Shown in pieces: positions 1-64,000 of a DNA stretch of 64,000 bases. Position 1 is the first letter of the stretch. Each line of letters begins with the position of its first letter. A model generated the notes under the pieces. That model saw nothing but the letters and a program-made list of their open reading frames with translations. It was not told where the DNA came from and ran no database searches. Both the position numbers and the translations under genes were made by a program. This DNA is from Alphaproteobacteria bacterium. Lineage in GTDB: Bacteria; Pseudomonadota; Alphaproteobacteria; Rhodobacterales; Rhodobacteraceae. Location of the stretch: assembly GCA_030425185.1 (NCBI GenBank), contig JAUIAU010000006.1, forward strand, positions 59,057 through 123,056, in the 5' to 3' direction.

Positions 1-486
1 GTTGGTGTCGACGACGATGCTGAATCGATTAAGAATGCGAACACCACGGCAAACGTTCACTACACTGTGACGTTTGACGCGTTCACTCTTGCTGCCGCAA
101 TGCACACCGTGTCGAACGATTACTCGGCGATGCTTAAGTACGATTTCGGTGATTTCGACGCAGCAATCGGTTACGCCCGCGACAACTCGACCGGTGACTC
201 TGCAGCCACGCTGGACGTGAACAGCACCTTCGGGGATATTTCGGTTGGTGGCTTCTACACCGATGGCACCGGAACCCTCGCCAACGGCTACGGCGTTGAC
301 TTCACCTACACCATGGGCGCGACCAAGATCATCGTCGCCTACGGCGACACCGATGCAGCCGGCGACGACGCCGACTACGGCATCGGCGCTGAGTACAACC
401 TCGGCGGCGGCGCAGTGCTCGCCGGCGGTGTTGGCTCGGTCGACTCGAACACCGTTGCCGACTTCGGCATCAACCTGACCTTCTAA
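1..486 (+). CDS. Outer membrane porin, C-terminal part (5' end outside window)
   Basis: Frame 1 is open from base 1; alternating beta-strand-like sequence ending in ...FGINLTF with terminal Phe, typical of porins. Confidence 0.85.
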   Translation, partial: VGVDDDAESIKNANTTANVHYTVTFDAFTLAAAMHTVSNDYSAMLKYDFGDFDAAIGYARDNSTGDSAATLDVNSTFGDISVGGFYTDGTGTLANGYGVDFTYTMGATKIIVAYGDTDAAGDDADYGIGAEYNLGGGAVLAGGVGSVDSNTVADFGINLTF

Positions 487-508
487 TCCCTCACGGGATC
501 AGATCGGG

Positions 509-536
509 AAGAGCGGGCCTTGTGCCCGCTCTTTTC
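509..536 (+). terminator. Rho-independent terminator after porin
   Basis: AAGAGCGGGC-cttgt-GCCCGCTCTT followed by TTC; perfect 10-bp stem directly after the stop codon. Confidence 0.85.
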
Positions 537-566
537 ATTTCCGGGGGTCTCTGGCAGAGCGATGCC

Positions 567-1220
567 ATGAGCGTGTCCGACATCACCGCCCGCGTCCGTG
601 CCGAAGAAACCCGCTGTGGTCGTCCCGAAGGGTCGGTCACGCTGATCGCCGTGTCGAAGGTCCAGCCGCTCGACCGGGTCGAGGCCGTGCTGGAAGCCGG
701 GCACCGCGTCTTCGGCGAGAACAAGGTGCAGGAGGCGCAGGGCAAATGGCCTGAATTCCGCGCCCGCTTTCCCGGCACCGAGCTTCACCTTCTGGGCCCG
801 CTCCAGACCAACAAGGCCCGCGCCGCGGTCGAGCTGTTCGACGTGATCCATTCGGTGGACCGGGAGAAGCTGGCCCGCAAGCTGGCCGATCTCGCGCAGG
901 AGCGAGGTACCTCGCCGAACCTTTTCCTGCAGGTGAACACCGGGAAGGAGCCGCAAAAGGCCGGGATCCTTCCCGAGGAAACCGACGCCTTCGTCGACAC
1001 CTGCCGCGCGCTCGACCTGCCGGTGCTGGGCCTGATGTGCATTCCGCCCGTCGACGAGGAGCCCAGTCTCCACTTCGCCCTGCTTGCGAAGCTGGCGGCG
1101 CGCAACGGACTCGCCGGGCTGTCGATGGGGATGTCCGCCGATTTCGAGAGCGCGATTGCCCAGGGCGCGACCCACGTCCGGGTCGGCAGCGCGATCTTCG
1201 GTGAACGCGACTACGGCTGA
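567..1220 (+). CDS. YggS family pyridoxal phosphate-dependent enzyme
   Basis: MSVSDITARVRAEETRCGRPEGSVTLIAVSKVQPLD...FGENKVQEAQGKW...HLLGPLQTNKAR; internal ATG at 567 preferred over 522, which lies in the terminator. Confidence 0.9.
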   Translation: MSVSDITARVRAEETRCGRPEGSVTLIAVSKVQPLDRVEAVLEAGHRVFGENKVQEAQGKWPEFRARFPGTELHLLGPLQTNKARAAVELFDVIHSVDREKLARKLADLAQERGTSPNLFLQVNTGKEPQKAGILPEETDAFVDTCRALDLPVLGLMCIPPVDEEPSLHFALLAKLAARNGLAGLSMGMSADFESAIAQGATHVRVGSAIFGERDYG

Positions 1221-1720
1221 GGCACGATCAGCCGCGTCCGGTAGGTCAGGCGCGGCGCGATCCAGGTGAGGTCGCGCGGGTTGAGGCCTATGCATCCCGC
1301 TGTCGGCACCCCCGGCGCCCGCCAGCGGTGCAGGAAGATCGCCGACCCGGCGCCCTTTTCCGCCGAGGGCCAGTTGTAGCCGGTCAGGATCACCAGGTCG
1401 TAGAGCCGGTCCGCCCGCCGCAGCCGCTCGGCGGAATAGCCGTGCGGCGCGGTGACCGTCAGGTTGTAGTCCGGGTCGCGCGGATCGTCGGACCACAGGT
1501 CGCGCGGCCGGATCGGAATCGCCCAGCGGGCCGGGCGTGCCATCCGGTCGGGCCGGTAGAGCATCCCGATCAGCCGGTGTATCCCCGCGGGGGTGGCCCC
1601 GTCTCCCTCGCGCTTGCGGCGGACGATGCCGCCGCGCCCGATCGTGCAGGGGAAACGACGCCCCATGAAACGCAGACCGGTCGGCGTCACGACCAGGTCG
1701 AGCGGATGCGCGTGGATCAC
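1211..1720 (-). CDS. L,D-transpeptidase (YkuD-like) family protein
   Basis: ...[21 protein letters not shown]...[20 protein letters not shown]: catalytic-type H...GCIGL motif. Confidence 0.8.
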
Positions 1721-2802
1721 AGGAGATGTCCCGACTTCTTTGCCTTGGTTGCCAGATATGCGGCGTTCTGCGGCGTCTCGCCAAGGATCAGCGGCACCCG
1801 CTCGACCACCGCAACGCCTTGCGCCTGCATCATCGCCAGCTTTGCCGGATTGTTGGTCATCAGCCGGACGGCGCTGAATCCCATCCGCTTGAGAATGTCC
1901 GAGCCGAGGCGGAAATCCCGCTCGTCATCCTCGAATCCCAGTCGGTGGTTCGCTTCGACCGTGTCGAAGCCCTGATCCTGCAAGGCGTAAGCCCGCATCT
2001 TGTTGGCGAGACCGATTCCGCGCCCTTCCTGGTTGAGGTAGAGCAGCACGCCCGCGCCCTCCGCCCCCATCTGCGCCAGCGCGCCGCGCAACTGCGGGCC
2101 GCAGTCGCACTTCAGGCTGCCGAGCAGGTCGCCGGTGAAGCAGGCCGAGTGCAGGCGGGCCAGAACCGGTTGGTCGCGCGGCGGATCGCCGATCTCGACC
2201 GCATAATGCTCTTCGCCGCCGTCGTCGGGGCGGAAGACATGCACCCGGCCCGCCTCGGACGCGGCGAGGGGCGCCCGCGCCGACACCACCGGGCGCAGCG
2301 GCGCGCCGTGACCCAGCAGCCGGGTCAGGTCCACGAGGTCCAGCGTCGTCAGCCCGGCGATGGACAGTCCGAAGGGCATGTCCCGGGTCAGCACCGCCGG
2401 CAGAAGCCGCGCGTCCTTGGCGATCTGCACCGCCGCGCGTTCGAGGTCCGCCGCGCCGTCGCGCCGACACCGGAACGGCCCTTTCATGGGGGTGGACAGG
2501 TCACTGCCCGGGTCCGCCACGGCCCTCACCCAGCCGGGTGCGGCATCGTCGGGCACGGCGATCCGTGCGAGGTCGCCGTCATAGGCGCGGGCCTTCAGGG
2601 TTTCGGCGCGGCGCGCGGTGATCGCCAGCGTCAACCCGCCTCCCAGCGCCTGGAGCGCGGCAAACCGGGTCGGCTGCACCGTCTCGGCGGCCAGCGCCAT
2701 GATCCGGCGCCCCTCGCCGGCCAGAACGACCGGCAGGCCCATGCGCAGGTCGCTCCGCGCCCGGGCGAGGAGTTCGGCTGCATCTGGTGAAAGGTCGCTC
2801 AT
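1717..2802 (-). CDS. ribA: GTP cyclohydrolase II
   Basis: [73 protein letters not shown]. Confidence 0.93.
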
Positions 2803-2962
2803 CCGCCCGTCCGGCCTGATCTTTTCCGCTACATAGGGCCAAGGGCCCGGAATTGAAACAAAACGCGTGCCTGCGACACAGGCGCGTGAGGTATTTTTCC
2901 GATCACTTGCCCTTCCGTCCCGGGCACAACATCTCCGGAACGTGACTGAGACGGAGGCACAC

Positions 2963-3649
2963 ATGGCCCAGCTGCGCAAGATTCTGCTCGTGGACGACGA
3001 CGACGACCTGCGCGAGGCGCTCAGCGAGCAGCTCGTGATGACCGAGGACTTCGACGTGTTCGAGGCGGGGTCGGGCAGTGCCGCGCTCGCCCGGGCCAAG
3101 GAAGGTCTCTACGATCTCGTCATCCTCGACGTCGGCCTGCCCGACACCGACGGCCGCGAACTGTGCCGGGTGATGCGCAAGCAGGGGGTAAAGTGTCCCA
3201 TCCTGATGCTGACCGGGCACGACTCGGACGCCGACACGATTCTCGGCCTCGATGCGGGCGCGAACGATTACGTCACCAAGCCCTTCAAGTTCCCGGTGCT
3301 CCTGGCACGGATCCGGGCGCAGCTGCGCCAGCATGAGCAGTCCGAGGACGCGGTGTTCCAGGTCGGCCCCTACACCTTCCGGCCCTCGATGAAGATGCTG
3401 ATCACAGAGGACGAGAAGAAGATCCGCCTGACCGAGAAAGAAACGAACATTCTCAAGTTCTTGTACCGCAAGACTGATGGCGTGGTGCCGCGCGACGTGC
3501 TCCTGCACGAGGTCTGGGGCTACAACGCCGGTGTCACAACGCACACACTCGAGACTCATATTTACCGGCTGCGACAGAAAATCGAACCGGATCCGGCAAA
3601 CGCGCGTATTCTGGTAACCGAAAGTGGCGGGTATCGCCTCGTCGCCTGA
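2963..3649 (+). CDS. OmpR-family response regulator (CenR-like)
   Basis: Receiver domain ([31 protein letters not shown]) plus winged-helix C-terminus ([30 protein letters not shown]). Confidence 0.9.
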
Positions 3650-3700
3650 GCATGAATCCCTCCCGTGTCGGGGTCATGACACGGACCTCCCTGTTGGACT

Positions 3701-3727
3701 GGCCCGGCTTCACGCCGGGTCTTTTCT
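3701..3727 (+). terminator. Rho-independent terminator after response regulator
   Basis: GGCCCGGC-ttcac-GCCGGGTC followed by TTTTCTTTT. Confidence 0.8.
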
Positions 3728-3743
3728 TTTGGGAGACGCCCGG

Positions 3744-4334
3744 TCAGGACCCGCTGACAAGGTCGATCAGGACGGTGGGAATCAGCGAGGCGAGGCCCAT
3801 CATCGCCAGCCCGGCCACCACGAAGAGACCGTCGCGCACCACCAGCCCCGCCGCGAAGAACACGACCGCCAGTCCGAGGATCGAGCTGGAGAACGGGACC
3901 AGTTCCAGGAACGGCATGGACAGGCCGGACAGGATCGCGCCGACCTGCGGAACCAGTGCCAGCGGCGGCACGGTCAGCGCCGTGAACCGGTGCCGGGCAT
4001 GCCGGTCCAGCCAGTTGCCCAGCCGGTCGAGCCAGACGACCGCCCGGCCCAGCCGTTCGCCGCGCACCTGCCGCCGCATCAGCGGTCCCGGCAGCCACAG
4101 GCCGGGCCGCCCGACCACCAGTTGCAGCCCGATCAACGCGATGAGCAGGCCGCAGACCGTGGGCAGCAGCGGGATGCCCGACAGCGGCGAGACGACGATC
4201 AGCGCGGGCGCGACCAGCGCGGCTGCCACCGACTGACCGCCGGTGGCGGCCATGATCTCGCCCAGCGACGCCTTCTCCCGCCCGGCCAGCTCTTCGAGCC
4301 GGTCGAGAATGTCTGCGATGGCATGTCCTGACAC
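3744..4334 (-). CDS. Exopolysaccharide biosynthesis protein, ExoD family
   Basis: VSGHAIADILDRLEELAGREKASLGEIMAATGGQSVAAALVAPALIVVSPLSGIPLLPTVCGLLIALIGLQLVVGRPGLWLP; GTG start inferred. Confidence 0.85.
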   Translation of the reverse strand: MSGHAIADILDRLEELAGREKASLGEIMAATGGQSVAAALVAPALIVVSPLSGIPLLPTVCGLLIALIGLQLVVGRPGLWLPGPLMRRQVRGERLGRAVVWLDRLGNWLDRHARHRFTALTVPPLALVPQVGAILSGLSMPFLELVPFSSSILGLAVVFFAAGLVVRDGLFVVAGLAMMGLASLIPTVLIDLVSGS

Positions 4335-4428
4335 TCGGTCCTCCTGCACGTTCCCGCCAAGGTCGGGCTTCCCGTGCGGGCCCGCAAGGGGCAGAGTTCG
4401 ACGAAACTCCCCGCCGTGGTGTCTTCCG

Positions 4429-5751
4429 ATGAAACGACGTCCCCTGATTCTCGGTGCGCTCGCCGCGCCGGTCCTGTTGCGTGTCCCCCTCGCCCGCGCC
4501 CAGCCCGCGCCCGACGTGCTGGTGATCGGGGCCGGGATCGCGGGGCTTGGGGCCGCCCGGCGGCTGGCGGATGCCGGGCTGCGGGTGACGGTGCTGGAAG
4601 TGCGCGACCGGATCGGCGGGCGGATCGCCACGGACCGCAGCCTCGGCGTGCCGATCGAGCGCGGCGCGGGCTGGATCCACGGGCCGCGCGGCAATCCCTT
4701 GAGCGCGCTGGCGCGGACGGTCGGGGCCGAAACCTTCGTGACCGATGACGACTCGCTTGACCTGCGCCGGGCTGACGGACGCCCGGTGCCCGAAGATGCG
4801 ATCTGGGCGGCGTGGGACCGCCATTCGGCGGCGCTGGACGCGGCCGGGGAGGCCGCACCGGGCGTCTCGCTGGCCGAGGCGCTGGACGCCGCCCTGCCGG
4901 GGGTCGACCCGGTGACCGACTGGATGCGGGCGGCCTTCACGGCCTTCGACCTCGGCGCGCCGCCTGCCCGGATCGAGGCGCGGCACCATGACGAGGACGA
5001 GGCGTTCGAGGGCGCCGACGTGGTGCTGCCCGGCGGTTATGACCGGCTGCTCGGCCCGCTGGCGGAGGGGCTCGATATCCGCCTCGCGACGCCCGTGACC
5101 GCGCTGACCCGGCGCGCGGACGGGGTAACCGCGATGACGCCCGGGGGACCGCTGACCGCCCGGTTCGCGGTGCTCGCGGTGCCGCTGGGGGTCCTTCAAC
5201 GGGGCACGCCGGTCCTCGACCCGCCGCTGTCGTCCCGCCAGCGCGCCGCGCTGGATCGGCTGGTGATGGGCGCCGTCACCAAGCTGTCCCTGCGCTTTCC
5301 CGGGATCGCCTGGCCGGAGGACGTGCAATACCTCGGGATGATGGACGCCGAGCCGGGCCGCTGGCCGCTGGCGCTGAACCATGCCACCTGGACCGGGGAG
5401 CCGGTCCTGACGATGGTCGCCACCGCCGAGGCCGCGCAACGACTGGACCGGCTGCCGGAGGCCGCGCTGGTCGCCGACGCGCTGGAGGTGCTGCGCGCGG
5501 CCTTCGGACCTAGCCTGCCCGACCCTGTGGGGGCCGTGGCCTCGCGCTGGTCGACCGATCCGCTGAGCCTTGGCGCGTATTCCTTCCCGGCGCTCGGTGC
5601 CCGGCTCGATGATCCGGACGCGCTGACAGAAAGCGACGATGGCCGGGTCTATCTCGCGGGCGAGCATTGCACCGCCCGCTGGCGCGGCACGGCGCATGGC
5701 GCGTTGCTGACCGGGCGCGCGGCGGCGGAGGCGATCCTCGACACGCTCTGA
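4429..5751 (+). CDS. FAD-dependent (monoamine oxidase-like) oxidoreductase
   Basis: N-terminal signal-like segment, GAGIAGLGAARRLADAGLRVTVLEVRDRIGGRI dinucleotide fold, C-terminal VYLAGEHC...GTAHGALLTGRAAAE. Confidence 0.88.
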   Translation: MKRRPLILGALAAPVLLRVPLARAQPAPDVLVIGAGIAGLGAARRLADAGLRVTVLEVRDRIGGRIATDRSLGVPIERGAGWIHGPRGNPLSALARTVGAETFVTDDDSLDLRRADGRPVPEDAIWAAWDRHSAALDAAGEAAPGVSLAEALDAALPGVDPVTDWMRAAFTAFDLGAPPARIEARHHDEDEAFEGADVVLPGGYDRLLGPLAEGLDIRLATPVTALTRRADGVTAMTPGGPLTARFAVLAVPLGVLQRGTPVLDPPLSSRQRAALDRLVMGAVTKLSLRFPGIAWPEDVQYLGMMDAEPGRWPLALNHATWTGEPVLTMVATAEAAQRLDRLPEAALVADALEVLRAAFGPSLPDPVGAVASRWSTDPLSLGAYSFPALGARLDDPDALTESDDGRVYLAGEHCTARWRGTAHGALLTGRAAAEAILDTL

Positions 5752-5822
5752 CCGGGACGGAACGGCTTGAGGCCCGCGCCGCCCCCGCCTAGGGTCGCGC
5801 CGACCCCAGCACCGGAGCCGCC

Positions 5823-6611
5823 ATGTCCTTCACCGTCGCCACCTGGAACATCAACTCGGTGCGCCTGCGCGCGGGCCTCGTGGCGAAACTGCTGCGCGAG
5901 GAGCGTCCGGACGTCCTGTGCCTGCAGGAGTGCAAGTCGCCGGTCGAGAAGATCCCGCTGCATACCTTCAAGGAGATCGGCTACCGCCACATCGTGGCCC
6001 GTGGCCAGAAGGGCTATAACGGCGTCGCGATCCTGTCGAAGCTGCCGATGGAGGATGCCGGGCACCGCGACTTCGTTGGCAAGGGTGATGCCCGCCACGT
6101 GGCCGGACGGCTGGAGAACGGCGTCACCGTTCACAACTTCTACGTCCCCGCCGGGGGCGACGTGCCCGACCGCGAGGTGAACGACAAGTTCGGCCACAAG
6201 CTCGATTTCCTTTCCGAGATGCGCGACTGGTTCGGGGCCGAGGCCCCGGAGAAGTCCATCCTCGTGGGCGATCTGAACATCGCCCCGCGCGAGGATGATG
6301 TCTGGGACCACAAGGCGCTGCTGAAGGTCGTCAGCCATACCCCGGTCGAGGTCGACGCGCTGGCCGAGGTGCAGGAGGCCGGACGCTGGACCGACGTCAC
6401 CCGCGCCGACATTCCCGACGGGCGGCTCTACTCGTGGTGGTCCTACCGCGCGCGGGACTGGGACGCGGCCGACAAGGGCCGCCGCCTCGACCATGTCTGG
6501 GCCACGCCGGACATCTCCGGCGCCGCTCACGGCAGCCGCATCCTGCGCGCCGCGCGGGGCTGGGAGCAACCCAGCGACCACGCCCCGGTGTTTGCGAGCT
6601 TCGACCTGTAA
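5823..6611 (+). CDS. xthA: Exodeoxyribonuclease III
   Basis: MSFTVATWNINSVRLR...VLCLQECKSP...GYNGVAILSK...LVGDLNIAP...GRRLDHVWATPD...SDHAPVFASFDL. Confidence 0.93.
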   Translation: MSFTVATWNINSVRLRAGLVAKLLREERPDVLCLQECKSPVEKIPLHTFKEIGYRHIVARGQKGYNGVAILSKLPMEDAGHRDFVGKGDARHVAGRLENGVTVHNFYVPAGGDVPDREVNDKFGHKLDFLSEMRDWFGAEAPEKSILVGDLNIAPREDDVWDHKALLKVVSHTPVEVDALAEVQEAGRWTDVTRADIPDGRLYSWWSYRARDWDAADKGRRLDHVWATPDISGAAHGSRILRAARGWEQPSDHAPVFASFDL

Positions 6612-6614
6612 AAC

Positions 6615-6668
6615 TTGACTTCCGCCAGAGTGACCGCCATTTTGCACGGTGGGCTTCGGCAAATGGCG
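6615..6668 (+). promoter_or_regulatory. Putative TA-operon promoter with inverted-repeat operator
   Basis: CGCCATTTTGC (6635-6645) and GCAAATGGCG (6659-6668) form a near-perfect inverted repeat; TTGACT at 6615 with 17-bp spacing to CATTTT. Confidence 0.45.
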
Positions 6669-6720
6669 GACGCCGGGCATATGCGTCCGTTGGCTCCGCG
6701 ACTGCGGGAAGGATGATCTC

Positions 6721-7134
6721 ATGGCCGATTTGCTGCAGCGTGCGGCGGCACCCGACGCGGGACTGGGCATACTTCCGATGACTTATGCCGAGGTGAAGAA
6801 CGGTATCTCGGCCTCCGTCATCAAGTCGCTCATCAAGTCGTCCGTCCTGACGAAGGAGGACGTAACCATGATCATTTCGCCACGAACCCTCGAGCGGCGC
6901 ACCCAACATGACGATGTCCTCAAGACCGAAGAGGTCGACGGCATCATCCGCTTGCTCAGGGTCAGGGCCCACGCCGTGCGGTTGTTCGAGGACACCGGGC
7001 TTGCGGATGAGTGGCTGAGAACGCCCAATCCCGCCCTAGGGGGCGAGTGTCCGATCGAAATGGCCCGGATGGATATCGGGGCCCGCGAGGTCGAGGACGT
7101 CCTGACCCGGCTTGAACATGGAATCCATGGCTGA
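6721..7134 (+). CDS. Antitoxin of Xre/MbcA/ParS type (DUF2384-like)
   Basis: MADLLQRAAAPDAGLGILPMTYAEVKNGISASVIKSLIKSSVLTKEDVTMIISPRTLERR...RLFEDTGLADEWLRTPNPALGGECPIEMARMDIGAREVEDVLTRLEHGIHG; overlaps RES-domain ORF. Confidence 0.85.
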   Translation: MADLLQRAAAPDAGLGILPMTYAEVKNGISASVIKSLIKSSVLTKEDVTMIISPRTLERRTQHDDVLKTEEVDGIIRLLRVRAHAVRLFEDTGLADEWLRTPNPALGGECPIEMARMDIGAREVEDVLTRLEHGIHG

Positions 7135-7588
7135 ACGCGTCCGCGCGTTTCGACTGGTCAAGGCGCAGTATGCCCCTGGTCTCGACGGCGAGGGCGCGAA
7201 GAAATCTCCCGGACGCTGGAACGCCGCAGGAACGCCAATGGTCTACTGCGCCTCAAGCGCGTCCCTTGCTGTGCTGGAGACCTTCGTTCACCTCCCGCCG
7301 GCCATGCGGCGGGCAGACAAGTTTCCGCCCCTCGTGCTGGTGACCCTCGATGTCGTCGCGGCGGGCTTGACCGAACTTTCGGTGACGGACCCGTACGACC
7401 TCGCCCAAACCCGCAGAGCCGGAACCGACTGGCTGACCTCGATGTCCGGCGTCGGGGCGTGGGTGCCCTCACAGGTCGTCCCGGCGGACCGGAACCTTCT
7501 GCTCAATCCGCAGCATCCCGACTTCGGGTCCCGTGTCACCGTGGTCGAGGCGGCCCCTTTTACCTACGATCCGCGCATGGCGACCTGA
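7118..7588 (+). CDS. RES domain-containing toxin
   Basis: RVRAFRLVKAQYAPGLDGEGAKKSPGRWNAAGTPMVYCASSASLAVLETFVHL; overlaps antitoxin 3' end (start 7118 or 7127). Confidence 0.88.
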   Translation: MESMAERVRAFRLVKAQYAPGLDGEGAKKSPGRWNAAGTPMVYCASSASLAVLETFVHLPPAMRRADKFPPLVLVTLDVVAAGLTELSVTDPYDLAQTRRAGTDWLTSMSGVGAWVPSQVVPADRNLLLNPQHPDFGSRVTVVEAAPFTYDPRMAT

Positions 7589-7669
7589 TCCCCCCGCGCC
7601 CGCCCTTGGCAGCGCGCGGGCGAAGCGCCATATACGGCGAAACGCAAGAGAACCTGGGGGACCGACCAT

Positions 7670-8590
7670 ATGCTCGGCTTCGGAGAGACCACTGCCGCCC
7701 CCGCCGCGGGCGGCGACCTGATCAAGGAAACCACCGACGCGACCTTCATGGCCGACGTCGTCGAGGCCAGCCGCGAGACGCCCGTCATCGTCGACTTCTG
7801 GGCGCCGTGGTGCGGACCGTGCCGGACCCTCGGCCCGGCGCTCGAAGCTGCCGTTACCGCCGCGAAGGGCGCGGTGAAGATGGTCAAGATCAACGTCGAC
7901 GAGAACCAGGGTTACGCCGGGCAACTGCGCGTCCAGTCGATCCCGACCGTCTATGCCTTCTGGCAGGGCCAGCCGGTCGACGGGTTCCAGGGCGCGATCC
8001 AGCAGAGCGAGATCAAGAAGTTCGTCGAGAAGCTGGCCGCGCTGGCCGGGCAGAGCGCCGATGGCGGGCTGTCCGAAGCGCTGGAGGCCGCCGAGGCGAT
8101 GCTGGCCGAAGGGGTCGCGGCCGATGCCGCGCAGGTGTTCGCCGCGGTCGTCGCCGAGGATCCGCAGAACGCGGCCGCCTACGGCGGTCTGGCCCGGGCC
8201 CATGTCGCCCTCGGCGAACTGGACCAGGCCGAAGCCCTGCTGAACAACGTTCCGAAGGAGCTGCAGACCGCGTCCGAGATCGAAGCGGCGCGCGCCCAGC
8301 TTGCCCTCGCGCGGCAGGCCGACAGCGCGGGCCCGGTGGCCGATCTGCGCGCCGCGGTCGAGGCCGATCCGTCGAACCTTCAGGCCCGCTATGACCTCGC
8401 GCTGGCGCTGCATGCCTCCGGGCAGGTGCAGGAGGCGGTGGACATGCTCCTCGACCTGTTCCGCCGGGACCGCGAGTGGAACGACGGTGCCGCGAAGACG
8501 CAGCTCTTCACCATCTTCGACGCGCTGAAGCCGCAGGACCCGATCGTGCTGGCCGGCAGGCGGAAGTTGTCGTCGATGATCTTTGCCTGA
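7670..8590 (+). CDS. Thioredoxin with C-terminal TPR-like region (YbbN/CnoX type)
   Basis: VIVDFWAPWCGPCRTLGPALE plus tetratricopeptide-like C-terminus. Confidence 0.9.
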   Translation: MLGFGETTAAPAAGGDLIKETTDATFMADVVEASRETPVIVDFWAPWCGPCRTLGPALEAAVTAAKGAVKMVKINVDENQGYAGQLRVQSIPTVYAFWQGQPVDGFQGAIQQSEIKKFVEKLAALAGQSADGGLSEALEAAEAMLAEGVAADAAQVFAAVVAEDPQNAAAYGGLARAHVALGELDQAEALLNNVPKELQTASEIEAARAQLALARQADSAGPVADLRAAVEADPSNLQARYDLALALHASGQVQEAVDMLLDLFRRDREWNDGAAKTQLFTIFDALKPQDPIVLAGRRKLSSMIFA

Positions 8591-8617
8591 TCCGGGCCCG
8601 GCGCTATCTCCCCGTCC

Positions 8618-9262
8618 ATGCTCTCCGCCGCCGACCTCCCCGATACCATCCCGGTCTTCCCGCTGCCGGGGGCGCTGCTCCTGCCGCGCGCCCGGTTGCC
8701 GCTGCACCTGTTCGAGCCGCGCTACCTCGCGATGTTCGAGGACACGCTGAAGACCTCGCACCGGTTGATCGGCATGGTCCAGACCCGCGAGGTGCCGGGT
8801 GGCGGTGAGCGCCGCCTGCAGTCCATCGGCTGCGCGGGCCGCGTGACCGCCTTCTCGGAAACCGAGGACGGCCGCTACATGATCACGCTGTCGGGCATCT
8901 CGCGCTACCGCATCACCCGCGAGATTTCCGGCTTCACGCCCTACCTGAAGGCGGATGTCTCGTGGGACGGCTTCGCGCGCGACCTGGGGCCGACCGAGAC
9001 CGACAAGGGCTTCGATCGCACTGCGTTCCTGAAGCTGCTCGCCCGGTTCTTCGCCGCCCGCGAGTTGCAGACCGACTGGGAAAGTCTGGAACAGGCCGAG
9101 GACGAGTTGCTGATCAACTCGCTCTCGATGCTGTGCCCGTTCGACCCGTCCGACAAGCAGGCCCTGCTCGAAGCCCCGTCGCTGGCCACCCGGCGCGAGA
9201 CCCTCGTGACCCTGATCGAGTTCGCCCTGCGCGGCGGCCAGACGGACGAAATTCTGCAATGA
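8618..9262 (+). CDS. LON peptidase substrate-binding domain protein
   Basis: [45 protein letters not shown]. Confidence 0.9.
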
Positions 9263-9462
9263 GCGACTCTGCCGCGCCGCCGTCCGAAGGGCCGGGCATC
9301 GACCGCCACATGCTGGAGGCACTGGTGTGCCCGTTGACCCGCGCGCCGCTCAAGTACGATCCCGAGCGGCAGGAACTGGTCAGCCGAGCGGCGCATCTGG
9401 CCTACCCGATCCGCAACGGCATTCCGGTGATGATCGAGGACGAGGCGCGCAAGCTCGACTGA
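9259..9462 (+). CDS. Trm112 family protein
   Basis: [51 protein letters not shown]; overlaps upstream stop by 4 bp. Confidence 0.9.
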
Positions 9463-9616
9463 CCCGCGCTTCCGGTTGGCTTGACCGCCCCTGCCGGATG
9501 ACTAGGGTGCGCGCAACTCCCCGCCGCGCTGGAAGGTTGTGCATGGCCCTGCTCCCGTCTCCCGTTGTTGCCGACCGCCGGTCCGCGGCGATCCGTCCCC
9601 GGAGCTGAGGCGCGCC

Positions 9617-10912
9617 ATGAAGTCCTCCGTCTCGCCGGGCCTCGCGCTCTATCTCGCCCTGTCCGAACGCTGGGCCCCGCTGGTCGAGCGCTATCTCGCC
9701 AAGCGCCTCGCGCGCGGCAAGGAAGACCCCGAGCGCCCGGGCGAGCGGCGCGGCATCGCCGGACGGCCCAGGCCCGATGGCCCGCTGATCTGGTTTCACG
9801 CCGCCAGCGTGGGCGAGTCGCTCTCGACCCTCGAACTGATCCGCCGGGTGGGCGAGCGCCGTCCCGACATCAACGTGATGGTGACCACGGGCACCCGCAC
9901 CTCGGCCGCGCTGATGGGCGTGCGCATGTCGAAGAACGCCTTTCACCAGTACGTCCCGGTGGATGTGCGGCCCTACATCCGCAAGTTCCTCGATCACTGG
10001 AAGCCGGACATGGCCGTCTGGACCGAAAGCGAGCTGTGGCCCGCGCTGGTCCACGAAACCTCGCGCACCGGTATCCCGATGATGTTGCTGAACGCGCGGA
10101 TGTCCTATGCCAGCCATGACCGCTGGCGCTGGTTCCCGGGCATGGCCCGGTCCGTTCTCGGCGCCTTCGATCACGCGCTGGCGCAGGATGAGGACAGCGC
10201 AAGACACCTGCGCCTGCTCGGCTATCCGCGCGACCGGATCGAGGTGACGGGCTTCCTGAAGGAAGGCGCGCAAGTCCTGCCGCATGACGAGTCCGAGCGC
10301 GCCCGCATCGCTGCCTGCATCGGCACGCGACCCACGTGGTTCGCGGCCTCGACCCATGCCGGCGAGGATGAAATCGTGCTGGCCGCGCACAAGCTCGCGC
10401 TGCGCCGGACGCACCGGCTGATGCTGATCCTCGCGCCGCGCCATCCCGAGCGGTTCGACGATGTCGCCGCTTTGATCGAGGCACAGGGTCTTCGGATGGC
10501 GCGCCGCTCGAAGGGCGAATACCCGGATCAGGACACAGACGTCTATCTCGCCGACTCGATGGGCGAGATGGGGCTGTGGTACCGGCTGGCACCGGTGTCG
10601 ATCGTCTGCGGCTCGCTGCGCGACCGGATCGGCGGGCACAACCCGTTCGAGCCTGCCGCGCTCGGGTCGGCCATCCTCCACGGGCCCTACATGTTCAACT
10701 TCTCGGACATCTATGCCCGGCTGGCCGAGGCGAAGGCAGCGATCGAGGTCACGACGGCCGAGGATCTGGCCCGGAACGTCCAGGAGCTGCTCGCGCCCGA
10801 CCGGGCCGCAGAACTGGCGAAGGCGGCGTGGGAGGTCTCGTCGCGCGGCGCCGAGGTGACCGAGTGCGCCGTGACGACCCTGCTCGAGATTTTCGACAAC
10901 CGGGGCGCGTGA
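9617..10912 (+). CDS. waaA: 3-deoxy-D-manno-octulosonic acid transferase
   Basis: [23 protein letters not shown]...[11 protein letters not shown]...[35 protein letters not shown]. Confidence 0.92.
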
Positions 10913-11907
10913 TGCGCGCGCCGGGCTTTTGGGACCGCGACCCGGCCCGGCCCGGCCTGCGCGCCCGTCTGCTGTCGCCGCTGGGCGCGCTCTACGCGAT
11001 GGGCACGGCCCGGCGTCTGGCCCGGGGGGGCGGTATCGATCCGGGCGTGCCGGTCATCTGCGTCGGCAACCTGAACGCCGGGGGCACCGGCAAGACCCCG
11101 ACCGTGATCGCGCTGGCCGAGCGCCTGAGCGCGCGCGGCCAGGCCGTGCACGTGGTCACGCGCGGCTATGGCGGGGACCTGACCGGTCCGGTCCGGGTCG
11201 ATCCGCTGACCCATACCGCGGACCAGACCGGCGACGAGCCGCTGCTGATCGCGGCGTTCTGCCCGGTCTGGGTGGCGAAGGACCGGGTTGCCGGGGCGCG
11301 GGCGGCGGTGGCCGCTGGGGCCGGTGTGATCCTGCTCGACGACGGGTTCCAGGACCCCTCCCTGGCAAAAGCGCTGTCGCTGGTCGTGGTCGATGCCCGC
11401 ACCGGCTTCGGCAACGGGCGCTGCCTGCCCGCCGGTCCGCTGCGCGAGCCTGTCGCGATGGGCCTGCGGCGCGCCAACATGGTGCTGTCGATCGGCGATC
11501 CGGCGGCGCAGGGCGCGTTCCGGGCCCGCTGGGGCGCGGCGCTGGGCACGCTGCCGCACCTGACGGGCGCACTCGCCCCGTTGCCGACCGGGATGCCGTG
11601 GCGCGGGATGCGGGTGCTGGCCTTCGCCGGGATCGGGCATCCGGAGAAGTTCTTTGCCAGCCTGCGCGCCGTCGGGGCAGAGGTGGTGCGGGGCGAGGCG
11701 CTGGAGGATCACCAGCCGCTGACGCCGAAGCTCATGCAGCGGCTGACGGCGGAGGCAAAGCTGACCGGCGCACAACTGGTGACGACCGAGAAGGACGCGG
11801 TGCGTCTGCCGCCGCAGTTACGCTGGCAGGTCCTGCCATTCCCGGTCCGGCTGGCGCTGGACGATCCCGGCCCGCTCGACGCAGGCTTCAGCGCGCTTTC
11901 GCTCTGA
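10912..11907 (+). CDS. lpxK: Tetraacyldisaccharide 4'-kinase
   Basis: [25 protein letters not shown]...RGYGGDL...[25 protein letters not shown] overlaps waaA stop. Confidence 0.93.
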
Positions 11908-13036
11908 GCGGACCCAGCACCGCCTCGGTATCCGCGCCGAGGGCGGGCGACGGCCGGTCGAGCTTCAGCGCCGCGTCCGAGAACCGGAAGGGCGAGCGCA
12001 CCGAGGGCACCCCGTCGAGGTCGAGCGCCATGCCGCGCGCCTGCACCTGCGGGTCGGCAAAGACCTCGGCCAGGTCGTTGATCGGTCCTGCGGGAATGCC
12101 CCGTTCCTCGCAGGCGGCCAGAAGGTCGGCCTTGGCCCAGGTCAGGGTCCGCTCCGTCAGCCGCCGGGTCAGCGTATCGCGGTGCGCGATGCGGTCCGCG
12201 TTGGTCCGGTAGTCCGGGTCGTCCTTCATGTCGCCGAGGTCCAGCACGTCGCACAGCCGCTGGTACTGCGCATCGTTGCCGGTGGCGATGATGATCCAGC
12301 CGTCGGCGCAGTCGAAGACCTGGTAGGGCGTCAGGTTCTGGTGCGCGTTGCCGATCCGCCGGGGCGCCTCGCCTGTGGTCAGGTAGTTCATCGCCTGGTT
12401 CGCCATGATCGACGTGGCGACGTCGAGCAGGCTCATGTCGATGTGCTGGCCCTGTCCGGTCTGGTCGCGCTGGCGCAGCGCCGCGAGGATCGCCGACACC
12501 GAGTAGACCCCGGTCAGGATGTCGGTGACGGCAACGCCCATCTTCTGCGGCTGGCCCTCCGGTGCGCCGGTAACCGACATGATCCCGGACATGCCCTGGA
12601 TGATGTAGTCATAGCCCGCCCGGTGCGCGTAGGGCCCGTCCTGCCCGAACCCGGTGATCGAGCAGATCACCAGCCGGGGAAACCGCGCCCGCAGGCTGTC
12701 GGCATCGAGGCCGTATTTCTTCAGCCCGCCAACCTTGAAGTTCTCGATCAGGACATCCGCGTCCTCGAGCAGCGCGAACAGGTCCGCGCGTCCGGCCTCG
12801 GTGCTGAAATCGACGATGACCGATCGTTTGCCCCGGTTGCAGGCGTGGAAATACGCCGCCGAGCGGTCCTCGCCGCGCTCGATGAAGGGCGGACCCCAGC
12901 GGCGGGTGTCATCGCCCTCGGGCGCTTCGACCTTGATGACGTCGGCGCCGAGATCGGACAGGGTTTGACCGGCCCAGGGGCCGGCCAGGATACGGGCGAG
13001 TTCGACGACCTTCAGGCCGGTCAGCGGGGCGGTCAT
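11888..13036 (-). CDS. CaiB/BaiF family CoA-transferase
   Basis: [51 protein letters not shown]. Confidence 0.93.
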
Positions 13037-13046
13037 GCCGGGCGCG

Positions 13047-13718
13047 TCAGCCGCCGAGCTTCTCGTCGAGCACCTTGCGGAAGTCGGCGTAGCTCATGTT
13101 CGAGTAGGGCTCGCCGTCGATGATGAAGGACGGCGTGGCGGTCACGTTGTCGGCCTCGGCGTTCTGCTGGTAGACGGCGACCATCGCCTGCGCCATCTCC
13201 GCGTCCTGCATGCAGGCGTCGAGGGTCTCGGCTTCGAGACCGGCCGCCAGCCCGATCTTCTTCAGCGCTGCCGCGATCTGGCCCGGCTCGCCGCCGCCCG
13301 CGCGGGCCCAGTCGGCCTGCTGGTCGAACAGCATCTCGGTCACGCCGAAATACCGCATCGGTCCGGCGCAGCGCGCGACCATCCCGGCCCAGAGGCCGAA
13401 GCGGTCGAAGTAGACCTCGCGGTAGATGAACTTGACCTTCCCGGTCTCGATGTAATCCGCCTTCAGTTGCGGGAACACGTTGGTGTGGAAGTTGGCGCAG
13501 TGCGGGCAGGTGAACGAGGCATACTCGATCACGGTCACCGGCGCGCTCTCGTCGCCCAGCACCATCTCCACCACGCGGCTGGTGTCGATCTCCTGCGCCT
13601 CCGGGTCGCTGATCGGGGCGAGGTCGGGCACGGACACCGTGCCGCCGCGCTGGGTCAGGAACCAGCCGCCGAGCGCGAGCACGACGACACCGGCGATGAG
13701 CGAAACGGAACGCAGCAT
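13047..13718 (-). CDS. DsbA family thiol-disulfide oxidoreductase
   Basis: VTVIEYASFTCPHCANFHTNVFPQLK; N-terminal hydrophobic segment. Confidence 0.88.
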   Translation of the reverse strand: MLRSVSLIAGVVVLALGGWFLTQRGGTVSVPDLAPISDPEAQEIDTSRVVEMVLGDESAPVTVIEYASFTCPHCANFHTNVFPQLKADYIETGKVKFIYREVYFDRFGLWAGMVARCAGPMRYFGVTEMLFDQQADWARAGGGEPGQIAAALKKIGLAAGLEAETLDACMQDAEMAQAMVAVYQQNAEADNVTATPSFIIDGEPYSNMSYADFRKVLDEKLGG

Positions 13719-13727
13719 GGAAACTCC

Positions 13728-14228
13728 TCAGGTCTGTCCCGGTCGGGATAGGATGTTTGCCCCCATGCGTTCAAGCGCGGCGCGCAGGCGGTCGTCGCCG
13801 ATGTCGGCAGCCAGACCGCGCGCCGTCTCGATCACGGCGGGGGCAGGGGTGTCGGGTTCGGCCTGGTAGGCCGTCTGGGTCTCGGCGAAGCCATGCGCCG
13901 AGGTCTGGGTGATCTTCACGCGGGCGACGGCGTTGTAGCCGTAGCAGGCGTTGACTCGCTGGCGCAGCGCCTCCTTCTGCATCTCCACCAGCGGCGCGGC
14001 GGCGCCGGTGGTCAGCACGGTCAGCGTCGCACCGAGGCCCTGCCGCCCGTAGCCGACCTCGACCGGACGGCAGAGCGCGGCGATGTCGGGGCCGGCGACC
14101 TCGGCCCAGCGGGTCAGCAGCTTCGAGACCGCGAAGCCCCGGCTCTCGCCCGCCTTGCGGATACGGGCCTGCAACAGCGCGCCGGTCTGGCGGAAGCCGC
14201 GGGCGCGGGGCTGATCGGGGGCGGACAT
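13728..14228 (-). CDS. DUF721 (DciA-like) domain protein
   Basis: RGFAVSKLLTRWAEVAGPDIAALCRPVEVGYGRQGLGATLTVLTTGAAAPLVEMQKEALRQRVNACYGYNAVARVKITQ. Confidence 0.82.
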   Translation of the reverse strand: MSAPDQPRARGFRQTGALLQARIRKAGESRGFAVSKLLTRWAEVAGPDIAALCRPVEVGYGRQGLGATLTVLTTGAAAPLVEMQKEALRQRVNACYGYNAVARVKITQTSAHGFAETQTAYQAEPDTPAPAVIETARGLAADIGDDRLRAALERMGANILSRPGQT

Positions 14229-14315
14229 CGGGTCGGGTCGCTTTCCTTGGAACGTCTCCTACCATACGTCACGGGCGGGCAAGGGCCAGTGGGCACGGGA
14301 CAAGGACACTCAAGA

Positions 14316-15374
14316 ATGCGTGACGCCGCGGAGACCGCGCTGCCGGAGCTTCTGCTCGGCTGGTACGACCGCCACGCCCGCGTGCTGCCGTGGCGGGTGC
14401 CGCCCGGCTCGGCGCGGCGCGCCGATCCCTACCGGGTCTGGCTGTCCGAGGTGATGCTGCAGCAGACCACGGTCGCGGCGGTGAAGGACTACTTCGCCCG
14501 GTTCACCGCGCGCTGGCCGGATGTCGCGGCGCTCGCCGCCGCCGAGGATGCCGAGGTCATGGCAGCCTGGGCCGGCCTCGGCTACTACGCCCGCGCCCGC
14601 AACCTGCTGAAATGCGCGCGGGTCGTGAGTGCCGAGCACGGCGGCGTCTTTCCCGACACGGTCGAGGGCCTGCGCGCCTTGCCGGGGATCGGCCCCTACA
14701 CTGCCGCCGCCATCGCCGCGATTGCCTTCGACCGCCCGGAGACCGTGGTGGACGGCAACGTCGAGCGGGTGATGAGCCGCCTCAACGCCATCGAGACGCC
14801 GCTGCCCGCCGCGAAACCGCTGCTGGTGGCCGCCGCCGATGCGCTGACGCCGCAGGCGCGGCCCGGCGACTATGCGCAGGCGGCGATGGACCTCGGCGCC
14901 ACGATCTGCACCCCGAAGTCGCCCGCCTGCGGGATCTGTCCATGGCGCGACCCCTGTGCCGCGCGGGCGGCGGGGATCGCGGCCGACCTGCCCCGCAAGT
15001 CCCCGAAGAAGGCCAAGCCGGTGCGGCAGGGTCTTGTCTATCTCGCCCGCCGCACCGACGGGGCCTTCCTGCTGGAGACCCGGCCGGAAAGCGGCCTGCT
15101 CGGCGGGATGCTCGGCTGGCCCACGACCGACTGGACCGAGGCCGTGCCGCCGGACGCGCCGCCGCTGGCGGCGGACTGGCGCGACCCCGGGCTGGAGGTG
15201 CGCCACACCTTCACCCATTTCCACCTGCGGCTCGGGCTGCGGCTGGCGGATGTGGCCGCCGATGCCCGGCCGGAGCGGGGTGCGTTCGTCGACCGCCACG
15301 CCTTTCGCCCCACGGCGCTGCCGACCCTCATGCGCAAGGCGATCGACCTGGTGACCCCGTGGCCCGGCGCGTGA
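14316..15374 (+). CDS. mutY: A/G-specific adenine glycosylase
   Basis: YRVWLSEVMLQQTTVAAVKDYFARF...LPGIGPYTAAAIAAIAF...VDGNVERVMSRL...CTPKSPACGICPWRDPC Fe-S motif. Confidence 0.95.
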   Translation: MRDAAETALPELLLGWYDRHARVLPWRVPPGSARRADPYRVWLSEVMLQQTTVAAVKDYFARFTARWPDVAALAAAEDAEVMAAWAGLGYYARARNLLKCARVVSAEHGGVFPDTVEGLRALPGIGPYTAAAIAAIAFDRPETVVDGNVERVMSRLNAIETPLPAAKPLLVAAADALTPQARPGDYAQAAMDLGATICTPKSPACGICPWRDPCAARAAGIAADLPRKSPKKAKPVRQGLVYLARRTDGAFLLETRPESGLLGGMLGWPTTDWTEAVPPDAPPLAADWRDPGLEVRHTFTHFHLRLGLRLADVAADARPERGAFVDRHAFRPTALPTLMRKAIDLVTPWPGA

Positions 15375-15447
15375 CCCCGCGTCCGAATTGAAGGCGCATC
15401 CGGGCTTGGCTAGACTCAGGCGCAGCCCGCGCATCGGAGGAACGACC

Positions 15448-16605
15448 ATGTCCGCCACGACGCTGAACGCCCCGTCCGAGTTTTCCAGCCTGCGGCGGGC
15501 ATTGCCCTTCGCGCTGTCCTTCACCGTCGTGCCGGTCATCGTGGTGGCGGCGCTGCAGGGCGGAGTCTGGCTGCTGCTGCCGCCGCTTTACACCTGGGCG
15601 CTGTTCTCGCTGCTCGACGCGCTGCTGGGTCTGAACGAGGAGAACCCCGACACCGACACGCCGGAGGCCGATCTCTACTGGTACCGGGCGATCGTGATGG
15701 CATGGTTCCCGGTGCAGGCCCTGACCGCGCTCGCGCTGGTGGCATGGGTTCCGGGGGCCGCGCACCTGGCCGGCTGGGAGAAATTCGCCGTCTTCTTCGG
15801 GGTCGGGATCATGAACGGCACCATCGGCATCGTCTACGCGCACGAGCTGATGCACCAGAAGAACCGGCTGGAGCGCTGGCTGGGCGACCTGCTGATGACC
15901 ATGGTGCTCTACGGTCATTTCCGCACCGAGCATTTGCTGGTGCACCATCGCTATGTCGGCACCCCGCGCGACGCGGTGACCGCGCGCTACAACGAGAGCT
16001 TCCACCGCTTCTTTCCCCGCGTGGTGCGCGAGGGCTTGTCGAGCGCGTGGCGGGCCGAGGCGCAGATGTTGTCCCGCAAGGGTCTGTCGAAGTGGCACCG
16101 CAGCAACCCGCACTGGCGCTACTGGGCCCTGCAGGGCGCGTGGCTGCTGCTGGCGCTGTGGATCGGCGGGGTCTGGGGTCTGGTGCTCTTCGTCTGGGCC
16201 GCGATGGTCGCGGTCTGGCAACTGGAACTCGTCAACTACGTCGAGCACTACGGACTGACCCGCAAGCATCTCGGCGAGGGCAAGTACGAGCATGTCCTGC
16301 CGCGCCATTCCTGGAATGCTGCGCAGAAGGCGTCGAACTGGCTGCTGATCAATCTGCAGCGCCATTCGGACCACCACTATAAGCCCGACCGCCGCTTTCC
16401 GCTCTTGCAGACCTATGCCGAGACCGAGGCGCCCGCGCTGCCCTACGGCTATCCGGTGATGACCACCGCCGCGCTGATCCCGCCGCTGTGGCGCCGGATC
16501 ATGAACCCGCGCGTGCGCCGCTGGCGGGCGATGTTCTACCCCGAGATCGCGGACTGGTCCGACTACAACAAGGGCCGCACCCCGATGCCGAAAGGCGCGA
16601 GCTGA
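15448..16605 (+). CDS. Alkane 1-monooxygenase (AlkB-like membrane di-iron hydroxylase)
   Basis: His boxes HELMHQKN, HLLVHHRY, LQRHSDHHYKP and NYVEHYGL in a multi-TM protein. Confidence 0.87.
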   Translation: MSATTLNAPSEFSSLRRALPFALSFTVVPVIVVAALQGGVWLLLPPLYTWALFSLLDALLGLNEENPDTDTPEADLYWYRAIVMAWFPVQALTALALVAWVPGAAHLAGWEKFAVFFGVGIMNGTIGIVYAHELMHQKNRLERWLGDLLMTMVLYGHFRTEHLLVHHRYVGTPRDAVTARYNESFHRFFPRVVREGLSSAWRAEAQMLSRKGLSKWHRSNPHWRYWALQGAWLLLALWIGGVWGLVLFVWAAMVAVWQLELVNYVEHYGLTRKHLGEGKYEHVLPRHSWNAAQKASNWLLINLQRHSDHHYKPDRRFPLLQTYAETEAPALPYGYPVMTTAALIPPLWRRIMNPRVRRWRAMFYPEIADWSDYNKGRTPMPKGAS

Positions 16606-16611
16606 GGCACG

Positions 16612-16643
16612 AAAAAACCCCGCCCCTTGGAGGCGGGCGGGGT
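16612..16643 (-). terminator. Rho-independent terminator downstream of ccrM
   Basis: Minus-strand ACCCCGCCCgcctccaaGGGGCGGGGTTTTTTCG: GC stem followed by T6. Confidence 0.85.
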
Positions 16644-16701
16644 CAGTCGCGTGCCGTGGAGCGGCCACAGGCACGGGCGGTAACGGGTGATGCAGGCCGG
16701 G

Positions 16702-17904
<1,203 letters not shown>

Positions 17905-17910
17905 AGAGGG

Positions 17911-18546
17911 TTAGAAAGCGTTCTTTAACAACATGTTGCGGACGGGACCGAAGGACCGTCTATGATGCGGCGTCACCCCCAGATGTTGTAGGGCAGCGCG
18001 GTGCTCTGCCGTGGGGTAGCCTGCGTTGCGCTCCCAGCCATAGCCGGGATGGGCCTCGGCCAGCCGTCGCATCAGCGCGTCGCGGTATTCCTTCGCCACG
18101 ATCGACGCCGCTGCGACCGACAGGCAGCGCGCGTCGCCCTTCACCACGGCCTCGGCCGGGCAGGGCCAGCCCGCCGGGATGTCGCGCCCGTCGATCACCG
18201 CGGCGACCGCGCCGCCGGGCAGGCCGTCGAGGGCCCGCCGCATGGCGAGGTGCGTTGCCCCCCGGATGTTCAGCCGGTCGATCTCGGCGACGCTCGCCTC
18301 GGCGATGCTGACGTCAGCCTGCGCCGCGATCTCCAGCGTGAGGGCGGCGCGGCGGGCGGCGGTCAGCGCCTTCGAATCCGCGAGGCCGGCCGGCACCCGC
18401 GCAAAGTCCAGCACCACCGCGGCGGCCACCACCGGCCCGGCCAGCGGGCCGCGCCCGACCTCGTCGATACCGGCGACGCGCAGCAGGCCGCGGGCGTGGA
18501 AGGCGGCCTCGAAGGTCTGGTCGGGGGCAGGGCGGCGCGATGTCAT
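17911..18546 (-). CDS. rnhB: Ribonuclease HII
   Basis: [24 protein letters not shown]...[10 protein letters not shown]...[24 protein letters not shown]. Confidence 0.94.
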
Positions 18547-18590
18547 CGGGATCTTGTGCCGTGCCGCCCGGCCCGGTGCAAACGCGAAAC

Positions 18591-18614
18591 GGGGCGGAGG
18601 TTGCCCTCCGCCCC
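18591..18614 (-). terminator. Terminator-like hairpin downstream of 18644-19093 gene
   Basis: GGGGCGGAGG-ttgc-CCTCCGCCCC perfect 10-bp stem. Confidence 0.6.
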
Positions 18615-18643
18615 GCACTGCTCGGCCTCGGTGGGGTCCGGGG

Positions 18644-19093
18644 TCAGAGACGGTAGCCCGAGCGCCGCAGGCACTGCTCGGTGTAATAGGTGATGGTGCG
18701 GCCGTAGATCCGGCCGCTGCGGGCGCAGGACGCGGCGGCCTGGGTCGAGATGTTGTTACGACGCAGGCAGGGCTCGCCGTAGACCGTCGCGTAGCGTCCG
18801 CCGTGGCCCAGCTGGACCTCCCGCGCACAGGAGGCGGGAATGTAGTAGCCGCGATGGTTCCAGCGGTCGCCGTGGCGCCCGAAGTCGTCGTTGTGGTTGC
18901 GGCGGTTCGCGGTGTCGTCGTTGTTGTTCGCGTTCGCGATCCCGGCGGCGATGATGCCCAGGGCGACCGCGCCGACGAGGAACTTGCCCAGATCGTCGTT
19001 CGCTTTCGCGGGGGCCGCGGTGGCGCCCAAGGCACCCAGCGCGACGGTCAGGCTGAGGGCGAGGGCGGAAGCGGTCTTGGTCAGGGTCTTCAT
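18644..19093 (-). CDS. Hypothetical secreted protein
   Basis: Signal-peptide-like [31 protein letters not shown]; conserved-looking Cys-containing C-terminus. Confidence 0.75.
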
Positions 19094-19322
19094 GGCGTGT
19101 CCTTTCGGGTACGGGGCGCCATCGGGCGCTTGGATCGTGGGGCGCTCGGGGTCGGTGCGTCCGGCCCGTCGCGGTGATGGACTGACCTTGGCCCCGAGCG
19201 CCGAAATCGCGCAATATCACCGCCCCGCTATGCGATAGCAACCGCGCAAACCCCTGCCGCTATTGAATATCGCGCGGGCGGGCGACAGGGTGGGGACACA
19301 CAAGACCACAGGCAGGTCCCCC

Positions 19323-19610
19323 ATGAAACAGGCTCTTCTCGCGCTTCCGCTCCTCGTGCTGGCCGCGCTTCCGGCGCAGGCCGCGTGCTATGCGGACTAC
19401 AAGGCCAAGACCGACAATCCGCTGCGGCTGCACTACGGCGTGGCGCAGATTTCCGACGGTGCCTGCGGCAACCGCGGGGCCGCCGCCGCCGAGCTCAGCC
19501 CGCGTCTCGCCGCCGGGGGGTGGACTTTGCTCGACATCGTCTCGACATTCGGGCCGGAAGGACTGAACGAGAGACGGGCCGATGCCGGACAATTCTATCT
19601 CCGCTTCTGA
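19323..19610 (+). CDS. Hypothetical small secreted protein
   Basis: MKQALLALPLLVLAALPAQAACYADY signal peptide; overlaps next CDS by 29 bp. Confidence 0.7.
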   Translation: MKQALLALPLLVLAALPAQAACYADYKAKTDNPLRLHYGVAQISDGACGNRGAAAAELSPRLAAGGWTLLDIVSTFGPEGLNERRADAGQFYLRF

Positions 19611-20283
19611 AACGCTCCGGACCGGCAACCGCGTCATCCAGTTCGGCATCGCGGCGATCGTCCTGATCCTCGGGCTGGCGGCGGTCGGCCTGTTCCGGGC
19701 GCTGCCGGATGCCAACGCGTTCAACGCCCGCGTCGAGAAACTGTTCATCGAAAGCGACCTGACCTCGCCCGCCGAGATCACGCTGCTGGAGATCCTCGCG
19801 CAGTCCGGCACCGCATTCTCGGAAACGCTGATGTCCTACCGGATCGTGATCTTCGTGCTGCTGGTCTTCTCGACGGCGCTGCTGATCGCCTCGCTGGTGT
19901 TCCTTGTCACGCTGCTCGCCCTGAACCGGCGGGTCAGCCAGATCAACAAGCAGGGCATCCAGGTCGGCTCGCTGCTGATCTCGCGCGCCGAGCGCGTCGT
20001 GGTCATCAACGACATGGAGTTCAAGCTGACCGAGGCCGCGATCGAGACCCTCGCGGTGCTGGCCGAGGCGCGCATGGACGGCGACATCCTGACCGGCGCG
20101 CAGCTGGAAGCCGTGATCCAAGGCCGCAGCGAATCCGACTGCGAGGAGGCCGCCGGCGCCACCCGGATCAAGCGCCTGCGCGACTCGCTGGGCAACCAGA
20201 TGGTCGCCGAGATCCTCGTGAAGAACATTTCGCGCCAGGGCTACGTGCTGGCGATCGACAAGAGCGTGATCCGCATGGTCTGA
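19582..20283 (+). CDS. Membrane protein with two TM segments and C-terminal OmpR-like winged-helix domain
   Basis: TM1 VIQFGIAAIVLILGLAAVGLF, TM2 IVIFVLLVFSTALLIASLVFLVTLLAL, then FKLTEAAIETLAVLAEAR...TRIKRLRDSLGNQMVAEILVKNISRQGYVLAID. Confidence 0.8.
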   Translation: MPDNSISASETLRTGNRVIQFGIAAIVLILGLAAVGLFRALPDANAFNARVEKLFIESDLTSPAEITLLEILAQSGTAFSETLMSYRIVIFVLLVFSTALLIASLVFLVTLLALNRRVSQINKQGIQVGSLLISRAERVVVINDMEFKLTEAAIETLAVLAEARMDGDILTGAQLEAVIQGRSESDCEEAAGATRIKRLRDSLGNQMVAEILVKNISRQGYVLAIDKSVIRMV

Positions 20284-20299
20284 GCCGGGCGGGCCGGGT

Positions 20300-20354
20300 A
20301 CCGACGCCGCACCGACGCGATACCGACGTTGCACCGACGTGATACCGACGTCGC
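20300..20354. repeat. Five-unit 11-bp tandem array, core ACCGACG
   Basis: ACCGACG starts at 20300, 20311, 20322, 20333 and 20344: exact 11-bp spacing. Confidence 0.9.
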
Positions 20355-20409
20355 TTTTTGCCCCTCCGGCCCGCCCGACTCGTGCCAGACTAGCCACGAC
20401 GGAGGTGCC

Positions 20410-21597
20410 ATGACCCATCCCTTTCTCGACCACCTGACCGCCACCCTCGCCGGGATCGAGGCCGACGGCCTGACCAAGCGCGAACGCCTGATCACCTCGC
20501 CGCAATCGGGCCGCGTGACCATCGCCGGACGCGAGGTCATCAACCTGTGCGCCAACAATTACCTGGGCCTCGCCGATCACCCGGCGCTGATCGAGGCCGC
20601 CGGGCAGGCGATGGCCGACCACGGGTTCGGCCTTGCCTCGGTCCGGTTCATCTGCGGCACGCAGGACCTGCACCGCGCGCTGGAAGAGCGCCTCGCCCGG
20701 TTCCTCGGCATGGAAGACGCGATTCTCTTCGCGGCCTGCTTCGACGCCAACGGCGGCCTCTTCGAACCCCTCCTCGGACCCGAGGATGCCGTGGTCTCGG
20801 ACAGCCTGAACCACGCCTCGATCATCGATGGCATCCGGCTGTCGAAGGCGCGGCGACTCCGCTATGAAAACAGGGATCTGGACGGGCTGGAGACGGCGCT
20901 GACCGAGGCCCGCGCGGGCGGGGCGCGGCATATCCTGATCGCCACCGACGGCGTGTTCTCGATGGACGGAACGCTGGCTCCGCTGCCGGGCATCCGCGCG
21001 CTGGCGGACCGGTTCGGCGCGCTGGTGATGGTGGACGACTGCCATGCCACGGGGTTCCTGGGGCCGAAGGGGGAAGGCACGCCAGTGCATCTGGGCACCC
21101 GCGCCGACATCCTGACCGGGACGCTCGGCAAGGCGCTCGGCGGCGCGCTGGGCGGCTACGTCGCCGGACCGCAGCCGGTGATCGACCTGCTGCGCCAGCG
21201 CGCCCGGCCCTATCTCTTTTCCAACGCCCTGCCGCCCGCGATCACGGCGGCCGGTCTCGCTGCGCTCGACCTCGTCGAGGCGGGCCACGACCTGCGCGCG
21301 CGGCTCTTCGACAATGCCGCGCACTGGCGCGCGGGCCTGACGGCGGCAGGGTTCGACCTGATCCCGGGCGAGCATCCGATCATCCCGGTGATGCTGGGCG
21401 ATGCCCGCCTGAGCCAGCAGATGGCCGCCCGGCTGTTCGAGAAGGGCGTCCATGTCGCGGGGTTCTTCTACCCGGTGGTGCCGCACGGCACCGCCCGCAT
21501 CCGCACCCAGATGAGCGCGGCGCTGACCCGGGACGATCTCGACACTGCGTTGCAGGCCTTTGCCGAGGCCGGGCGCGAGACGGGGGTGCTGGCATGA
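20410..21597 (+). CDS. kbl: Glycine C-acetyltransferase (2-amino-3-ketobutyrate CoA ligase)
   Basis: [22 protein letters not shown]...[15 protein letters not shown]...[14 protein letters not shown]; followed by tdh. Confidence 0.94.
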
Positions 21598-22631
21598 GGA
21601 ACACGATGCAGGCGCTGGTGAAACCCGCGCCGGGTCCGGAACTGGTCCTGCGGCAGGAGCCGGTGCCCGAGATCGGGGCAGAGGACGTCCTGATCCGGGT
21701 GAAGAAGACCGGCATCTGCGGCACCGACATCCATATCTGGCAATGGGACGACTGGGCCGCGCGCACCGTGCCGACGCCGCTGATCACCGGGCACGAGTTC
21801 GCGGGCGAGATCGTGGACATGGGGCGGCTGGTCGAGGGGCTGGAAATCGGGCAGCGCGTGTCGGGCGAGGGGCACCTGATCGGCAAGACCTCGCGCCAGA
21901 GCCGCGCGGGCAAGTTCCACCTCGACCCTGCCACCCGCGGCATCGGCGTGAACGAACCGGGCGCCTTCGCGGATTACCTGCGCCTGCCCGCCTTCAACGT
22001 GGTGCCGTTGCCGGACGCCATCGACGACGAGATCGGCGCGATCCTCGATCCGCTGGGCAACGCGGTGCACACCGCTCTGAGCTTCGACCTGATCGGCGAG
22101 GACGTGCTTGTGACCGGCGCCGGTCCGATCGGGATCATGGCGGCCGCCGTCGCCCGACACGTGGGCGCGCGACATGTGGTCATCACCGACGTCAACCCGG
22201 ACCGGCTGGCGCTGGCCGAGCGGGTCGCGGACGTGCGGGCGGTCGATGTGCGCACGACCGAGCTGCGCGACGTGATCCATGACCTCGGCATGAAGCAGGG
22301 ATTCGACGTGGGGCTCGAGATGTCGGGGAACCAGGCCGCGCTGGACCAGATGGTCGAGACGCTGACCATGGGCGGGCGGATCGCATTGCTGGGCATCCCG
22401 CCGGGAAAGAGCCCGGTGGACTGGTCCCGCATCGTGTTCAAGGCGATCACCCTCAAGGGTGTCTACGGCCGCGAGATATTCGAGACCTGGTACAAGATGA
22501 TCGCGATGCTGGAGAACGGCCTCGACGTGCGCGGCGTGATCACCCATCGCTTCCCGGTGGCCGAGTATCGCGCGGGGTTCGAGGCGATGCTGTCCGGCAG
22601 CAGCGGCAAGGTCGTGCTGGACTGGACCTGA
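21594..22631 (+). CDS. tdh: L-threonine 3-dehydrogenase
   Basis: [39 protein letters not shown]; overlaps kbl stop by 4 bp. Confidence 0.94.
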
Positions 22632-22708
22632 GGCCCGCGAACCCCGATTGACGGAGGTCGGGCAAGGGCAGATAGCGCTGACAACAGTCGCCCGCCCGAG
22701 GACCTCCC

Positions 22709-23800
22709 ATGCCCATCGCCGCCATCCTGCGCTCGACCCTGTTCTGGTCGGGCTCGGTGACATTCGTGCTACTCGGACTGATCGGTGCGCTCTATGGCCC
22801 CGCGCTGCCCGCACTGGCGCGGACCCATGCGCTGGGAACCGCGGAGGCCGGGCTGATCGTGGCTGTCCACAACGGCGGGGGGCTGTTGGGACTGGTGCTC
22901 AGCGCGGCCTTCGGGGCGGTCAGTGCGCGGCAGGCGATGGCGCTGGCGCTGGTCGGGGCGGGTCTGATCGCCACGGGCCTCGGCTGGCCGATCACGCTGC
23001 TGGGCGCGCTGGTGCTGGGATCGGGCTACGCCCTGGCGGCGGCGGTGCTGAACCGGCGGTTCCTGACCGAGATGGGGCCGCGCGGTCCGGCGATGCTGGG
23101 CTTCGTCAACGCGGTCTTCGCCATCGGCGCGATGGGGGCACCGGTGCTTCTGGCAGCCCTCGGCGGGGTGCCGGCGCTGGCCTTCGCGGCTGTCGCGGTG
23201 GCGGCGTTGCTGCTGATCCCGGTGCTGGTGGGCGAGGCGGCGCAGGCCGCGGCCCCGATCGACCTGCGCGCGGCGCTGAAGCGGCCGGGGGTCATGGCGC
23301 TGGGGGCGTTGGGCGTGGGGGTCGAGACGTCGGTCGTCGGATTCGGGCCGGTCGGCCTGATCGCGCGCGGCATGGCCGAGGCCGACGCGGCGGCGCTGAT
23401 CTCGGGGTTCTTCGCCTGCTTCCTTGTCGGGCGCCTGTCGCTGGTCTGGATCGCGGTGCGCGTTGCGCCTCGATACCTGCTGGGCGGCGCGTTCGGCCTG
23501 ACGGGTGCGCTGCTGATCGCGGCCCAGATGGGACCGCCGCAGATCGTCTTCGCGCTGGCCGGGGCGCCGGTCGGCATCCTGTTCCCGGCGTATTTCTACG
23601 TTGCGAGCCGGCGCCTCGGCGAGGGCGGCCGCGCAGCGGCGCTGATCATGGCGGCGGTCTACGTCGGTGCGATCCTGACCCCGGTTGCCATGAGCCTCGT
23701 GATCGCGGAACTGGGCGCCGGTGCCCTCTTCCCGGCGCTGGCCGTTCTCGCGCTGGCGGGTGCTGTGGGCAGCCTGAGCCTGCGCCGCGCCGCGGTCTGA
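22709..23800 (+). CDS. MFS transporter
   Basis: About 12 hydrophobic segments; LVLSAAFGAVSARQAM, FLTEMGPRGPAMLGFVNAVFAIGAMGAP. Confidence 0.8.
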   Translation: MPIAAILRSTLFWSGSVTFVLLGLIGALYGPALPALARTHALGTAEAGLIVAVHNGGGLLGLVLSAAFGAVSARQAMALALVGAGLIATGLGWPITLLGALVLGSGYALAAAVLNRRFLTEMGPRGPAMLGFVNAVFAIGAMGAPVLLAALGGVPALAFAAVAVAALLLIPVLVGEAAQAAAPIDLRAALKRPGVMALGALGVGVETSVVGFGPVGLIARGMAEADAAALISGFFACFLVGRLSLVWIAVRVAPRYLLGGAFGLTGALLIAAQMGPPQIVFALAGAPVGILFPAYFYVASRRLGEGGRAAALIMAAVYVGAILTPVAMSLVIAELGAGALFPALAVLALAGAVGSLSLRRAAV

Positions 23801-23862
23801 GCGCCGGGGTGGCCCTTTCCCGCCGGATCGTGTCTGATCCCGGCACCGGCGGAGGACGGACC

Positions 23863-24822
23863 ATGGCGGCATTCGGCAGCATTCTCGGCGCCATCGGCAA
23901 CACGCCGTCGGTCTGGCTGGATCGGATCGTCCGGGAGGCCGGTGTCGAGGGGCGTATCCTCGCGAAGCTCGATCACCTGAATCCCGGCTTCTCCAAGAAG
24001 GACCGCGCGGCGCTGGGCATCCTCGAACTGGCCGAGATCGCGGGGATGATCCTGCCCGGCCAGACGGTGGTGGAACTGACCAGCGGCAACATGGGCACGG
24101 GTCTCGCCATTGTCTGCGGGATCAAGGGCTATCCCTTCGTCGCGGTGATGAGCGCGGGCAACTCGCCCGAGCGGGCCGCGATGATGCGGGCGCTCGGGGC
24201 CGAGGTCGTGCTGGTGCCGCAGGCCGTGGGGGCGGTGCCGGGCGAGGTGTCGGGCGACGATCTCGCGCTGGTCGAGGCCGAGGCGCAGCGGATCACGACT
24301 GAGCGGCAGGCGTTCCGCGCCGACCAGTTCGCCCATCCCGGCAACGCGGCGGCGCATGCTTCCGGCACCGCGCGCGAGCTCTGGGCCGACAGTGGTGCAG
24401 CGCTGGACGCCTTCGCCGATTTCGTCGGTTCGGGCGGCACGCTCGCCGGGACCGCGCGCGGTCTGAAGGACCTGAACCCGGCCCTGCGCGCCTACGCGGT
24501 CGAGCCAGCGGGGGCCGCAGCGCTGTCCGGCGCGGCGGTCACCCGGCCCGGCCACCCGATCCAGGGCGGGGGCTATGCCATGGCCGCGCTCGACCAGCTG
24601 GACCCCGGCCTGATCGACGGGTTCCTGACGGTGACCGGTGACGAGGCCCGCGAAACCGCCCGCAAGCTGGCCCGGCTGGAAGGGATATTCGGCGGCTTCT
24701 CGGCGGGTGCGAACGTCGCGGCAGCGCTGAAGCTGCTGGCCGGGCCCGAGAAGGGCAACCGGATCGCCGTGGTGATTTGCGACAGCGGGCTGAAGTATCT
24801 CTCGACCGATCTCTGGGGATGA
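23863..24822 (+). CDS. PLP-dependent cysteine synthase family protein
   Basis: [13 protein letters not shown]...[26 protein letters not shown]...[14 protein letters not shown]...[15 protein letters not shown]. Confidence 0.87.
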
Positions 24823-24860
24823 GCCCGGCGCCCATGCTGCATGTGCGACGAAGCTTTGTG

Positions 24861-24909
24861 TTGACATCGTTGCAATCGCAACGATATCGACGGGGCGTGA
24901 CGTTCACGC
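24861..24909 (+). promoter_or_regulatory. Putative promoter/operator of homogentisate operon
   Basis: TTGACA at 24861, perfect palindrome ATCGTTGC-aatc-GCAACGAT at 24866-24885, second inverted repeat GCGTGA-cgt-TCACGC at 24895-24909. Confidence 0.65.
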
Positions 24910-24928
24910 TCTCGGGGGAGGCCGACCG

Positions 24929-26284
24929 ATGAACCAGCAGACCCGCGCCCACGGCATGATCCAGGCCCCGCATTCGGCGGGCACGACGCCCGGCTACATA
25001 CCCGGCTTCGCCAACGATTTCGAGACCGAGGCGCTGCCCGGCGCGCTGCCGCAGGGGATGAACAGCCCGCAGAAGTGCAACTACGGCCTCTATGGCGAAC
25101 AGCTCAGCGGCACCGCCTTCACTGCCAACCCGCCCGAGCGGACCTGGACCTATCGCATCCGGCCTTCGGTCAAGCACTCGGCGCGCTACACGAAGATCGA
25201 CCTGCCCTACTGGAAATCCGCGCCGAACGTGGACCCGGATGTGATCAGCCTCGGCCAGTATCGCTGGGACCCGGTCCCGATGAGCGACCAGCCCCTCACC
25301 TGGCTGACTGGCATGCGCACGATGACCACGGCAGGCGACGTGAACACGCAGGTCGGCATGGCGGCGCATGTCTACCTCGTGACCGAGTCCATGAAGGACG
25401 CCTATTTCTTCTCGGCGGACAGCGAATTGCTGGTGGTGCCGCAGCAGGGCCGCCTGCGCTTCTGCACCGAGCTGGGCATCATCGACCTCGCCCCGCAGGA
25501 AATCGCGATCCTTCCGCGCGGCCTCGTCTACCGCGTCGAGGTGCTGGAGGGTCCCTGCCGGGGTTTCGTCTGCGAAAACTACGGGCAGAAGTTCGAGCTT
25601 CCGGGCCGGGGGCCGATCGGGGCCAACTGCCTCGCCAACCCGCGCGATTTCAAGGCACCGGTCGCGGCCTTCGAGGACCGCGAGGTCCCCTCGACCCTGA
25701 CCATCAAGTGGTGCGGCCAGTTCCACGAGACGACGATCGGCCAGTCGCCGCTCGACGTGGTGGCGTGGCACGGCAACTACGCACCCTACAAGTACGACCT
25801 GAGCACCTATTGCCCGGTGGGCGCGATCCTCTTCGATCACCCCGATCCGTCGATCTTCACGGTCCTGACCGCGCCCTCGGGCGTGCCGGGCACGGCGAAC
25901 ATCGACTTCGTTCTCTTCCGCGAGCGCTGGATGGTGGCCGAGGATACCTTCCGGCCGCCGTGGTATCACAAGAACATCATGTCCGAGCTGATGGGCAACA
26001 TCTACGGGCAGTACGATGCCAAGCCGCAGGGCTTCGTCCCGGGCGGCATGAGCCTGCACAACATGATGCTGCCGCACGGGCCGGACCGGGACGCGTTCGA
26101 GGGGGCCTCGAACGCCAACCTGAAGCCGCACAAGCTCGACAACACGATGTCCTTCATGTTCGAGACCCGGTTCCCGCAGCACCTGACCGCCTTCGCGGCG
26201 ACGGAGGCCCCGCTGCAGGACACCTACATCGACTGCTGGGACGGGATCGAAAAGAAATTCGACGGCACGCCGGGCCGGAAGTAG
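24929..26284 (+). CDS. hmgA: Homogentisate 1,2-dioxygenase
   Basis: [44 protein letters not shown]...[38 protein letters not shown]. Confidence 0.96.
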
Positions 26285-26320
26285 GCCCTGCGGCACGACG
26301 AGAGTACGGGAGGACGAGCG

Positions 26321-27583
26321 ATGCCGCTCAAGCGAAGCTGGGTGGACAGCGCGAATACGCCCGAGGGGCCGTTTCCGCTGAACAACCTGCCCTACGGGGT
26401 CTTCACGACCGCCGAAGATGAGGACGAGGCGCGCTGCGGCGTGGCCATCGGGGACATGATCCTCGACATGACGGCGGTCGAAGCGGAGGGCCTCTCGCCC
26501 CTCGACGACGACGAGATGTTCGCCTGGGGCACCTGGGACCTGCTGATCGACGCCGGTCCCGCCGACTGGGCCACCCTGCGCGGCTGGCTGGAGGCCGCCC
26601 TGGCGGAGGGCAGCGACCTCGCCCAAGCGCTGGCGCCGATGCTGGTGCCGATGGCGGACGCGACACTGCACATGCCGTTCACGGTGACGGAGTACACCGA
26701 CTTCTACGCCGGCAAGCACCATGCGACGAACGTCGGCACGATGTTCCGCGGGGCCGAGAACGCGCTGCCGCCGAACTGGCTGTCGATCCCGATCGGCTAT
26801 AACGGGCGGGCGTCTTCGGTCGTCGTCTCGGGCACCCCCGTGCGCCGCCCCTGGGGGCAGGTAAAGGGACCGGACGAAGCACTCCCGCGCTTCGCGCCCT
26901 CGGCCCGGTTCGACATCGAGCTCGAGATGGGCGCAATCGTCGGGCGCGGCTCGGACGGTCCGGTCAGCGTGGCCGAGGCCGACGCGATGATCTTCGGCTA
27001 CGTGTTGCTGAACGACTGGTCCGCGCGCGACATCCAGGCCTGGGAGTACCAGCCGCTCGGGCCGTTCCAGGCCAAGGCGACGGCGACCAGCATCAGCCCG
27101 TGGATCGTCACCCGGCCCGCGCTGGAGCCGTTCCGCACATCTACCCCGGAGCGCGAGCGCGACCTGCTGCCCTACCTGCGCGAGCCGGGTCCGATGCTTT
27201 ACGACATCGACCTCGCCGTGGACCTGATCCCGGAGGGCGGGACGGCCACGACCATCGCCCGGACCAACTACCGCGAGATGTATTACTCCTCGGCGCAGCA
27301 ACTGGCGCACCATGCCTCCAGCGGCTGCCCGATGCGGCCCGGCGACCTGCTCGGCTCGGGCACGATCTCGGGGCCGGACCGGGACAGCCGTGGCTCGCTG
27401 CTGGAGCTGAGCTGGGGCGGCAAGGAGCCGGTCGCGCTGGAGGGCGGAGCGACGCGCAGCTTCCTGCAGGACGGCGATACCGTGATCCTGCGCGGTCATG
27501 CGCAGGGCGACGGCTACCGGATCGGATTCGGCACATGCGAGGGCACCATCCTGCCCGCCATCGACAAGCCCGACTGGGCCTGA
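26321..27583 (+). CDS. fahA: Fumarylacetoacetase
   Basis: SWVDSANTPEGPFPLNNLPYGVFTT...YTDFYAGKHHATNVGTMFRG...LLNDWSARDIQAWEYQPLGPF. Confidence 0.95.
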   Translation: MPLKRSWVDSANTPEGPFPLNNLPYGVFTTAEDEDEARCGVAIGDMILDMTAVEAEGLSPLDDDEMFAWGTWDLLIDAGPADWATLRGWLEAALAEGSDLAQALAPMLVPMADATLHMPFTVTEYTDFYAGKHHATNVGTMFRGAENALPPNWLSIPIGYNGRASSVVVSGTPVRRPWGQVKGPDEALPRFAPSARFDIELEMGAIVGRGSDGPVSVAEADAMIFGYVLLNDWSARDIQAWEYQPLGPFQAKATATSISPWIVTRPALEPFRTSTPERERDLLPYLREPGPMLYDIDLAVDLIPEGGTATTIARTNYREMYYSSAQQLAHHASSGCPMRPGDLLGSGTISGPDRDSRGSLLELSWGGKEPVALEGGATRSFLQDGDTVILRGHAQGDGYRIGFGTCEGTILPAIDKPDWA

Positions 27584-27597
27584 GGGAGACAGACAAG

Positions 27598-28548
27598 ATG
27601 AGCAAGGCTTTCGCCAGCGCGGGCGACCTGACCGAGAAGAAGACCAGTTTCACCGAAGTCGGCGACGGGCTCTATGCCTTCACCGCCGAGGGGGACCCGA
27701 ACTCGGGCGTCATCATCGGCGACGACGCGGTGATGGTGGTCGAGGCGCAGGCGACCCCGCGCCTTGGCCGCAAGGTGATCGAGCATATCCGCAGCGTCAC
27801 CGACAAGCCGATCACGCACCTCGTGCTGACACATTACCATGCCGTCCGCGTGCTGGGGGCCAGCGCCTATGGCGCGCCGACGGTCATCATGTCGGACGTC
27901 GCCCGGTCGATGGTGGTCGAGCGCGGGCAGGAGGACTGGCAGAGCGAGTTCGATCGTTTCCCGCGCCTGTTCCAGGGGCACGAGGAAATCCCCGGCCTGA
28001 CCTGGCCCACCACGACCTTCAGCGACGCGATGACCGTCTATCTCGGCAAGCGGCGGGTGGACATAATGCACCTCGGCCGGGCGCACACTGCCGGTGACGC
28101 GGTGGTCTGGGTGCCGGACGCCGAGGTGATGTTCACCGGCGACATCGTGGAATACCACTCGGCTTGCTACTGCGGCGACGGCCACCTGACCGAGTGGGGG
28201 CAGACGCTGGACAACATCGCGGCCTTCGACCCGGTCAGCATCGCCCCCGGACGCGGCGATGCGCTGGTGGGCCGCGACATGGTGGCGAAGGCCATCGAGA
28301 GCACCCGCGACTTCGTCGAGAGCACCTACCGCCCGGCGGCCCGGGTCGCGGCGCGCGGCGGCTCGCTGAAGGAAGCGTGGGACGCCGTCCGGGCCGAGTG
28401 CGACCCGAAGTTCAGCGACTTCGCGATCTACGAGCACTGCCTGCCGTTCAACGTCGCCCGGGCCTATGACGAGGCGCGCGGCCTCGACACGCCGCGCATC
28501 TGGACCGCCGCCCGCGACAAGGAGATGTGGGAGGCCCTGCAGGGATGA
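27598..28548 (+). CDS. MBL-fold metallo-hydrolase-like protein with atypical HYHAVR motif
   Basis: ITHLVLTHYHAVRVLG...IMHLGRAHTAGDAVVWVPDAEVMFTGDIVEY. Confidence 0.87.
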   Translation: MSKAFASAGDLTEKKTSFTEVGDGLYAFTAEGDPNSGVIIGDDAVMVVEAQATPRLGRKVIEHIRSVTDKPITHLVLTHYHAVRVLGASAYGAPTVIMSDVARSMVVERGQEDWQSEFDRFPRLFQGHEEIPGLTWPTTTFSDAMTVYLGKRRVDIMHLGRAHTAGDAVVWVPDAEVMFTGDIVEYHSACYCGDGHLTEWGQTLDNIAAFDPVSIAPGRGDALVGRDMVAKAIESTRDFVESTYRPAARVAARGGSLKEAWDAVRAECDPKFSDFAIYEHCLPFNVARAYDEARGLDTPRIWTAARDKEMWEALQG

Positions 28549-28844
28549 CCCGCTGGGAGGTGGCCGAAACCCTGTTCGGGGCGGGGTTCCTCGCCCTGTG
28601 GCTGGTGTTCGCGGCCATTGTCCTGCGCGCGCTCCGGGCCGGTCTGCGGCGGCCGGACCTGGTGTTCAGCTTCGACCTCGGCAAACGCAGCATGGCGCTG
28701 AACGCGGTGCTGCTCGAAACCGGCGCCTGGCTGCGCAGCGGCCCGCTGGCGCGCGTGCTGAACGCGCTGGCGATCCTCGGGACTGGCCTGATGCTGGCGG
28801 CGGGCGGCGCGGCGCTGTGGGCCGTGATGGGGGACCGGGGATGA
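28545..28844 (+). CDS. Small membrane protein in homogentisate operon, unknown function
   Basis: Two hydrophobic segments; start overlaps upstream stop by 4 bp. Confidence 0.7.
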   Translation: MTRWEVAETLFGAGFLALWLVFAAIVLRALRAGLRRPDLVFSFDLGKRSMALNAVLLETGAWLRSGPLARVLNALAILGTGLMLAAGGAALWAVMGDRG

Positions 28845-29038
28845 AGAAGTTCGGCCCGTCCCGTGGCGAGCTGATCTTCCGGCTGGTGTTCAGCCTCGCC
28901 GGGCTGGCGCTTATGGCGGTCGCTCTGGCCCTGCACGGGGTCGGCGGTATCGCGTGGGTCGAAGTGGTGATCATGGCCGGTGCCTTCTTCGGAGGCACGG
29001 CGATCTGGACAGGGATCAGGCTGTTCCGGCGCGACTGA
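28841..29038 (+). CDS. Small membrane protein in homogentisate operon, unknown function
   Basis: MKKFGPSRGELIFRLVFSLAGLALMAVALALHGVGGIAWVEVVIMAGAFFGGTAIWTGIRLFRRD; 4-bp overlap with upstream ORF. Confidence 0.7.
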   Translation: MKKFGPSRGELIFRLVFSLAGLALMAVALALHGVGGIAWVEVVIMAGAFFGGTAIWTGIRLFRRD

Positions 29039-29067
29039 GGCCGGACAGAGAGGGACGGGAGGACACC

Positions 29068-30621
29068 ATGCCCTATGACTATCGCCCATATGCCTACGTG
29101 CCGCCTCCGGGCCTGACCGTGCCCGAGCCGCGCCACAAGGTGGTGATCGTCGGGGCCGGGCCGATCGGTCTGGCCATGGCGCTGGAACTGGCGAACCACG
29201 GCATTCCCAGCGTTGTGGTCGATGACAACAACGTCGTGTCGGTCGGCAGTCGCGCGATCTGCTGGTCCAAGCGGTCGCTGGAGATTCTCGACCGGCTGGG
29301 CGTGGCGCAGCGCGCTGTCGAGAAGGGCGTGACGTGGAAGGTCGGGCGCACCTTCCACCGCGAGGCCGAGGTGTTCAACTTCGACCTCCTGCCCGAGGAC
29401 GGCCACCAGATGCCCGCCTTCATGAACCTCCAGCAATACTACGTCGAGGAATACCTGATCGAGCGCGCGTCCGCCGAGCCGCTGATCGACCTGCGCTTCC
29501 GGAACAAGGTGGTCGCGGTCTCGCAGGGCGGCGACCATGCCGTGGCCGAGATCGAGACGCCGGACGGCCCCTACCGGCTGGAGGCCGAGTACCTGACTGC
29601 CTGCGACGGCGCGCGCTCGCCGATCCGGGGGATGATGGGTCTCGACTTCGACGGGGAGCTGTTCGAGGAGCGCTTCCTGATCGCCGACATCGAGATGCAG
29701 GGCGATTTCCCCTCCGAGCGCTGGTTCTGGTTCGAGCCGACCTTCCACCCCGGCCAGTCGGCGCTGCTGCACAAGCAGCCGGACAACATCTACCGGATCG
29801 ATCTGCAACTGGGCTGGGACGCCGACCCGGAGGTCGAGAAGACCCCGGAGCGGGTGATCCCGCGAATCGAGAAGGTGGTCGGGCACGGCGATTTCCGCCT
29901 CGACTGGGTGTCGGTCTATACCTTCCAGTGCCGACGGCTGCGGCGCTTCGTGCATGACCGGGTGATCTTCGTCGGCGATAGCGCCCATGTGGTCAGCCCG
30001 TTCGGTGCGCGCGGCGGCAATGGCGGATTGCAGGATGTCGATGCGCTGGGCTGGCGGCTGGCCGCGTTGCTGCAAGGGCGGGCCGGGACGCAGGTGCTCG
30101 ATGATTTCAACGCCGAGCGCGTGCACGGGACGGACGAGAACATCCTGAACTCGACCCGCGCCACCCGCTTCATGACGCCCGACGACGGGGTCGAACGGCT
30201 GTTCCGCGACCAGGTGCTGGCGCTGGCGGCCAAGGCCCCCTTCGCCCGTGGCATGGTCAATTCGGGGCGGCTGTCCAAACCTTGCGTCTATCCGCTCGAC
30301 GGGGCGCCCGACGACACAGGCCTGCCCGAGGTGTCGCGCCCGGGCGCGGTGGCCCCGGACGCGTCGCTGGGCAACGGCTGGCTGCTGCCGTCGCTGGCGG
30401 GCAAGGTCACGCTTCTTGCGCTGGGCTGCGAGGCCCCGACGGTGCCGGGCAGTACGCCGCTGGTCCCCGATGTGACCGAGACGCTGCGCGCCCGCTACCT
30501 TGGGTCGGCGGAGCGCGCGCTTTACCTGATCCGGCCCGACCAGGTGGTGGCCGCCCGCTGGACCGACCCCGGGGCGGCCGATGTCGCGGGCGAGATCGCC
30601 AAGCTCTGGAGGCAGGCATGA
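29068..30621 (+). CDS. FAD-dependent aromatic-type monooxygenase (MhpA/PheA-like flavoprotein)
   Basis: KVVIVGAGPIGLAMALELANHGIPSVVVDDNN...LTACDGARSPIRGMMGL...RVIFVGDSAHVVSPFGARGGNGGLQDVDALGWRLA. Confidence 0.9.
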   Translation: MPYDYRPYAYVPPPGLTVPEPRHKVVIVGAGPIGLAMALELANHGIPSVVVDDNNVVSVGSRAICWSKRSLEILDRLGVAQRAVEKGVTWKVGRTFHREAEVFNFDLLPEDGHQMPAFMNLQQYYVEEYLIERASAEPLIDLRFRNKVVAVSQGGDHAVAEIETPDGPYRLEAEYLTACDGARSPIRGMMGLDFDGELFEERFLIADIEMQGDFPSERWFWFEPTFHPGQSALLHKQPDNIYRIDLQLGWDADPEVEKTPERVIPRIEKVVGHGDFRLDWVSVYTFQCRRLRRFVHDRVIFVGDSAHVVSPFGARGGNGGLQDVDALGWRLAALLQGRAGTQVLDDFNAERVHGTDENILNSTRATRFMTPDDGVERLFRDQVLALAAKAPFARGMVNSGRLSKPCVYPLDGAPDDTGLPEVSRPGAVAPDASLGNGWLLPSLAGKVTLLALGCEAPTVPGSTPLVPDVTETLRARYLGSAERALYLIRPDQVVAARWTDPGAADVAGEIAKLWRQA

Positions 30622-30803
30622 CCCTGGTGACGACGCCCAACCTGACGGATGCCGATGGCTTCTACGCGGCGCTTCTCGCGGCGCACAAGGGGCGGACGGA
30701 GGCGGAAAGCCATGCGCTGAACGCGCAACTCGTGCTGATCCTCGCCAACCATATCGGCGACGCGGCGGTTCTGCGCGAGGCGCTGGAGCTGGCGCAGGCC
30801 TAG
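30618..30803 (+). CDS. DUF2783-like small protein
   Basis: MTLVTTPNLTDADGFYAALLAAHKGRTEAESHALNAQLVLILANHIGDAAVLREALELAQA; 4-bp overlap with upstream flavoprotein. Confidence 0.75.
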   Translation: MTLVTTPNLTDADGFYAALLAAHKGRTEAESHALNAQLVLILANHIGDAAVLREALELAQA

Positions 30804-31528
30804 GGGAGCAGCGGCACGCGGCCGGTGTCGGTCAGCAGGAAGCAGTCCGTGCCCTCGAACACGACGGGGACAAGCGGGCGTCCGTAGCCCGCCCCGCCGT
30901 CGAGGTCAATCCGGTTTCCGAAGTGCTGCGGCGCGTCGAGCGCGGTATGCCCGTGCACCACGAGGCGGCCGTGGTCGGTGTCGTCGTCGAGAAACCCGTC
31001 CCGGATCCAGATCAGGTCGTCTTCCTCCTGCTCGGCCAGCGGCACGCCCGGCCGGATCCCGGCGTGGACGAAGATCAGATCGTCCGTCTCGTGGACCAGT
31101 GGCAGGGCTTCGAGGAAGGTCAGGTCCTCCGGCGGCACGGCCTCCGCCGCGGCCCGCAGGGCGTCGCGGGGCCGCGCCTCGTTCGCGGTCACTCCGTAGC
31201 TCGCCAGCGTGTCGACCCCGCCCAGGCGCGGATGCAGCCAGCCGATGCCGGACTTGATCCGTTCGTCGTGCACGGTGCCCGAGCGGACGAAGCGGCAGAA
31301 CATCCGGTCATGGTTGCCGCGCAGGATGATCCAGTCGGGGTGCTGCGCCGCACCCTCGCGCAGGTAGCGCACCACGCCCCGGCTGTCCGGTCCGCGGTCC
31401 ACGTAGTCGCCGAGGTGCACGATCCGCGCCGCGCCGGGACCCGACCCGGCATCGCGCGCGATCAGGTCATGGGCGCGCTTCAGCCCGTCGAGCTGGCCGT
31501 GGACATCGCCAAGGGCATAGAGGGTCAT
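30800..31528 (-). CDS. Metallophosphoesterase / serine-threonine protein phosphatase
   Basis: LYALGDVHGQLDGLKRAHDLI...HLGDYVDRGPDSRGVVRYL...IILRGNHDRMF...VHGHTALDAP. Confidence 0.92.
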   Translation of the reverse strand: MTLYALGDVHGQLDGLKRAHDLIARDAGSGPGAARIVHLGDYVDRGPDSRGVVRYLREGAAQHPDWIILRGNHDRMFCRFVRSGTVHDERIKSGIGWLHPRLGGVDTLASYGVTANEARPRDALRAAAEAVPPEDLTFLEALPLVHETDDLIFVHAGIRPGVPLAEQEEDDLIWIRDGFLDDDTDHGRLVVHGHTALDAPQHFGNRIDLDGGAGYGRPLVPVVFEGTDCFLLTDTGRVPLLP

Positions 31529-31552
31529 CGCGGGATCCTTCCGGAACGGCAG

Positions 31553-31580
31553 ACGCCGCCCCGCGACCGGGGCGGCGTCC
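31553..31580 (-). terminator. Terminator-like hairpin downstream of serA
   Basis: GACGCCGCCCC-gcgacc-GGGGCGGCGTC perfect 11-bp stem, no strong U-tract. Confidence 0.5.
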
Positions 31581-31603
31581 GTGACTTAACGGCCGGGGCC
31601 GTC

Positions 31604-33199
31604 TCAGGCCACCTGAAACTCCAGCGGGCGCACCGACTGGAAGAGGCCGGTGCCCTGCAGCGACGTCAGGACCGGCGCCGGGATCGGGGCGTCGACGTAG
31701 AGGAGCGCGATGGCATCCGCGCCCGGGGCCGAGCGCCCGAGGGTGAAGTTGGCGATGTTCACGCCGTTCTCGCCCATCGTCCGGCCGAGGGCGCCGATGA
31801 TGCCCGGCACGTCCTTGTTGGTCGTGTAGAGCATGTGCTGCCCGATCTCGGCGTCGATGTTGATGCCCTTGATCTGGATGAAGCGCGGCTTGCCGTCCGA
31901 GAAGACCGTGCCCGCGATCGAGCGCTCGCGGTCCTTGGTCTTGACGGTCACCTTGACGTAGCCGTCGAAGACACCGGACTTGTCCTGGCTGGTCGTGCTC
32001 AGCTTGATGCCGCGATCCTTGGCGACGACCGGCGCGCTGACCATGTTGACGTCGGGGTTCGACGCTTTCAGCAGACCGGCGATGGCCGCGCAGTTCAGCG
32101 CCTGCAGGTTCATCTTCGAGACGTTGCCGTTGTATAGGATGGCGACCTCGTCGATGGCCTCCTCGGTCAGTTGCCCGGCGAAGCTGCCCAGGTGCTCGGC
32201 CAGCTTGACCCACGGGCCCATGACGGCGGCTTCCTCGGCGGTCACCGACGGCATGTTGAGCGCGTTGGTGACGGCCCCGGTCAGCAGGTAGTCAGACATC
32301 TGCTCGGCGACCTGCAGGGCGACGTTTTCCTGCGCCTCGGTGGTCGAGGCCCCGAGGTGCGGGGTGCAGACCACGTTCGGCAGGTTGAAGAGCGGGTTCT
32401 CGGTGGCCGGCTCGACCTTGAACACGTCGAAGGCCGCGCCCGCGACATGGCCGGACTTGATCAGCTCGGCCAGCGCCGCCTCGTCGACGAGGCCGCCGCG
32501 CGCGCAGTTGATGATGCGGACGCCCTTCTTTGTCTTGGCGAGGTTCTCGGCCGACAGGATACTGGCGGTCTTCTCGGTGTAGGGCACGTGCAGGGTGATG
32601 AAGTCGGCGCGGGCCAGAAGCTCGTCCAGTTCCACTTTCTGCACGCCCATCTTCTTCGCTCGCTCCTCGGACAGGAAGGGGTCATAGGCGATCACCTTCA
32701 TCTTCAGCCCGAGCGCGCGGTCGCAGACGATCGATCCGATGTTGCCGGCGCCGATCACGCCCAGCGTCTTGGCGGTCAGCTCGACCCCCATGAAGGCGGA
32801 TTTCTCCCACTTGCCGGCATGGGTCGAGGCGCTGGCCTCCGGGATCTGGCGCGCCACGGCGAACATCATCGCGATGGCATGCTCGGCGGTGGTGATCGAG
32901 TTGCCGAACGGCGTGTTCATCACGATCACGCCCTTCTTCGAGGCGGCAGGGATGTCGACGTTGTCGACACCGATCCCGGCGCGGCCGATCACCTTGAGAT
33001 TGGTGGCGGCGGCGAGGATCTTCTCGGTGACCTTGGTGGCCGAGCGGATCGCGAGGCCGTCGTACTGGCCGATCACCTCGAGCAGCTTGTCCTTGTCCTT
33101 GCCGATCGAGGGATCGAAGGTCACGTCGATGCCGCGGTCGCGGAAGATCTGGACGGCGGTTTCGGACAGCTTGTCGGAAACGAGAACTTTGGGGGCCAT
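31604..33199 (-). CDS. serA: Phosphoglycerate dehydrogenase
   Basis: KVLVSDKLSETAVQIFRDRGIDV...RAGIGVDNVDIPAASKKGVIVMNTPFGNSITTAEHAIAMMFAVAR; ACT-like C-terminus. Confidence 0.95.
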   Translation of the reverse strand: MAPKVLVSDKLSETAVQIFRDRGIDVTFDPSIGKDKDKLLEVIGQYDGLAIRSATKVTEKILAAATNLKVIGRAGIGVDNVDIPAASKKGVIVMNTPFGNSITTAEHAIAMMFAVARQIPEASASTHAGKWEKSAFMGVELTAKTLGVIGAGNIGSIVCDRALGLKMKVIAYDPFLSEERAKKMGVQKVELDELLARADFITLHVPYTEKTASILSAENLAKTKKGVRIINCARGGLVDEAALAELIKSGHVAGAAFDVFKVEPATENPLFNLPNVVCTPHLGASTTEAQENVALQVAEQMSDYLLTGAVTNALNMPSVTAEEAAVMGPWVKLAEHLGSFAGQLTEEAIDEVAILYNGNVSKMNLQALNCAAIAGLLKASNPDVNMVSAPVVAKDRGIKLSTTSQDKSGVFDGYVKVTVKTKDRERSIAGTVFSDGKPRFIQIKGINIDAEIGQHMLYTTNKDVPGIIGALGRTMGENGVNIANFTLGRSAPGADAIALLYVDAPIPAPVLTSLQGTGLFQSVRPLEFQVA

Positions 33200-33247
33200 G
33201 GGGCACTCCTGTCAGCGGGACGCGCGGGGTGGGGCGCGTCGGAATGT

Positions 33248-33290
33248 GAGTATTTCTGCCAAGAAGAAGGGGGCGGGCGGCGCCCCCTCC
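33248..33290 (-). repeat. Dispersed-repeat copy in serC-serA gap, terminator-like on minus strand
   Basis: GAGTATTTCTGCCAAGAAGAAGGGGGCG, similar to both ends of the 56030-56160 element; minus strand reads GGGGGCG-ccgc-CGCCCCC-TTCTTCTT. Confidence 0.6.
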
Positions 33291-33306
33291 CGGGGTGCTG
33301 TGCGGC

Positions 33307-34461
33307 TCAGGCGGCCTGCGACTGGGCGGCGAGTTCGGTCTCGAAGGCCCAGGCGAGCCACGGCATCAGCGCGGCGACGTCCGACGCCTCGACCGTGGCG
33401 CCGCACCAGATCCTGAGACCGGCCGGGGCGTCGCGGTAGGCGCCGATGTCGAGCGCGACGCCCTCGGCCTCGAGCCGCTTCGCGACCGCCTTGGCGAAGG
33501 CCGCGCCGTCGGTGATCCGGGCGTCGGTGAACTTCAGGCAGACCGAGGTGGTCGAGCGCGTCGCCGGGTCTTCGGCGAGGAAATCGATCCAGGGCGTCTC
33601 CGCCACGAAGCGCGCGATCTCGGCGAAGTTGGCCTCGGTGCGGGCGATCAGGCCCTCGAGGCCGCCGACCGACTGTGCCCAGTCGAGAGCGGCGAGGTAG
33701 TCCTCGACGCAGAGCATCGAGGGGGTGTTGATCGTCTCGCCCACGAAGATGCCCTCGATCAGCTTGCCGCCCTTGGTCAGGCGGAAGATCTTCGGCAGCG
33801 GCCAGGCCGGGGTGTAGCTTTCGAGACGCTCGACCGCGCGCGGGCTGAGGATCAGGATGCCGTGCGCCGCCTCGCCGCCGAGCACCTTCTGCCAGGAGAA
33901 GGTGGTGACGTCGAGCTTGTCCCAGGGCAGGTCCATCGCGAAGGCGGCTGAGGTCGCGTCGCAGAAGGTCAGCCCGGCGCGGTCGGCGGGTATCACGTCA
34001 CCCGAGGGCACGCGCACGCCGGAGGTGGTGCCATTCCAGGTGAAGACCACGTCATGGTCGTAGTTCAGCGCCGCCATGTCGACGATTTGGCCATAGTCGG
34101 CGGTGTGGGTCGTGGCCTCGATCCGCAGCTGCTTCACCGCGTCAGTGACCCAGCCTGCGCCAAAGCTTTCCCAAGCCACCAGTTCGGCCGGCCGTGCGCC
34201 GAGTATGGTCCACATCGCCATCTCGAATGCGCCGGTGTCCGAGGCGGGCACGATGCCGATGCGGTAGTCAGCAGGGACGCCGAGCACGCTGCGGGTGGTT
34301 TCGATGGCGGCCTTCAGCTTCGCCTTGCCCACGCCGGCGCGATGGCTGCGTCCGACCGGAGCGTCGGCAAGCTTGTCGAGCGACCATGTGGGGAACTTGG
34401 CGCAGGGGCCGGACGAGAACCGCGGATTGACCGGCCGCGATGCCGGTTTGGTCAGTGTCAT
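33307..34461 (-). CDS. serC: Phosphoserine aminotransferase
   Basis: [33 protein letters not shown]...[20 protein letters not shown]...[28 protein letters not shown]. Confidence 0.94.
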
Positions 34462-34520
34462 CACTGATACCCTTCCAGATAAGCGCCCCTCGTTGGGGAG
34501 GGGTGTCCCGCCACCGCAGA
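34462..34520 (-). promoter_or_regulatory. Candidate structured serC 5' leader
   Basis: Minus-strand GGACACCCCTCCCCAACGAGGGGCGCTTATCTGGAAGGGTATCAGTG-ATG: CCCCT...AGGGG hairpin and possible ACCC/GGGT pairing over the SD region; position matches known alphaproteobacterial serC leader motif. Confidence 0.4.
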
Positions 34521-34701
34521 TACGCCCGGCCCGGACCCCGCACAACCGGCAAAACGCCGCGCGGACGACCGTTCGGGGTCAGGAAGCGACATCGGATGGA
34601 GCGGATCGGAAACAAGACGCCCGCGAGTCGTGCTAGCCTGCTCCTCGGAAACGGGAGCGCGCCCCGGGTCGTCCGGGCGCCCGGAACAGGGAGAACATTT
34701 C

Positions 34702-35544
34702 ATGGGACCCAGGGCCTGGAGCGCGCTCGGCGTGCTCGTGCTGTCCGTGGTGTCGGCCGCGGCCGAGACGCCGGAGGAGCGCGGCGCCTATCTGGTGCAG
34801 GGACCGGCCGGTTGCGGCAACTGCCACACCCCGCTGGGACCCGAGGGACCGGTCTGGTCGATGGACCTCGGCGGGCGGCTGGTCGAGGACAGCCCGGCGT
34901 TCACCGCCTATGCGCCGAACATCACGCCGGGCGGGCCGATTGCCGACTGGAGCGACGCCGAGCTCGCGCGGGCGATCCGGGAGGGGATTCGCCCAGACGG
35001 CAGCGTGATCGGGCCGCCGATGCCCTTCTCGATGTATCGCGGCCTGTCGGACGAGGACCTCGGCGCGATCGTGGCCTACCTGCGGACCGTACCGGCGGTC
35101 GAGAACATCGTCCCCGCCTCGACCTACAACATTCCGTTGCCGCCGGCCTATGGCCCGCCGGTCGGATCCGTCAGCGCGCCGCCGCGCGCGGGGACGGCGG
35201 AGTATGGCGCCTACCTGGCCGGTCCGGTGGCGCACTGCCTCGAATGCCACACGCCGATGGGGCCGCAGGGACCGAAGATCGCTACCGATCTCGGGCGCGG
35301 CGGGCTCGAGTTCCACGGACCGTGGGGTGTCTCGGTCGCGGCGAACCTGACCAGCCACCCGGACGGCCTGGCCGGGTACAGCGATGCCGAGATCCTCGCC
35401 ATGATCACCGAGGGACAGCGGCCGGACGGGTCGCCGATGCTGCCGCCGATGCCCTATGGCTATTTCGCGCGGATGACGCCCGAGGATGCGGCGGCACTGG
35501 TGCTCTACCTGCGCACCCTGCCGCCGTTGCCCGACGCGATGTGA
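34702..35544 (+). CDS. Diheme c-type cytochrome
   Basis: Signal peptide; two heme sites CGNCHT and CLECHT. Confidence 0.88.
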   Translation: MGPRAWSALGVLVLSVVSAAAETPEERGAYLVQGPAGCGNCHTPLGPEGPVWSMDLGGRLVEDSPAFTAYAPNITPGGPIADWSDAELARAIREGIRPDGSVIGPPMPFSMYRGLSDEDLGAIVAYLRTVPAVENIVPASTYNIPLPPAYGPPVGSVSAPPRAGTAEYGAYLAGPVAHCLECHTPMGPQGPKIATDLGRGGLEFHGPWGVSVAANLTSHPDGLAGYSDAEILAMITEGQRPDGSPMLPPMPYGYFARMTPEDAAALVLYLRTLPPLPDAM

Positions 35545-35628
35545 CGCGGCGGCGGGGCCGGGGCGGGGCTGGCCTTTGCGGGGCGTGCATGCTCTATGCC
35601 CCGCCAGTTCCACCCGGAGACTGCCGCC

Positions 35629-36501
35629 ATGTTTACCGCCACGCTGATTGCCCGTCCCGGTCACCTCGACGCGGCGCTCGTCACCAGTCTGCGCAACGCG
35701 TGGGGCGGCGGCGACGCGCACTGGCTGGCCGCGGGCGAGGCGGCGGAGTTCGCCCTGCACGCGGTGCCCGCGAACCGCTGGGAGGTCTGGAGCGACCTGC
35801 AGGGCCAGGGGGTCGACCTGGCGGTGCAGCCGACGGAGGGCCGGAAGAAGGCGATGCTGCTCGCGGACATGGACTCGACCATGATCCGGCAGGAATGCAT
35901 CGACGAGCTGGCGGCCGAGGCCGGGGTCGGCGCGCGCGTCAGCGAGATCACGGCGCGCGCGATGAACGGCGAGCTGGACTTCGAGGGCGCCTTGACCGCG
36001 CGGGTCGGCCTGCTGGCCGGTCTCGATGCCGCGGTGATCGGGCGGGTGCTGGAGACCCGGATCACGCTGATGCCGGGCGGTCCCGTCCTGCTGGCGACGA
36101 TGAAGGCAAAGGGGGCCTATGCCGCGCTGGTGTCCGGCGGGTTCACGGCCTTCACGGCCGCTATCGCGGCGCGTCTCGGCTTTGACGAGCACCGCGCCAA
36201 CACGCTCGAGGTCGCGGACGACCGCCTGACGGGGCACGTGGTGCCGCCGATTCTCGGACGGGCGGCCAAGGTCACGGCGCTGGAAGAGATCACCGCCCGG
36301 CTCGGGCTGCCGGAAAGCGCCGTGCTGGCGGTGGGGGACGGGGCGAACGACCTCGGGATGCTGGGCCGCGCGGGCATGGGTGTGGCGCTGCACGCCAAGC
36401 CCAGCGTGCAGGCCGCCTGTGATCTCAGGATCAACCACGGCGACCTGACCGCTTTGCTTTTCCTTCAGGGCTACGCCGCGTCCGAGTTCGTCGCGCCCTG
36501 A
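35629..36501 (+). CDS. serB: Phosphoserine phosphatase
   Basis: KAMLLADMDSTMIRQECIDELAAEAGVGARVSEITARAMNGELDFEGALTARVGLL...SGGFTAFT...AVGDGANDLGML. Confidence 0.94.
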   Translation: MFTATLIARPGHLDAALVTSLRNAWGGGDAHWLAAGEAAEFALHAVPANRWEVWSDLQGQGVDLAVQPTEGRKKAMLLADMDSTMIRQECIDELAAEAGVGARVSEITARAMNGELDFEGALTARVGLLAGLDAAVIGRVLETRITLMPGGPVLLATMKAKGAYAALVSGGFTAFTAAIAARLGFDEHRANTLEVADDRLTGHVVPPILGRAAKVTALEEITARLGLPESAVLAVGDGANDLGMLGRAGMGVALHAKPSVQAACDLRINHGDLTALLFLQGYAASEFVAP

Positions 36502-36510
36502 CGCCGGGCC

Positions 36511-37503
36511 TCAGGGAAAGCCGGGGGAGAGCCGAACCTCGCCCGTGGGGATGTCGCGCCGGTTCAGGATCGGCGCGCCGAGGCGCTTCTGTGCTGCCGG
36601 GTGCTGCGGGTCGAGCGCCCCGTACCGCGCCAGCAGCGCCGTGATCGCCGCTTCGCTGGCCCGCGTGCCGCCATCGACGATCTTCAGCGCGATGCCGAGG
36701 CCCTGCTCGGGCAGAATCGCCACGAACACGGCCTCGGCCCCGGTCTTGATCGAGACCTTGCCGCCCATCGCGCGCATCAGTTCGGTGCAGGCCCGGCCCT
36801 CGCCCGCGACCAGATCGGGGTGTGCCGCCATCGCCTCGCGCAGCGCCACCATCGCGCGGGCGCGTCCGTCGCCATCCGCGCGCGCGCCTGCGAAGGCTGC
36901 CATCGCCCGGGCGAGGCCGGTGACCGAGGTGGCGAAGTTCGGGGCGGAACAGCCGTCGATGCCGTAGCCGGGCGAGGATTCGCCGGTCACCTCCTCGAAG
37001 GTCGCGCGCACCGCCATCTGCACCGGGTGGTCGGGCTCGACATACTCCGGTCCGCCGCGCAGGTGCTGCGACAGGGTAAGGAACCCGGCGTGCTTGCCTG
37101 AGCAGTTGTTGTGGATCTGGCAGGGGCTGGCGTCGGTCTTGATGAGGCCGATGGACGCGGGCCTGTCGTCGGGCCATTGCGTGCCGCAGCGCAGGTCGTC
37201 GTCGCCGAGGCCCAGATCGGCCAGCCAGCGCGACACCCGCTCGGTGTGGATCGCGGCGCCGTTGTGGCTGGCACAGGCCAGCGCCAGTTGCTCGCGGTTC
37301 AGGCTTGCGCCTGCGCCGGTCTCGAGTAGCGGCAGTGCCTGAACCATCTTGCAGGACGAGCGGGGGTAGATGATCGCGGCGGGATCGCCCCATGCCTCGC
37401 GCACCTCGCCGTCCGTTCCCATGACCACGGCATGCCCGAGATGCGCCGACTCGCATCGCCCGCCGCGCCAGACCTCGATCATCGGTTGCGCCTGTCCTGC
37501 CAT
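36511..37503 (-). CDS. Asparaginase (type II-like/Rhizobium etli family)
   Basis: IYPRSSCKMVQALPLLETGAG...ALACASHNGAAIHTERV...QIHNNCSGKHAGFLTLSQHL. Confidence 0.88.
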   Translation of the reverse strand: MAGQAQPMIEVWRGGRCESAHLGHAVVMGTDGEVREAWGDPAAIIYPRSSCKMVQALPLLETGAGASLNREQLALACASHNGAAIHTERVSRWLADLGLGDDDLRCGTQWPDDRPASIGLIKTDASPCQIHNNCSGKHAGFLTLSQHLRGGPEYVEPDHPVQMAVRATFEEVTGESSPGYGIDGCSAPNFATSVTGLARAMAAFAGARADGDGRARAMVALREAMAAHPDLVAGEGRACTELMRAMGGKVSIKTGAEAVFVAILPEQGLGIALKIVDGGTRASEAAITALLARYGALDPQHPAAQKRLGAPILNRRDIPTGEVRLSPGFP

Positions 37504-37664
37504 CGTTCCGTTCTCCTTCAGCGGCGCCGGAGAAATCCCGCCGACGGGGTTTGCCTCTGCGCCGCAAATCGCTAGACTTTCCAACGCAGATTGGACTATC
37601 CGCGCAGGCGAACAAGGGCAAACAGGCTGCCCGGCGGACAGAAGACAAGGCTGGAGGCAGAGGC

Positions 37665-38192
37665 ATGAACAAGCTGTTGGGCGGACTGGCTGCGGGGGTA
37701 TGGATGCTCGGCGCGCAGGCAGGGCTTGCGCAGGACCAGAGCACCAACCGTGTGGCTGCCGAAACCGACTGGAGCGTCTTCGTCGAGGACAGCCCGACCG
37801 AGTGCTGGGCCGTGTCCAGCCCGAAGCAGACCGTGAACACCCGCGACGGCAACGTCGTCTCGGTGCGGCGCGGTGACATCCTGCTGTTCGTGACCTACCG
37901 GCCGGGCGCCAGCGTAGCGGGAGAGGTCAGCTTCACCGGCGGGTATCCTTTCGCGGACGGCTCGACCGTGACGCTCGAGATCTCGGGCACGACCTTCGAG
38001 CTGTTCACCGACGGCGAATGGGCGTGGCCCGCCTCGGCCGCCGAGGATGCCAAGATCACCACCGCCATGAAGCGCGGCGCCGAAGCGGTGCTGACCGCGC
38101 GCTCCAGCCGGGGCACGCAGACGCAGGACACGTTCAGCCTGCTCGGCTTCACCGCCGCCACCGAAGAGGCCGAGCGCCGCTGCGGCGGCTGA
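37665..38192 (+). CDS. Invasion-associated locus B (IalB) family protein
   Basis: Signal peptide; TDWSVFVEDSPTECWAVSSPKQ...FTGGYPFADGSTVTLEISGTTFELFTDGEWAWP. Confidence 0.82.
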   Translation: MNKLLGGLAAGVWMLGAQAGLAQDQSTNRVAAETDWSVFVEDSPTECWAVSSPKQTVNTRDGNVVSVRRGDILLFVTYRPGASVAGEVSFTGGYPFADGSTVTLEISGTTFELFTDGEWAWPASAAEDAKITTAMKRGAEAVLTARSSRGTQTQDTFSLLGFTAATEEAERRCGG

Positions 38193-38243
38193 GCGGTCAT
38201 CCTCGTCCTTGACCGGAGGCATGTCCGCGGATAGCGCGGATCC

Positions 38244-38663
38244 ATGCGACAGCTTGCAGCCGATACGCTGGCGCTGCTCGTCTTCTCGACCCTTGGGGCC
38301 GGTTTCGTCGAACTGGTGCTCGTCGGGCTGACCCTGGAGCAGACGCTTCTGACCCGTGCGATGGCGGTGCCCGTGATCATCGGGACCGGCTGGCCCTACG
38401 GCCTCTACCGCGATGCGCTGATGCGCCTCGTCAGGGCCCGCACCCGGACCGCCCGGCTGATCACCGACACGCTGGCCTTCCTGACCTTCCAGATGCCGGT
38501 CTACGCGGCGATTCTCGCGTGGAACGGCGCTTCGGCCGAGCAGATCGTCACGGCGGTCGGTGCGGCGGTGGTCGTGGTGACCCTCTCGGGCGGTCCGTAT
38601 GGGTTGTTCCTCGACGGGATGCGGCGGCTCTTCGGCGTGCTGCCCGCGGCGCATCCCCGCTGA
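38244..38663 (+). CDS. alaE: L-alanine exporter AlaE family protein
   Basis: ADTLALLVFSTLGAGFVELVLVGLTLEQTLLTRAMAVPVIIGTGWPYGLYRD. Confidence 0.87.
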   Translation: MRQLAADTLALLVFSTLGAGFVELVLVGLTLEQTLLTRAMAVPVIIGTGWPYGLYRDALMRLVRARTRTARLITDTLAFLTFQMPVYAAILAWNGASAEQIVTAVGAAVVVVTLSGGPYGLFLDGMRRLFGVLPAAHPR

Positions 38664-38726
38664 GGCCTGTTTTCAAGACGCCGCCCGCGCTATATACGGC
38701 CCCATTCCAATGCGAAGAGACCGCCC

Positions 38727-39908
38727 ATGACCGACGCGCCCATCACCCAGGACGTGCTGACCCTGCCGCGCAAGCTGCCCGAGGGCGGCAAGACCAACCT
38801 GATCGGTCTGACCCGCCCGCAGATGCAGGCGGCGCTGCTGGCTGCCGGGACGCCCGAGAAACAGGTCAAGATGCGCGTCAACCAGGTCTGGCAGTGGCTC
38901 TACCACTGGGGGGTCCGGGACTTCGACGCCATGACCAACCTCGCCAAGCCTTACCGGGCGCTGCTGGCCGAGAACTTCGTCATCGAGATTCCCGAGATGG
39001 TCTCGCGCCTCGTGTCCGAGGACGGCACGCGGAAATACCTGGTGCGGATCGCGGGCGGTCATGAGGTCGAGGTCGTTTACATCCCCGAGGAGGATCGCGG
39101 GACCCTCTGCGTGTCCAGCCAGGTGGGCTGCACGCTGACCTGTTCCTTCTGTCACACCGGCACCCAGAAGCTGGTGCGCAACCTGACCGCCGCCGAGATC
39201 GTTGGCCAGGTGATGATGGCGCGCGATGACCTGGGCGAATGGCCCGCGCCCGGCACCGGAACCGGCGAGAACGGGCCGCGCCTGCTGTCGAACATCGTGC
39301 TGATGGGCATGGGCGAGCCGCTCTACAACTTCGACAACGTCCGCGACGCCATGAAGATCGCGATGGACGGCGAGGGGATCGCGCTGTCGCGCCGCCGGAT
39401 CACGCTGTCCACCTCCGGCGTCGTGCCCGAGATCGCGCGCTGCGCCGAGGAGATCGGCTGCCAGCTGGCAATCTCCTTCCATGCCACCACCGACGAAATC
39501 CGCGACAAGCTGGTGCCGATCAACAAGCGCTGGAACATCGCGACGTTGCTCGACGCGCTGCGGACCTATCCGAAGGTCTCGAACTCCGAGCGGATCACCT
39601 TCGAATACGTGATGCTGAAGGACGTCAACGACAGCGACGAGGACGCCCGCCGCCTGATCCGCCTGATCGAGGGCATCCCCGCGAAGATCAACCTGATCCC
39701 GTTCAACGAGTGGCCCGGCGCACCCTACCAGCGGTCGTCGAACAACCGCATCCGCGCCTTCGCCGACATCATCTACAAGGCGGGCTACGCCTCGCCGATC
39801 CGCACCCCGCGCGGCGAGGATATCATGGCCGCCTGCGGTCAGCTCAAGTCCGCGACCGAACGCGCCCGCAAGAGCCGCGCCCAGATCGAGGCCGAGGCGG
39901 GACTGTGA
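38727..39908 (+). CDS. rlmN: 23S rRNA (adenine(2503)-C(2))-methyltransferase
   Basis: Radical-SAM CTFSFCHT-type motif ([29 protein letters not shown]), [17 protein letters not shown]. Confidence 0.95.
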
Positions 39909-40753
39909 CCGTCCCCCTCGCGCTGGGAACCGTCCAGTTCGGCATGGCCTATGGCGTGGCGAACGCCTCCGGCCAGCCCGATCTTGCGACCGTGCGCCGG
40001 GTCCTCGACGCGGCGCGCGCGGGGGGTATCGACCTGCTGGATACCGCCGAGCTTTACGGGACCGCCGAGACGGTCCTGGGGGAAGCCGGCATCGCGGGCT
40101 TCGGCATCGTCTCCAAGCTCGGGCCGATCGACGGGGCGGCGGAGGATCTGACGGAGACGCTTGCCGCCCGCTTCGCCGCGATCCTCGGGCGGCTGGGCAC
40201 CGACCGGCTGCACGGGTTGCTTTTGCACCGGCCCGAGGTTCTGCTCGGCCCGGACGGCGACCGGGTGTGGGCCGCGATGGAGGCGCTGACCGGCACCGGG
40301 CTGCTGGGGGTCTCGACCTATACGCCCGAGGAAACCGAAGCGCTGATCGAGCGGTATCCGCTCGGCCTCGTCCAGCTTCCGCTCGCGCCCATCGACCGGC
40401 GCTGGGACGGCACGCTGGCCCGCCTGCGCGCCCGGCATGTCGAGGTGCACACGCGCTCGGCGCTGCTGCAGGGTCTGCTCGCCATGCCCGCGGCGGCCCG
40501 TCCGCCGCATTTCGCGCGCTGGCAGGGGCTGCTCGACGGGTGGGATGCCTGGGTGCGCGACCGGGGCCTGTCGCCCGCCGCCGCCGCGCTGGGTCTGGTC
40601 CGGGCGCGCAACGACATCGACCGGGTGGTCGTGGGGGTCGAGACGGCGGCACAACTGGACGAACTGCTGGCGGCGCCGCCGCTCGGCGACGATCTGCCGG
40701 ACGCCCTGACCACGGACGATCCGGCGTTGCTCAACCCGGCGCTCTGGCCCTGA
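39905..40753 (+). CDS. Aldo/keto reductase family protein
   Basis: [51 protein letters not shown] start overlaps rlmN stop. Confidence 0.88.
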
Positions 40754-40860
40754 GTGCCGGCCAGGGGCAGAAACAGTCTGCCCCAAAATGGCCTCACCGT
40801 TGCGAAAATCCGGACCAATACCTGCGTCAGCGTGATCCTCGGAAACTGGACCACCTGACG

Positions 40861-41073
40861 ATGGGATTGACCATGACACGGACCCAACTGACCGACCCGC
40901 ACTTCGCCTCTGCCGTTCTCGGCATGGTCTGCGAGGAGCGCGCGAAATCGCTGTCCAAGCGCGAGTGGCTGCACCGCCTGAAGGGCCTCGGCCTCTATGT
41001 CGCCGAGAACCGCGTGTTCACGCTGCGCAGCGACGAGACAGTGTGCGAACTGCCGCCCTATCTCTGCGAGTAA
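40861..41073 (+). CDS. Small hypothetical protein
   Basis: MGLTMTRTQLTDPHFASAVLGMVCEERAKSLSKREWLHRLKGLGLYVAENRVFTLRSDETVCELPPYLCE. Confidence 0.6.
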   Translation: MGLTMTRTQLTDPHFASAVLGMVCEERAKSLSKREWLHRLKGLGLYVAENRVFTLRSDETVCELPPYLCE

Positions 41074-41077
41074 GCGC

Positions 41078-41926
41078 TCAGCGGCCGGGGATCGCGCTGC
41101 GCTTTTCGCCGGCGCCTTCCCAGCCGTCCATCGCGGCCAGCGCCTCGTCCGCCGTTTCGACGAAGCGGAACAGGTTCAGGTCCTCGGCCGAGATCGTGCC
41201 CGCTTCGACCAGCGCGTCCCAGTTGACGACGCGCTGCCAGAACTCCGGGCCGAACAGCAGGACCGGGACCCGCTTCATGCGGCCGGTCTGGATCAGGGTC
41301 AGGCACTCGAACGTCTCGTCGAGGGTGCCGAAGCCGCCGGGGAACACCGCGACCGCCTCCGCGCGCATCAGGAAGTGCATCTTCCGGATCGCGAAGTAGT
41401 GGAAGTTGAAGCACAGCTCGGGTGTGACCCAGGCGTTCGGGGCCTGCTCGTGCGGCAAGACGATGTTCAGCCCGACCGAGCGCCCGCCGGCATCGGCGGC
41501 CCCCCGGTTGCCCGCCTCCATCACGCCCGGCCCGCCGCCGGTCACGATGACCCCGGTCCGCCCGCCGGCCGCCAGCGACCGCTCGGTGATGGCCCGTGCG
41601 AAGCGGCGCGCCTCGTCGTAGTAGCGGGTCAGCTCGGCCAGCATCGCCGTGCGCGCGGTTTCCTTCCGGGCCGGATCGGGAATCCGCGCCCCGCCGAACA
41701 GCACGATGGTCGAGTCCACCCCCGCCGCGTCCAGCATCATCTGCGGCTTCAGCAGTTCCAGCTGCAGCCGCACCGGCCGCAACTCGTCCCGGCACATGAA
41801 ATCGTCATCCGCGAAGGCCAGCCGGTACGACGGCGAGCGGGTCTGCGCGGTGTCGGGAACGCCGTGTGCGGTCTCGCGGTCCTCGTGGGCGTCCCGGAAG
41901 GGTCCGGTCCGGTGGGTGTCGGGCAT
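41078..41926 (-). CDS. LOG family protein (TIGR00730-like)
   Basis: TIVLFGGARIP...VIVTGGGPGVMEAGNRGAADAGGRSVGLNIVLPHEQAPN...AVFPGGFGTLDETFECLTLIQTG. Confidence 0.92.
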   Translation of the reverse strand: MPDTHRTGPFRDAHEDRETAHGVPDTAQTRSPSYRLAFADDDFMCRDELRPVRLQLELLKPQMMLDAAGVDSTIVLFGGARIPDPARKETARTAMLAELTRYYDEARRFARAITERSLAAGGRTGVIVTGGGPGVMEAGNRGAADAGGRSVGLNIVLPHEQAPNAWVTPELCFNFHYFAIRKMHFLMRAEAVAVFPGGFGTLDETFECLTLIQTGRMKRVPVLLFGPEFWQRVVNWDALVEAGTISAEDLNLFRFVETADEALAAMDGWEGAGEKRSAIPGR

Positions 41927-42065
41927 CCTGTGTCGCCTTGTGTGGCCGGGAAAGAGACCACGACCCTATCCAAACCGGCCTCCAAGGGAAAGCGATGCCG
42001 GTTGTCTCGTTCCGCGCCGCTGCCTATAGACCCCCGGAACGCCATTTCCGCAGAGGGGTCTGCCC

Positions 42066-42893
<828 letters not shown>

Positions 42894-42973
42894 CCCCGGC
42901 GCATCGGGCGCGTCTCCGACGGAACCCGCCGCGCCTCGCGTGGAACGGGGTATCGCTACGGAGGAGACGCCCC

Positions 42974-43744
42974 ATGACCCGCCCCATTCGCCTTGTGCTT
43001 GCCGGTCTCGGCCTGATCGCCGGGACCGCGCTGTCGGCCAGCGCCCACGAGAACGACGTCGAGATCACGCGGACCGCATCACAGGTCTGCATCACGTCGA
43101 ACGGCACCCCCACGCACGACATCGGCCGCTTTCCGAACAGCGGCAACCCGAACAGCTTCCGCGCCCAGACCGTCCGCGTCTGCGTGCCCGCCGAACCTCG
43201 CCTGACCGGGCGGGTCACCCGGCGCACCAGCGCCTCGGGAATCACGCTGTCGGGTATCCTGATCCGGCCCGGGACCGCGGATTTCTACGACCCGCGCAGC
43301 CCGCGCGGCTTCTCGCGCGATCCGGCCAGCGGCTGGCGTCTGGAAGGGATGGGGGCGGCGCAGGCGCTGGGCATGGACGCGGCCAACGCGCATGTCGATC
43401 ACCGCGGCCTCTACCACTATCACGCCGTGTCCGCCGGTCTGCTGGAGGCGGCGCAGGGAACCGTCATCGGCTATGCGCCGGACGGGTTCGAGATCCACTA
43501 CATCGGGGCAAACGCCCGGTCGTCCTGGCAACTGAAGCCGGGCACCCGCGCCACCGCGCCGGGCGGGCCGCATGACGGGACATACGAGCAGGACTGGGTC
43601 CACGTGGCGGGGTCGGGCAATCTCGACGAATGCAACGGCGCGACCGTGAACGGGCGCTACGTCTACTTCGCGACCGACACCTTCCCGTTCTTCCCGCGCT
43701 GCTTCCGCGGCGAGGTCAGCCGCGATTTCCTCGGTCGCCCCTGA
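42974..43744 (+). CDS. YHYH domain-containing secreted protein
   Basis: Signal peptide; HVDHRGLYHYHAVSAGLLE...VIGYAPDGFEIHY. Confidence 0.82.
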   Translation: MTRPIRLVLAGLGLIAGTALSASAHENDVEITRTASQVCITSNGTPTHDIGRFPNSGNPNSFRAQTVRVCVPAEPRLTGRVTRRTSASGITLSGILIRPGTADFYDPRSPRGFSRDPASGWRLEGMGAAQALGMDAANAHVDHRGLYHYHAVSAGLLEAAQGTVIGYAPDGFEIHYIGANARSSWQLKPGTRATAPGGPHDGTYEQDWVHVAGSGNLDECNGATVNGRYVYFATDTFPFFPRCFRGEVSRDFLGRP

Positions 43745-43774
43745 CGGGGCGCCGGGGCAGCGGGATCGGGGGCA

Positions 43775-43813
43775 CGCAGGCGGCGGGAAAGGAACGCGAA
43801 ACCGCCGCCTGCG
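43775..43813. terminator. Bidirectional terminator-like hairpin between convergent genes
   Basis: CGCAGGCGGCGG (43775-43786) and CCGCCGCCTGCG (43802-43813), perfect 12-bp arms. Confidence 0.6.
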
Positions 43814-43822
43814 CAGCCTGCC

Positions 43823-44014
43823 TCAATTCTTCATTGGGCAGGTACGGATGCCGAACACGCTGTAGAGCGGGCAGTAGCCCACGAGGCCGGTCAGCAACGG
43901 AACAACGCCGACCCAGCCCCAGACGGTCTGCGGACCGACGAAGACGAGCGAGATCAGCACGAGGCCGAGGATGACGCGAAGCACGCGGTCGATGGTGCCT
44001 TCGTTGCGGGACAT
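43823..44014 (-). CDS. DUF2892-like small membrane protein
   Basis: MSRNEGTIDRVLRVILGLVLISLVFVGPQTVWGWVGVVPLLTGLVGYCPLYSVFGIRTCPMKN. Confidence 0.82.
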   Translation of the reverse strand: MSRNEGTIDRVLRVILGLVLISLVFVGPQTVWGWVGVVPLLTGLVGYCPLYSVFGIRTCPMKN

Positions 44015-44172
44015 GGCGAGGTCTCCTTTTTCAGAACTTCGGGGCAGAGCATACGCCCGTCGCGCTGTTCGCACGGTGACTCTGTCACCGGACCTCTGCG
44101 ACAAACCGTTCCAATCTGGCAGAGTCTGCGACCCGGGCGCCGACCTCTTGCCCGCACGTCGGCCGGAATCCG

Positions 44173-44788
44173 TCAGCGCCGCCCGGCCATCAGCACCGTT
44201 TGTCCCCGGCAGGCGGGGTCCTCGGCGACGAAGGCCAGCACCGTCAGGCCCAGCCGCGCGAGCGTGTCGCGGTAGTCCTTCGGCGCGAGGCTGGCGTGGT
44301 AGACCGGATCGTCGCCGACGCGCCCGATCCGTTCGCCCGCCTCCGGTCCGACCGTCAGCAGCAGCACGCCGCCGGGACGCAGGTGCCCGGAAAAAGGCGG
44401 CGAGGGCACGGCGCTGGGCGCTCGGGGTCAGATGGAAGAAGCTGTTCCAGCCGAGGATCCCGTCGAACCGCTCGGGCAGATCGAGCGCGGCCATGTCGCC
44501 TTCGCGCCAGTCCCCGTTCGGCCAGCGCGACCGGGCAAGGGCCAGCATCGGCGCACTGGCGTCGAGGCCGGTCACCCGGAACCCTTCCGCGATCAGGTGC
44601 CCGGCGATCGGCTCTCCGGCGCCGCACCCGGCATCCAGCACCCGCCCGCCCGGCGGCAGCTGTGCCGTGAACCGGTCCAGCCAGACCCGCTCCCACAGGT
44701 CGCGGGTGCGCTCGGCATCGAACCGGGCCGCGTTGACCCGGTAGACCCGCCCGACATCGGCGGCGAGGGGATGGGTGTCCTCGCTCAT
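44173..44788 (-). pseudogene. Class I SAM-dependent methyltransferase, frameshifted
   Basis: N-terminal frame RVLDAGCGAGEPIAGHLIAEGFRVTGLDASAPMLALAR...RRALAAF continues in another frame as SGHLRPGGVLLLTVGPEAGE...VLMAGRR; break at A5 run 44391-44395. Confidence 0.8.
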
Positions 44789-44838
44789 CCGCGCTTCCCG
44801 CTTGACAGGACACCGGGCGCGCCGCATCGCTGCCGCCC

Positions 44839-45183
44839 ATGTCCGAGATCAGCCCGCCCCCGAAGAAACCGAAACGCGCCCAGCAGGTCTATACCCTGCT
44901 TGTCGAGATCGGCCGCGCCCCCGGCGATGGTCTGCCCGACACCGCGACCGGCGCGGCCCTGATGTGCTATGCCTCCGGCGTCGACGAGGCCGAGGCCGTG
45001 CGCGAGACCGTCGCGCTGCTGAAGCAGGCCGATCTCGCGCCGCTCGACGTCACCGGGTATGGCAGTCTTCAGGACCGCCTCGACGCCGGGGACGAGATCG
45101 ATGACGAGGAACGCGCCCTGATGGAGCGCGCGCTGGCCGAGAACTCGGTCGTCGTCGCCCAGACCACGGCTTTCTACGACTGA
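44839..45183 (+). CDS. Hypothetical protein
   Basis: MSEISPPPKKPKRAQQVYTLLVEIGRAPGDGLPDTATGAALMCYASGVDEAEAVRETVALLKQADLAPLDVTGYGSLQDRLDAGDEIDDEERALMERALAENSVVVAQTTAFYD. Confidence 0.65.
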   Translation: MSEISPPPKKPKRAQQVYTLLVEIGRAPGDGLPDTATGAALMCYASGVDEAEAVRETVALLKQADLAPLDVTGYGSLQDRLDAGDEIDDEERALMERALAENSVVVAQTTAFYD

Positions 45184-45189
45184 TCCGGA

Positions 45190-46218
45190 TCAGGCCCCGA
45201 AGGCCCGGTGCGGCGTGCCCAGCACGCCCTTGCGCCGGGCTACCGCGTCGATCACCGCGCGCGCCTCGGCGGCCCGGGCCCAGGGTACCTCGCCGGGGGA
45301 GGGCAGCACCGCCCCGCGCTCGGTCAGCTCGGCAGTCCCCTGCAGCATCACGTCGATCCCGCCCAGCGGCAGCACCCGCGTTTCGTCCACGTCGAGGAAG
45401 ACCATCTCGCCGGTTCCGGTCCAGTCGGGATGCACCGCCCGGCCGACGGCAATGTCGCGCAGGGCGACCAGCAGTTCGGGCTGGCCCGTCAGCGCCTCGA
45501 CCTCGACCGTGGCGAGGCGCAAGCGCTGCTCGCCGTCCAGCACCACCGGCTGGGTCAGTCCGAACCACGGCGGGTTGATGACCATCGCGTCCTGACGCTG
45601 GCGGTCGGTCATCGGCTCGTGCCGCACGCCGCGCAGGAGGACCGGCCCGTCCGGGGTCTGCAGACGGTCGCCGGGCCGCAGCGTTCCGGCCGGGCACCAT
45701 CCGTCCGGCGTCGGCAACGGGGTGTCCGCGGCGACCCCGTTGATGCCCCGTGCGCCCAGCGGGACGGACGCCAGCCGCAGATCGACCAACTCCGGGTCGA
45801 GATCGGTCCACCCGCCGATCAGCGGCAGGGGGCCGACAGCCTCGCAACGGCCCGAGCAGACCGCCCCGGTGACCGCGTTCTCGGCTTGCACGAGCAGGCG
45901 TCCGAGGCCGGTCCAGATCTGCACCGAGATCCGAAGCCGGTCGCCCGCCCCGCAGAAATCCGCCGGGCCCTGCCACGCCGCCGCGCCGTCCGAGGTGCGG
46001 TGCCGCAGCACCAGCGCGCCGCGCGGGTCGATCCACAGTCCGAAGACCCCGCCCGGGCGGCTCCACTGGATACCGGTGCCGATCAGGCCGGTCAGCCCCG
46101 CGGTCAGCCCGGGCACGGTGGCCCCAAGCCAGAGCGATCCGTCCCCGAGCACCTGTGCCGGAGCGGGCGCACCCGTGCGGGCGTCCGCGGCGGACCCGAA
46201 ATCGGCACTGTGATGCAT
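45190..46218 (-). CDS. Hint (Hedgehog/intein)-domain-like protein
   Basis: GVAADTPLPTPDGWCPAGTLRPGDRLQTPDGPVLLRGVRHEPM...INPPWFGLTQPVVLDGEQRLRL...MVFLDVDETRVLPLGGIDVMLQG. Confidence 0.72.
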   Translation of the reverse strand: MHHSADFGSAADARTGAPAPAQVLGDGSLWLGATVPGLTAGLTGLIGTGIQWSRPGGVFGLWIDPRGALVLRHRTSDGAAAWQGPADFCGAGDRLRISVQIWTGLGRLLVQAENAVTGAVCSGRCEAVGPLPLIGGWTDLDPELVDLRLASVPLGARGINGVAADTPLPTPDGWCPAGTLRPGDRLQTPDGPVLLRGVRHEPMTDRQRQDAMVINPPWFGLTQPVVLDGEQRLRLATVEVEALTGQPELLVALRDIAVGRAVHPDWTGTGEMVFLDVDETRVLPLGGIDVMLQGTAELTERGAVLPSPGEVPWARAAEARAVIDAVARRKGVLGTPHRAFGA

Positions 46219-46310
46219 CTCGCGGCTCCGGGTAGTGGCGGCGGCAGCGGCGGGACGGCTTTTCCTTCCCCCCTTGCAATGCTAGCACGGGCGCGCGGAA
46301 GCGGGCCAGT

Positions 46311-46336
46311 CACAACCTACATCTTGTTGTGGATAA
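46311..46336 (+). promoter_or_regulatory. dapE upstream region: CACAAC/GTTGTG inverted repeat and DnaA-box-like TGTGGATAA
   Basis: CACAAC 46311-46316, GTTGTG 46326-46331, TGTGGATAA 46328-46336 (reverse complement TTATCCACA). Confidence 0.5.
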
Positions 46337-46375
46337 CCTCGCTTTCCACCCGATGATGATGTCCCCGAGGTCCCC

Positions 46376-47518
46376 ATGCCCACCGATCCCGTTGCCCTGA
46401 CCGCCGACCTGATCCGCTGCCCCTCGGTCACGCCGGACGAGGGCGGCGCGCTGGTGCTGCTCGAGCGGCATCTCGCTGCGGCCGGGTTCGACTGCACGCG
46501 CGTCGACCGCGGCGGCATCGCCAATCTCTACGCCCGCTGGGGCCGCAAGGGGGCCAATCGCTCGTTCGGGTTCAACGGCCACACCGATGTCGTGCCGGTC
46601 GGCAATCCCGGCGACTGGAGCTTCGATCCCTTCGGCGCCGAGACCGATGGCGACTGGCTCTACGGGCGCGGCGCGACGGACATGAAGTCCGGTGTTGCCG
46701 CCTTCGTCGCCGCCGCGATCGACTTCGTGACCGAGACCCCGCCCGATGGCGCTGTCATCCTCGCGATCACCGGTGACGAGGAGGGCGACGCATTGGACGG
46801 CACGACCGCGCTGCTCGACTGGATGCGCGAGACGGGTGAGGCGATGAGCGTCTGCCTCGTCGGCGAACCGACCTGTCCCGAGACCTTCGGCGAGATGATG
46901 AAGATCGGCCGCCGGGGCTCGATGAGCGCCTTCTTCACTGCGACCGGTGTGCAGGGACATGCCGCCTATCCGCACCGCGCGAAGAACCCGGTGCCCGCGA
47001 TGGCACGGCTGATGGACCGCCTCGCCCGCGCCGAACTGGACCGCGGGACCGAGCACTTCGATGCCTCGACGCTGGCCGTGACCACCATCGATACCGGCAA
47101 CCCGGCCACCAACGTGATCCCGGCGACCTGCCGCGCCACGGTGAACATCCGCTTCAACGACACTCACACCTCGGCGGCGCTGACCGACTGGCTGCGCGCG
47201 CAGGCGGACGAGGTCGCGTCCGAGACCGGGATCGCCATCGCCATGAGCACCAAGGTTTCCGGCGAAAGCTTCCTGACCCCGCCCGGGCCGCTATCCGACC
47301 TCGTGGCGCAGGCGGTCGAGGCCGAGACCGGGATTGCGCCGAGCCTCTCGACGACCGGCGGCACTTCGGATGCGCGCTTCGTCAAGGACCATTGCCCGGT
47401 GGTCGAGTTCGGCCTGACCGGCAAGCGGATGCACGCTGTGGACGAGCGGGTATCTATGCAGGAGGTCCATGCCCTCAAGCGGGTCTATACCCGCATCCTG
47501 CGGGACTACTTCGCATGA
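46376..47518 (+). CDS. dapE: Succinyl-diaminopimelate desuccinylase
   Basis: [49 protein letters not shown]...[10 protein letters not shown]...[19 protein letters not shown]. Confidence 0.95.
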
Positions 47519-47946
47519 CCCTGGTCGTCACCGAGGCCACGTCCGAAGCTGACCTCGCGCACTGCCTCGCCCTGCGTCGCCGGGTGTTCATCGAGGAGCA
47601 GAATGTCCCCGAGGCCGACGACCTCGACGGGCGTGACGCAACGGCCATTCACCTGCTGGGGCGGCTCGACGGCACGCCCGTCGCCGCGCTGCGCCTGCGC
47701 TTGCTGCCGCCCTATGGCAAGGTTGAGCGCGTCTGCGTCCTGCCCGAGGCGCGCGGCACCGGCGCCGGTGCCGCGCTGATGGCGGCCGCGCTCGACCGCC
47801 TGCGGGCCGAACCGGGCATCGCCACCGCGAAGCTCGGCGCGCAGCTCAGCGCCGTCGGGTTCTACGATCGTCTCGGCTTCTCTCCGTTGGGCGAGGACTA
47901 TCTCGACGCGGGGATCCCGCACCGGGACATGGTGCGCGCCCTCTGA
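47515..47946 (+). CDS. GNAT family N-acetyltransferase
   Basis: [30 protein letters not shown]...[24 protein letters not shown]. Confidence 0.9.
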
Positions 47947-48000
47947 ACGCCCGCCACGTTCCCGCGTGACGCGCCCCTGCGCCCGTGCTAGCGGCGAAGG

Positions 48001-50268
48001 ATGGAGCATCTTCCGACCAAAGAGCAGATCCGCGCCTGGATCGCCGAGAATCCCACCCAGACCTCGAAGCGCGACATCGCCCGTGCCTTCGGGATCAAGG
48101 GCGCGGCCCGCATCGACCTGAAACGGGTCCTGAAGGAACTGGAACAGGAAGGCCTGCTCGAAAAGCGCCGCAAGCACTTCCGCGCGCCCGGCACGCTGCC
48201 CCCGGTCACCGTGGCCGAGGTTGCCCGTGTCGATCCCGACGGCGACGTGTTCCTGCGCCCGCTCGAGTGGGACGCGGCCGACGGCGATGCCCCCGCTATC
48301 CTCTTCGTCGCCAAGCCCGACGATCCCGGGGTCGGGGCGGGCGACCGGCTCTTGGTGCGCGTGGCACAGGTCGAGGCCGACGATCACGCCTACGAGGCGC
48401 GCCTGATCCGGCGCATCGGCACCCCGCGCGGGGCCGCAAAGATCCTCGGGATCTTCCGCAAGACCGCCGAGGGCGGCCGCATCCAGCCCATCGACAAGGG
48501 CGCCGACAAGGAATGGCGCGTCCCGCCGGGCGCGATGCACGGCGCCAAGGACGGCGAACTGGTCGAGGCCGAGCAGACCGGCCCGCGCGGCCGCATGGGC
48601 CTGCCGGTGGCGCAGATCGTGGCCCGCCTGGGCGATCCGCTGGGCGCCAAGTCGGTCTCGCTGATCGCCATCCACCAGCACGGCATCCCCGACGACTTTC
48701 CCGACGCTGTGCTGGCCGAGGCCGACCGCGCCAGGCCGCAGGGCCTCGGCACCCGCGAAGACCTGCGCGAGGTGCCGCTGGTTACCATCGACCCGCCCGA
48801 CGCCCGCGACCGGGACGACGCCGTCTGCGCGCTGCCGGACCCGGACCCGGCCAACCCGGGCGGACATGTCCTGTGGGTCGCCATCGCGGATGTCGCCGCT
48901 TACGTGACACCGGGTTCCGCGCTCGACCGCGAGGCCCGCCTGCGCGGCAACTCCACCTATTTCCCGGACCGCGTCGTGCCGATGTTGCCCGACCGGCTGT
49001 CGGGCGATCTGTGCTCGCTCCACGCCGACGTGCCGCGCGCCTGCGTCGCGGTGCGCATCGTGATCGACGCCGAGGGCGAGAAACGCGGCCACCGGTTCGT
49101 GCGGGGCCTGATGTCGAGCCGCGCCGCGCTCAGCTACCAGCAGGCGCAGGACGCCATCGACGGGTCCCCCGACAGCGTGACCGCGCCCCTGCTCGAGCCG
49201 GTGCTGCGGCCGCTCTGGGATGCCTATGCCGCGCTCCGCCGCGCCCGCGGCCGGCGCCAGCCGCTGGAACTGGACCTGCCCGAACGCCGGATCGAACTGG
49301 ACGAGGCGGGCACCGTGACCTCGGTCGCCTTCCGGGACCGCTTCGACGCGCACAAGCTGATCGAGGAATGCATGGTGCTGGCGAATGTCTGCGCCGCCGA
49401 GACGCTGCAGGCCAAGCGTTCGCCGCTGCTCTACCGCGTCCACGAGGAGCCCGCGCCCGAGCGGATCGAGGCGCTGCGCGAGGTGGCGCAGGCGTCCGGA
49501 CTGAAACTCGCCAAGGGGCAGGTGCTGCAGACCGGCACGCTGAACCGCCTTCTGGCCGACGCCGCCGGGCGCGAGGACGCCGAGCTGATCAACCTCAGCA
49601 CGCTGCGCGCGATGACGCAGGCCTACTATTCGCCCGAGAACTTCGGCCATTTCGGCCTCGCGCTGGCGGCCTATGCGCATTTCACCTCGCCGATCCGCCG
49701 CTATTCCGACCTGATCGTGCACCGGGCCCTGATCCGGGCGCATGGCTGGGGCCCCGACCCGAAGAAGGACGGTCTGTCCGACGACGATATCGAGCGGCTC
49801 GACAAGACGGCGCAGGCGATTTCAGAGGCCGAGCGCCGGTCGATGGCCGCGGAGCGTGACACGATCGACCGATACCTCGCCGCCTTCCTGTCCGACCGGG
49901 TCGGCAACGAGTTCGCCGGGCGCATCTCGGGCGTCACCCGGTTCGGCATCTTCGTGAAGCTCGACGAGACCGGCGCAGACGGGCTGGTTCCGATTCGGGC
50001 GCTGGGCCGCGAGTATTTCCGCCACGATCCGGCGACCGACACCCTGACCGGCACCGAGACCGGGGTGGTCATCGGCCTTGGCCAGCGGGTGCTCGTGCGC
50101 CTGACCGAGGCCACGCCGATCACCGGCGGGCTGTCGCTGGAACTGCTGGAGATCGAGGGCGAGACCCGCAAGCCGCCGCGCCGCAAGCCGTCGCGCCCCG
50201 GCAAGGGCAAGCCCGCGTCAGTGAAGCGCGGCAAGATCCGGTCGGCAAAGCCTCGCCGCAACCGCTAG
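48001..50268 (+). CDS. rnr: Ribonuclease R
   Basis: LVTIDPPDARDRDDAVCALPD...VAIADVAAYVTPGSALDREARLRGNSTYFPDRVVPMLPDRLS...YAHFTSPIRRYSDLIVHRAL; S1-like C-terminus. Confidence 0.95.
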   Translation: MEHLPTKEQIRAWIAENPTQTSKRDIARAFGIKGAARIDLKRVLKELEQEGLLEKRRKHFRAPGTLPPVTVAEVARVDPDGDVFLRPLEWDAADGDAPAILFVAKPDDPGVGAGDRLLVRVAQVEADDHAYEARLIRRIGTPRGAAKILGIFRKTAEGGRIQPIDKGADKEWRVPPGAMHGAKDGELVEAEQTGPRGRMGLPVAQIVARLGDPLGAKSVSLIAIHQHGIPDDFPDAVLAEADRARPQGLGTREDLREVPLVTIDPPDARDRDDAVCALPDPDPANPGGHVLWVAIADVAAYVTPGSALDREARLRGNSTYFPDRVVPMLPDRLSGDLCSLHADVPRACVAVRIVIDAEGEKRGHRFVRGLMSSRAALSYQQAQDAIDGSPDSVTAPLLEPVLRPLWDAYAALRRARGRRQPLELDLPERRIELDEAGTVTSVAFRDRFDAHKLIEECMVLANVCAAETLQAKRSPLLYRVHEEPAPERIEALREVAQASGLKLAKGQVLQTGTLNRLLADAAGREDAELINLSTLRAMTQAYYSPENFGHFGLALAAYAHFTSPIRRYSDLIVHRALIRAHGWGPDPKKDGLSDDDIERLDKTAQAISEAERRSMAAERDTIDRYLAAFLSDRVGNEFAGRISGVTRFGIFVKLDETGADGLVPIRALGREYFRHDPATDTLTGTETGVVIGLGQRVLVRLTEATPITGGLSLELLEIEGETRKPPRRKPSRPGKGKPASVKRGKIRSAKPRRNR

Positions 50269-50373
50269 GGGCCTCCCGCAAGACGGTTGGGCACCGCGCC
50301 CGCCTGCGCTACTCTGGCAGTGAGCGCCGGATGAACCGTCGCCACGGCAGGACCAAGGGCAGGAGCACGACCC

Positions 50374-51750
50374 ATGCGCACGGTGATCGCACGCCTCTCC
50401 GGTGTCGCCGCAGGCCTGCTGCTGGCGCTGGGCGGAGCCGCGTCGGCCTTCGCCCCCGACACCTCGGCGCGTCCGCAGGCCCGCACGCTGACGCTGGAAC
50501 AGGTCGCCGACACCGCCGCCACGGTGCCGTCAGGCCTCGCCGTGACCCGCTCGCTGCGCCCGGTTGCCCGCACCGGCACCCCGCGCGCCCAGACCCCGGT
50601 GCAGGCCACCGTCCAGCCGCACCGCGCCAACCCGGCGGCCTTCAACCGCTGGGTCGCCGATTTCCGCCGCCGCGCGCTGCGCCAGGGCATCCCGGCGCAG
50701 GTCTTCGACCGCGCCTTCGCCGAGGCCGAGTACCTCTCCGTGGTGATCGAGCGCGACCGGCGGCAGAGCGAGTTCACCAAGCAGCTCTGGGAGTATCTCG
50801 ACACCGCCGTCTCGGACAGCCGGGTGCGGAACGGACGGTCGAACTTCCGCGCGCAGGAGCGCACCCTGCGGCGGATCGAGGCGACCTATGGCGTGGACGC
50901 CCAGGTTGTCGCCGCGATCTGGGGGCTGGAGAGCGCCTATGGCACCTTCCGGGGCGACACCAACACGATCAGCGCGATGGCAACGCTGGCTTTCGACGGT
51001 CGGCGCAAGCGATTCTTCGAGGCGCAGCTGATGGCGGCGCTGCGCATCCTCGCCGCGGGCGATACCGACATGCGGCACATGCGCGGCAGCTGGGCCGGGG
51101 CGATGGGACACACCCAGTTCATGCCGGACAGCTTCCTCAGCTACGCCGTCGATTTCACCGGCGACGGCCGCCGCGACATCTGGGGCGACGACCCGACCGA
51201 CGCGCTCGCGTCCACCGCGAACTACCTCCGCGCGCATGGCTGGCGGCGGGGCCAGCCCTGGGGCATGGAAGTGCAGTTGCCGCGCAACTTCGACTACAGC
51301 CAGACCGGCGAGCGCATCAAGAAATCGGTCGCCGCGTGGATGGCCGCCGGGGTGCGCCGGATCGACGGCAGCGCGATCCCGGACCACGGGCGCGCCTCGG
51401 TGCTGGTGCCCGCGGGCGCGCAGGGCGCGGCGTTCCTGATCTTTGACAACTTCCATGTCATCGAGCGCTACAACCCGGCCGACGCCTACGTGATCGCCGT
51501 CGGGCATCTCGGCGACCGTATCCTCGGCGGCGGCGCGATCCGCGCCGGCTGGCCCCGCGGGGACCGCGCGCTCAGCTTCGACGAGAAGGTCGAGCTGCAG
51601 CGCCTGCTGACGGCGGCCGGGCATCCGCCGGGCAAGATCGACGGGATCATCGGGCCGAATACCATCGAGGCGGTGCGCCGCTACCAGCGCGGCCAGGGCC
51701 TCATTCCGGACGGCTACGTGTCGCTCGACATCCTGCGCCGCCTGCGCTGA
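50374..51750 (+). CDS. Lytic murein transglycosylase (MltB-like) with peptidoglycan-binding domain
   Basis: AIWGLESAYGTFRGDTNTISAMATLAFDGRR...GAMGHTQFMPDSFLSYAVDFTGDGRRDIW; C-terminal PG_binding_1-like repeat. Confidence 0.92.
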   Translation: MRTVIARLSGVAAGLLLALGGAASAFAPDTSARPQARTLTLEQVADTAATVPSGLAVTRSLRPVARTGTPRAQTPVQATVQPHRANPAAFNRWVADFRRRALRQGIPAQVFDRAFAEAEYLSVVIERDRRQSEFTKQLWEYLDTAVSDSRVRNGRSNFRAQERTLRRIEATYGVDAQVVAAIWGLESAYGTFRGDTNTISAMATLAFDGRRKRFFEAQLMAALRILAAGDTDMRHMRGSWAGAMGHTQFMPDSFLSYAVDFTGDGRRDIWGDDPTDALASTANYLRAHGWRRGQPWGMEVQLPRNFDYSQTGERIKKSVAAWMAAGVRRIDGSAIPDHGRASVLVPAGAQGAAFLIFDNFHVIERYNPADAYVIAVGHLGDRILGGGAIRAGWPRGDRALSFDEKVELQRLLTAAGHPPGKIDGIIGPNTIEAVRRYQRGQGLIPDGYVSLDILRRLR

Positions 51751-51835
51751 CGCCGCGGCGCGGCAACTCCGCTCTGGCGTTTCTGTCCGGCTTCGGCTAG
51801 GGGCCGCGCAACCCATTCCAGTGAAAGCCCCTCCC

Positions 51836-53656
51836 ATGGACCTGCGCAACATTGCGATCATCGCCCACGTGGACCACGGCAAGACCACGCTTGTGGACGA
51901 GCTTCTGAAACAGTCGGGCACCTATCGCGAGGGGCAGGCCACCACCGAGCGCGCGATGGATTCGAACGACATCGAGCGCGAACGTGGCATCACGATCCTC
52001 GCCAAGGCCACCTCCGTCGAGTGGAAAGGCACCCGGATCAACATCGTGGACACCCCCGGCCACGCCGACTTCGGCGGCGAGGTCGAGCGCATCCTCAGCA
52101 TGGTGGACGGCGTCGTCCTGCTGGTCGATGCCGCCGAGGGCCCGATGCCGCAGACCAAGTTCGTGACCTCCAAGGCGCTGGCGCTGGGCCTGCGCCCGAT
52201 CGTCGTGCTGAACAAGGTCGACAAGCCCGACGCCGAGCCGGACCGCGCGCTGGACGAGTGCTTCGACCTCTTCGCCGCCCTCGACGCCACCGAGGAGCAG
52301 CTCGACTTCCCCCATCTCTACGCCTCCGGCCGCTCCGGCTGGGCCGACGAGACGCTGGACGGTCCCCGCAAGGATCTCTCGGCGCTCTTCGATCTTGTCG
52401 TCCGCCACGTCGCACCGCCGAAGCAGCAGGAACAGGCCGACCAGGCCTTCTCGATGCTGGCCACCACGCTGGGCGCCGATCCGTTCATCGGCCGCCTGCT
52501 GACCGGCCGCGTCGAGACCGGCACCCTGCGCACCGGCACCACGCTGAAGGCCCTGTCGCGCAAGGGCGACGAGATCGAGCGCTTCCGCGTCACCAAGATC
52601 CTCGCCTTCCGGGGCTTGTCGCAACAGCCCATCGAGGAGGCCGTCGCGGGCGACATCGTCTCGATCGCCGGCATGACCAAGGCGACCGTCGCCGACACGC
52701 TCTGCGATCCGTCGATCACCGATGCGATCCCGGCGCAGCCCATCGACCCGCCGACGATCACCGTGACCTTCGGCATCAACGACAGCCCGCTCGCCGGGCG
52801 TGACGGCAAGAAGGTGCAGTCCCGCGTCATCCGCGAGCGTCTGCTCAAGGAAGCCGAGACCAACGTGGCGATCCGCGTCACCGACACCCCCGGCGGCGAG
52901 GCCTTCGAGGTTGCCGGGCGCGGCGAACTCCAGATGGGCGTCCTGATCGAGAACATGCGCCGCGAAGGGTTCGAGCTGTCGATCTCGCGTCCGCAGGTGC
53001 TGTTCCGTGACGAGGGCGGCCAGCGCCTCGAACCGATCGAGGAAGTCACCATCGACGTGGACGACGAATTCACCGGTGCCGTGATCGAGAAGGTCACCGG
53101 GGCCCGCAAGGGCGACCTCGTCGAGATGAAACCGGCCGGGGTCGGCAAGACCCGGATCATCGCGCATGTGCCGTCGCGCGGCCTGATCGGCTATCACGGC
53201 GAGTTTCTCACCGACACCCGCGGCACCGGCGTGCTGAACCGCGTGTTCTACGCCTGGCAGCCCTACAAGGGACCGATCCCCGGCCGCCGCGCGGGCGTCC
53301 TGATCTCGATGGAAGACGGCGAGGCCGTGGCCTATGCCCTGTGGAACCTCGAGGAGCGCGGACGCCTCTTCATCGGCCCGCAGGAGAAGGTCTACCAGGG
53401 CATGATCATCGGCGAGCACTCGCGCGACAACGATCTCGAGGTGAACCCGCTGAAGGGCAAGAAGCTGACCAACGTGCGCGCCTCGGGCACGGACGAGGCC
53501 GTGCGCCTGACGCCGCCGATCACCCTCAGCCTCGAAGCCGCGATCGCCTACATCGATGACGACGAACTGGTCGAGGTCACGCCCAACGCCATCCGGCTGC
53601 GCAAGCGGTTCCTCGATCCGCACGAGCGCAAGCGTCAGGCCCGCGCGGCGTCCTGA
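51836..53656 (+). CDS. typA: Translational GTPase TypA/BipA
   Basis: [63 protein letters not shown]...[17 protein letters not shown]. Confidence 0.96.
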
Positions 53657-54303
53657 CGGACCCTGTGGAGCAGCGGCGCGAGCAGCAGTGCGAGCGCCGC
53701 GACGATCCACAGCGACACCAGCACGTCCGACAGGTAATGCCGCCCGAGCGCGACCCGCCACGCGGCCGTGAACAGGGCATAGCCGAGAAAGACCAGCCGC
53801 AGCGGCAGCGGGCGGACGAAGACCGCCAGCACGATCGCCGCCGCCGCGGCCCCGGCCGCCTCGCCCGAGGGGAAGGAACAGTTGGCGGCGCAGGCCGTCG
53901 CGGTCCAGTCCCAGGCCCCGGTGAAGGGCGCGCTGCCGCCGAACGCCGTGATCTCGTCCGGGCGGGCGCGGCCGACCATCTCCTTGAAGCCGCCGTTCAC
54001 GATCAGCCCCGCTCCGAGGACCGTCAGCGTCGCGGCATAGACGCTGCGCCGCCGCAGCGCGCCGTCGCCCCGCACCAGCGCCCAGAGGGTCACGACCAGC
54101 AGCCCGCCGGCAACCCCGTGCATCACGCCGCGCGCACCCTCGCGCAGCAGGACCGCCCAGGGGGTTGCGGCCAGCGGAAAGATCCCGGCCTCGGCGTCGA
54201 AGACCTGCGCGGACACCCACAGGTCGATCCCGGGCCAGCGCCAGAACACGAGGCCGAGCGCGGCACCCGTGATCGCCAGCACACCCCAGAGCCGCGCCTG
54301 CAT
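53635..54303 (-). CDS. Phosphatase PAP2 family protein
   Basis: FKEMVGRARPDE...CSFPSGEAAGAAAAAIVLA...AWRVALGRHYLSDVL: phosphatase motifs in a multi-TM protein. Confidence 0.88.
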   Translation of the reverse strand: MQARLWGVLAITGAALGLVFWRWPGIDLWVSAQVFDAEAGIFPLAATPWAVLLREGARGVMHGVAGGLLVVTLWALVRGDGALRRRSVYAATLTVLGAGLIVNGGFKEMVGRARPDEITAFGGSAPFTGAWDWTATACAANCSFPSGEAAGAAAAAIVLAVFVRPLPLRLVFLGYALFTAAWRVALGRHYLSDVLVSLWIVAALALLLAPLLHRVRQDAARA

Positions 54304-54310
54304 CCGCGGC

Positions 54311-55348
54311 TCAGCCCGTGGCCCGCATGGTATCGCCGCGCTCGAGCTTCGGGGTCAGCCGGATCGTCTCCGAGGCCAGCGCCTCGCCGCCCTCGGTGGC
54401 GCGCGCCAGCACCAGCTCGGCGGCCTTGCGCCCGATCTCGATCCGCTCCGAGTTGATCGTCGCCAGCCGTCGCGGCAGGCCCTGCAGCATCTCGACCCCG
54501 TTGAAGCCCGCCAGTCCCAGCTTGCCGGGGATGTCGTAGCCCTGTTCGAGGCAGTAGAGCATCCCGCCCGCCCCGATGACGTCGTTCGAGTAATAGAGGA
54601 AATCGAGATCCGGCGCGCGGGCCAGCAGGGTCTGGGTCAGTTCGCGCCCCTTCGCCAGGCCGGACCCGCCCGCGTAGAACTCCTGGTCGGCCAGTTCGAG
54701 GCCGCGCTTGGCCAGCGCCTCGACAAACCCCTCGAACCGCTTGCGCGCGCGGTGGTCCATGCCCATCGCCGTCCCGAGGAACCCGATCCGGCGGTACCCG
54801 GCATCGACGATGGCATCGGCCATGATCCGCCCCGCGCGCCGGTGCGAGATGCCCACCGCGCAGTCGATCGGATCGCCGTCGGTGTCCATGATCTCGACGA
54901 CCGGCGCCCCGGCATGGGCCAGCATCGCGCGCGCCGCGTCCGAGTGTTCCAGCCCGGCGATGATCACCCCCGACGGCCGCCAGGACAGCATCTCGTAGAG
55001 GACCTTTTCCTCCTTCTCGGGCTTGTAGTCGGTCACGCCCACCACCGGTTGCAACGCGGTGGTCTCCAGCGTCTCCGAGATGCCGCCCATCACGCCGGGA
55101 AAGACCATGTTCGACATCGACGGAATCACCACCGCCACCAGGTTCACCCGGCTCGACGCCAGTGCGCCCGCGATCTTGTTCGGCACGTAGCCGAGCCGCC
55201 GCGCCGTTTCGAGCACCCGCTCCCGGGTCGCGGCCGACACGTCGCCGCGGCCGCGCAGCACCCGGCTGACCGTCATCTCGCTCACCCCCGCCGCCTCGGA
55301 CACGTCACGCAGGGTCAGCGGGCGGCGCGGCGGGATCGGGTGGGTCAT
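54311..55348 (-). CDS. LacI family transcriptional regulator
   Basis: LTLRDVSEAAGVSEMTVSRVLRGRGDVSAATRERVLETARRLGYVPNKIAGALAS...VAVVIPSMSNMVFPGVMGGI. Confidence 0.93.
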   Translation of the reverse strand: MTHPIPPRRPLTLRDVSEAAGVSEMTVSRVLRGRGDVSAATRERVLETARRLGYVPNKIAGALASSRVNLVAVVIPSMSNMVFPGVMGGISETLETTALQPVVGVTDYKPEKEEKVLYEMLSWRPSGVIIAGLEHSDAARAMLAHAGAPVVEIMDTDGDPIDCAVGISHRRAGRIMADAIVDAGYRRIGFLGTAMGMDHRARKRFEGFVEALAKRGLELADQEFYAGGSGLAKGRELTQTLLARAPDLDFLYYSNDVIGAGGMLYCLEQGYDIPGKLGLAGFNGVEMLQGLPRRLATINSERIEIGRKAAELVLARATEGGEALASETIRLTPKLERGDTMRATG

Positions 55349-55446
55349 CGGCGTCTCCGGTGCAGGCACAGGGCAATTCGAGGGCGCGGCCAGCGCGCTG
55401 CTCCAAGCCTTGCACGTGCGGGCCAAAAGCCGCAAGAAGCGAGCGT

Positions 55447-55523
55447 GGCCCCGTGGCTCAACTGGATAGAGCAATCCCCTCCTAAGGGATAGGTTGCAGG
55501 TTCAAGTCCTGCCGGGGTCACCA
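55447..55523 (+). tRNA. tRNA-Arg (anticodon CCT)
   Basis: Cloverleaf with GGCCCCG/CGGGGTC acceptor stem, ATCCC-CTCCTAA-GGGAT anticodon arm, GTTCAAGTC T-loop and encoded CCA. Confidence 0.96.
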
Positions 55524-55581
55524 GAAGCCGGATCCGCCCTTGCGACTTGCCCCGCGGCCCGCTTGCCGCCGATAAAGGCGC

Positions 55582-56022
55582 ATGGATACGCCACCTCCCT
55601 TTCGCGCCACCCGCCGCTCGCTGCCGATCGCGCTCCTCCGGGCCCGCGAGACGGTGATGGGGCCGATCCGCGAGATGCTCTCCGGTTCCGGCGTCAACGA
55701 ACAGAAATGGCGGGTGCTGCGGGTGCTGGAGGAAACCGGGCCGATGGAACAGACCGCCATCGCCGCCGAGGCCTGCCTGCTGCTGTCGTCCCTGACGCGG
55801 ATGCTGCAGACGATGGAGGCCGACGGCCTCGTCACCCGCGCCGCGGACCCCGCCGACCGACGCCGCAGCATCGTGACGATCGCCCCGGGCGGCCGCGACC
55901 TGATCGCGGCCCATGCCGCGCAGTCTGCCGCGATCTTCGCGCGGCTGGAGGCCGAGTACGGTCCCGACAAGCTCGAAGCCCTGCTCGACCTGCTCGAAGA
56001 CTTGCGCCGCGTCCGCTTCTGA
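55582..56022 (+). CDS. MarR family transcriptional regulator (HpaR-like)
   Basis: LPIALLRARETVMGPIREMLSGSGVNEQKWRVLRVLEETGPMEQTAIAAEACLLLSSLTRMLQTMEADGLVTRAADPADRRRSIVTI. Confidence 0.88.
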   Translation: MDTPPPFRATRRSLPIALLRARETVMGPIREMLSGSGVNEQKWRVLRVLEETGPMEQTAIAAEACLLLSSLTRMLQTMEADGLVTRAADPADRRRSIVTIAPGGRDLIAAHAAQSAAIFARLEAEYGPDKLEALLDLLEDLRRVRF

Positions 56023-56029
56023 CGGCGCG

Positions 56030-56160
56030 CCTCTCTTCTTCCTGGCGGAAATACTCCGGGGGGCGCGCGCCCGCACGGGCGCGCGGCGGGGGGCAGAGCC
56101 CCCCGGTCCGGCCTGCGGCCGGAGCGCTCCGCGCGGGAGTATTTTTCCCAAGAAGAAGGG
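56030..56160. repeat. Structured intergenic element with inverted terminal repeats and four internal hairpins
   Basis: Left end CTCTTCTTCCTGGCGGAAATACTCC is an imperfect inverse of right end GGAGTATTTTTCCCAAGAAGAAGG; internal GCGCGCCCG-ca-CGGGCGCGC, GGGGGGC-aga-GCCCCCC, CCGGCC-tgc-GGCCGG, GGAGCGCTCC. Confidence 0.75.
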
Positions 56161-56164
56161 GGGC

Positions 56165-56208
56165 ACCGACACGATACCGACGTCATACCGACGTGATACT
56201 GACCGGGT
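56165..56208. repeat. Four-unit 11-bp tandem array, core ACCGACG (last unit degenerate)
   Basis: Unit starts at 56165, 56176, 56187 and 56198; same core and spacing as 20300-20354. Confidence 0.85.
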
Positions 56209-56217
56209 CGGTTCGGC

Positions 56218-56865
56218 TCAGAACGGCGTTTTCGCGGTGAAGCGGACACCCTTGCCGCCATCGGGGTGGCGCAGCCGCAGCTCCTCGGCATGCAGCATCA
56301 GCCGGGGAAAATCCCGGGCCTGTCCGGTGGCATAGAACGGATCGCCAAGGATCGGGTGGCCGAGGCTCAGCATGTGCACCCGGAGCTGGTGCGACCGGCC
56401 CGTCCGCGGCATCAGGCGCACCCGGCTCTCGGCGTCCCCGTGCCGCAGGACCTTCCAGTCCGTGACCGCCACTTTCCCGGTTTCAAAGCATATTTTCTGC
56501 AGCGGCCGGTTCGGCCAGTCGACGATCAGCGGCGCGTCCACCGTGCCGTCGCGCGGCTCAAGGTGCCCCCAGACCCGCGCGACGTAGGTCTTCTTCACCC
56601 CCCGCCGCTCGAACTGCTGGCCGACGTGTTTCTGTGCCAGCGGCGTCAGCGCGAAGACCATCAGCCCCGAGGTGTCCCGGTCGAGCCGGTGGATCAGAAG
56701 CGCCTGCGGAAACGCCGCCTGCGCCCGGCTCAGCAGGCAGTCGGCCAGGTGCGCGCCCTTGCCCGGCACCGACAGCAGGCCGGAGGGCTTGTTCAGCACC
56801 AGCAGGTGGTCGTCGACATGCACCACGTCGAGCGGGCTGTCGGGCGGGGCGTAGACATCGTCCAT
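56218..56865 (-). CDS. RluA family pseudouridine synthase
   Basis: LLVLNKPSGLLSVPGKG...LIHRLDRDTSGLMVFALTPLAQKHVGQQFERRGVKKTYVARVWG...RTGRSHQLRVHMLSLGHPILGDPFY. Confidence 0.93.
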   Translation of the reverse strand: MDDVYAPPDSPLDVVHVDDHLLVLNKPSGLLSVPGKGAHLADCLLSRAQAAFPQALLIHRLDRDTSGLMVFALTPLAQKHVGQQFERRGVKKTYVARVWGHLEPRDGTVDAPLIVDWPNRPLQKICFETGKVAVTDWKVLRHGDAESRVRLMPRTGRSHQLRVHMLSLGHPILGDPFYATGQARDFPRLMLHAEELRLRHPDGGKGVRFTAKTPF

Positions 56866-56916
56866 GGGTCCGCATAGCGCTTTCACCGGGTAACCGGAAG
56901 CCGCGCGGGAGCAGGC

Positions 56917-57522
56917 ATGAGTTTCGAGGGGTGGGTCGTCTTCGCGTCCTTCTGGGTGTTGTTCGTCACCACCCCGGGTCCGAATGCCGTCAACTGCATT
57001 CAGACCGCGATGAGCCACGGGTTTCGCGCAAGTCTCTGGTGCGTGGCGGGAATCCTGACGCAGGCCTGCCTGTTCCTCGGCCTTGCGGCGGGCGGGGTCA
57101 CGGCGCTGATCGTCGGGGCGCCGCAGCTCTACGACGCGCTGCGGCTGCTCGGCGCGGCAGTCCTGGTGGCGCTCGGGGTTCGGGGCTGGCTGCTGGCCGG
57201 GCGGCCGCTGCGGGCCGGACCCGTCCACGGCCGCGGGCTCGACCTGCGGGCCTTCGCGATCGCGACCTTCAACGCCAAGTCGCTGGCCGGCTACCTGGCG
57301 GCCTTCTCGCAATTCGTCGAGCCCGGCGTGCCGATCTGGGACCAGATGCGGCTGATCGTGCCGACCGCGTTGTGCCTGACGACGCTCAGCTACACGTCCT
57401 ACTGCGCGCTCGGGGCGGGTCTCGGCAAGCTTGCGCTCGGGGCGATCGGCAACCTGTGGCTGCGCCGCGGCCTTGCCCTGTGCTTCGTCGGCTACGGGGT
57501 CGCGCTGGCGCTGGCGGGCTGA
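56917..57522 (+). CDS. LysE family translocator
   Basis: FWVLFVTTPGPNAVNCIQTAMSHGFRASLWCVAGILTQACLFLGLAAGG. Confidence 0.87.
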   Translation: MSFEGWVVFASFWVLFVTTPGPNAVNCIQTAMSHGFRASLWCVAGILTQACLFLGLAAGGVTALIVGAPQLYDALRLLGAAVLVALGVRGWLLAGRPLRAGPVHGRGLDLRAFAIATFNAKSLAGYLAAFSQFVEPGVPIWDQMRLIVPTALCLTTLSYTSYCALGAGLGKLALGAIGNLWLRRGLALCFVGYGVALALAG

Positions 57523-57973
57523 GCGGCGAAGGCGGCCGCAAGGATCGCCATCAGTCCGTCCACGTCCGCCTGGTCGAAGGCGTCGGGCTGGTCGCTGTCG
57601 AGATCGAAGACCGCGATCAGGTCGCCCCTGCCGTCGAACACCGGCAGGACCAGCTCCGACCGCGTGGACGAGGCACAGGCGATATGGTCCGGGAAGGCGT
57701 CGACATCGGGCACCAGCTGCACCGCCCGCTCGCGCGCGCAGGCCCCGCAGACGCCGCGCGCGAACGGGATCACGAGGCATCCGTGCCCGCCCTGGTAGGG
57801 GCCGATCTTCAGCAGGTCCGGCCCGACCACGCGGTAGAAGCCGACCCAGTCGAAGCGGTCGTCGGCATGGAAGACCTCGCAAGCGAGGGTCGCCATCAGC
57901 GCGACCGTATCCGTTTCGCCGTGGCAGAGCGCTTCGCAGGTCGCGGCAAGCTCCGCGTAGGACACCCGCGCCA

Positions 57974-57974
<1 letters not shown>
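57492..57974 (-). CDS. GAF domain-containing protein (free-Met-sulfoxide-reductase-like)
   Basis: FDWVGFYRVVGPDLLKIGPYQGGHGCLVIPFARGVCGACARERAVQLVPDVDAFPDHIACASSTRSELVLPVFDGRGDLIAVFDLDS. Confidence 0.87.
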
Positions 57975-59179
<1,205 letters not shown>

Positions 59180-59260
59180 GCCGTCCTCCTGCCGGAAACC
59201 ATTGCGAAAGGTTTGGCCCGTAGCGTCGCCGCTGACAAGGGCAGGGCCCGGAGACACGCC

Positions 59261-59596
59261 ATGATGGAACTGACGATCGACCGGACCGGGGACGCCCTGC
59301 TGATCCGGGTGGAGGAGTCCCGGATCGACGCGGCGGCCGCCATCCGTTTCAAGGATGCCGTGATGGAAGCGGTCGCCGGGGCGGACGACCGGGTGGTCCT
59401 CGATCTCAGCCGGGTGGATTTCGTGGACAGCACCGGCCTCGGGGCGATCGTCGCGCTGCTCAAGTACTGCGCGCCCGACATCCGGCTCGATCTGGCCGGG
59501 CTGCGTCCGATGGTCGAGAAGGTGTTCCGGCTGACGCGGATGGACACCGTCTTCCGCATCCTCCCGGCCCCCGGCCAGGTCCCGTCCGGGGGCTGA
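59261..59596 (+). CDS. STAS domain (anti-anti-sigma factor-like) protein
   Basis: RVVLDLSRVDFVDSTGLGAIVALLKYC...FRLTRMDTVFRI. Confidence 0.9.
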   Translation: MMELTIDRTGDALLIRVEESRIDAAAAIRFKDAVMEAVAGADDRVVLDLSRVDFVDSTGLGAIVALLKYCAPDIRLDLAGLRPMVEKVFRLTRMDTVFRILPAPGQVPSGG

Positions 59597-59597
59597 C

Positions 59598-60113
59598 ATG
59601 CCGGCGGAAGACATGGCGCCCCGGGGGACCTCTGTCCGGTCCAGGTTCGGGAACGGGGGCGCGCCAGCCGGCCCGGGGCGGCCTGACCATGCCGATTTCG
59701 CGGTTCGGCTGTCGGGGGGCGAGATCGCGGTCCGCCGGACGCTGGTCCACCTGCGCGACCGGCTGCGGGCGGCCGGTGTCGCCGAATCGGACAACTACGA
59801 CGTGGAACTCGTCCTCGCCGAGGTGCTGAACAACGTCTTCGAACATGCCTACCACGACCGGCCCGACGGGTGGATCGAGCTGCATGTCCGTGTCGCGCCG
59901 GGCGCAATCGAGATGCACCTGATCGACGAGGGCCACGCGATGCCGAACCTCCGCCTGCCGACCGGGACCCTGCCGGATGCGGCAGTCTCGCTCGACCAGT
60001 TGCCCGAAGGCGGCTTCGGCTGGCACCTGATCCGCAGCCTGACGGATCGGCTGAGCTATCGGCGGGTCGTTGCGGAGAACAGGCTGGAGATGACACTCCG
60101 ACGCCGGACGTGA
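59598..60113 (+). CDS. RsbW-like ATP-binding protein (anti-sigma factor/serine kinase)
   Basis: YDVELVLAEVLNNVFEHAYHDRPDGWIEL...MHLIDEGHAMP...EGGFGWHLIRSLTDRLSY (GHKL N, G1 and G2 boxes). Confidence 0.85.
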   Translation: MPAEDMAPRGTSVRSRFGNGGAPAGPGRPDHADFAVRLSGGEIAVRRTLVHLRDRLRAAGVAESDNYDVELVLAEVLNNVFEHAYHDRPDGWIELHVRVAPGAIEMHLIDEGHAMPNLRLPTGTLPDAAVSLDQLPEGGFGWHLIRSLTDRLSYRRVVAENRLEMTLRRRT

Positions 60114-60399
60114 TCGGCCGAAGTCGGGACCTCCAGAGCGGTGCGCTTCCTGTGAGTGGCCGGACGCGAGACTGATAGAACTCACGTCAGGTCATTCTAC
60201 CATTTCCGCGTCAGCCGCTAACCCCGCTTTGGGCACGTTGCATGAGCGCCGGAAGTCCTTGGGAACTGTCTAAGTCACTGATCGCAGCGTACCACGCGCT
60301 GGGTCTGCCGTCGCCCTATTCGGGCCGACCACTCACCGCCCGCAACGGGCCTTCTTCACCGTCAGCAGCAAACCACCGAGTAGACCACACAGCGAGCAG

Positions 60400-61020
60400 C
60401 TAGAGGTCCGCGGGCGCGGTGGCGGCCATGGACGGACGCGCGCGCAGTTTCTCTTCCCACGCGGCGAGGGCCGGGCGCCCCTTGCGCCAGTCGAGATCGC
60501 CGTGGCGGAAGTCGAGGTAGCCGAGCGCACAGCCGACGGCGATCTGTCCCATGTCGAGCGGGCCGAAGAGGTGGCTCATCCAGCGCGCCTCGAGCGCATC
60601 GAGCGCATCGAGCGCACGGTCGATCTTCAGCCGCTGCCCGCGGATCCAGGCCGCCTGCCCGTCATCGGCCGGGCGGAAGCGGCGATCGTATGTGATCAGG
60701 ACTGCCGCATCCATAAGCGCGTCCCCGGTCGCTTCCAGCGTCAGCGTCTCCCAGATCCGGCTCTCCGGGTAGAGGCCGCCTCCGGCGACGGAGTCGAGGT
60801 AGCGGCAGATCACCCGGCTGTCGTAGATCGCCGGGCCGTCGGCGCGCACCAGCGCCGGGATCTTGCCGGTCGGGTTGGCGGCGATCAGGTCGGCGTCCTC
60901 GGTCCCGAGCGGGGTCGAACTGGCCTGCACCATCTCGATCCGGTCGGTCCAGCCGATCTCGTCGATCAGGACACGCACCTTGCGGACGAAGGGCGAGGCG
61001 GGGGAATACATCAGCTTCAC
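60400..61020 (-). CDS. Glutathione S-transferase family protein
   Basis: VKLMYSPASPFVRKVRVLIDEIGWTDRIEMVQAS...NPTGKIPALVRADGPAIYDSRVICRYLDSV; GTG start. Confidence 0.9.
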   Translation of the reverse strand: MKLMYSPASPFVRKVRVLIDEIGWTDRIEMVQASSTPLGTEDADLIAANPTGKIPALVRADGPAIYDSRVICRYLDSVAGGGLYPESRIWETLTLEATGDALMDAAVLITYDRRFRPADDGQAAWIRGQRLKIDRALDALDALEARWMSHLFGPLDMGQIAVGCALGYLDFRHGDLDWRKGRPALAAWEEKLRARPSMAATAPADL

Positions 61021-61085
61021 GGGCAGCTCTCCTTGAACGGACTCGCGCCGAAACTGGCGGCGGACGACGGGCGTGGCAAGAGCGC

Positions 61086-61712
61086 TCAGTCGGCGGGCGG
61101 CGGCTCGCGCATGAGCGCGGCGAGGTCGTCGAGGCCGAGGCCCTGACCGCCCTGCGCCACGCCGTCTGCCGCCCCGAGCCGCGCGGCCTCCGGCTTGTTC
61201 TGCCCGAGCTTCCAGGTGCCGTCGATCTCGGTGACCTGCAACTCGAACGGCAGGATCTGCCGCATCATCCGCTCCATCAGGCCGTCGCTCATCTTGTCGC
61301 TGGTCCATGGGCGCTTGTCCGGGACCCGGGACTCGAACTGCGCCGACAGGTCGTCGAGCACCCCGCGCATCGCCTCGCCCGGCATCGGGTGCAGCCTCCC
61401 GCGCAGGTGCACGGCGACGTAATTCCACGTCGGCACCTGGTCCGGCAGTCCGTACCAGTCCGGCGAGATGTAGCCGTCCGGTCCCTGCACGGCGATCATT
61501 GCCGGGCGCGGATCGGTCAGTATCCGGGCTATCGGGTTGGAGCGGACGAGATGCAGCCGGGCCACCGTCCCGTCCGGGCTGAGCTCGAAGGGCACATGCG
61601 AGACCAGCGGCGCCTCGTCACCGTTCAGCGCCAGCATCCCGAAGGCCCGGGCGCGGGCGAACGCGATGTTCCGCGCGCGCGACGTTTGGCGGTAGATCGG
61701 GTTCGGGTGCAT
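61086..61712 (-). CDS. FMN-binding negative transcriptional regulator (PaiB-like)
   Basis: MHPNPIYRQTSRARNIAFARARAFGMLALNGDEAPLVSHVPFEL...ISPDWYGLPDQVPTWNYVAVHLRG. Confidence 0.9.
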   Translation of the reverse strand: MHPNPIYRQTSRARNIAFARARAFGMLALNGDEAPLVSHVPFELSPDGTVARLHLVRSNPIARILTDPRPAMIAVQGPDGYISPDWYGLPDQVPTWNYVAVHLRGRLHPMPGEAMRGVLDDLSAQFESRVPDKRPWTSDKMSDGLMERMMRQILPFELQVTEIDGTWKLGQNKPEAARLGAADGVAQGGQGLGLDDLAALMREPPPAD

Positions 61713-61716
61713 CGGC

Positions 61717-62967
61717 TCAGGCCTTCAGGGTCTCGGCATCGGTCCCGGTGATCCGGGCGGTAACGATCTTCCCTTCCGGCTGGTCCGTGTCGAAGCGCAC
61801 TTCGGTGAATTGCGCCGTACGCCCCATTCGGGAGGATTCCATCAGCACCTCGTGCGTGCGCCCCACTTGCGCCGTGAGATGCCGCGCCACCTGCCTTGCC
61901 CCGGCCGCGCGCAGCGCGGTGGCCCGTTCGCGGATCGCGGTCCCGTGGACCTGCGGCATGCGTGCGGCCGGGGTGCCCGGCCGGGGCGAGTAGGGAAAGA
62001 CATGCAGCCACGTCAGGTCGCAATCCGTGACGAGTGCGAGCGAGTTCTCGAACATCTGCTCCGTTTCGGTCGGGAACCCGGCGATGATGTCGGCCCCAAA
62101 GACCATGTCCGGCCGGAGGCGGCGTGCCTCGGTGCAGAAGGCGATGGCGTCCTCGCGCAGGTGCCGCCGCTTCATGCGCTTCAGGATCATGTTGTCGCCG
62201 GCCTGCAGCGACAGGTGCAGATGCGGCATCAGGCGCGGCTCGGTGGCGATGGCCTCCATCAGGTCGGGATCGGCCTCGATCGAGTCGATTGAACTGATCC
62301 GCAGCCGCGGCAGGTCGGGCACCAGCCGCAGGATGCGCCGCACGAGATTGCCGAGCGGCGGCGCACCGGGCAGGTCGCCCCCCCAACTCGTCAGGTCCAC
62401 GCCGGTCAGCACGACCTCGTTGTAGCCCCGGTCCACCAGCCGCCGGATCTGGTCCACGACCACACCCGCCGGAACCGACCGCGAATTGCCGCGCCCGAAC
62501 GGGATGATGCAGAAGGTACAGCGATGGTCGCAGCCGTTCTGGACCTGCACGTAGGCCCGGCTGCGCGAGCCGAACCCGTCGATCAGGTGCCCGGCCGTTT
62601 CGGTGACCGACATGATGTCGTCGACCTGCACCGGTTCGGTCGCACCGGTCGCGAGTCCGGCCCACGTCGCGGGCTGCATCTTTTCGGCGTTGCCGATGAC
62701 ATGCGCCACTTCGGGCATGGCGGCGAAGGTCTCGGGCTCGGTCTGTGCGGCGCAGCCGGTCACGACGATCCGGCTGCCGGGATGCGTGCGAGCCAGCTTG
62801 CGGATGTCCTGCCGCGCCTTGCGCACCGCCTCGGCGGTCACGGCGCAGGTGTTCACGATGACCACGTCCCCGAGGCCCGCGTTCCGGGCGAGGTCCTTCA
62901 TCGCCTCGCTCTCATAGGCATTCAGGCGACAGCCATGCGTCGAGAAGACGGGGGCGCGGCGGTCCAT
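61717..62967 (-). CDS. mtaB: tRNA t6A37 methylthiotransferase MtaB
   Basis: VFSTHGCRLNAYESEAM...VIVNTCAVTAEAVRKARQDIRKLAR...VQNGCDHRCTFCIIPFGRGNSRSVP. Confidence 0.93.
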   Translation of the reverse strand: MDRRAPVFSTHGCRLNAYESEAMKDLARNAGLGDVVIVNTCAVTAEAVRKARQDIRKLARTHPGSRIVVTGCAAQTEPETFAAMPEVAHVIGNAEKMQPATWAGLATGATEPVQVDDIMSVTETAGHLIDGFGSRSRAYVQVQNGCDHRCTFCIIPFGRGNSRSVPAGVVVDQIRRLVDRGYNEVVLTGVDLTSWGGDLPGAPPLGNLVRRILRLVPDLPRLRISSIDSIEADPDLMEAIATEPRLMPHLHLSLQAGDNMILKRMKRRHLREDAIAFCTEARRLRPDMVFGADIIAGFPTETEQMFENSLALVTDCDLTWLHVFPYSPRPGTPAARMPQVHGTAIRERATALRAAGARQVARHLTAQVGRTHEVLMESSRMGRTAQFTEVRFDTDQPEGKIVTARITGTDAETLKA

Positions 62968-63803
62968 CACAGGGCCCTCGCAAGGAAGGCGGGGGTCAGC
63001 GTGCCGCTGAACACATGCTCGGTTGGCCCGGTCATCCAGACCCCGTCGTCGCGCCAGTCGATCAGCAGGTCGCCGCCGTCGAGCGTGATCCGGACCCGCC
63101 GTCCCGTCAGGCCGCGCCGGGCCGCCGCCACGGTGGTCGCGCAGGAGGACGAACCGGAGGCCAGCGTCAGGCCCGCGCCGCGCTCCCACACCCGCATCCT
63201 GAGATGGTCTGGACCGATCACGCTGGCGACCTGTACGTTGGTGCGCTGCGGGTAGAGCGGGTGATGCTCGATCCGCGGTCCGAAGGTCGACAGATCGACG
63301 GCCTCGGCATCCGGGACGAAGAAGGTGCAGTGCGGGTTGCCCATGCCGGTGGCGACCGGGTCCCCCTCGATCGGCAAGTGGAGGGTCTCCATCGCCTCGG
63401 CCAGCGGGATGTCCTGCCACTCCAGTTGCGGAGCGCCCATGTTCACGCTGACCATCCCGTCCGATGTGCGCTCGGCCGCGAGGGCACCGCGCTCGGTGGT
63501 CAGGGTGAGGGCGGAGCGGCCCGTCTCGGCCATCAGGTGAGCGGCGATGCAGCGCGTGGCATTGCCGCAGGCGGCCGAGCGCGAGCCGTCCGCATTGTAG
63601 AAGACGAGGTGTGCATCGGCGTTTCCGGCCGTCTCGATCACGGCAAGCTGGTCGAAGCCAACCCCCCTGTGCCGGTCCGCCAGCGCGCAGACGAGGGTGT
63701 CCGGCACCGCCACCGGCGTGAGCCGTGCGTCGATCACGACGAAGTCGTTGCCAAGCCCGTGCATCTTCATGAAGGGCAGGCCGGAGGGGACGGGCGCTGT
63801 CAT
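62967..63803 (-). CDS. dapF: Diaminopimelate epimerase
   Basis: [17 protein letters not shown]...[23 protein letters not shown]...[21 protein letters not shown]. Confidence 0.95.
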
Positions 63804-63898
63804 GGCGCGTGCTATACGCCCGGTTGCGGCGATTTGAAAGAACCGGCGGAAAAGGCGCTTGACCCCTCCGGTTGGTCTCTGTAGGGACCCGCTCCAGT

Positions 63899-63974
63899 GG
63901 GCCGTTAGCTCAGTTGGTAGAGCAACTGACTTTTAATCAGTGGGTCACAGGTTCGAATCCTGTACGGCTCACCA
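63899..63974 (+). tRNA. tRNA-Lys (anticodon TTT)
   Basis: GGGCCGT/ACGGCTC acceptor, ACTGA-CTTTTAA-TCAGT anticodon arm, GTTCGAATC T-loop, encoded CCA. Confidence 0.97.
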
Positions 63975-64000
63975 CTGAAATCCATTAGTATCAAAGACAT

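Follow-up and report, generated by a model that had tools for sequence, protein, structure and literature searches.

The window (the whole 64,000-nucleotide stretch analyzed here, from a member of the Rhodobacteraceae) carries, between a gene for a winged-helix (wHTH) membrane protein and the kbl and tdh genes, a short array of direct repeats (Table 1). The ACCGACG cores of this array start at 20300, 20311, 20322, 20333, and 20344, at intervals of exactly 11 bp. The final core runs to 20350 and the final 11-bp unit to 20354, 55 bp short of the kbl ATG at 20410. An earlier note on this DNA had described five exact cores in perfect 11-bp register ending at just this distance from kbl, and both observations are borne out. 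An inverted repeat with a T-run encloses the array, which also overlaps a terminator-like stem. This bracketing repeat, which was not seen at any other array, may be the terminator of the upstream gene, split by the array. No sigma-70-like promoter was found in the region upstream of kbl.

Table 1. Coordinates of the features discussed (positions in the window, except for the ribbon-helix-helix, RHH, gene)
Feature	Position	Strand	Description
SorX small RNA	3656-3727		Rfam RF02784, 85.1 bits
wHTH membrane protein gene	19582-20283	+	Upstream neighbor, stop at 20283; C-terminal Trans_reg_C-like winged helix (Pfam E = 1.1e-4, under the curated cut-off)
Inverted repeat, left arm	20282-20297	+	16 nt; arms 94% complementary; brackets the kbl array
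11-bp array at kbl	20300-20350	+	ACCGACGCCGC ACCGACGCGAT ACCGACGTTGC ACCGACGTGAT ACCGACG(TCGC); five exact cores
Inverted repeat, right arm	20366-20381	+	16 nt; partner of the left arm
kbl	20410-21597	+	Downstream neighbor; 2-amino-3-ketobutyrate CoA ligase-like; Aminotran_1_2, E = 1.2e-62
tdh	21594-22631	+	Downstream neighbor; threonine dehydrogenase-like; ADH_zinc_N, E = 7.7e-26
serC leader	34462-34513	-	Rfam RF00517, 70.5 bits
GC-rich element	56040-56160		Long intergenic inverted repeat (GGAGTATTTTTCCCAAGAAGAAGG type); similar sequence adjoins several arrays
Second array, same family	56165-56204	+	ACCGACACGAT ACCGACGTCAT ACCGACGTGAT ACTGACC
Short tandem repeat	60585-60616		9-bp unit GCGCATCGA, 3.6 copies
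Solitary RHH gene, candidate binder	contig C200, 2755-3162		Outside the window; Pfam BrnA_antitoxin

The kbl array does not stand alone. When the window was scanned without reference to any motif (three 7-mers at a fixed lag, with at most one mismatch), a lag of 11 returned two arrays and each of eight other lags returned none; the second array, which the earlier note had missed, lies in the spacer between a convergent pair, a MarR-family gene (+) and an RluA-type pseudouridine synthase gene (-). The genome-wide search that the earlier note had proposed found 80 exact ACCGACG-N4-ACCGACG pairs in the source genome (3.66 Mb, 206 contigs) against 0 for the reversed pattern, which amounts to about 38 arrays of 3 to 6 units each. 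In total, these observations point to the kbl array as one member of a chromosome-wide set and not a switch for kbl-tdh alone. Across the family the ACCGACG arrays are patchy, with at least 5 pairs in 20 of 397 genomes, and named carriers include Shimia, Roseovarius, Pseudooceanicola, Salinihabitans, and Pseudohalocynthiibacter. In the literature consulted, searches on the motif, on 11-bp repeats, and on RHH proteins in this family found no description of such a system and nothing relevant. Several alternatives were rejected: a phage origin (the well-formed pattern occurs on only 2 viral contigs), intrinsic DNA curvature (which leaves one fixed core per genome unexplained), and an element acting as RNA (among codirectional arrays a sizeable minority run antisense, several flip between lineages, and the kbl spacer folds no better than its shuffles, z = -1.1). 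A blastn search for plasmids gave no match, a result that carries no weight given the low-complexity filter.

What might bind these arrays? The earlier note had pictured a helically phased site for cooperative binding, with the neighboring membrane wHTH protein as the obvious candidate. The phased site is supported: among 17 arrays orthologous between the source genome and its near relative G002, identity is 98.5% in the core, 93.0% in the spacer, and 94.3% in the flanks (p = 3e-6, core versus flank), although both sets were picked by the core pattern and some ascertainment bias remains. The proposed binder is not. Its gene adjoins the array and OmpR-type domains bind 10- to 11-bp direct repeats, but its distribution fails to match that of the arrays in either direction, and it is for this reason that we reject it. 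The protein is found across the family at 62 to 78% identity (99% in G002), including four genomes without ACCGACG arrays (G014, G010, G012, and G036), and it was not found in the array-bearing G006, G165, G170, and G220. In 28 of 30 fetched relatives its gene has no array beside it; the exceptions are the source genome (G000) and G002, the only two genomes in which the kbl array was seen. Binding by this neighbor therefore seems so improbable that we set it aside.

A solitary RHH protein encoded elsewhere appears, from comparative sequence data, to be the better candidate. In five genomes a small gene recurs divergently at 76 to 116 bp from an array, and its product matches the BrnA_antitoxin family of RHH proteins (PF14384; 47.6 bits against a cut-off of 26.1; E = 2.3e-12, range 2e-12 to 1e-11). 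No relative was found in the PDB, and an AlphaFold model built from two sequences only, with a pLDDT of 57 and no strand, is too poor for the predicted fold to be checked against it. A profile search of the 397 family genomes gave 27 strong matches; of the 20 genomes that carry 5 or more ACCGACG pairs, 15 are among them (p = 4e-16). The five exceptions are G060, G126, G220, G313, and G334, the last of which has an RHH fragment adjoining an array at a contig end; a further oddity is G375, which has ACCGACG arrays even though strand position 6 of its RHH protein is Arg and the repeats beside the RHH gene itself are of the CCGACA type. In 42 of 74 RHH loci a strict 11-bp array lies upstream, within 520 bp of the strand codons, and every other lag from 7 to 20 gives 0 to 2 of 74. 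Weaker, sub-threshold 11-bp repeats of the expected type are present at many of the other loci. In G014, which has an RHH homologue without an adjoining array, no array was found in 200 kb. Within about 1.5 kb of the RHH genes the neighbors vary, and no common toxin, small partner, or ParM-type motor gene was found.

RHH proteins contact DNA via alternate residues of a beta-strand, and positions 2, 4, and 6 of the strand xKxTxYxD are thus the presumed DNA-facing residues. These residues track the repeat. Among strong RHH matches, at least 5 ACCGACG pairs occur in 14 of 15 genomes when position 6 is Tyr and in 1 of 12 when it is not (p = 1e-5). Similarly, TG[CT]A-type cores accompany Arg at position 2 in 9 of 11 loci and Lys in 1 of 25 (p = 5e-6), the sole Lys locus being a miscall of the motif class. 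Read as triplets, K-T-Y pairs with ACCGACG (in the VKVTLYLD branch too), K-T-W with GCCGACG, K-T-L or K-T-M with TCCGAY, K-T-R mostly with CCxKAC, R-T-x with TGYA-type cores, x-N-x (Asn at position 4) with AAGAC cores, Q-T-R with TTATGAA, and R-T-L with CATATG, the last in two distant proteins. One CCCGACA lineage has the strand TKVTLRLD. In a partial Mantel test conditioned on the rest of the protein, which controls for relatedness only in part, the core correlates with positions 2/4/6 at r = 0.49 and with the other strand positions at r = 0.34 (both p = 2e-4); positions 1, 5, and 7 correlate with the core too, more weakly.

The pairing also has predictive value. The cores of the chorismate mutase spacers in G001, G006, G018, and G028, found before the RHH gene was known, equal the cores beside the RHH genes of these genomes. 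In two blind tests, each on 200 kb of sequence not examined before, the RHH-adjacent core CCATACG predicted 2 of 3 de novo arrays in G190, and TGTGCAT predicted 3 of 3 in G277, with 0 for the reversed-pattern control in each. The other G190 array (L549, about 18730) is an 11-bp array with the unit GGTGATCCACA, perhaps DnaA boxes.

The positions of the arrays stay between genera while the repeat sequence shifts by lineage. The same spacers are occupied at nearly equal gaps in different genera (chorismate mutase 28/28/28/28 bp, lpd 24/24/25, livG 9/9/8/8), and in several genomes that lack ACCGACG arrays, 11-bp arrays of other sequence occupy the spacers at chorismate mutase and lpd; CATATGNAAAN, for example, is the repeat of another lineage at positions shared with ACCGACG arrays. 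These alternative repeats are themselves genome-wide: G001, of the same genus, has a CCCGACACTTG family (51 matches, control 0), G006 has a TAYGRAAGARY family (33 matches, control 0), and G018 has a few CATATG-type arrays. Many array places in G006 and G001 are also occupied in the ACCGACG lineages (at least 7 of 17 and at least 7 of 26, respectively; a rough estimate of chance gives p of about 6e-5 and 1e-3), sometimes with the orientation flipped, as at the conserved bch, yej, and valS spacers. In valS, two different cores occur in one loop (L202, L162, L172, and L356), in opposite orientation in G006.

Where do the arrays lie? Based on gene calls from a caller retrained on known genes, nearly all are intergenic. 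Pooled over seven genomes, and with expectations set by spacer length on a background of the window and two relatives, 87 arrays lie in codirectional spacers (74 expected), 30 in convergent spacers (17.5 expected), and 15 in divergent spacers (40.4 expected; p = 1e-6). Codirectional arrays keep close to the stop codon of the upstream gene, at a median of 34 bp, and one site lies between rpoA and rplQ. A few others lie in frame inside valS, purL, an ABC-F gene, and the start of yejE/opp; those in ABC-F, purL, and yejE/opp (L048, L266, L039, and L247) encode PTxYRRDTDV-like linkers, which resemble the protein-coding repeat insertions in Rickettsia. The neighbors are housekeeping genes, among which no functional theme was found. 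All 33 arrays of G001 (p = 0.006) and all 21 of G441 (p = 0.02) are on the main replicon, the 14 to 17% of these genomes on other replicons being array-free. The arrays are spaced more evenly than random in G441 (p = 0.01) and G316 (p = 0.04), which is not the case in G001, and 45 of 66 arrays in G316 fit an axis close to the GC-skew switch. We do not claim polarity by replication strand, because the strand of an array also tends to be that of the genes and no clear pattern emerges in G001.

Other elements accompany some arrays. A TTAAC-N6-TTAAC element that resembles the CtrA consensus TTAA-N7-TTAA occurs 31 to 32 bp upstream of a subset of the arrays in three lineages whose cores differ (G316 L256-L275, G001 L372-L401, and G000 L041/L065/L067), and a link to cell cycle control is possible. 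Palindromes like TGCTGCGCTGCAGT, similar to the PhaR motif CTGC-N3-GCAG, precede three arrays (L035, L038, and L055).

Given this distribution, are the arrays simply operators, i.e., classical sites for an RHH or other factor that controls the adjacent gene, here kbl-tdh? The kbl array does lie 55 to 59 bp before the ATG, the array at the RHH gene itself is very likely an operator, and several arrays keep a fixed distance to the start codon across genera (27 to 37 bp for chorismate mutase, 24 to 32 bp for lpd). However, a promoter-operator regulon would be expected to have its sites enriched at promoters, the opposite of the depletion in divergent and excess in convergent spacers; arrays also occur within coding sequence, and in one case between rpoA and rplQ, conserved spacers can hold their array in either orientation, neighbors lack a common function, and no sigma-70-like promoter was found at kbl. 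We thus consider this account unlikely, and regulation of the kbl promoter, which the earlier note had proposed to check, finds no support as a general role given the spacer classes, the intragenic arrays, and an array seen at kbl in just two genomes. It is likewise doubtful that arrays bound by the RHH protein block transcription, or act as insulators, where genes end. The proximity to stop codons, the convergent enrichment, and the terminator-like setting of the kbl array would fit such a role, but arrays in essential coding genes and highly expressed operons would block them, and no array other than that at kbl was seen with such a bracketing inverted repeat.

Could the arrays instead be dispersed REP/STRR-like repeats, copied passively around the genome with no protein to bind them? 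Like REP/BIME elements, they are intergenic, close to gene ends, present in dozens of copies, and found in both orientations; flanking modules are partly shared, and some copies are in-frame insertions in coding genes. REP/BIME units are palindromic, whereas these are direct repeats with no inverted arms common to the arrays. Moreover, a passive repeat would not be expected to keep its core above spacer and flank, to occupy identical orthologous spacers in distant genera, or to covary with the strand residues of one protein and yield to blind prediction. We regard this explanation as very improbable.

Among described systems, the closest likeness is to plasmid partition. Direct repeats are bound there by ParR, which is usually of the RHH type; R1 ParR requires at least two 11-bp repeats, and ParR-parC specificities diversify between plasmids (PMC9426499). 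Type II (ParMRC) systems share with our loci tandem direct repeats next to the gene of the DNA-binding protein, and the BrnA_antitoxin match would make our protein a putative RHH counterpart of ParR. In contrast, ParR-parC is a plasmid system with one centromere and a ParM motor gene in the operon, whereas here there are dozens of short arrays per chromosome, none on the other replicons of G001 and G441, and no motor gene beside the RHH gene. BrnTA shares a BrnA-type RHH domain above cut-off and probable autoregulation; our protein differs in its many genomic sites, its extra N- and C-terminal regions, and, by neighbor comparison, the lack of a conserved toxin partner. MetJ and other chromosomal RHH repressors bind as cooperative dimers to tandem short repeats. 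MetJ arrays, however, lie in the promoters of one pathway, and the arrays described here are depleted from promoter spacers and adjoin genes with no common function.

Taken together, we posit, with a probability of roughly 0.78, that the approximately 38 arrays are chromosomal binding platforms for the solitary, autoregulated RHH protein. In this model, which is built from sequence comparison, each 7-bp core (ACCGACG in the source lineage) would take one RHH dimer and would be read by strand residues 2, 4, and 6 (K-T-Y in EKVTLYLD). The 11-bp pitch would put 3 to 6 dimers on one face of the helix, and binding would therefore be cooperative, much like that of R1 ParR to its 11-bp repeats; the array at the RHH gene would be its operator, for autoregulation. 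That the RHH protein binds the arrays is something we infer. More tentatively, we speculate that the dispersed arrays might serve chromosome organization or maintenance and not promoter control, because promoter spacers are avoided, both orientations are tolerated, arrays occur inside genes, and only the main chromosome carries them.

In its broadest form, which we offer as a possibility and hold with less than even confidence, the proposal is of a family-wide chromosome-organizing system in which one small RHH protein uses dozens of parC-like 11-bp arrays on the main chromosome only, and in which the code has been rewritten genome-wide in each lineage, with the strand residues and the 100 to 200 units per genome changing together at fixed positions. 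Were this so, an entire bacterial family would possess a chromosome-wide DNA-binding system that has yet to be described. It would also be a natural experiment in protein-DNA coevolution, with about 40 loci that pair an RHH beta-strand with its repeat, enough to write a recognition code that could be tested by residue swaps. How would a protein with dozens of sites shift its specificity without losing them? And what holds the arrays in place, at one gene spacer after another and even within a single loop of valS?
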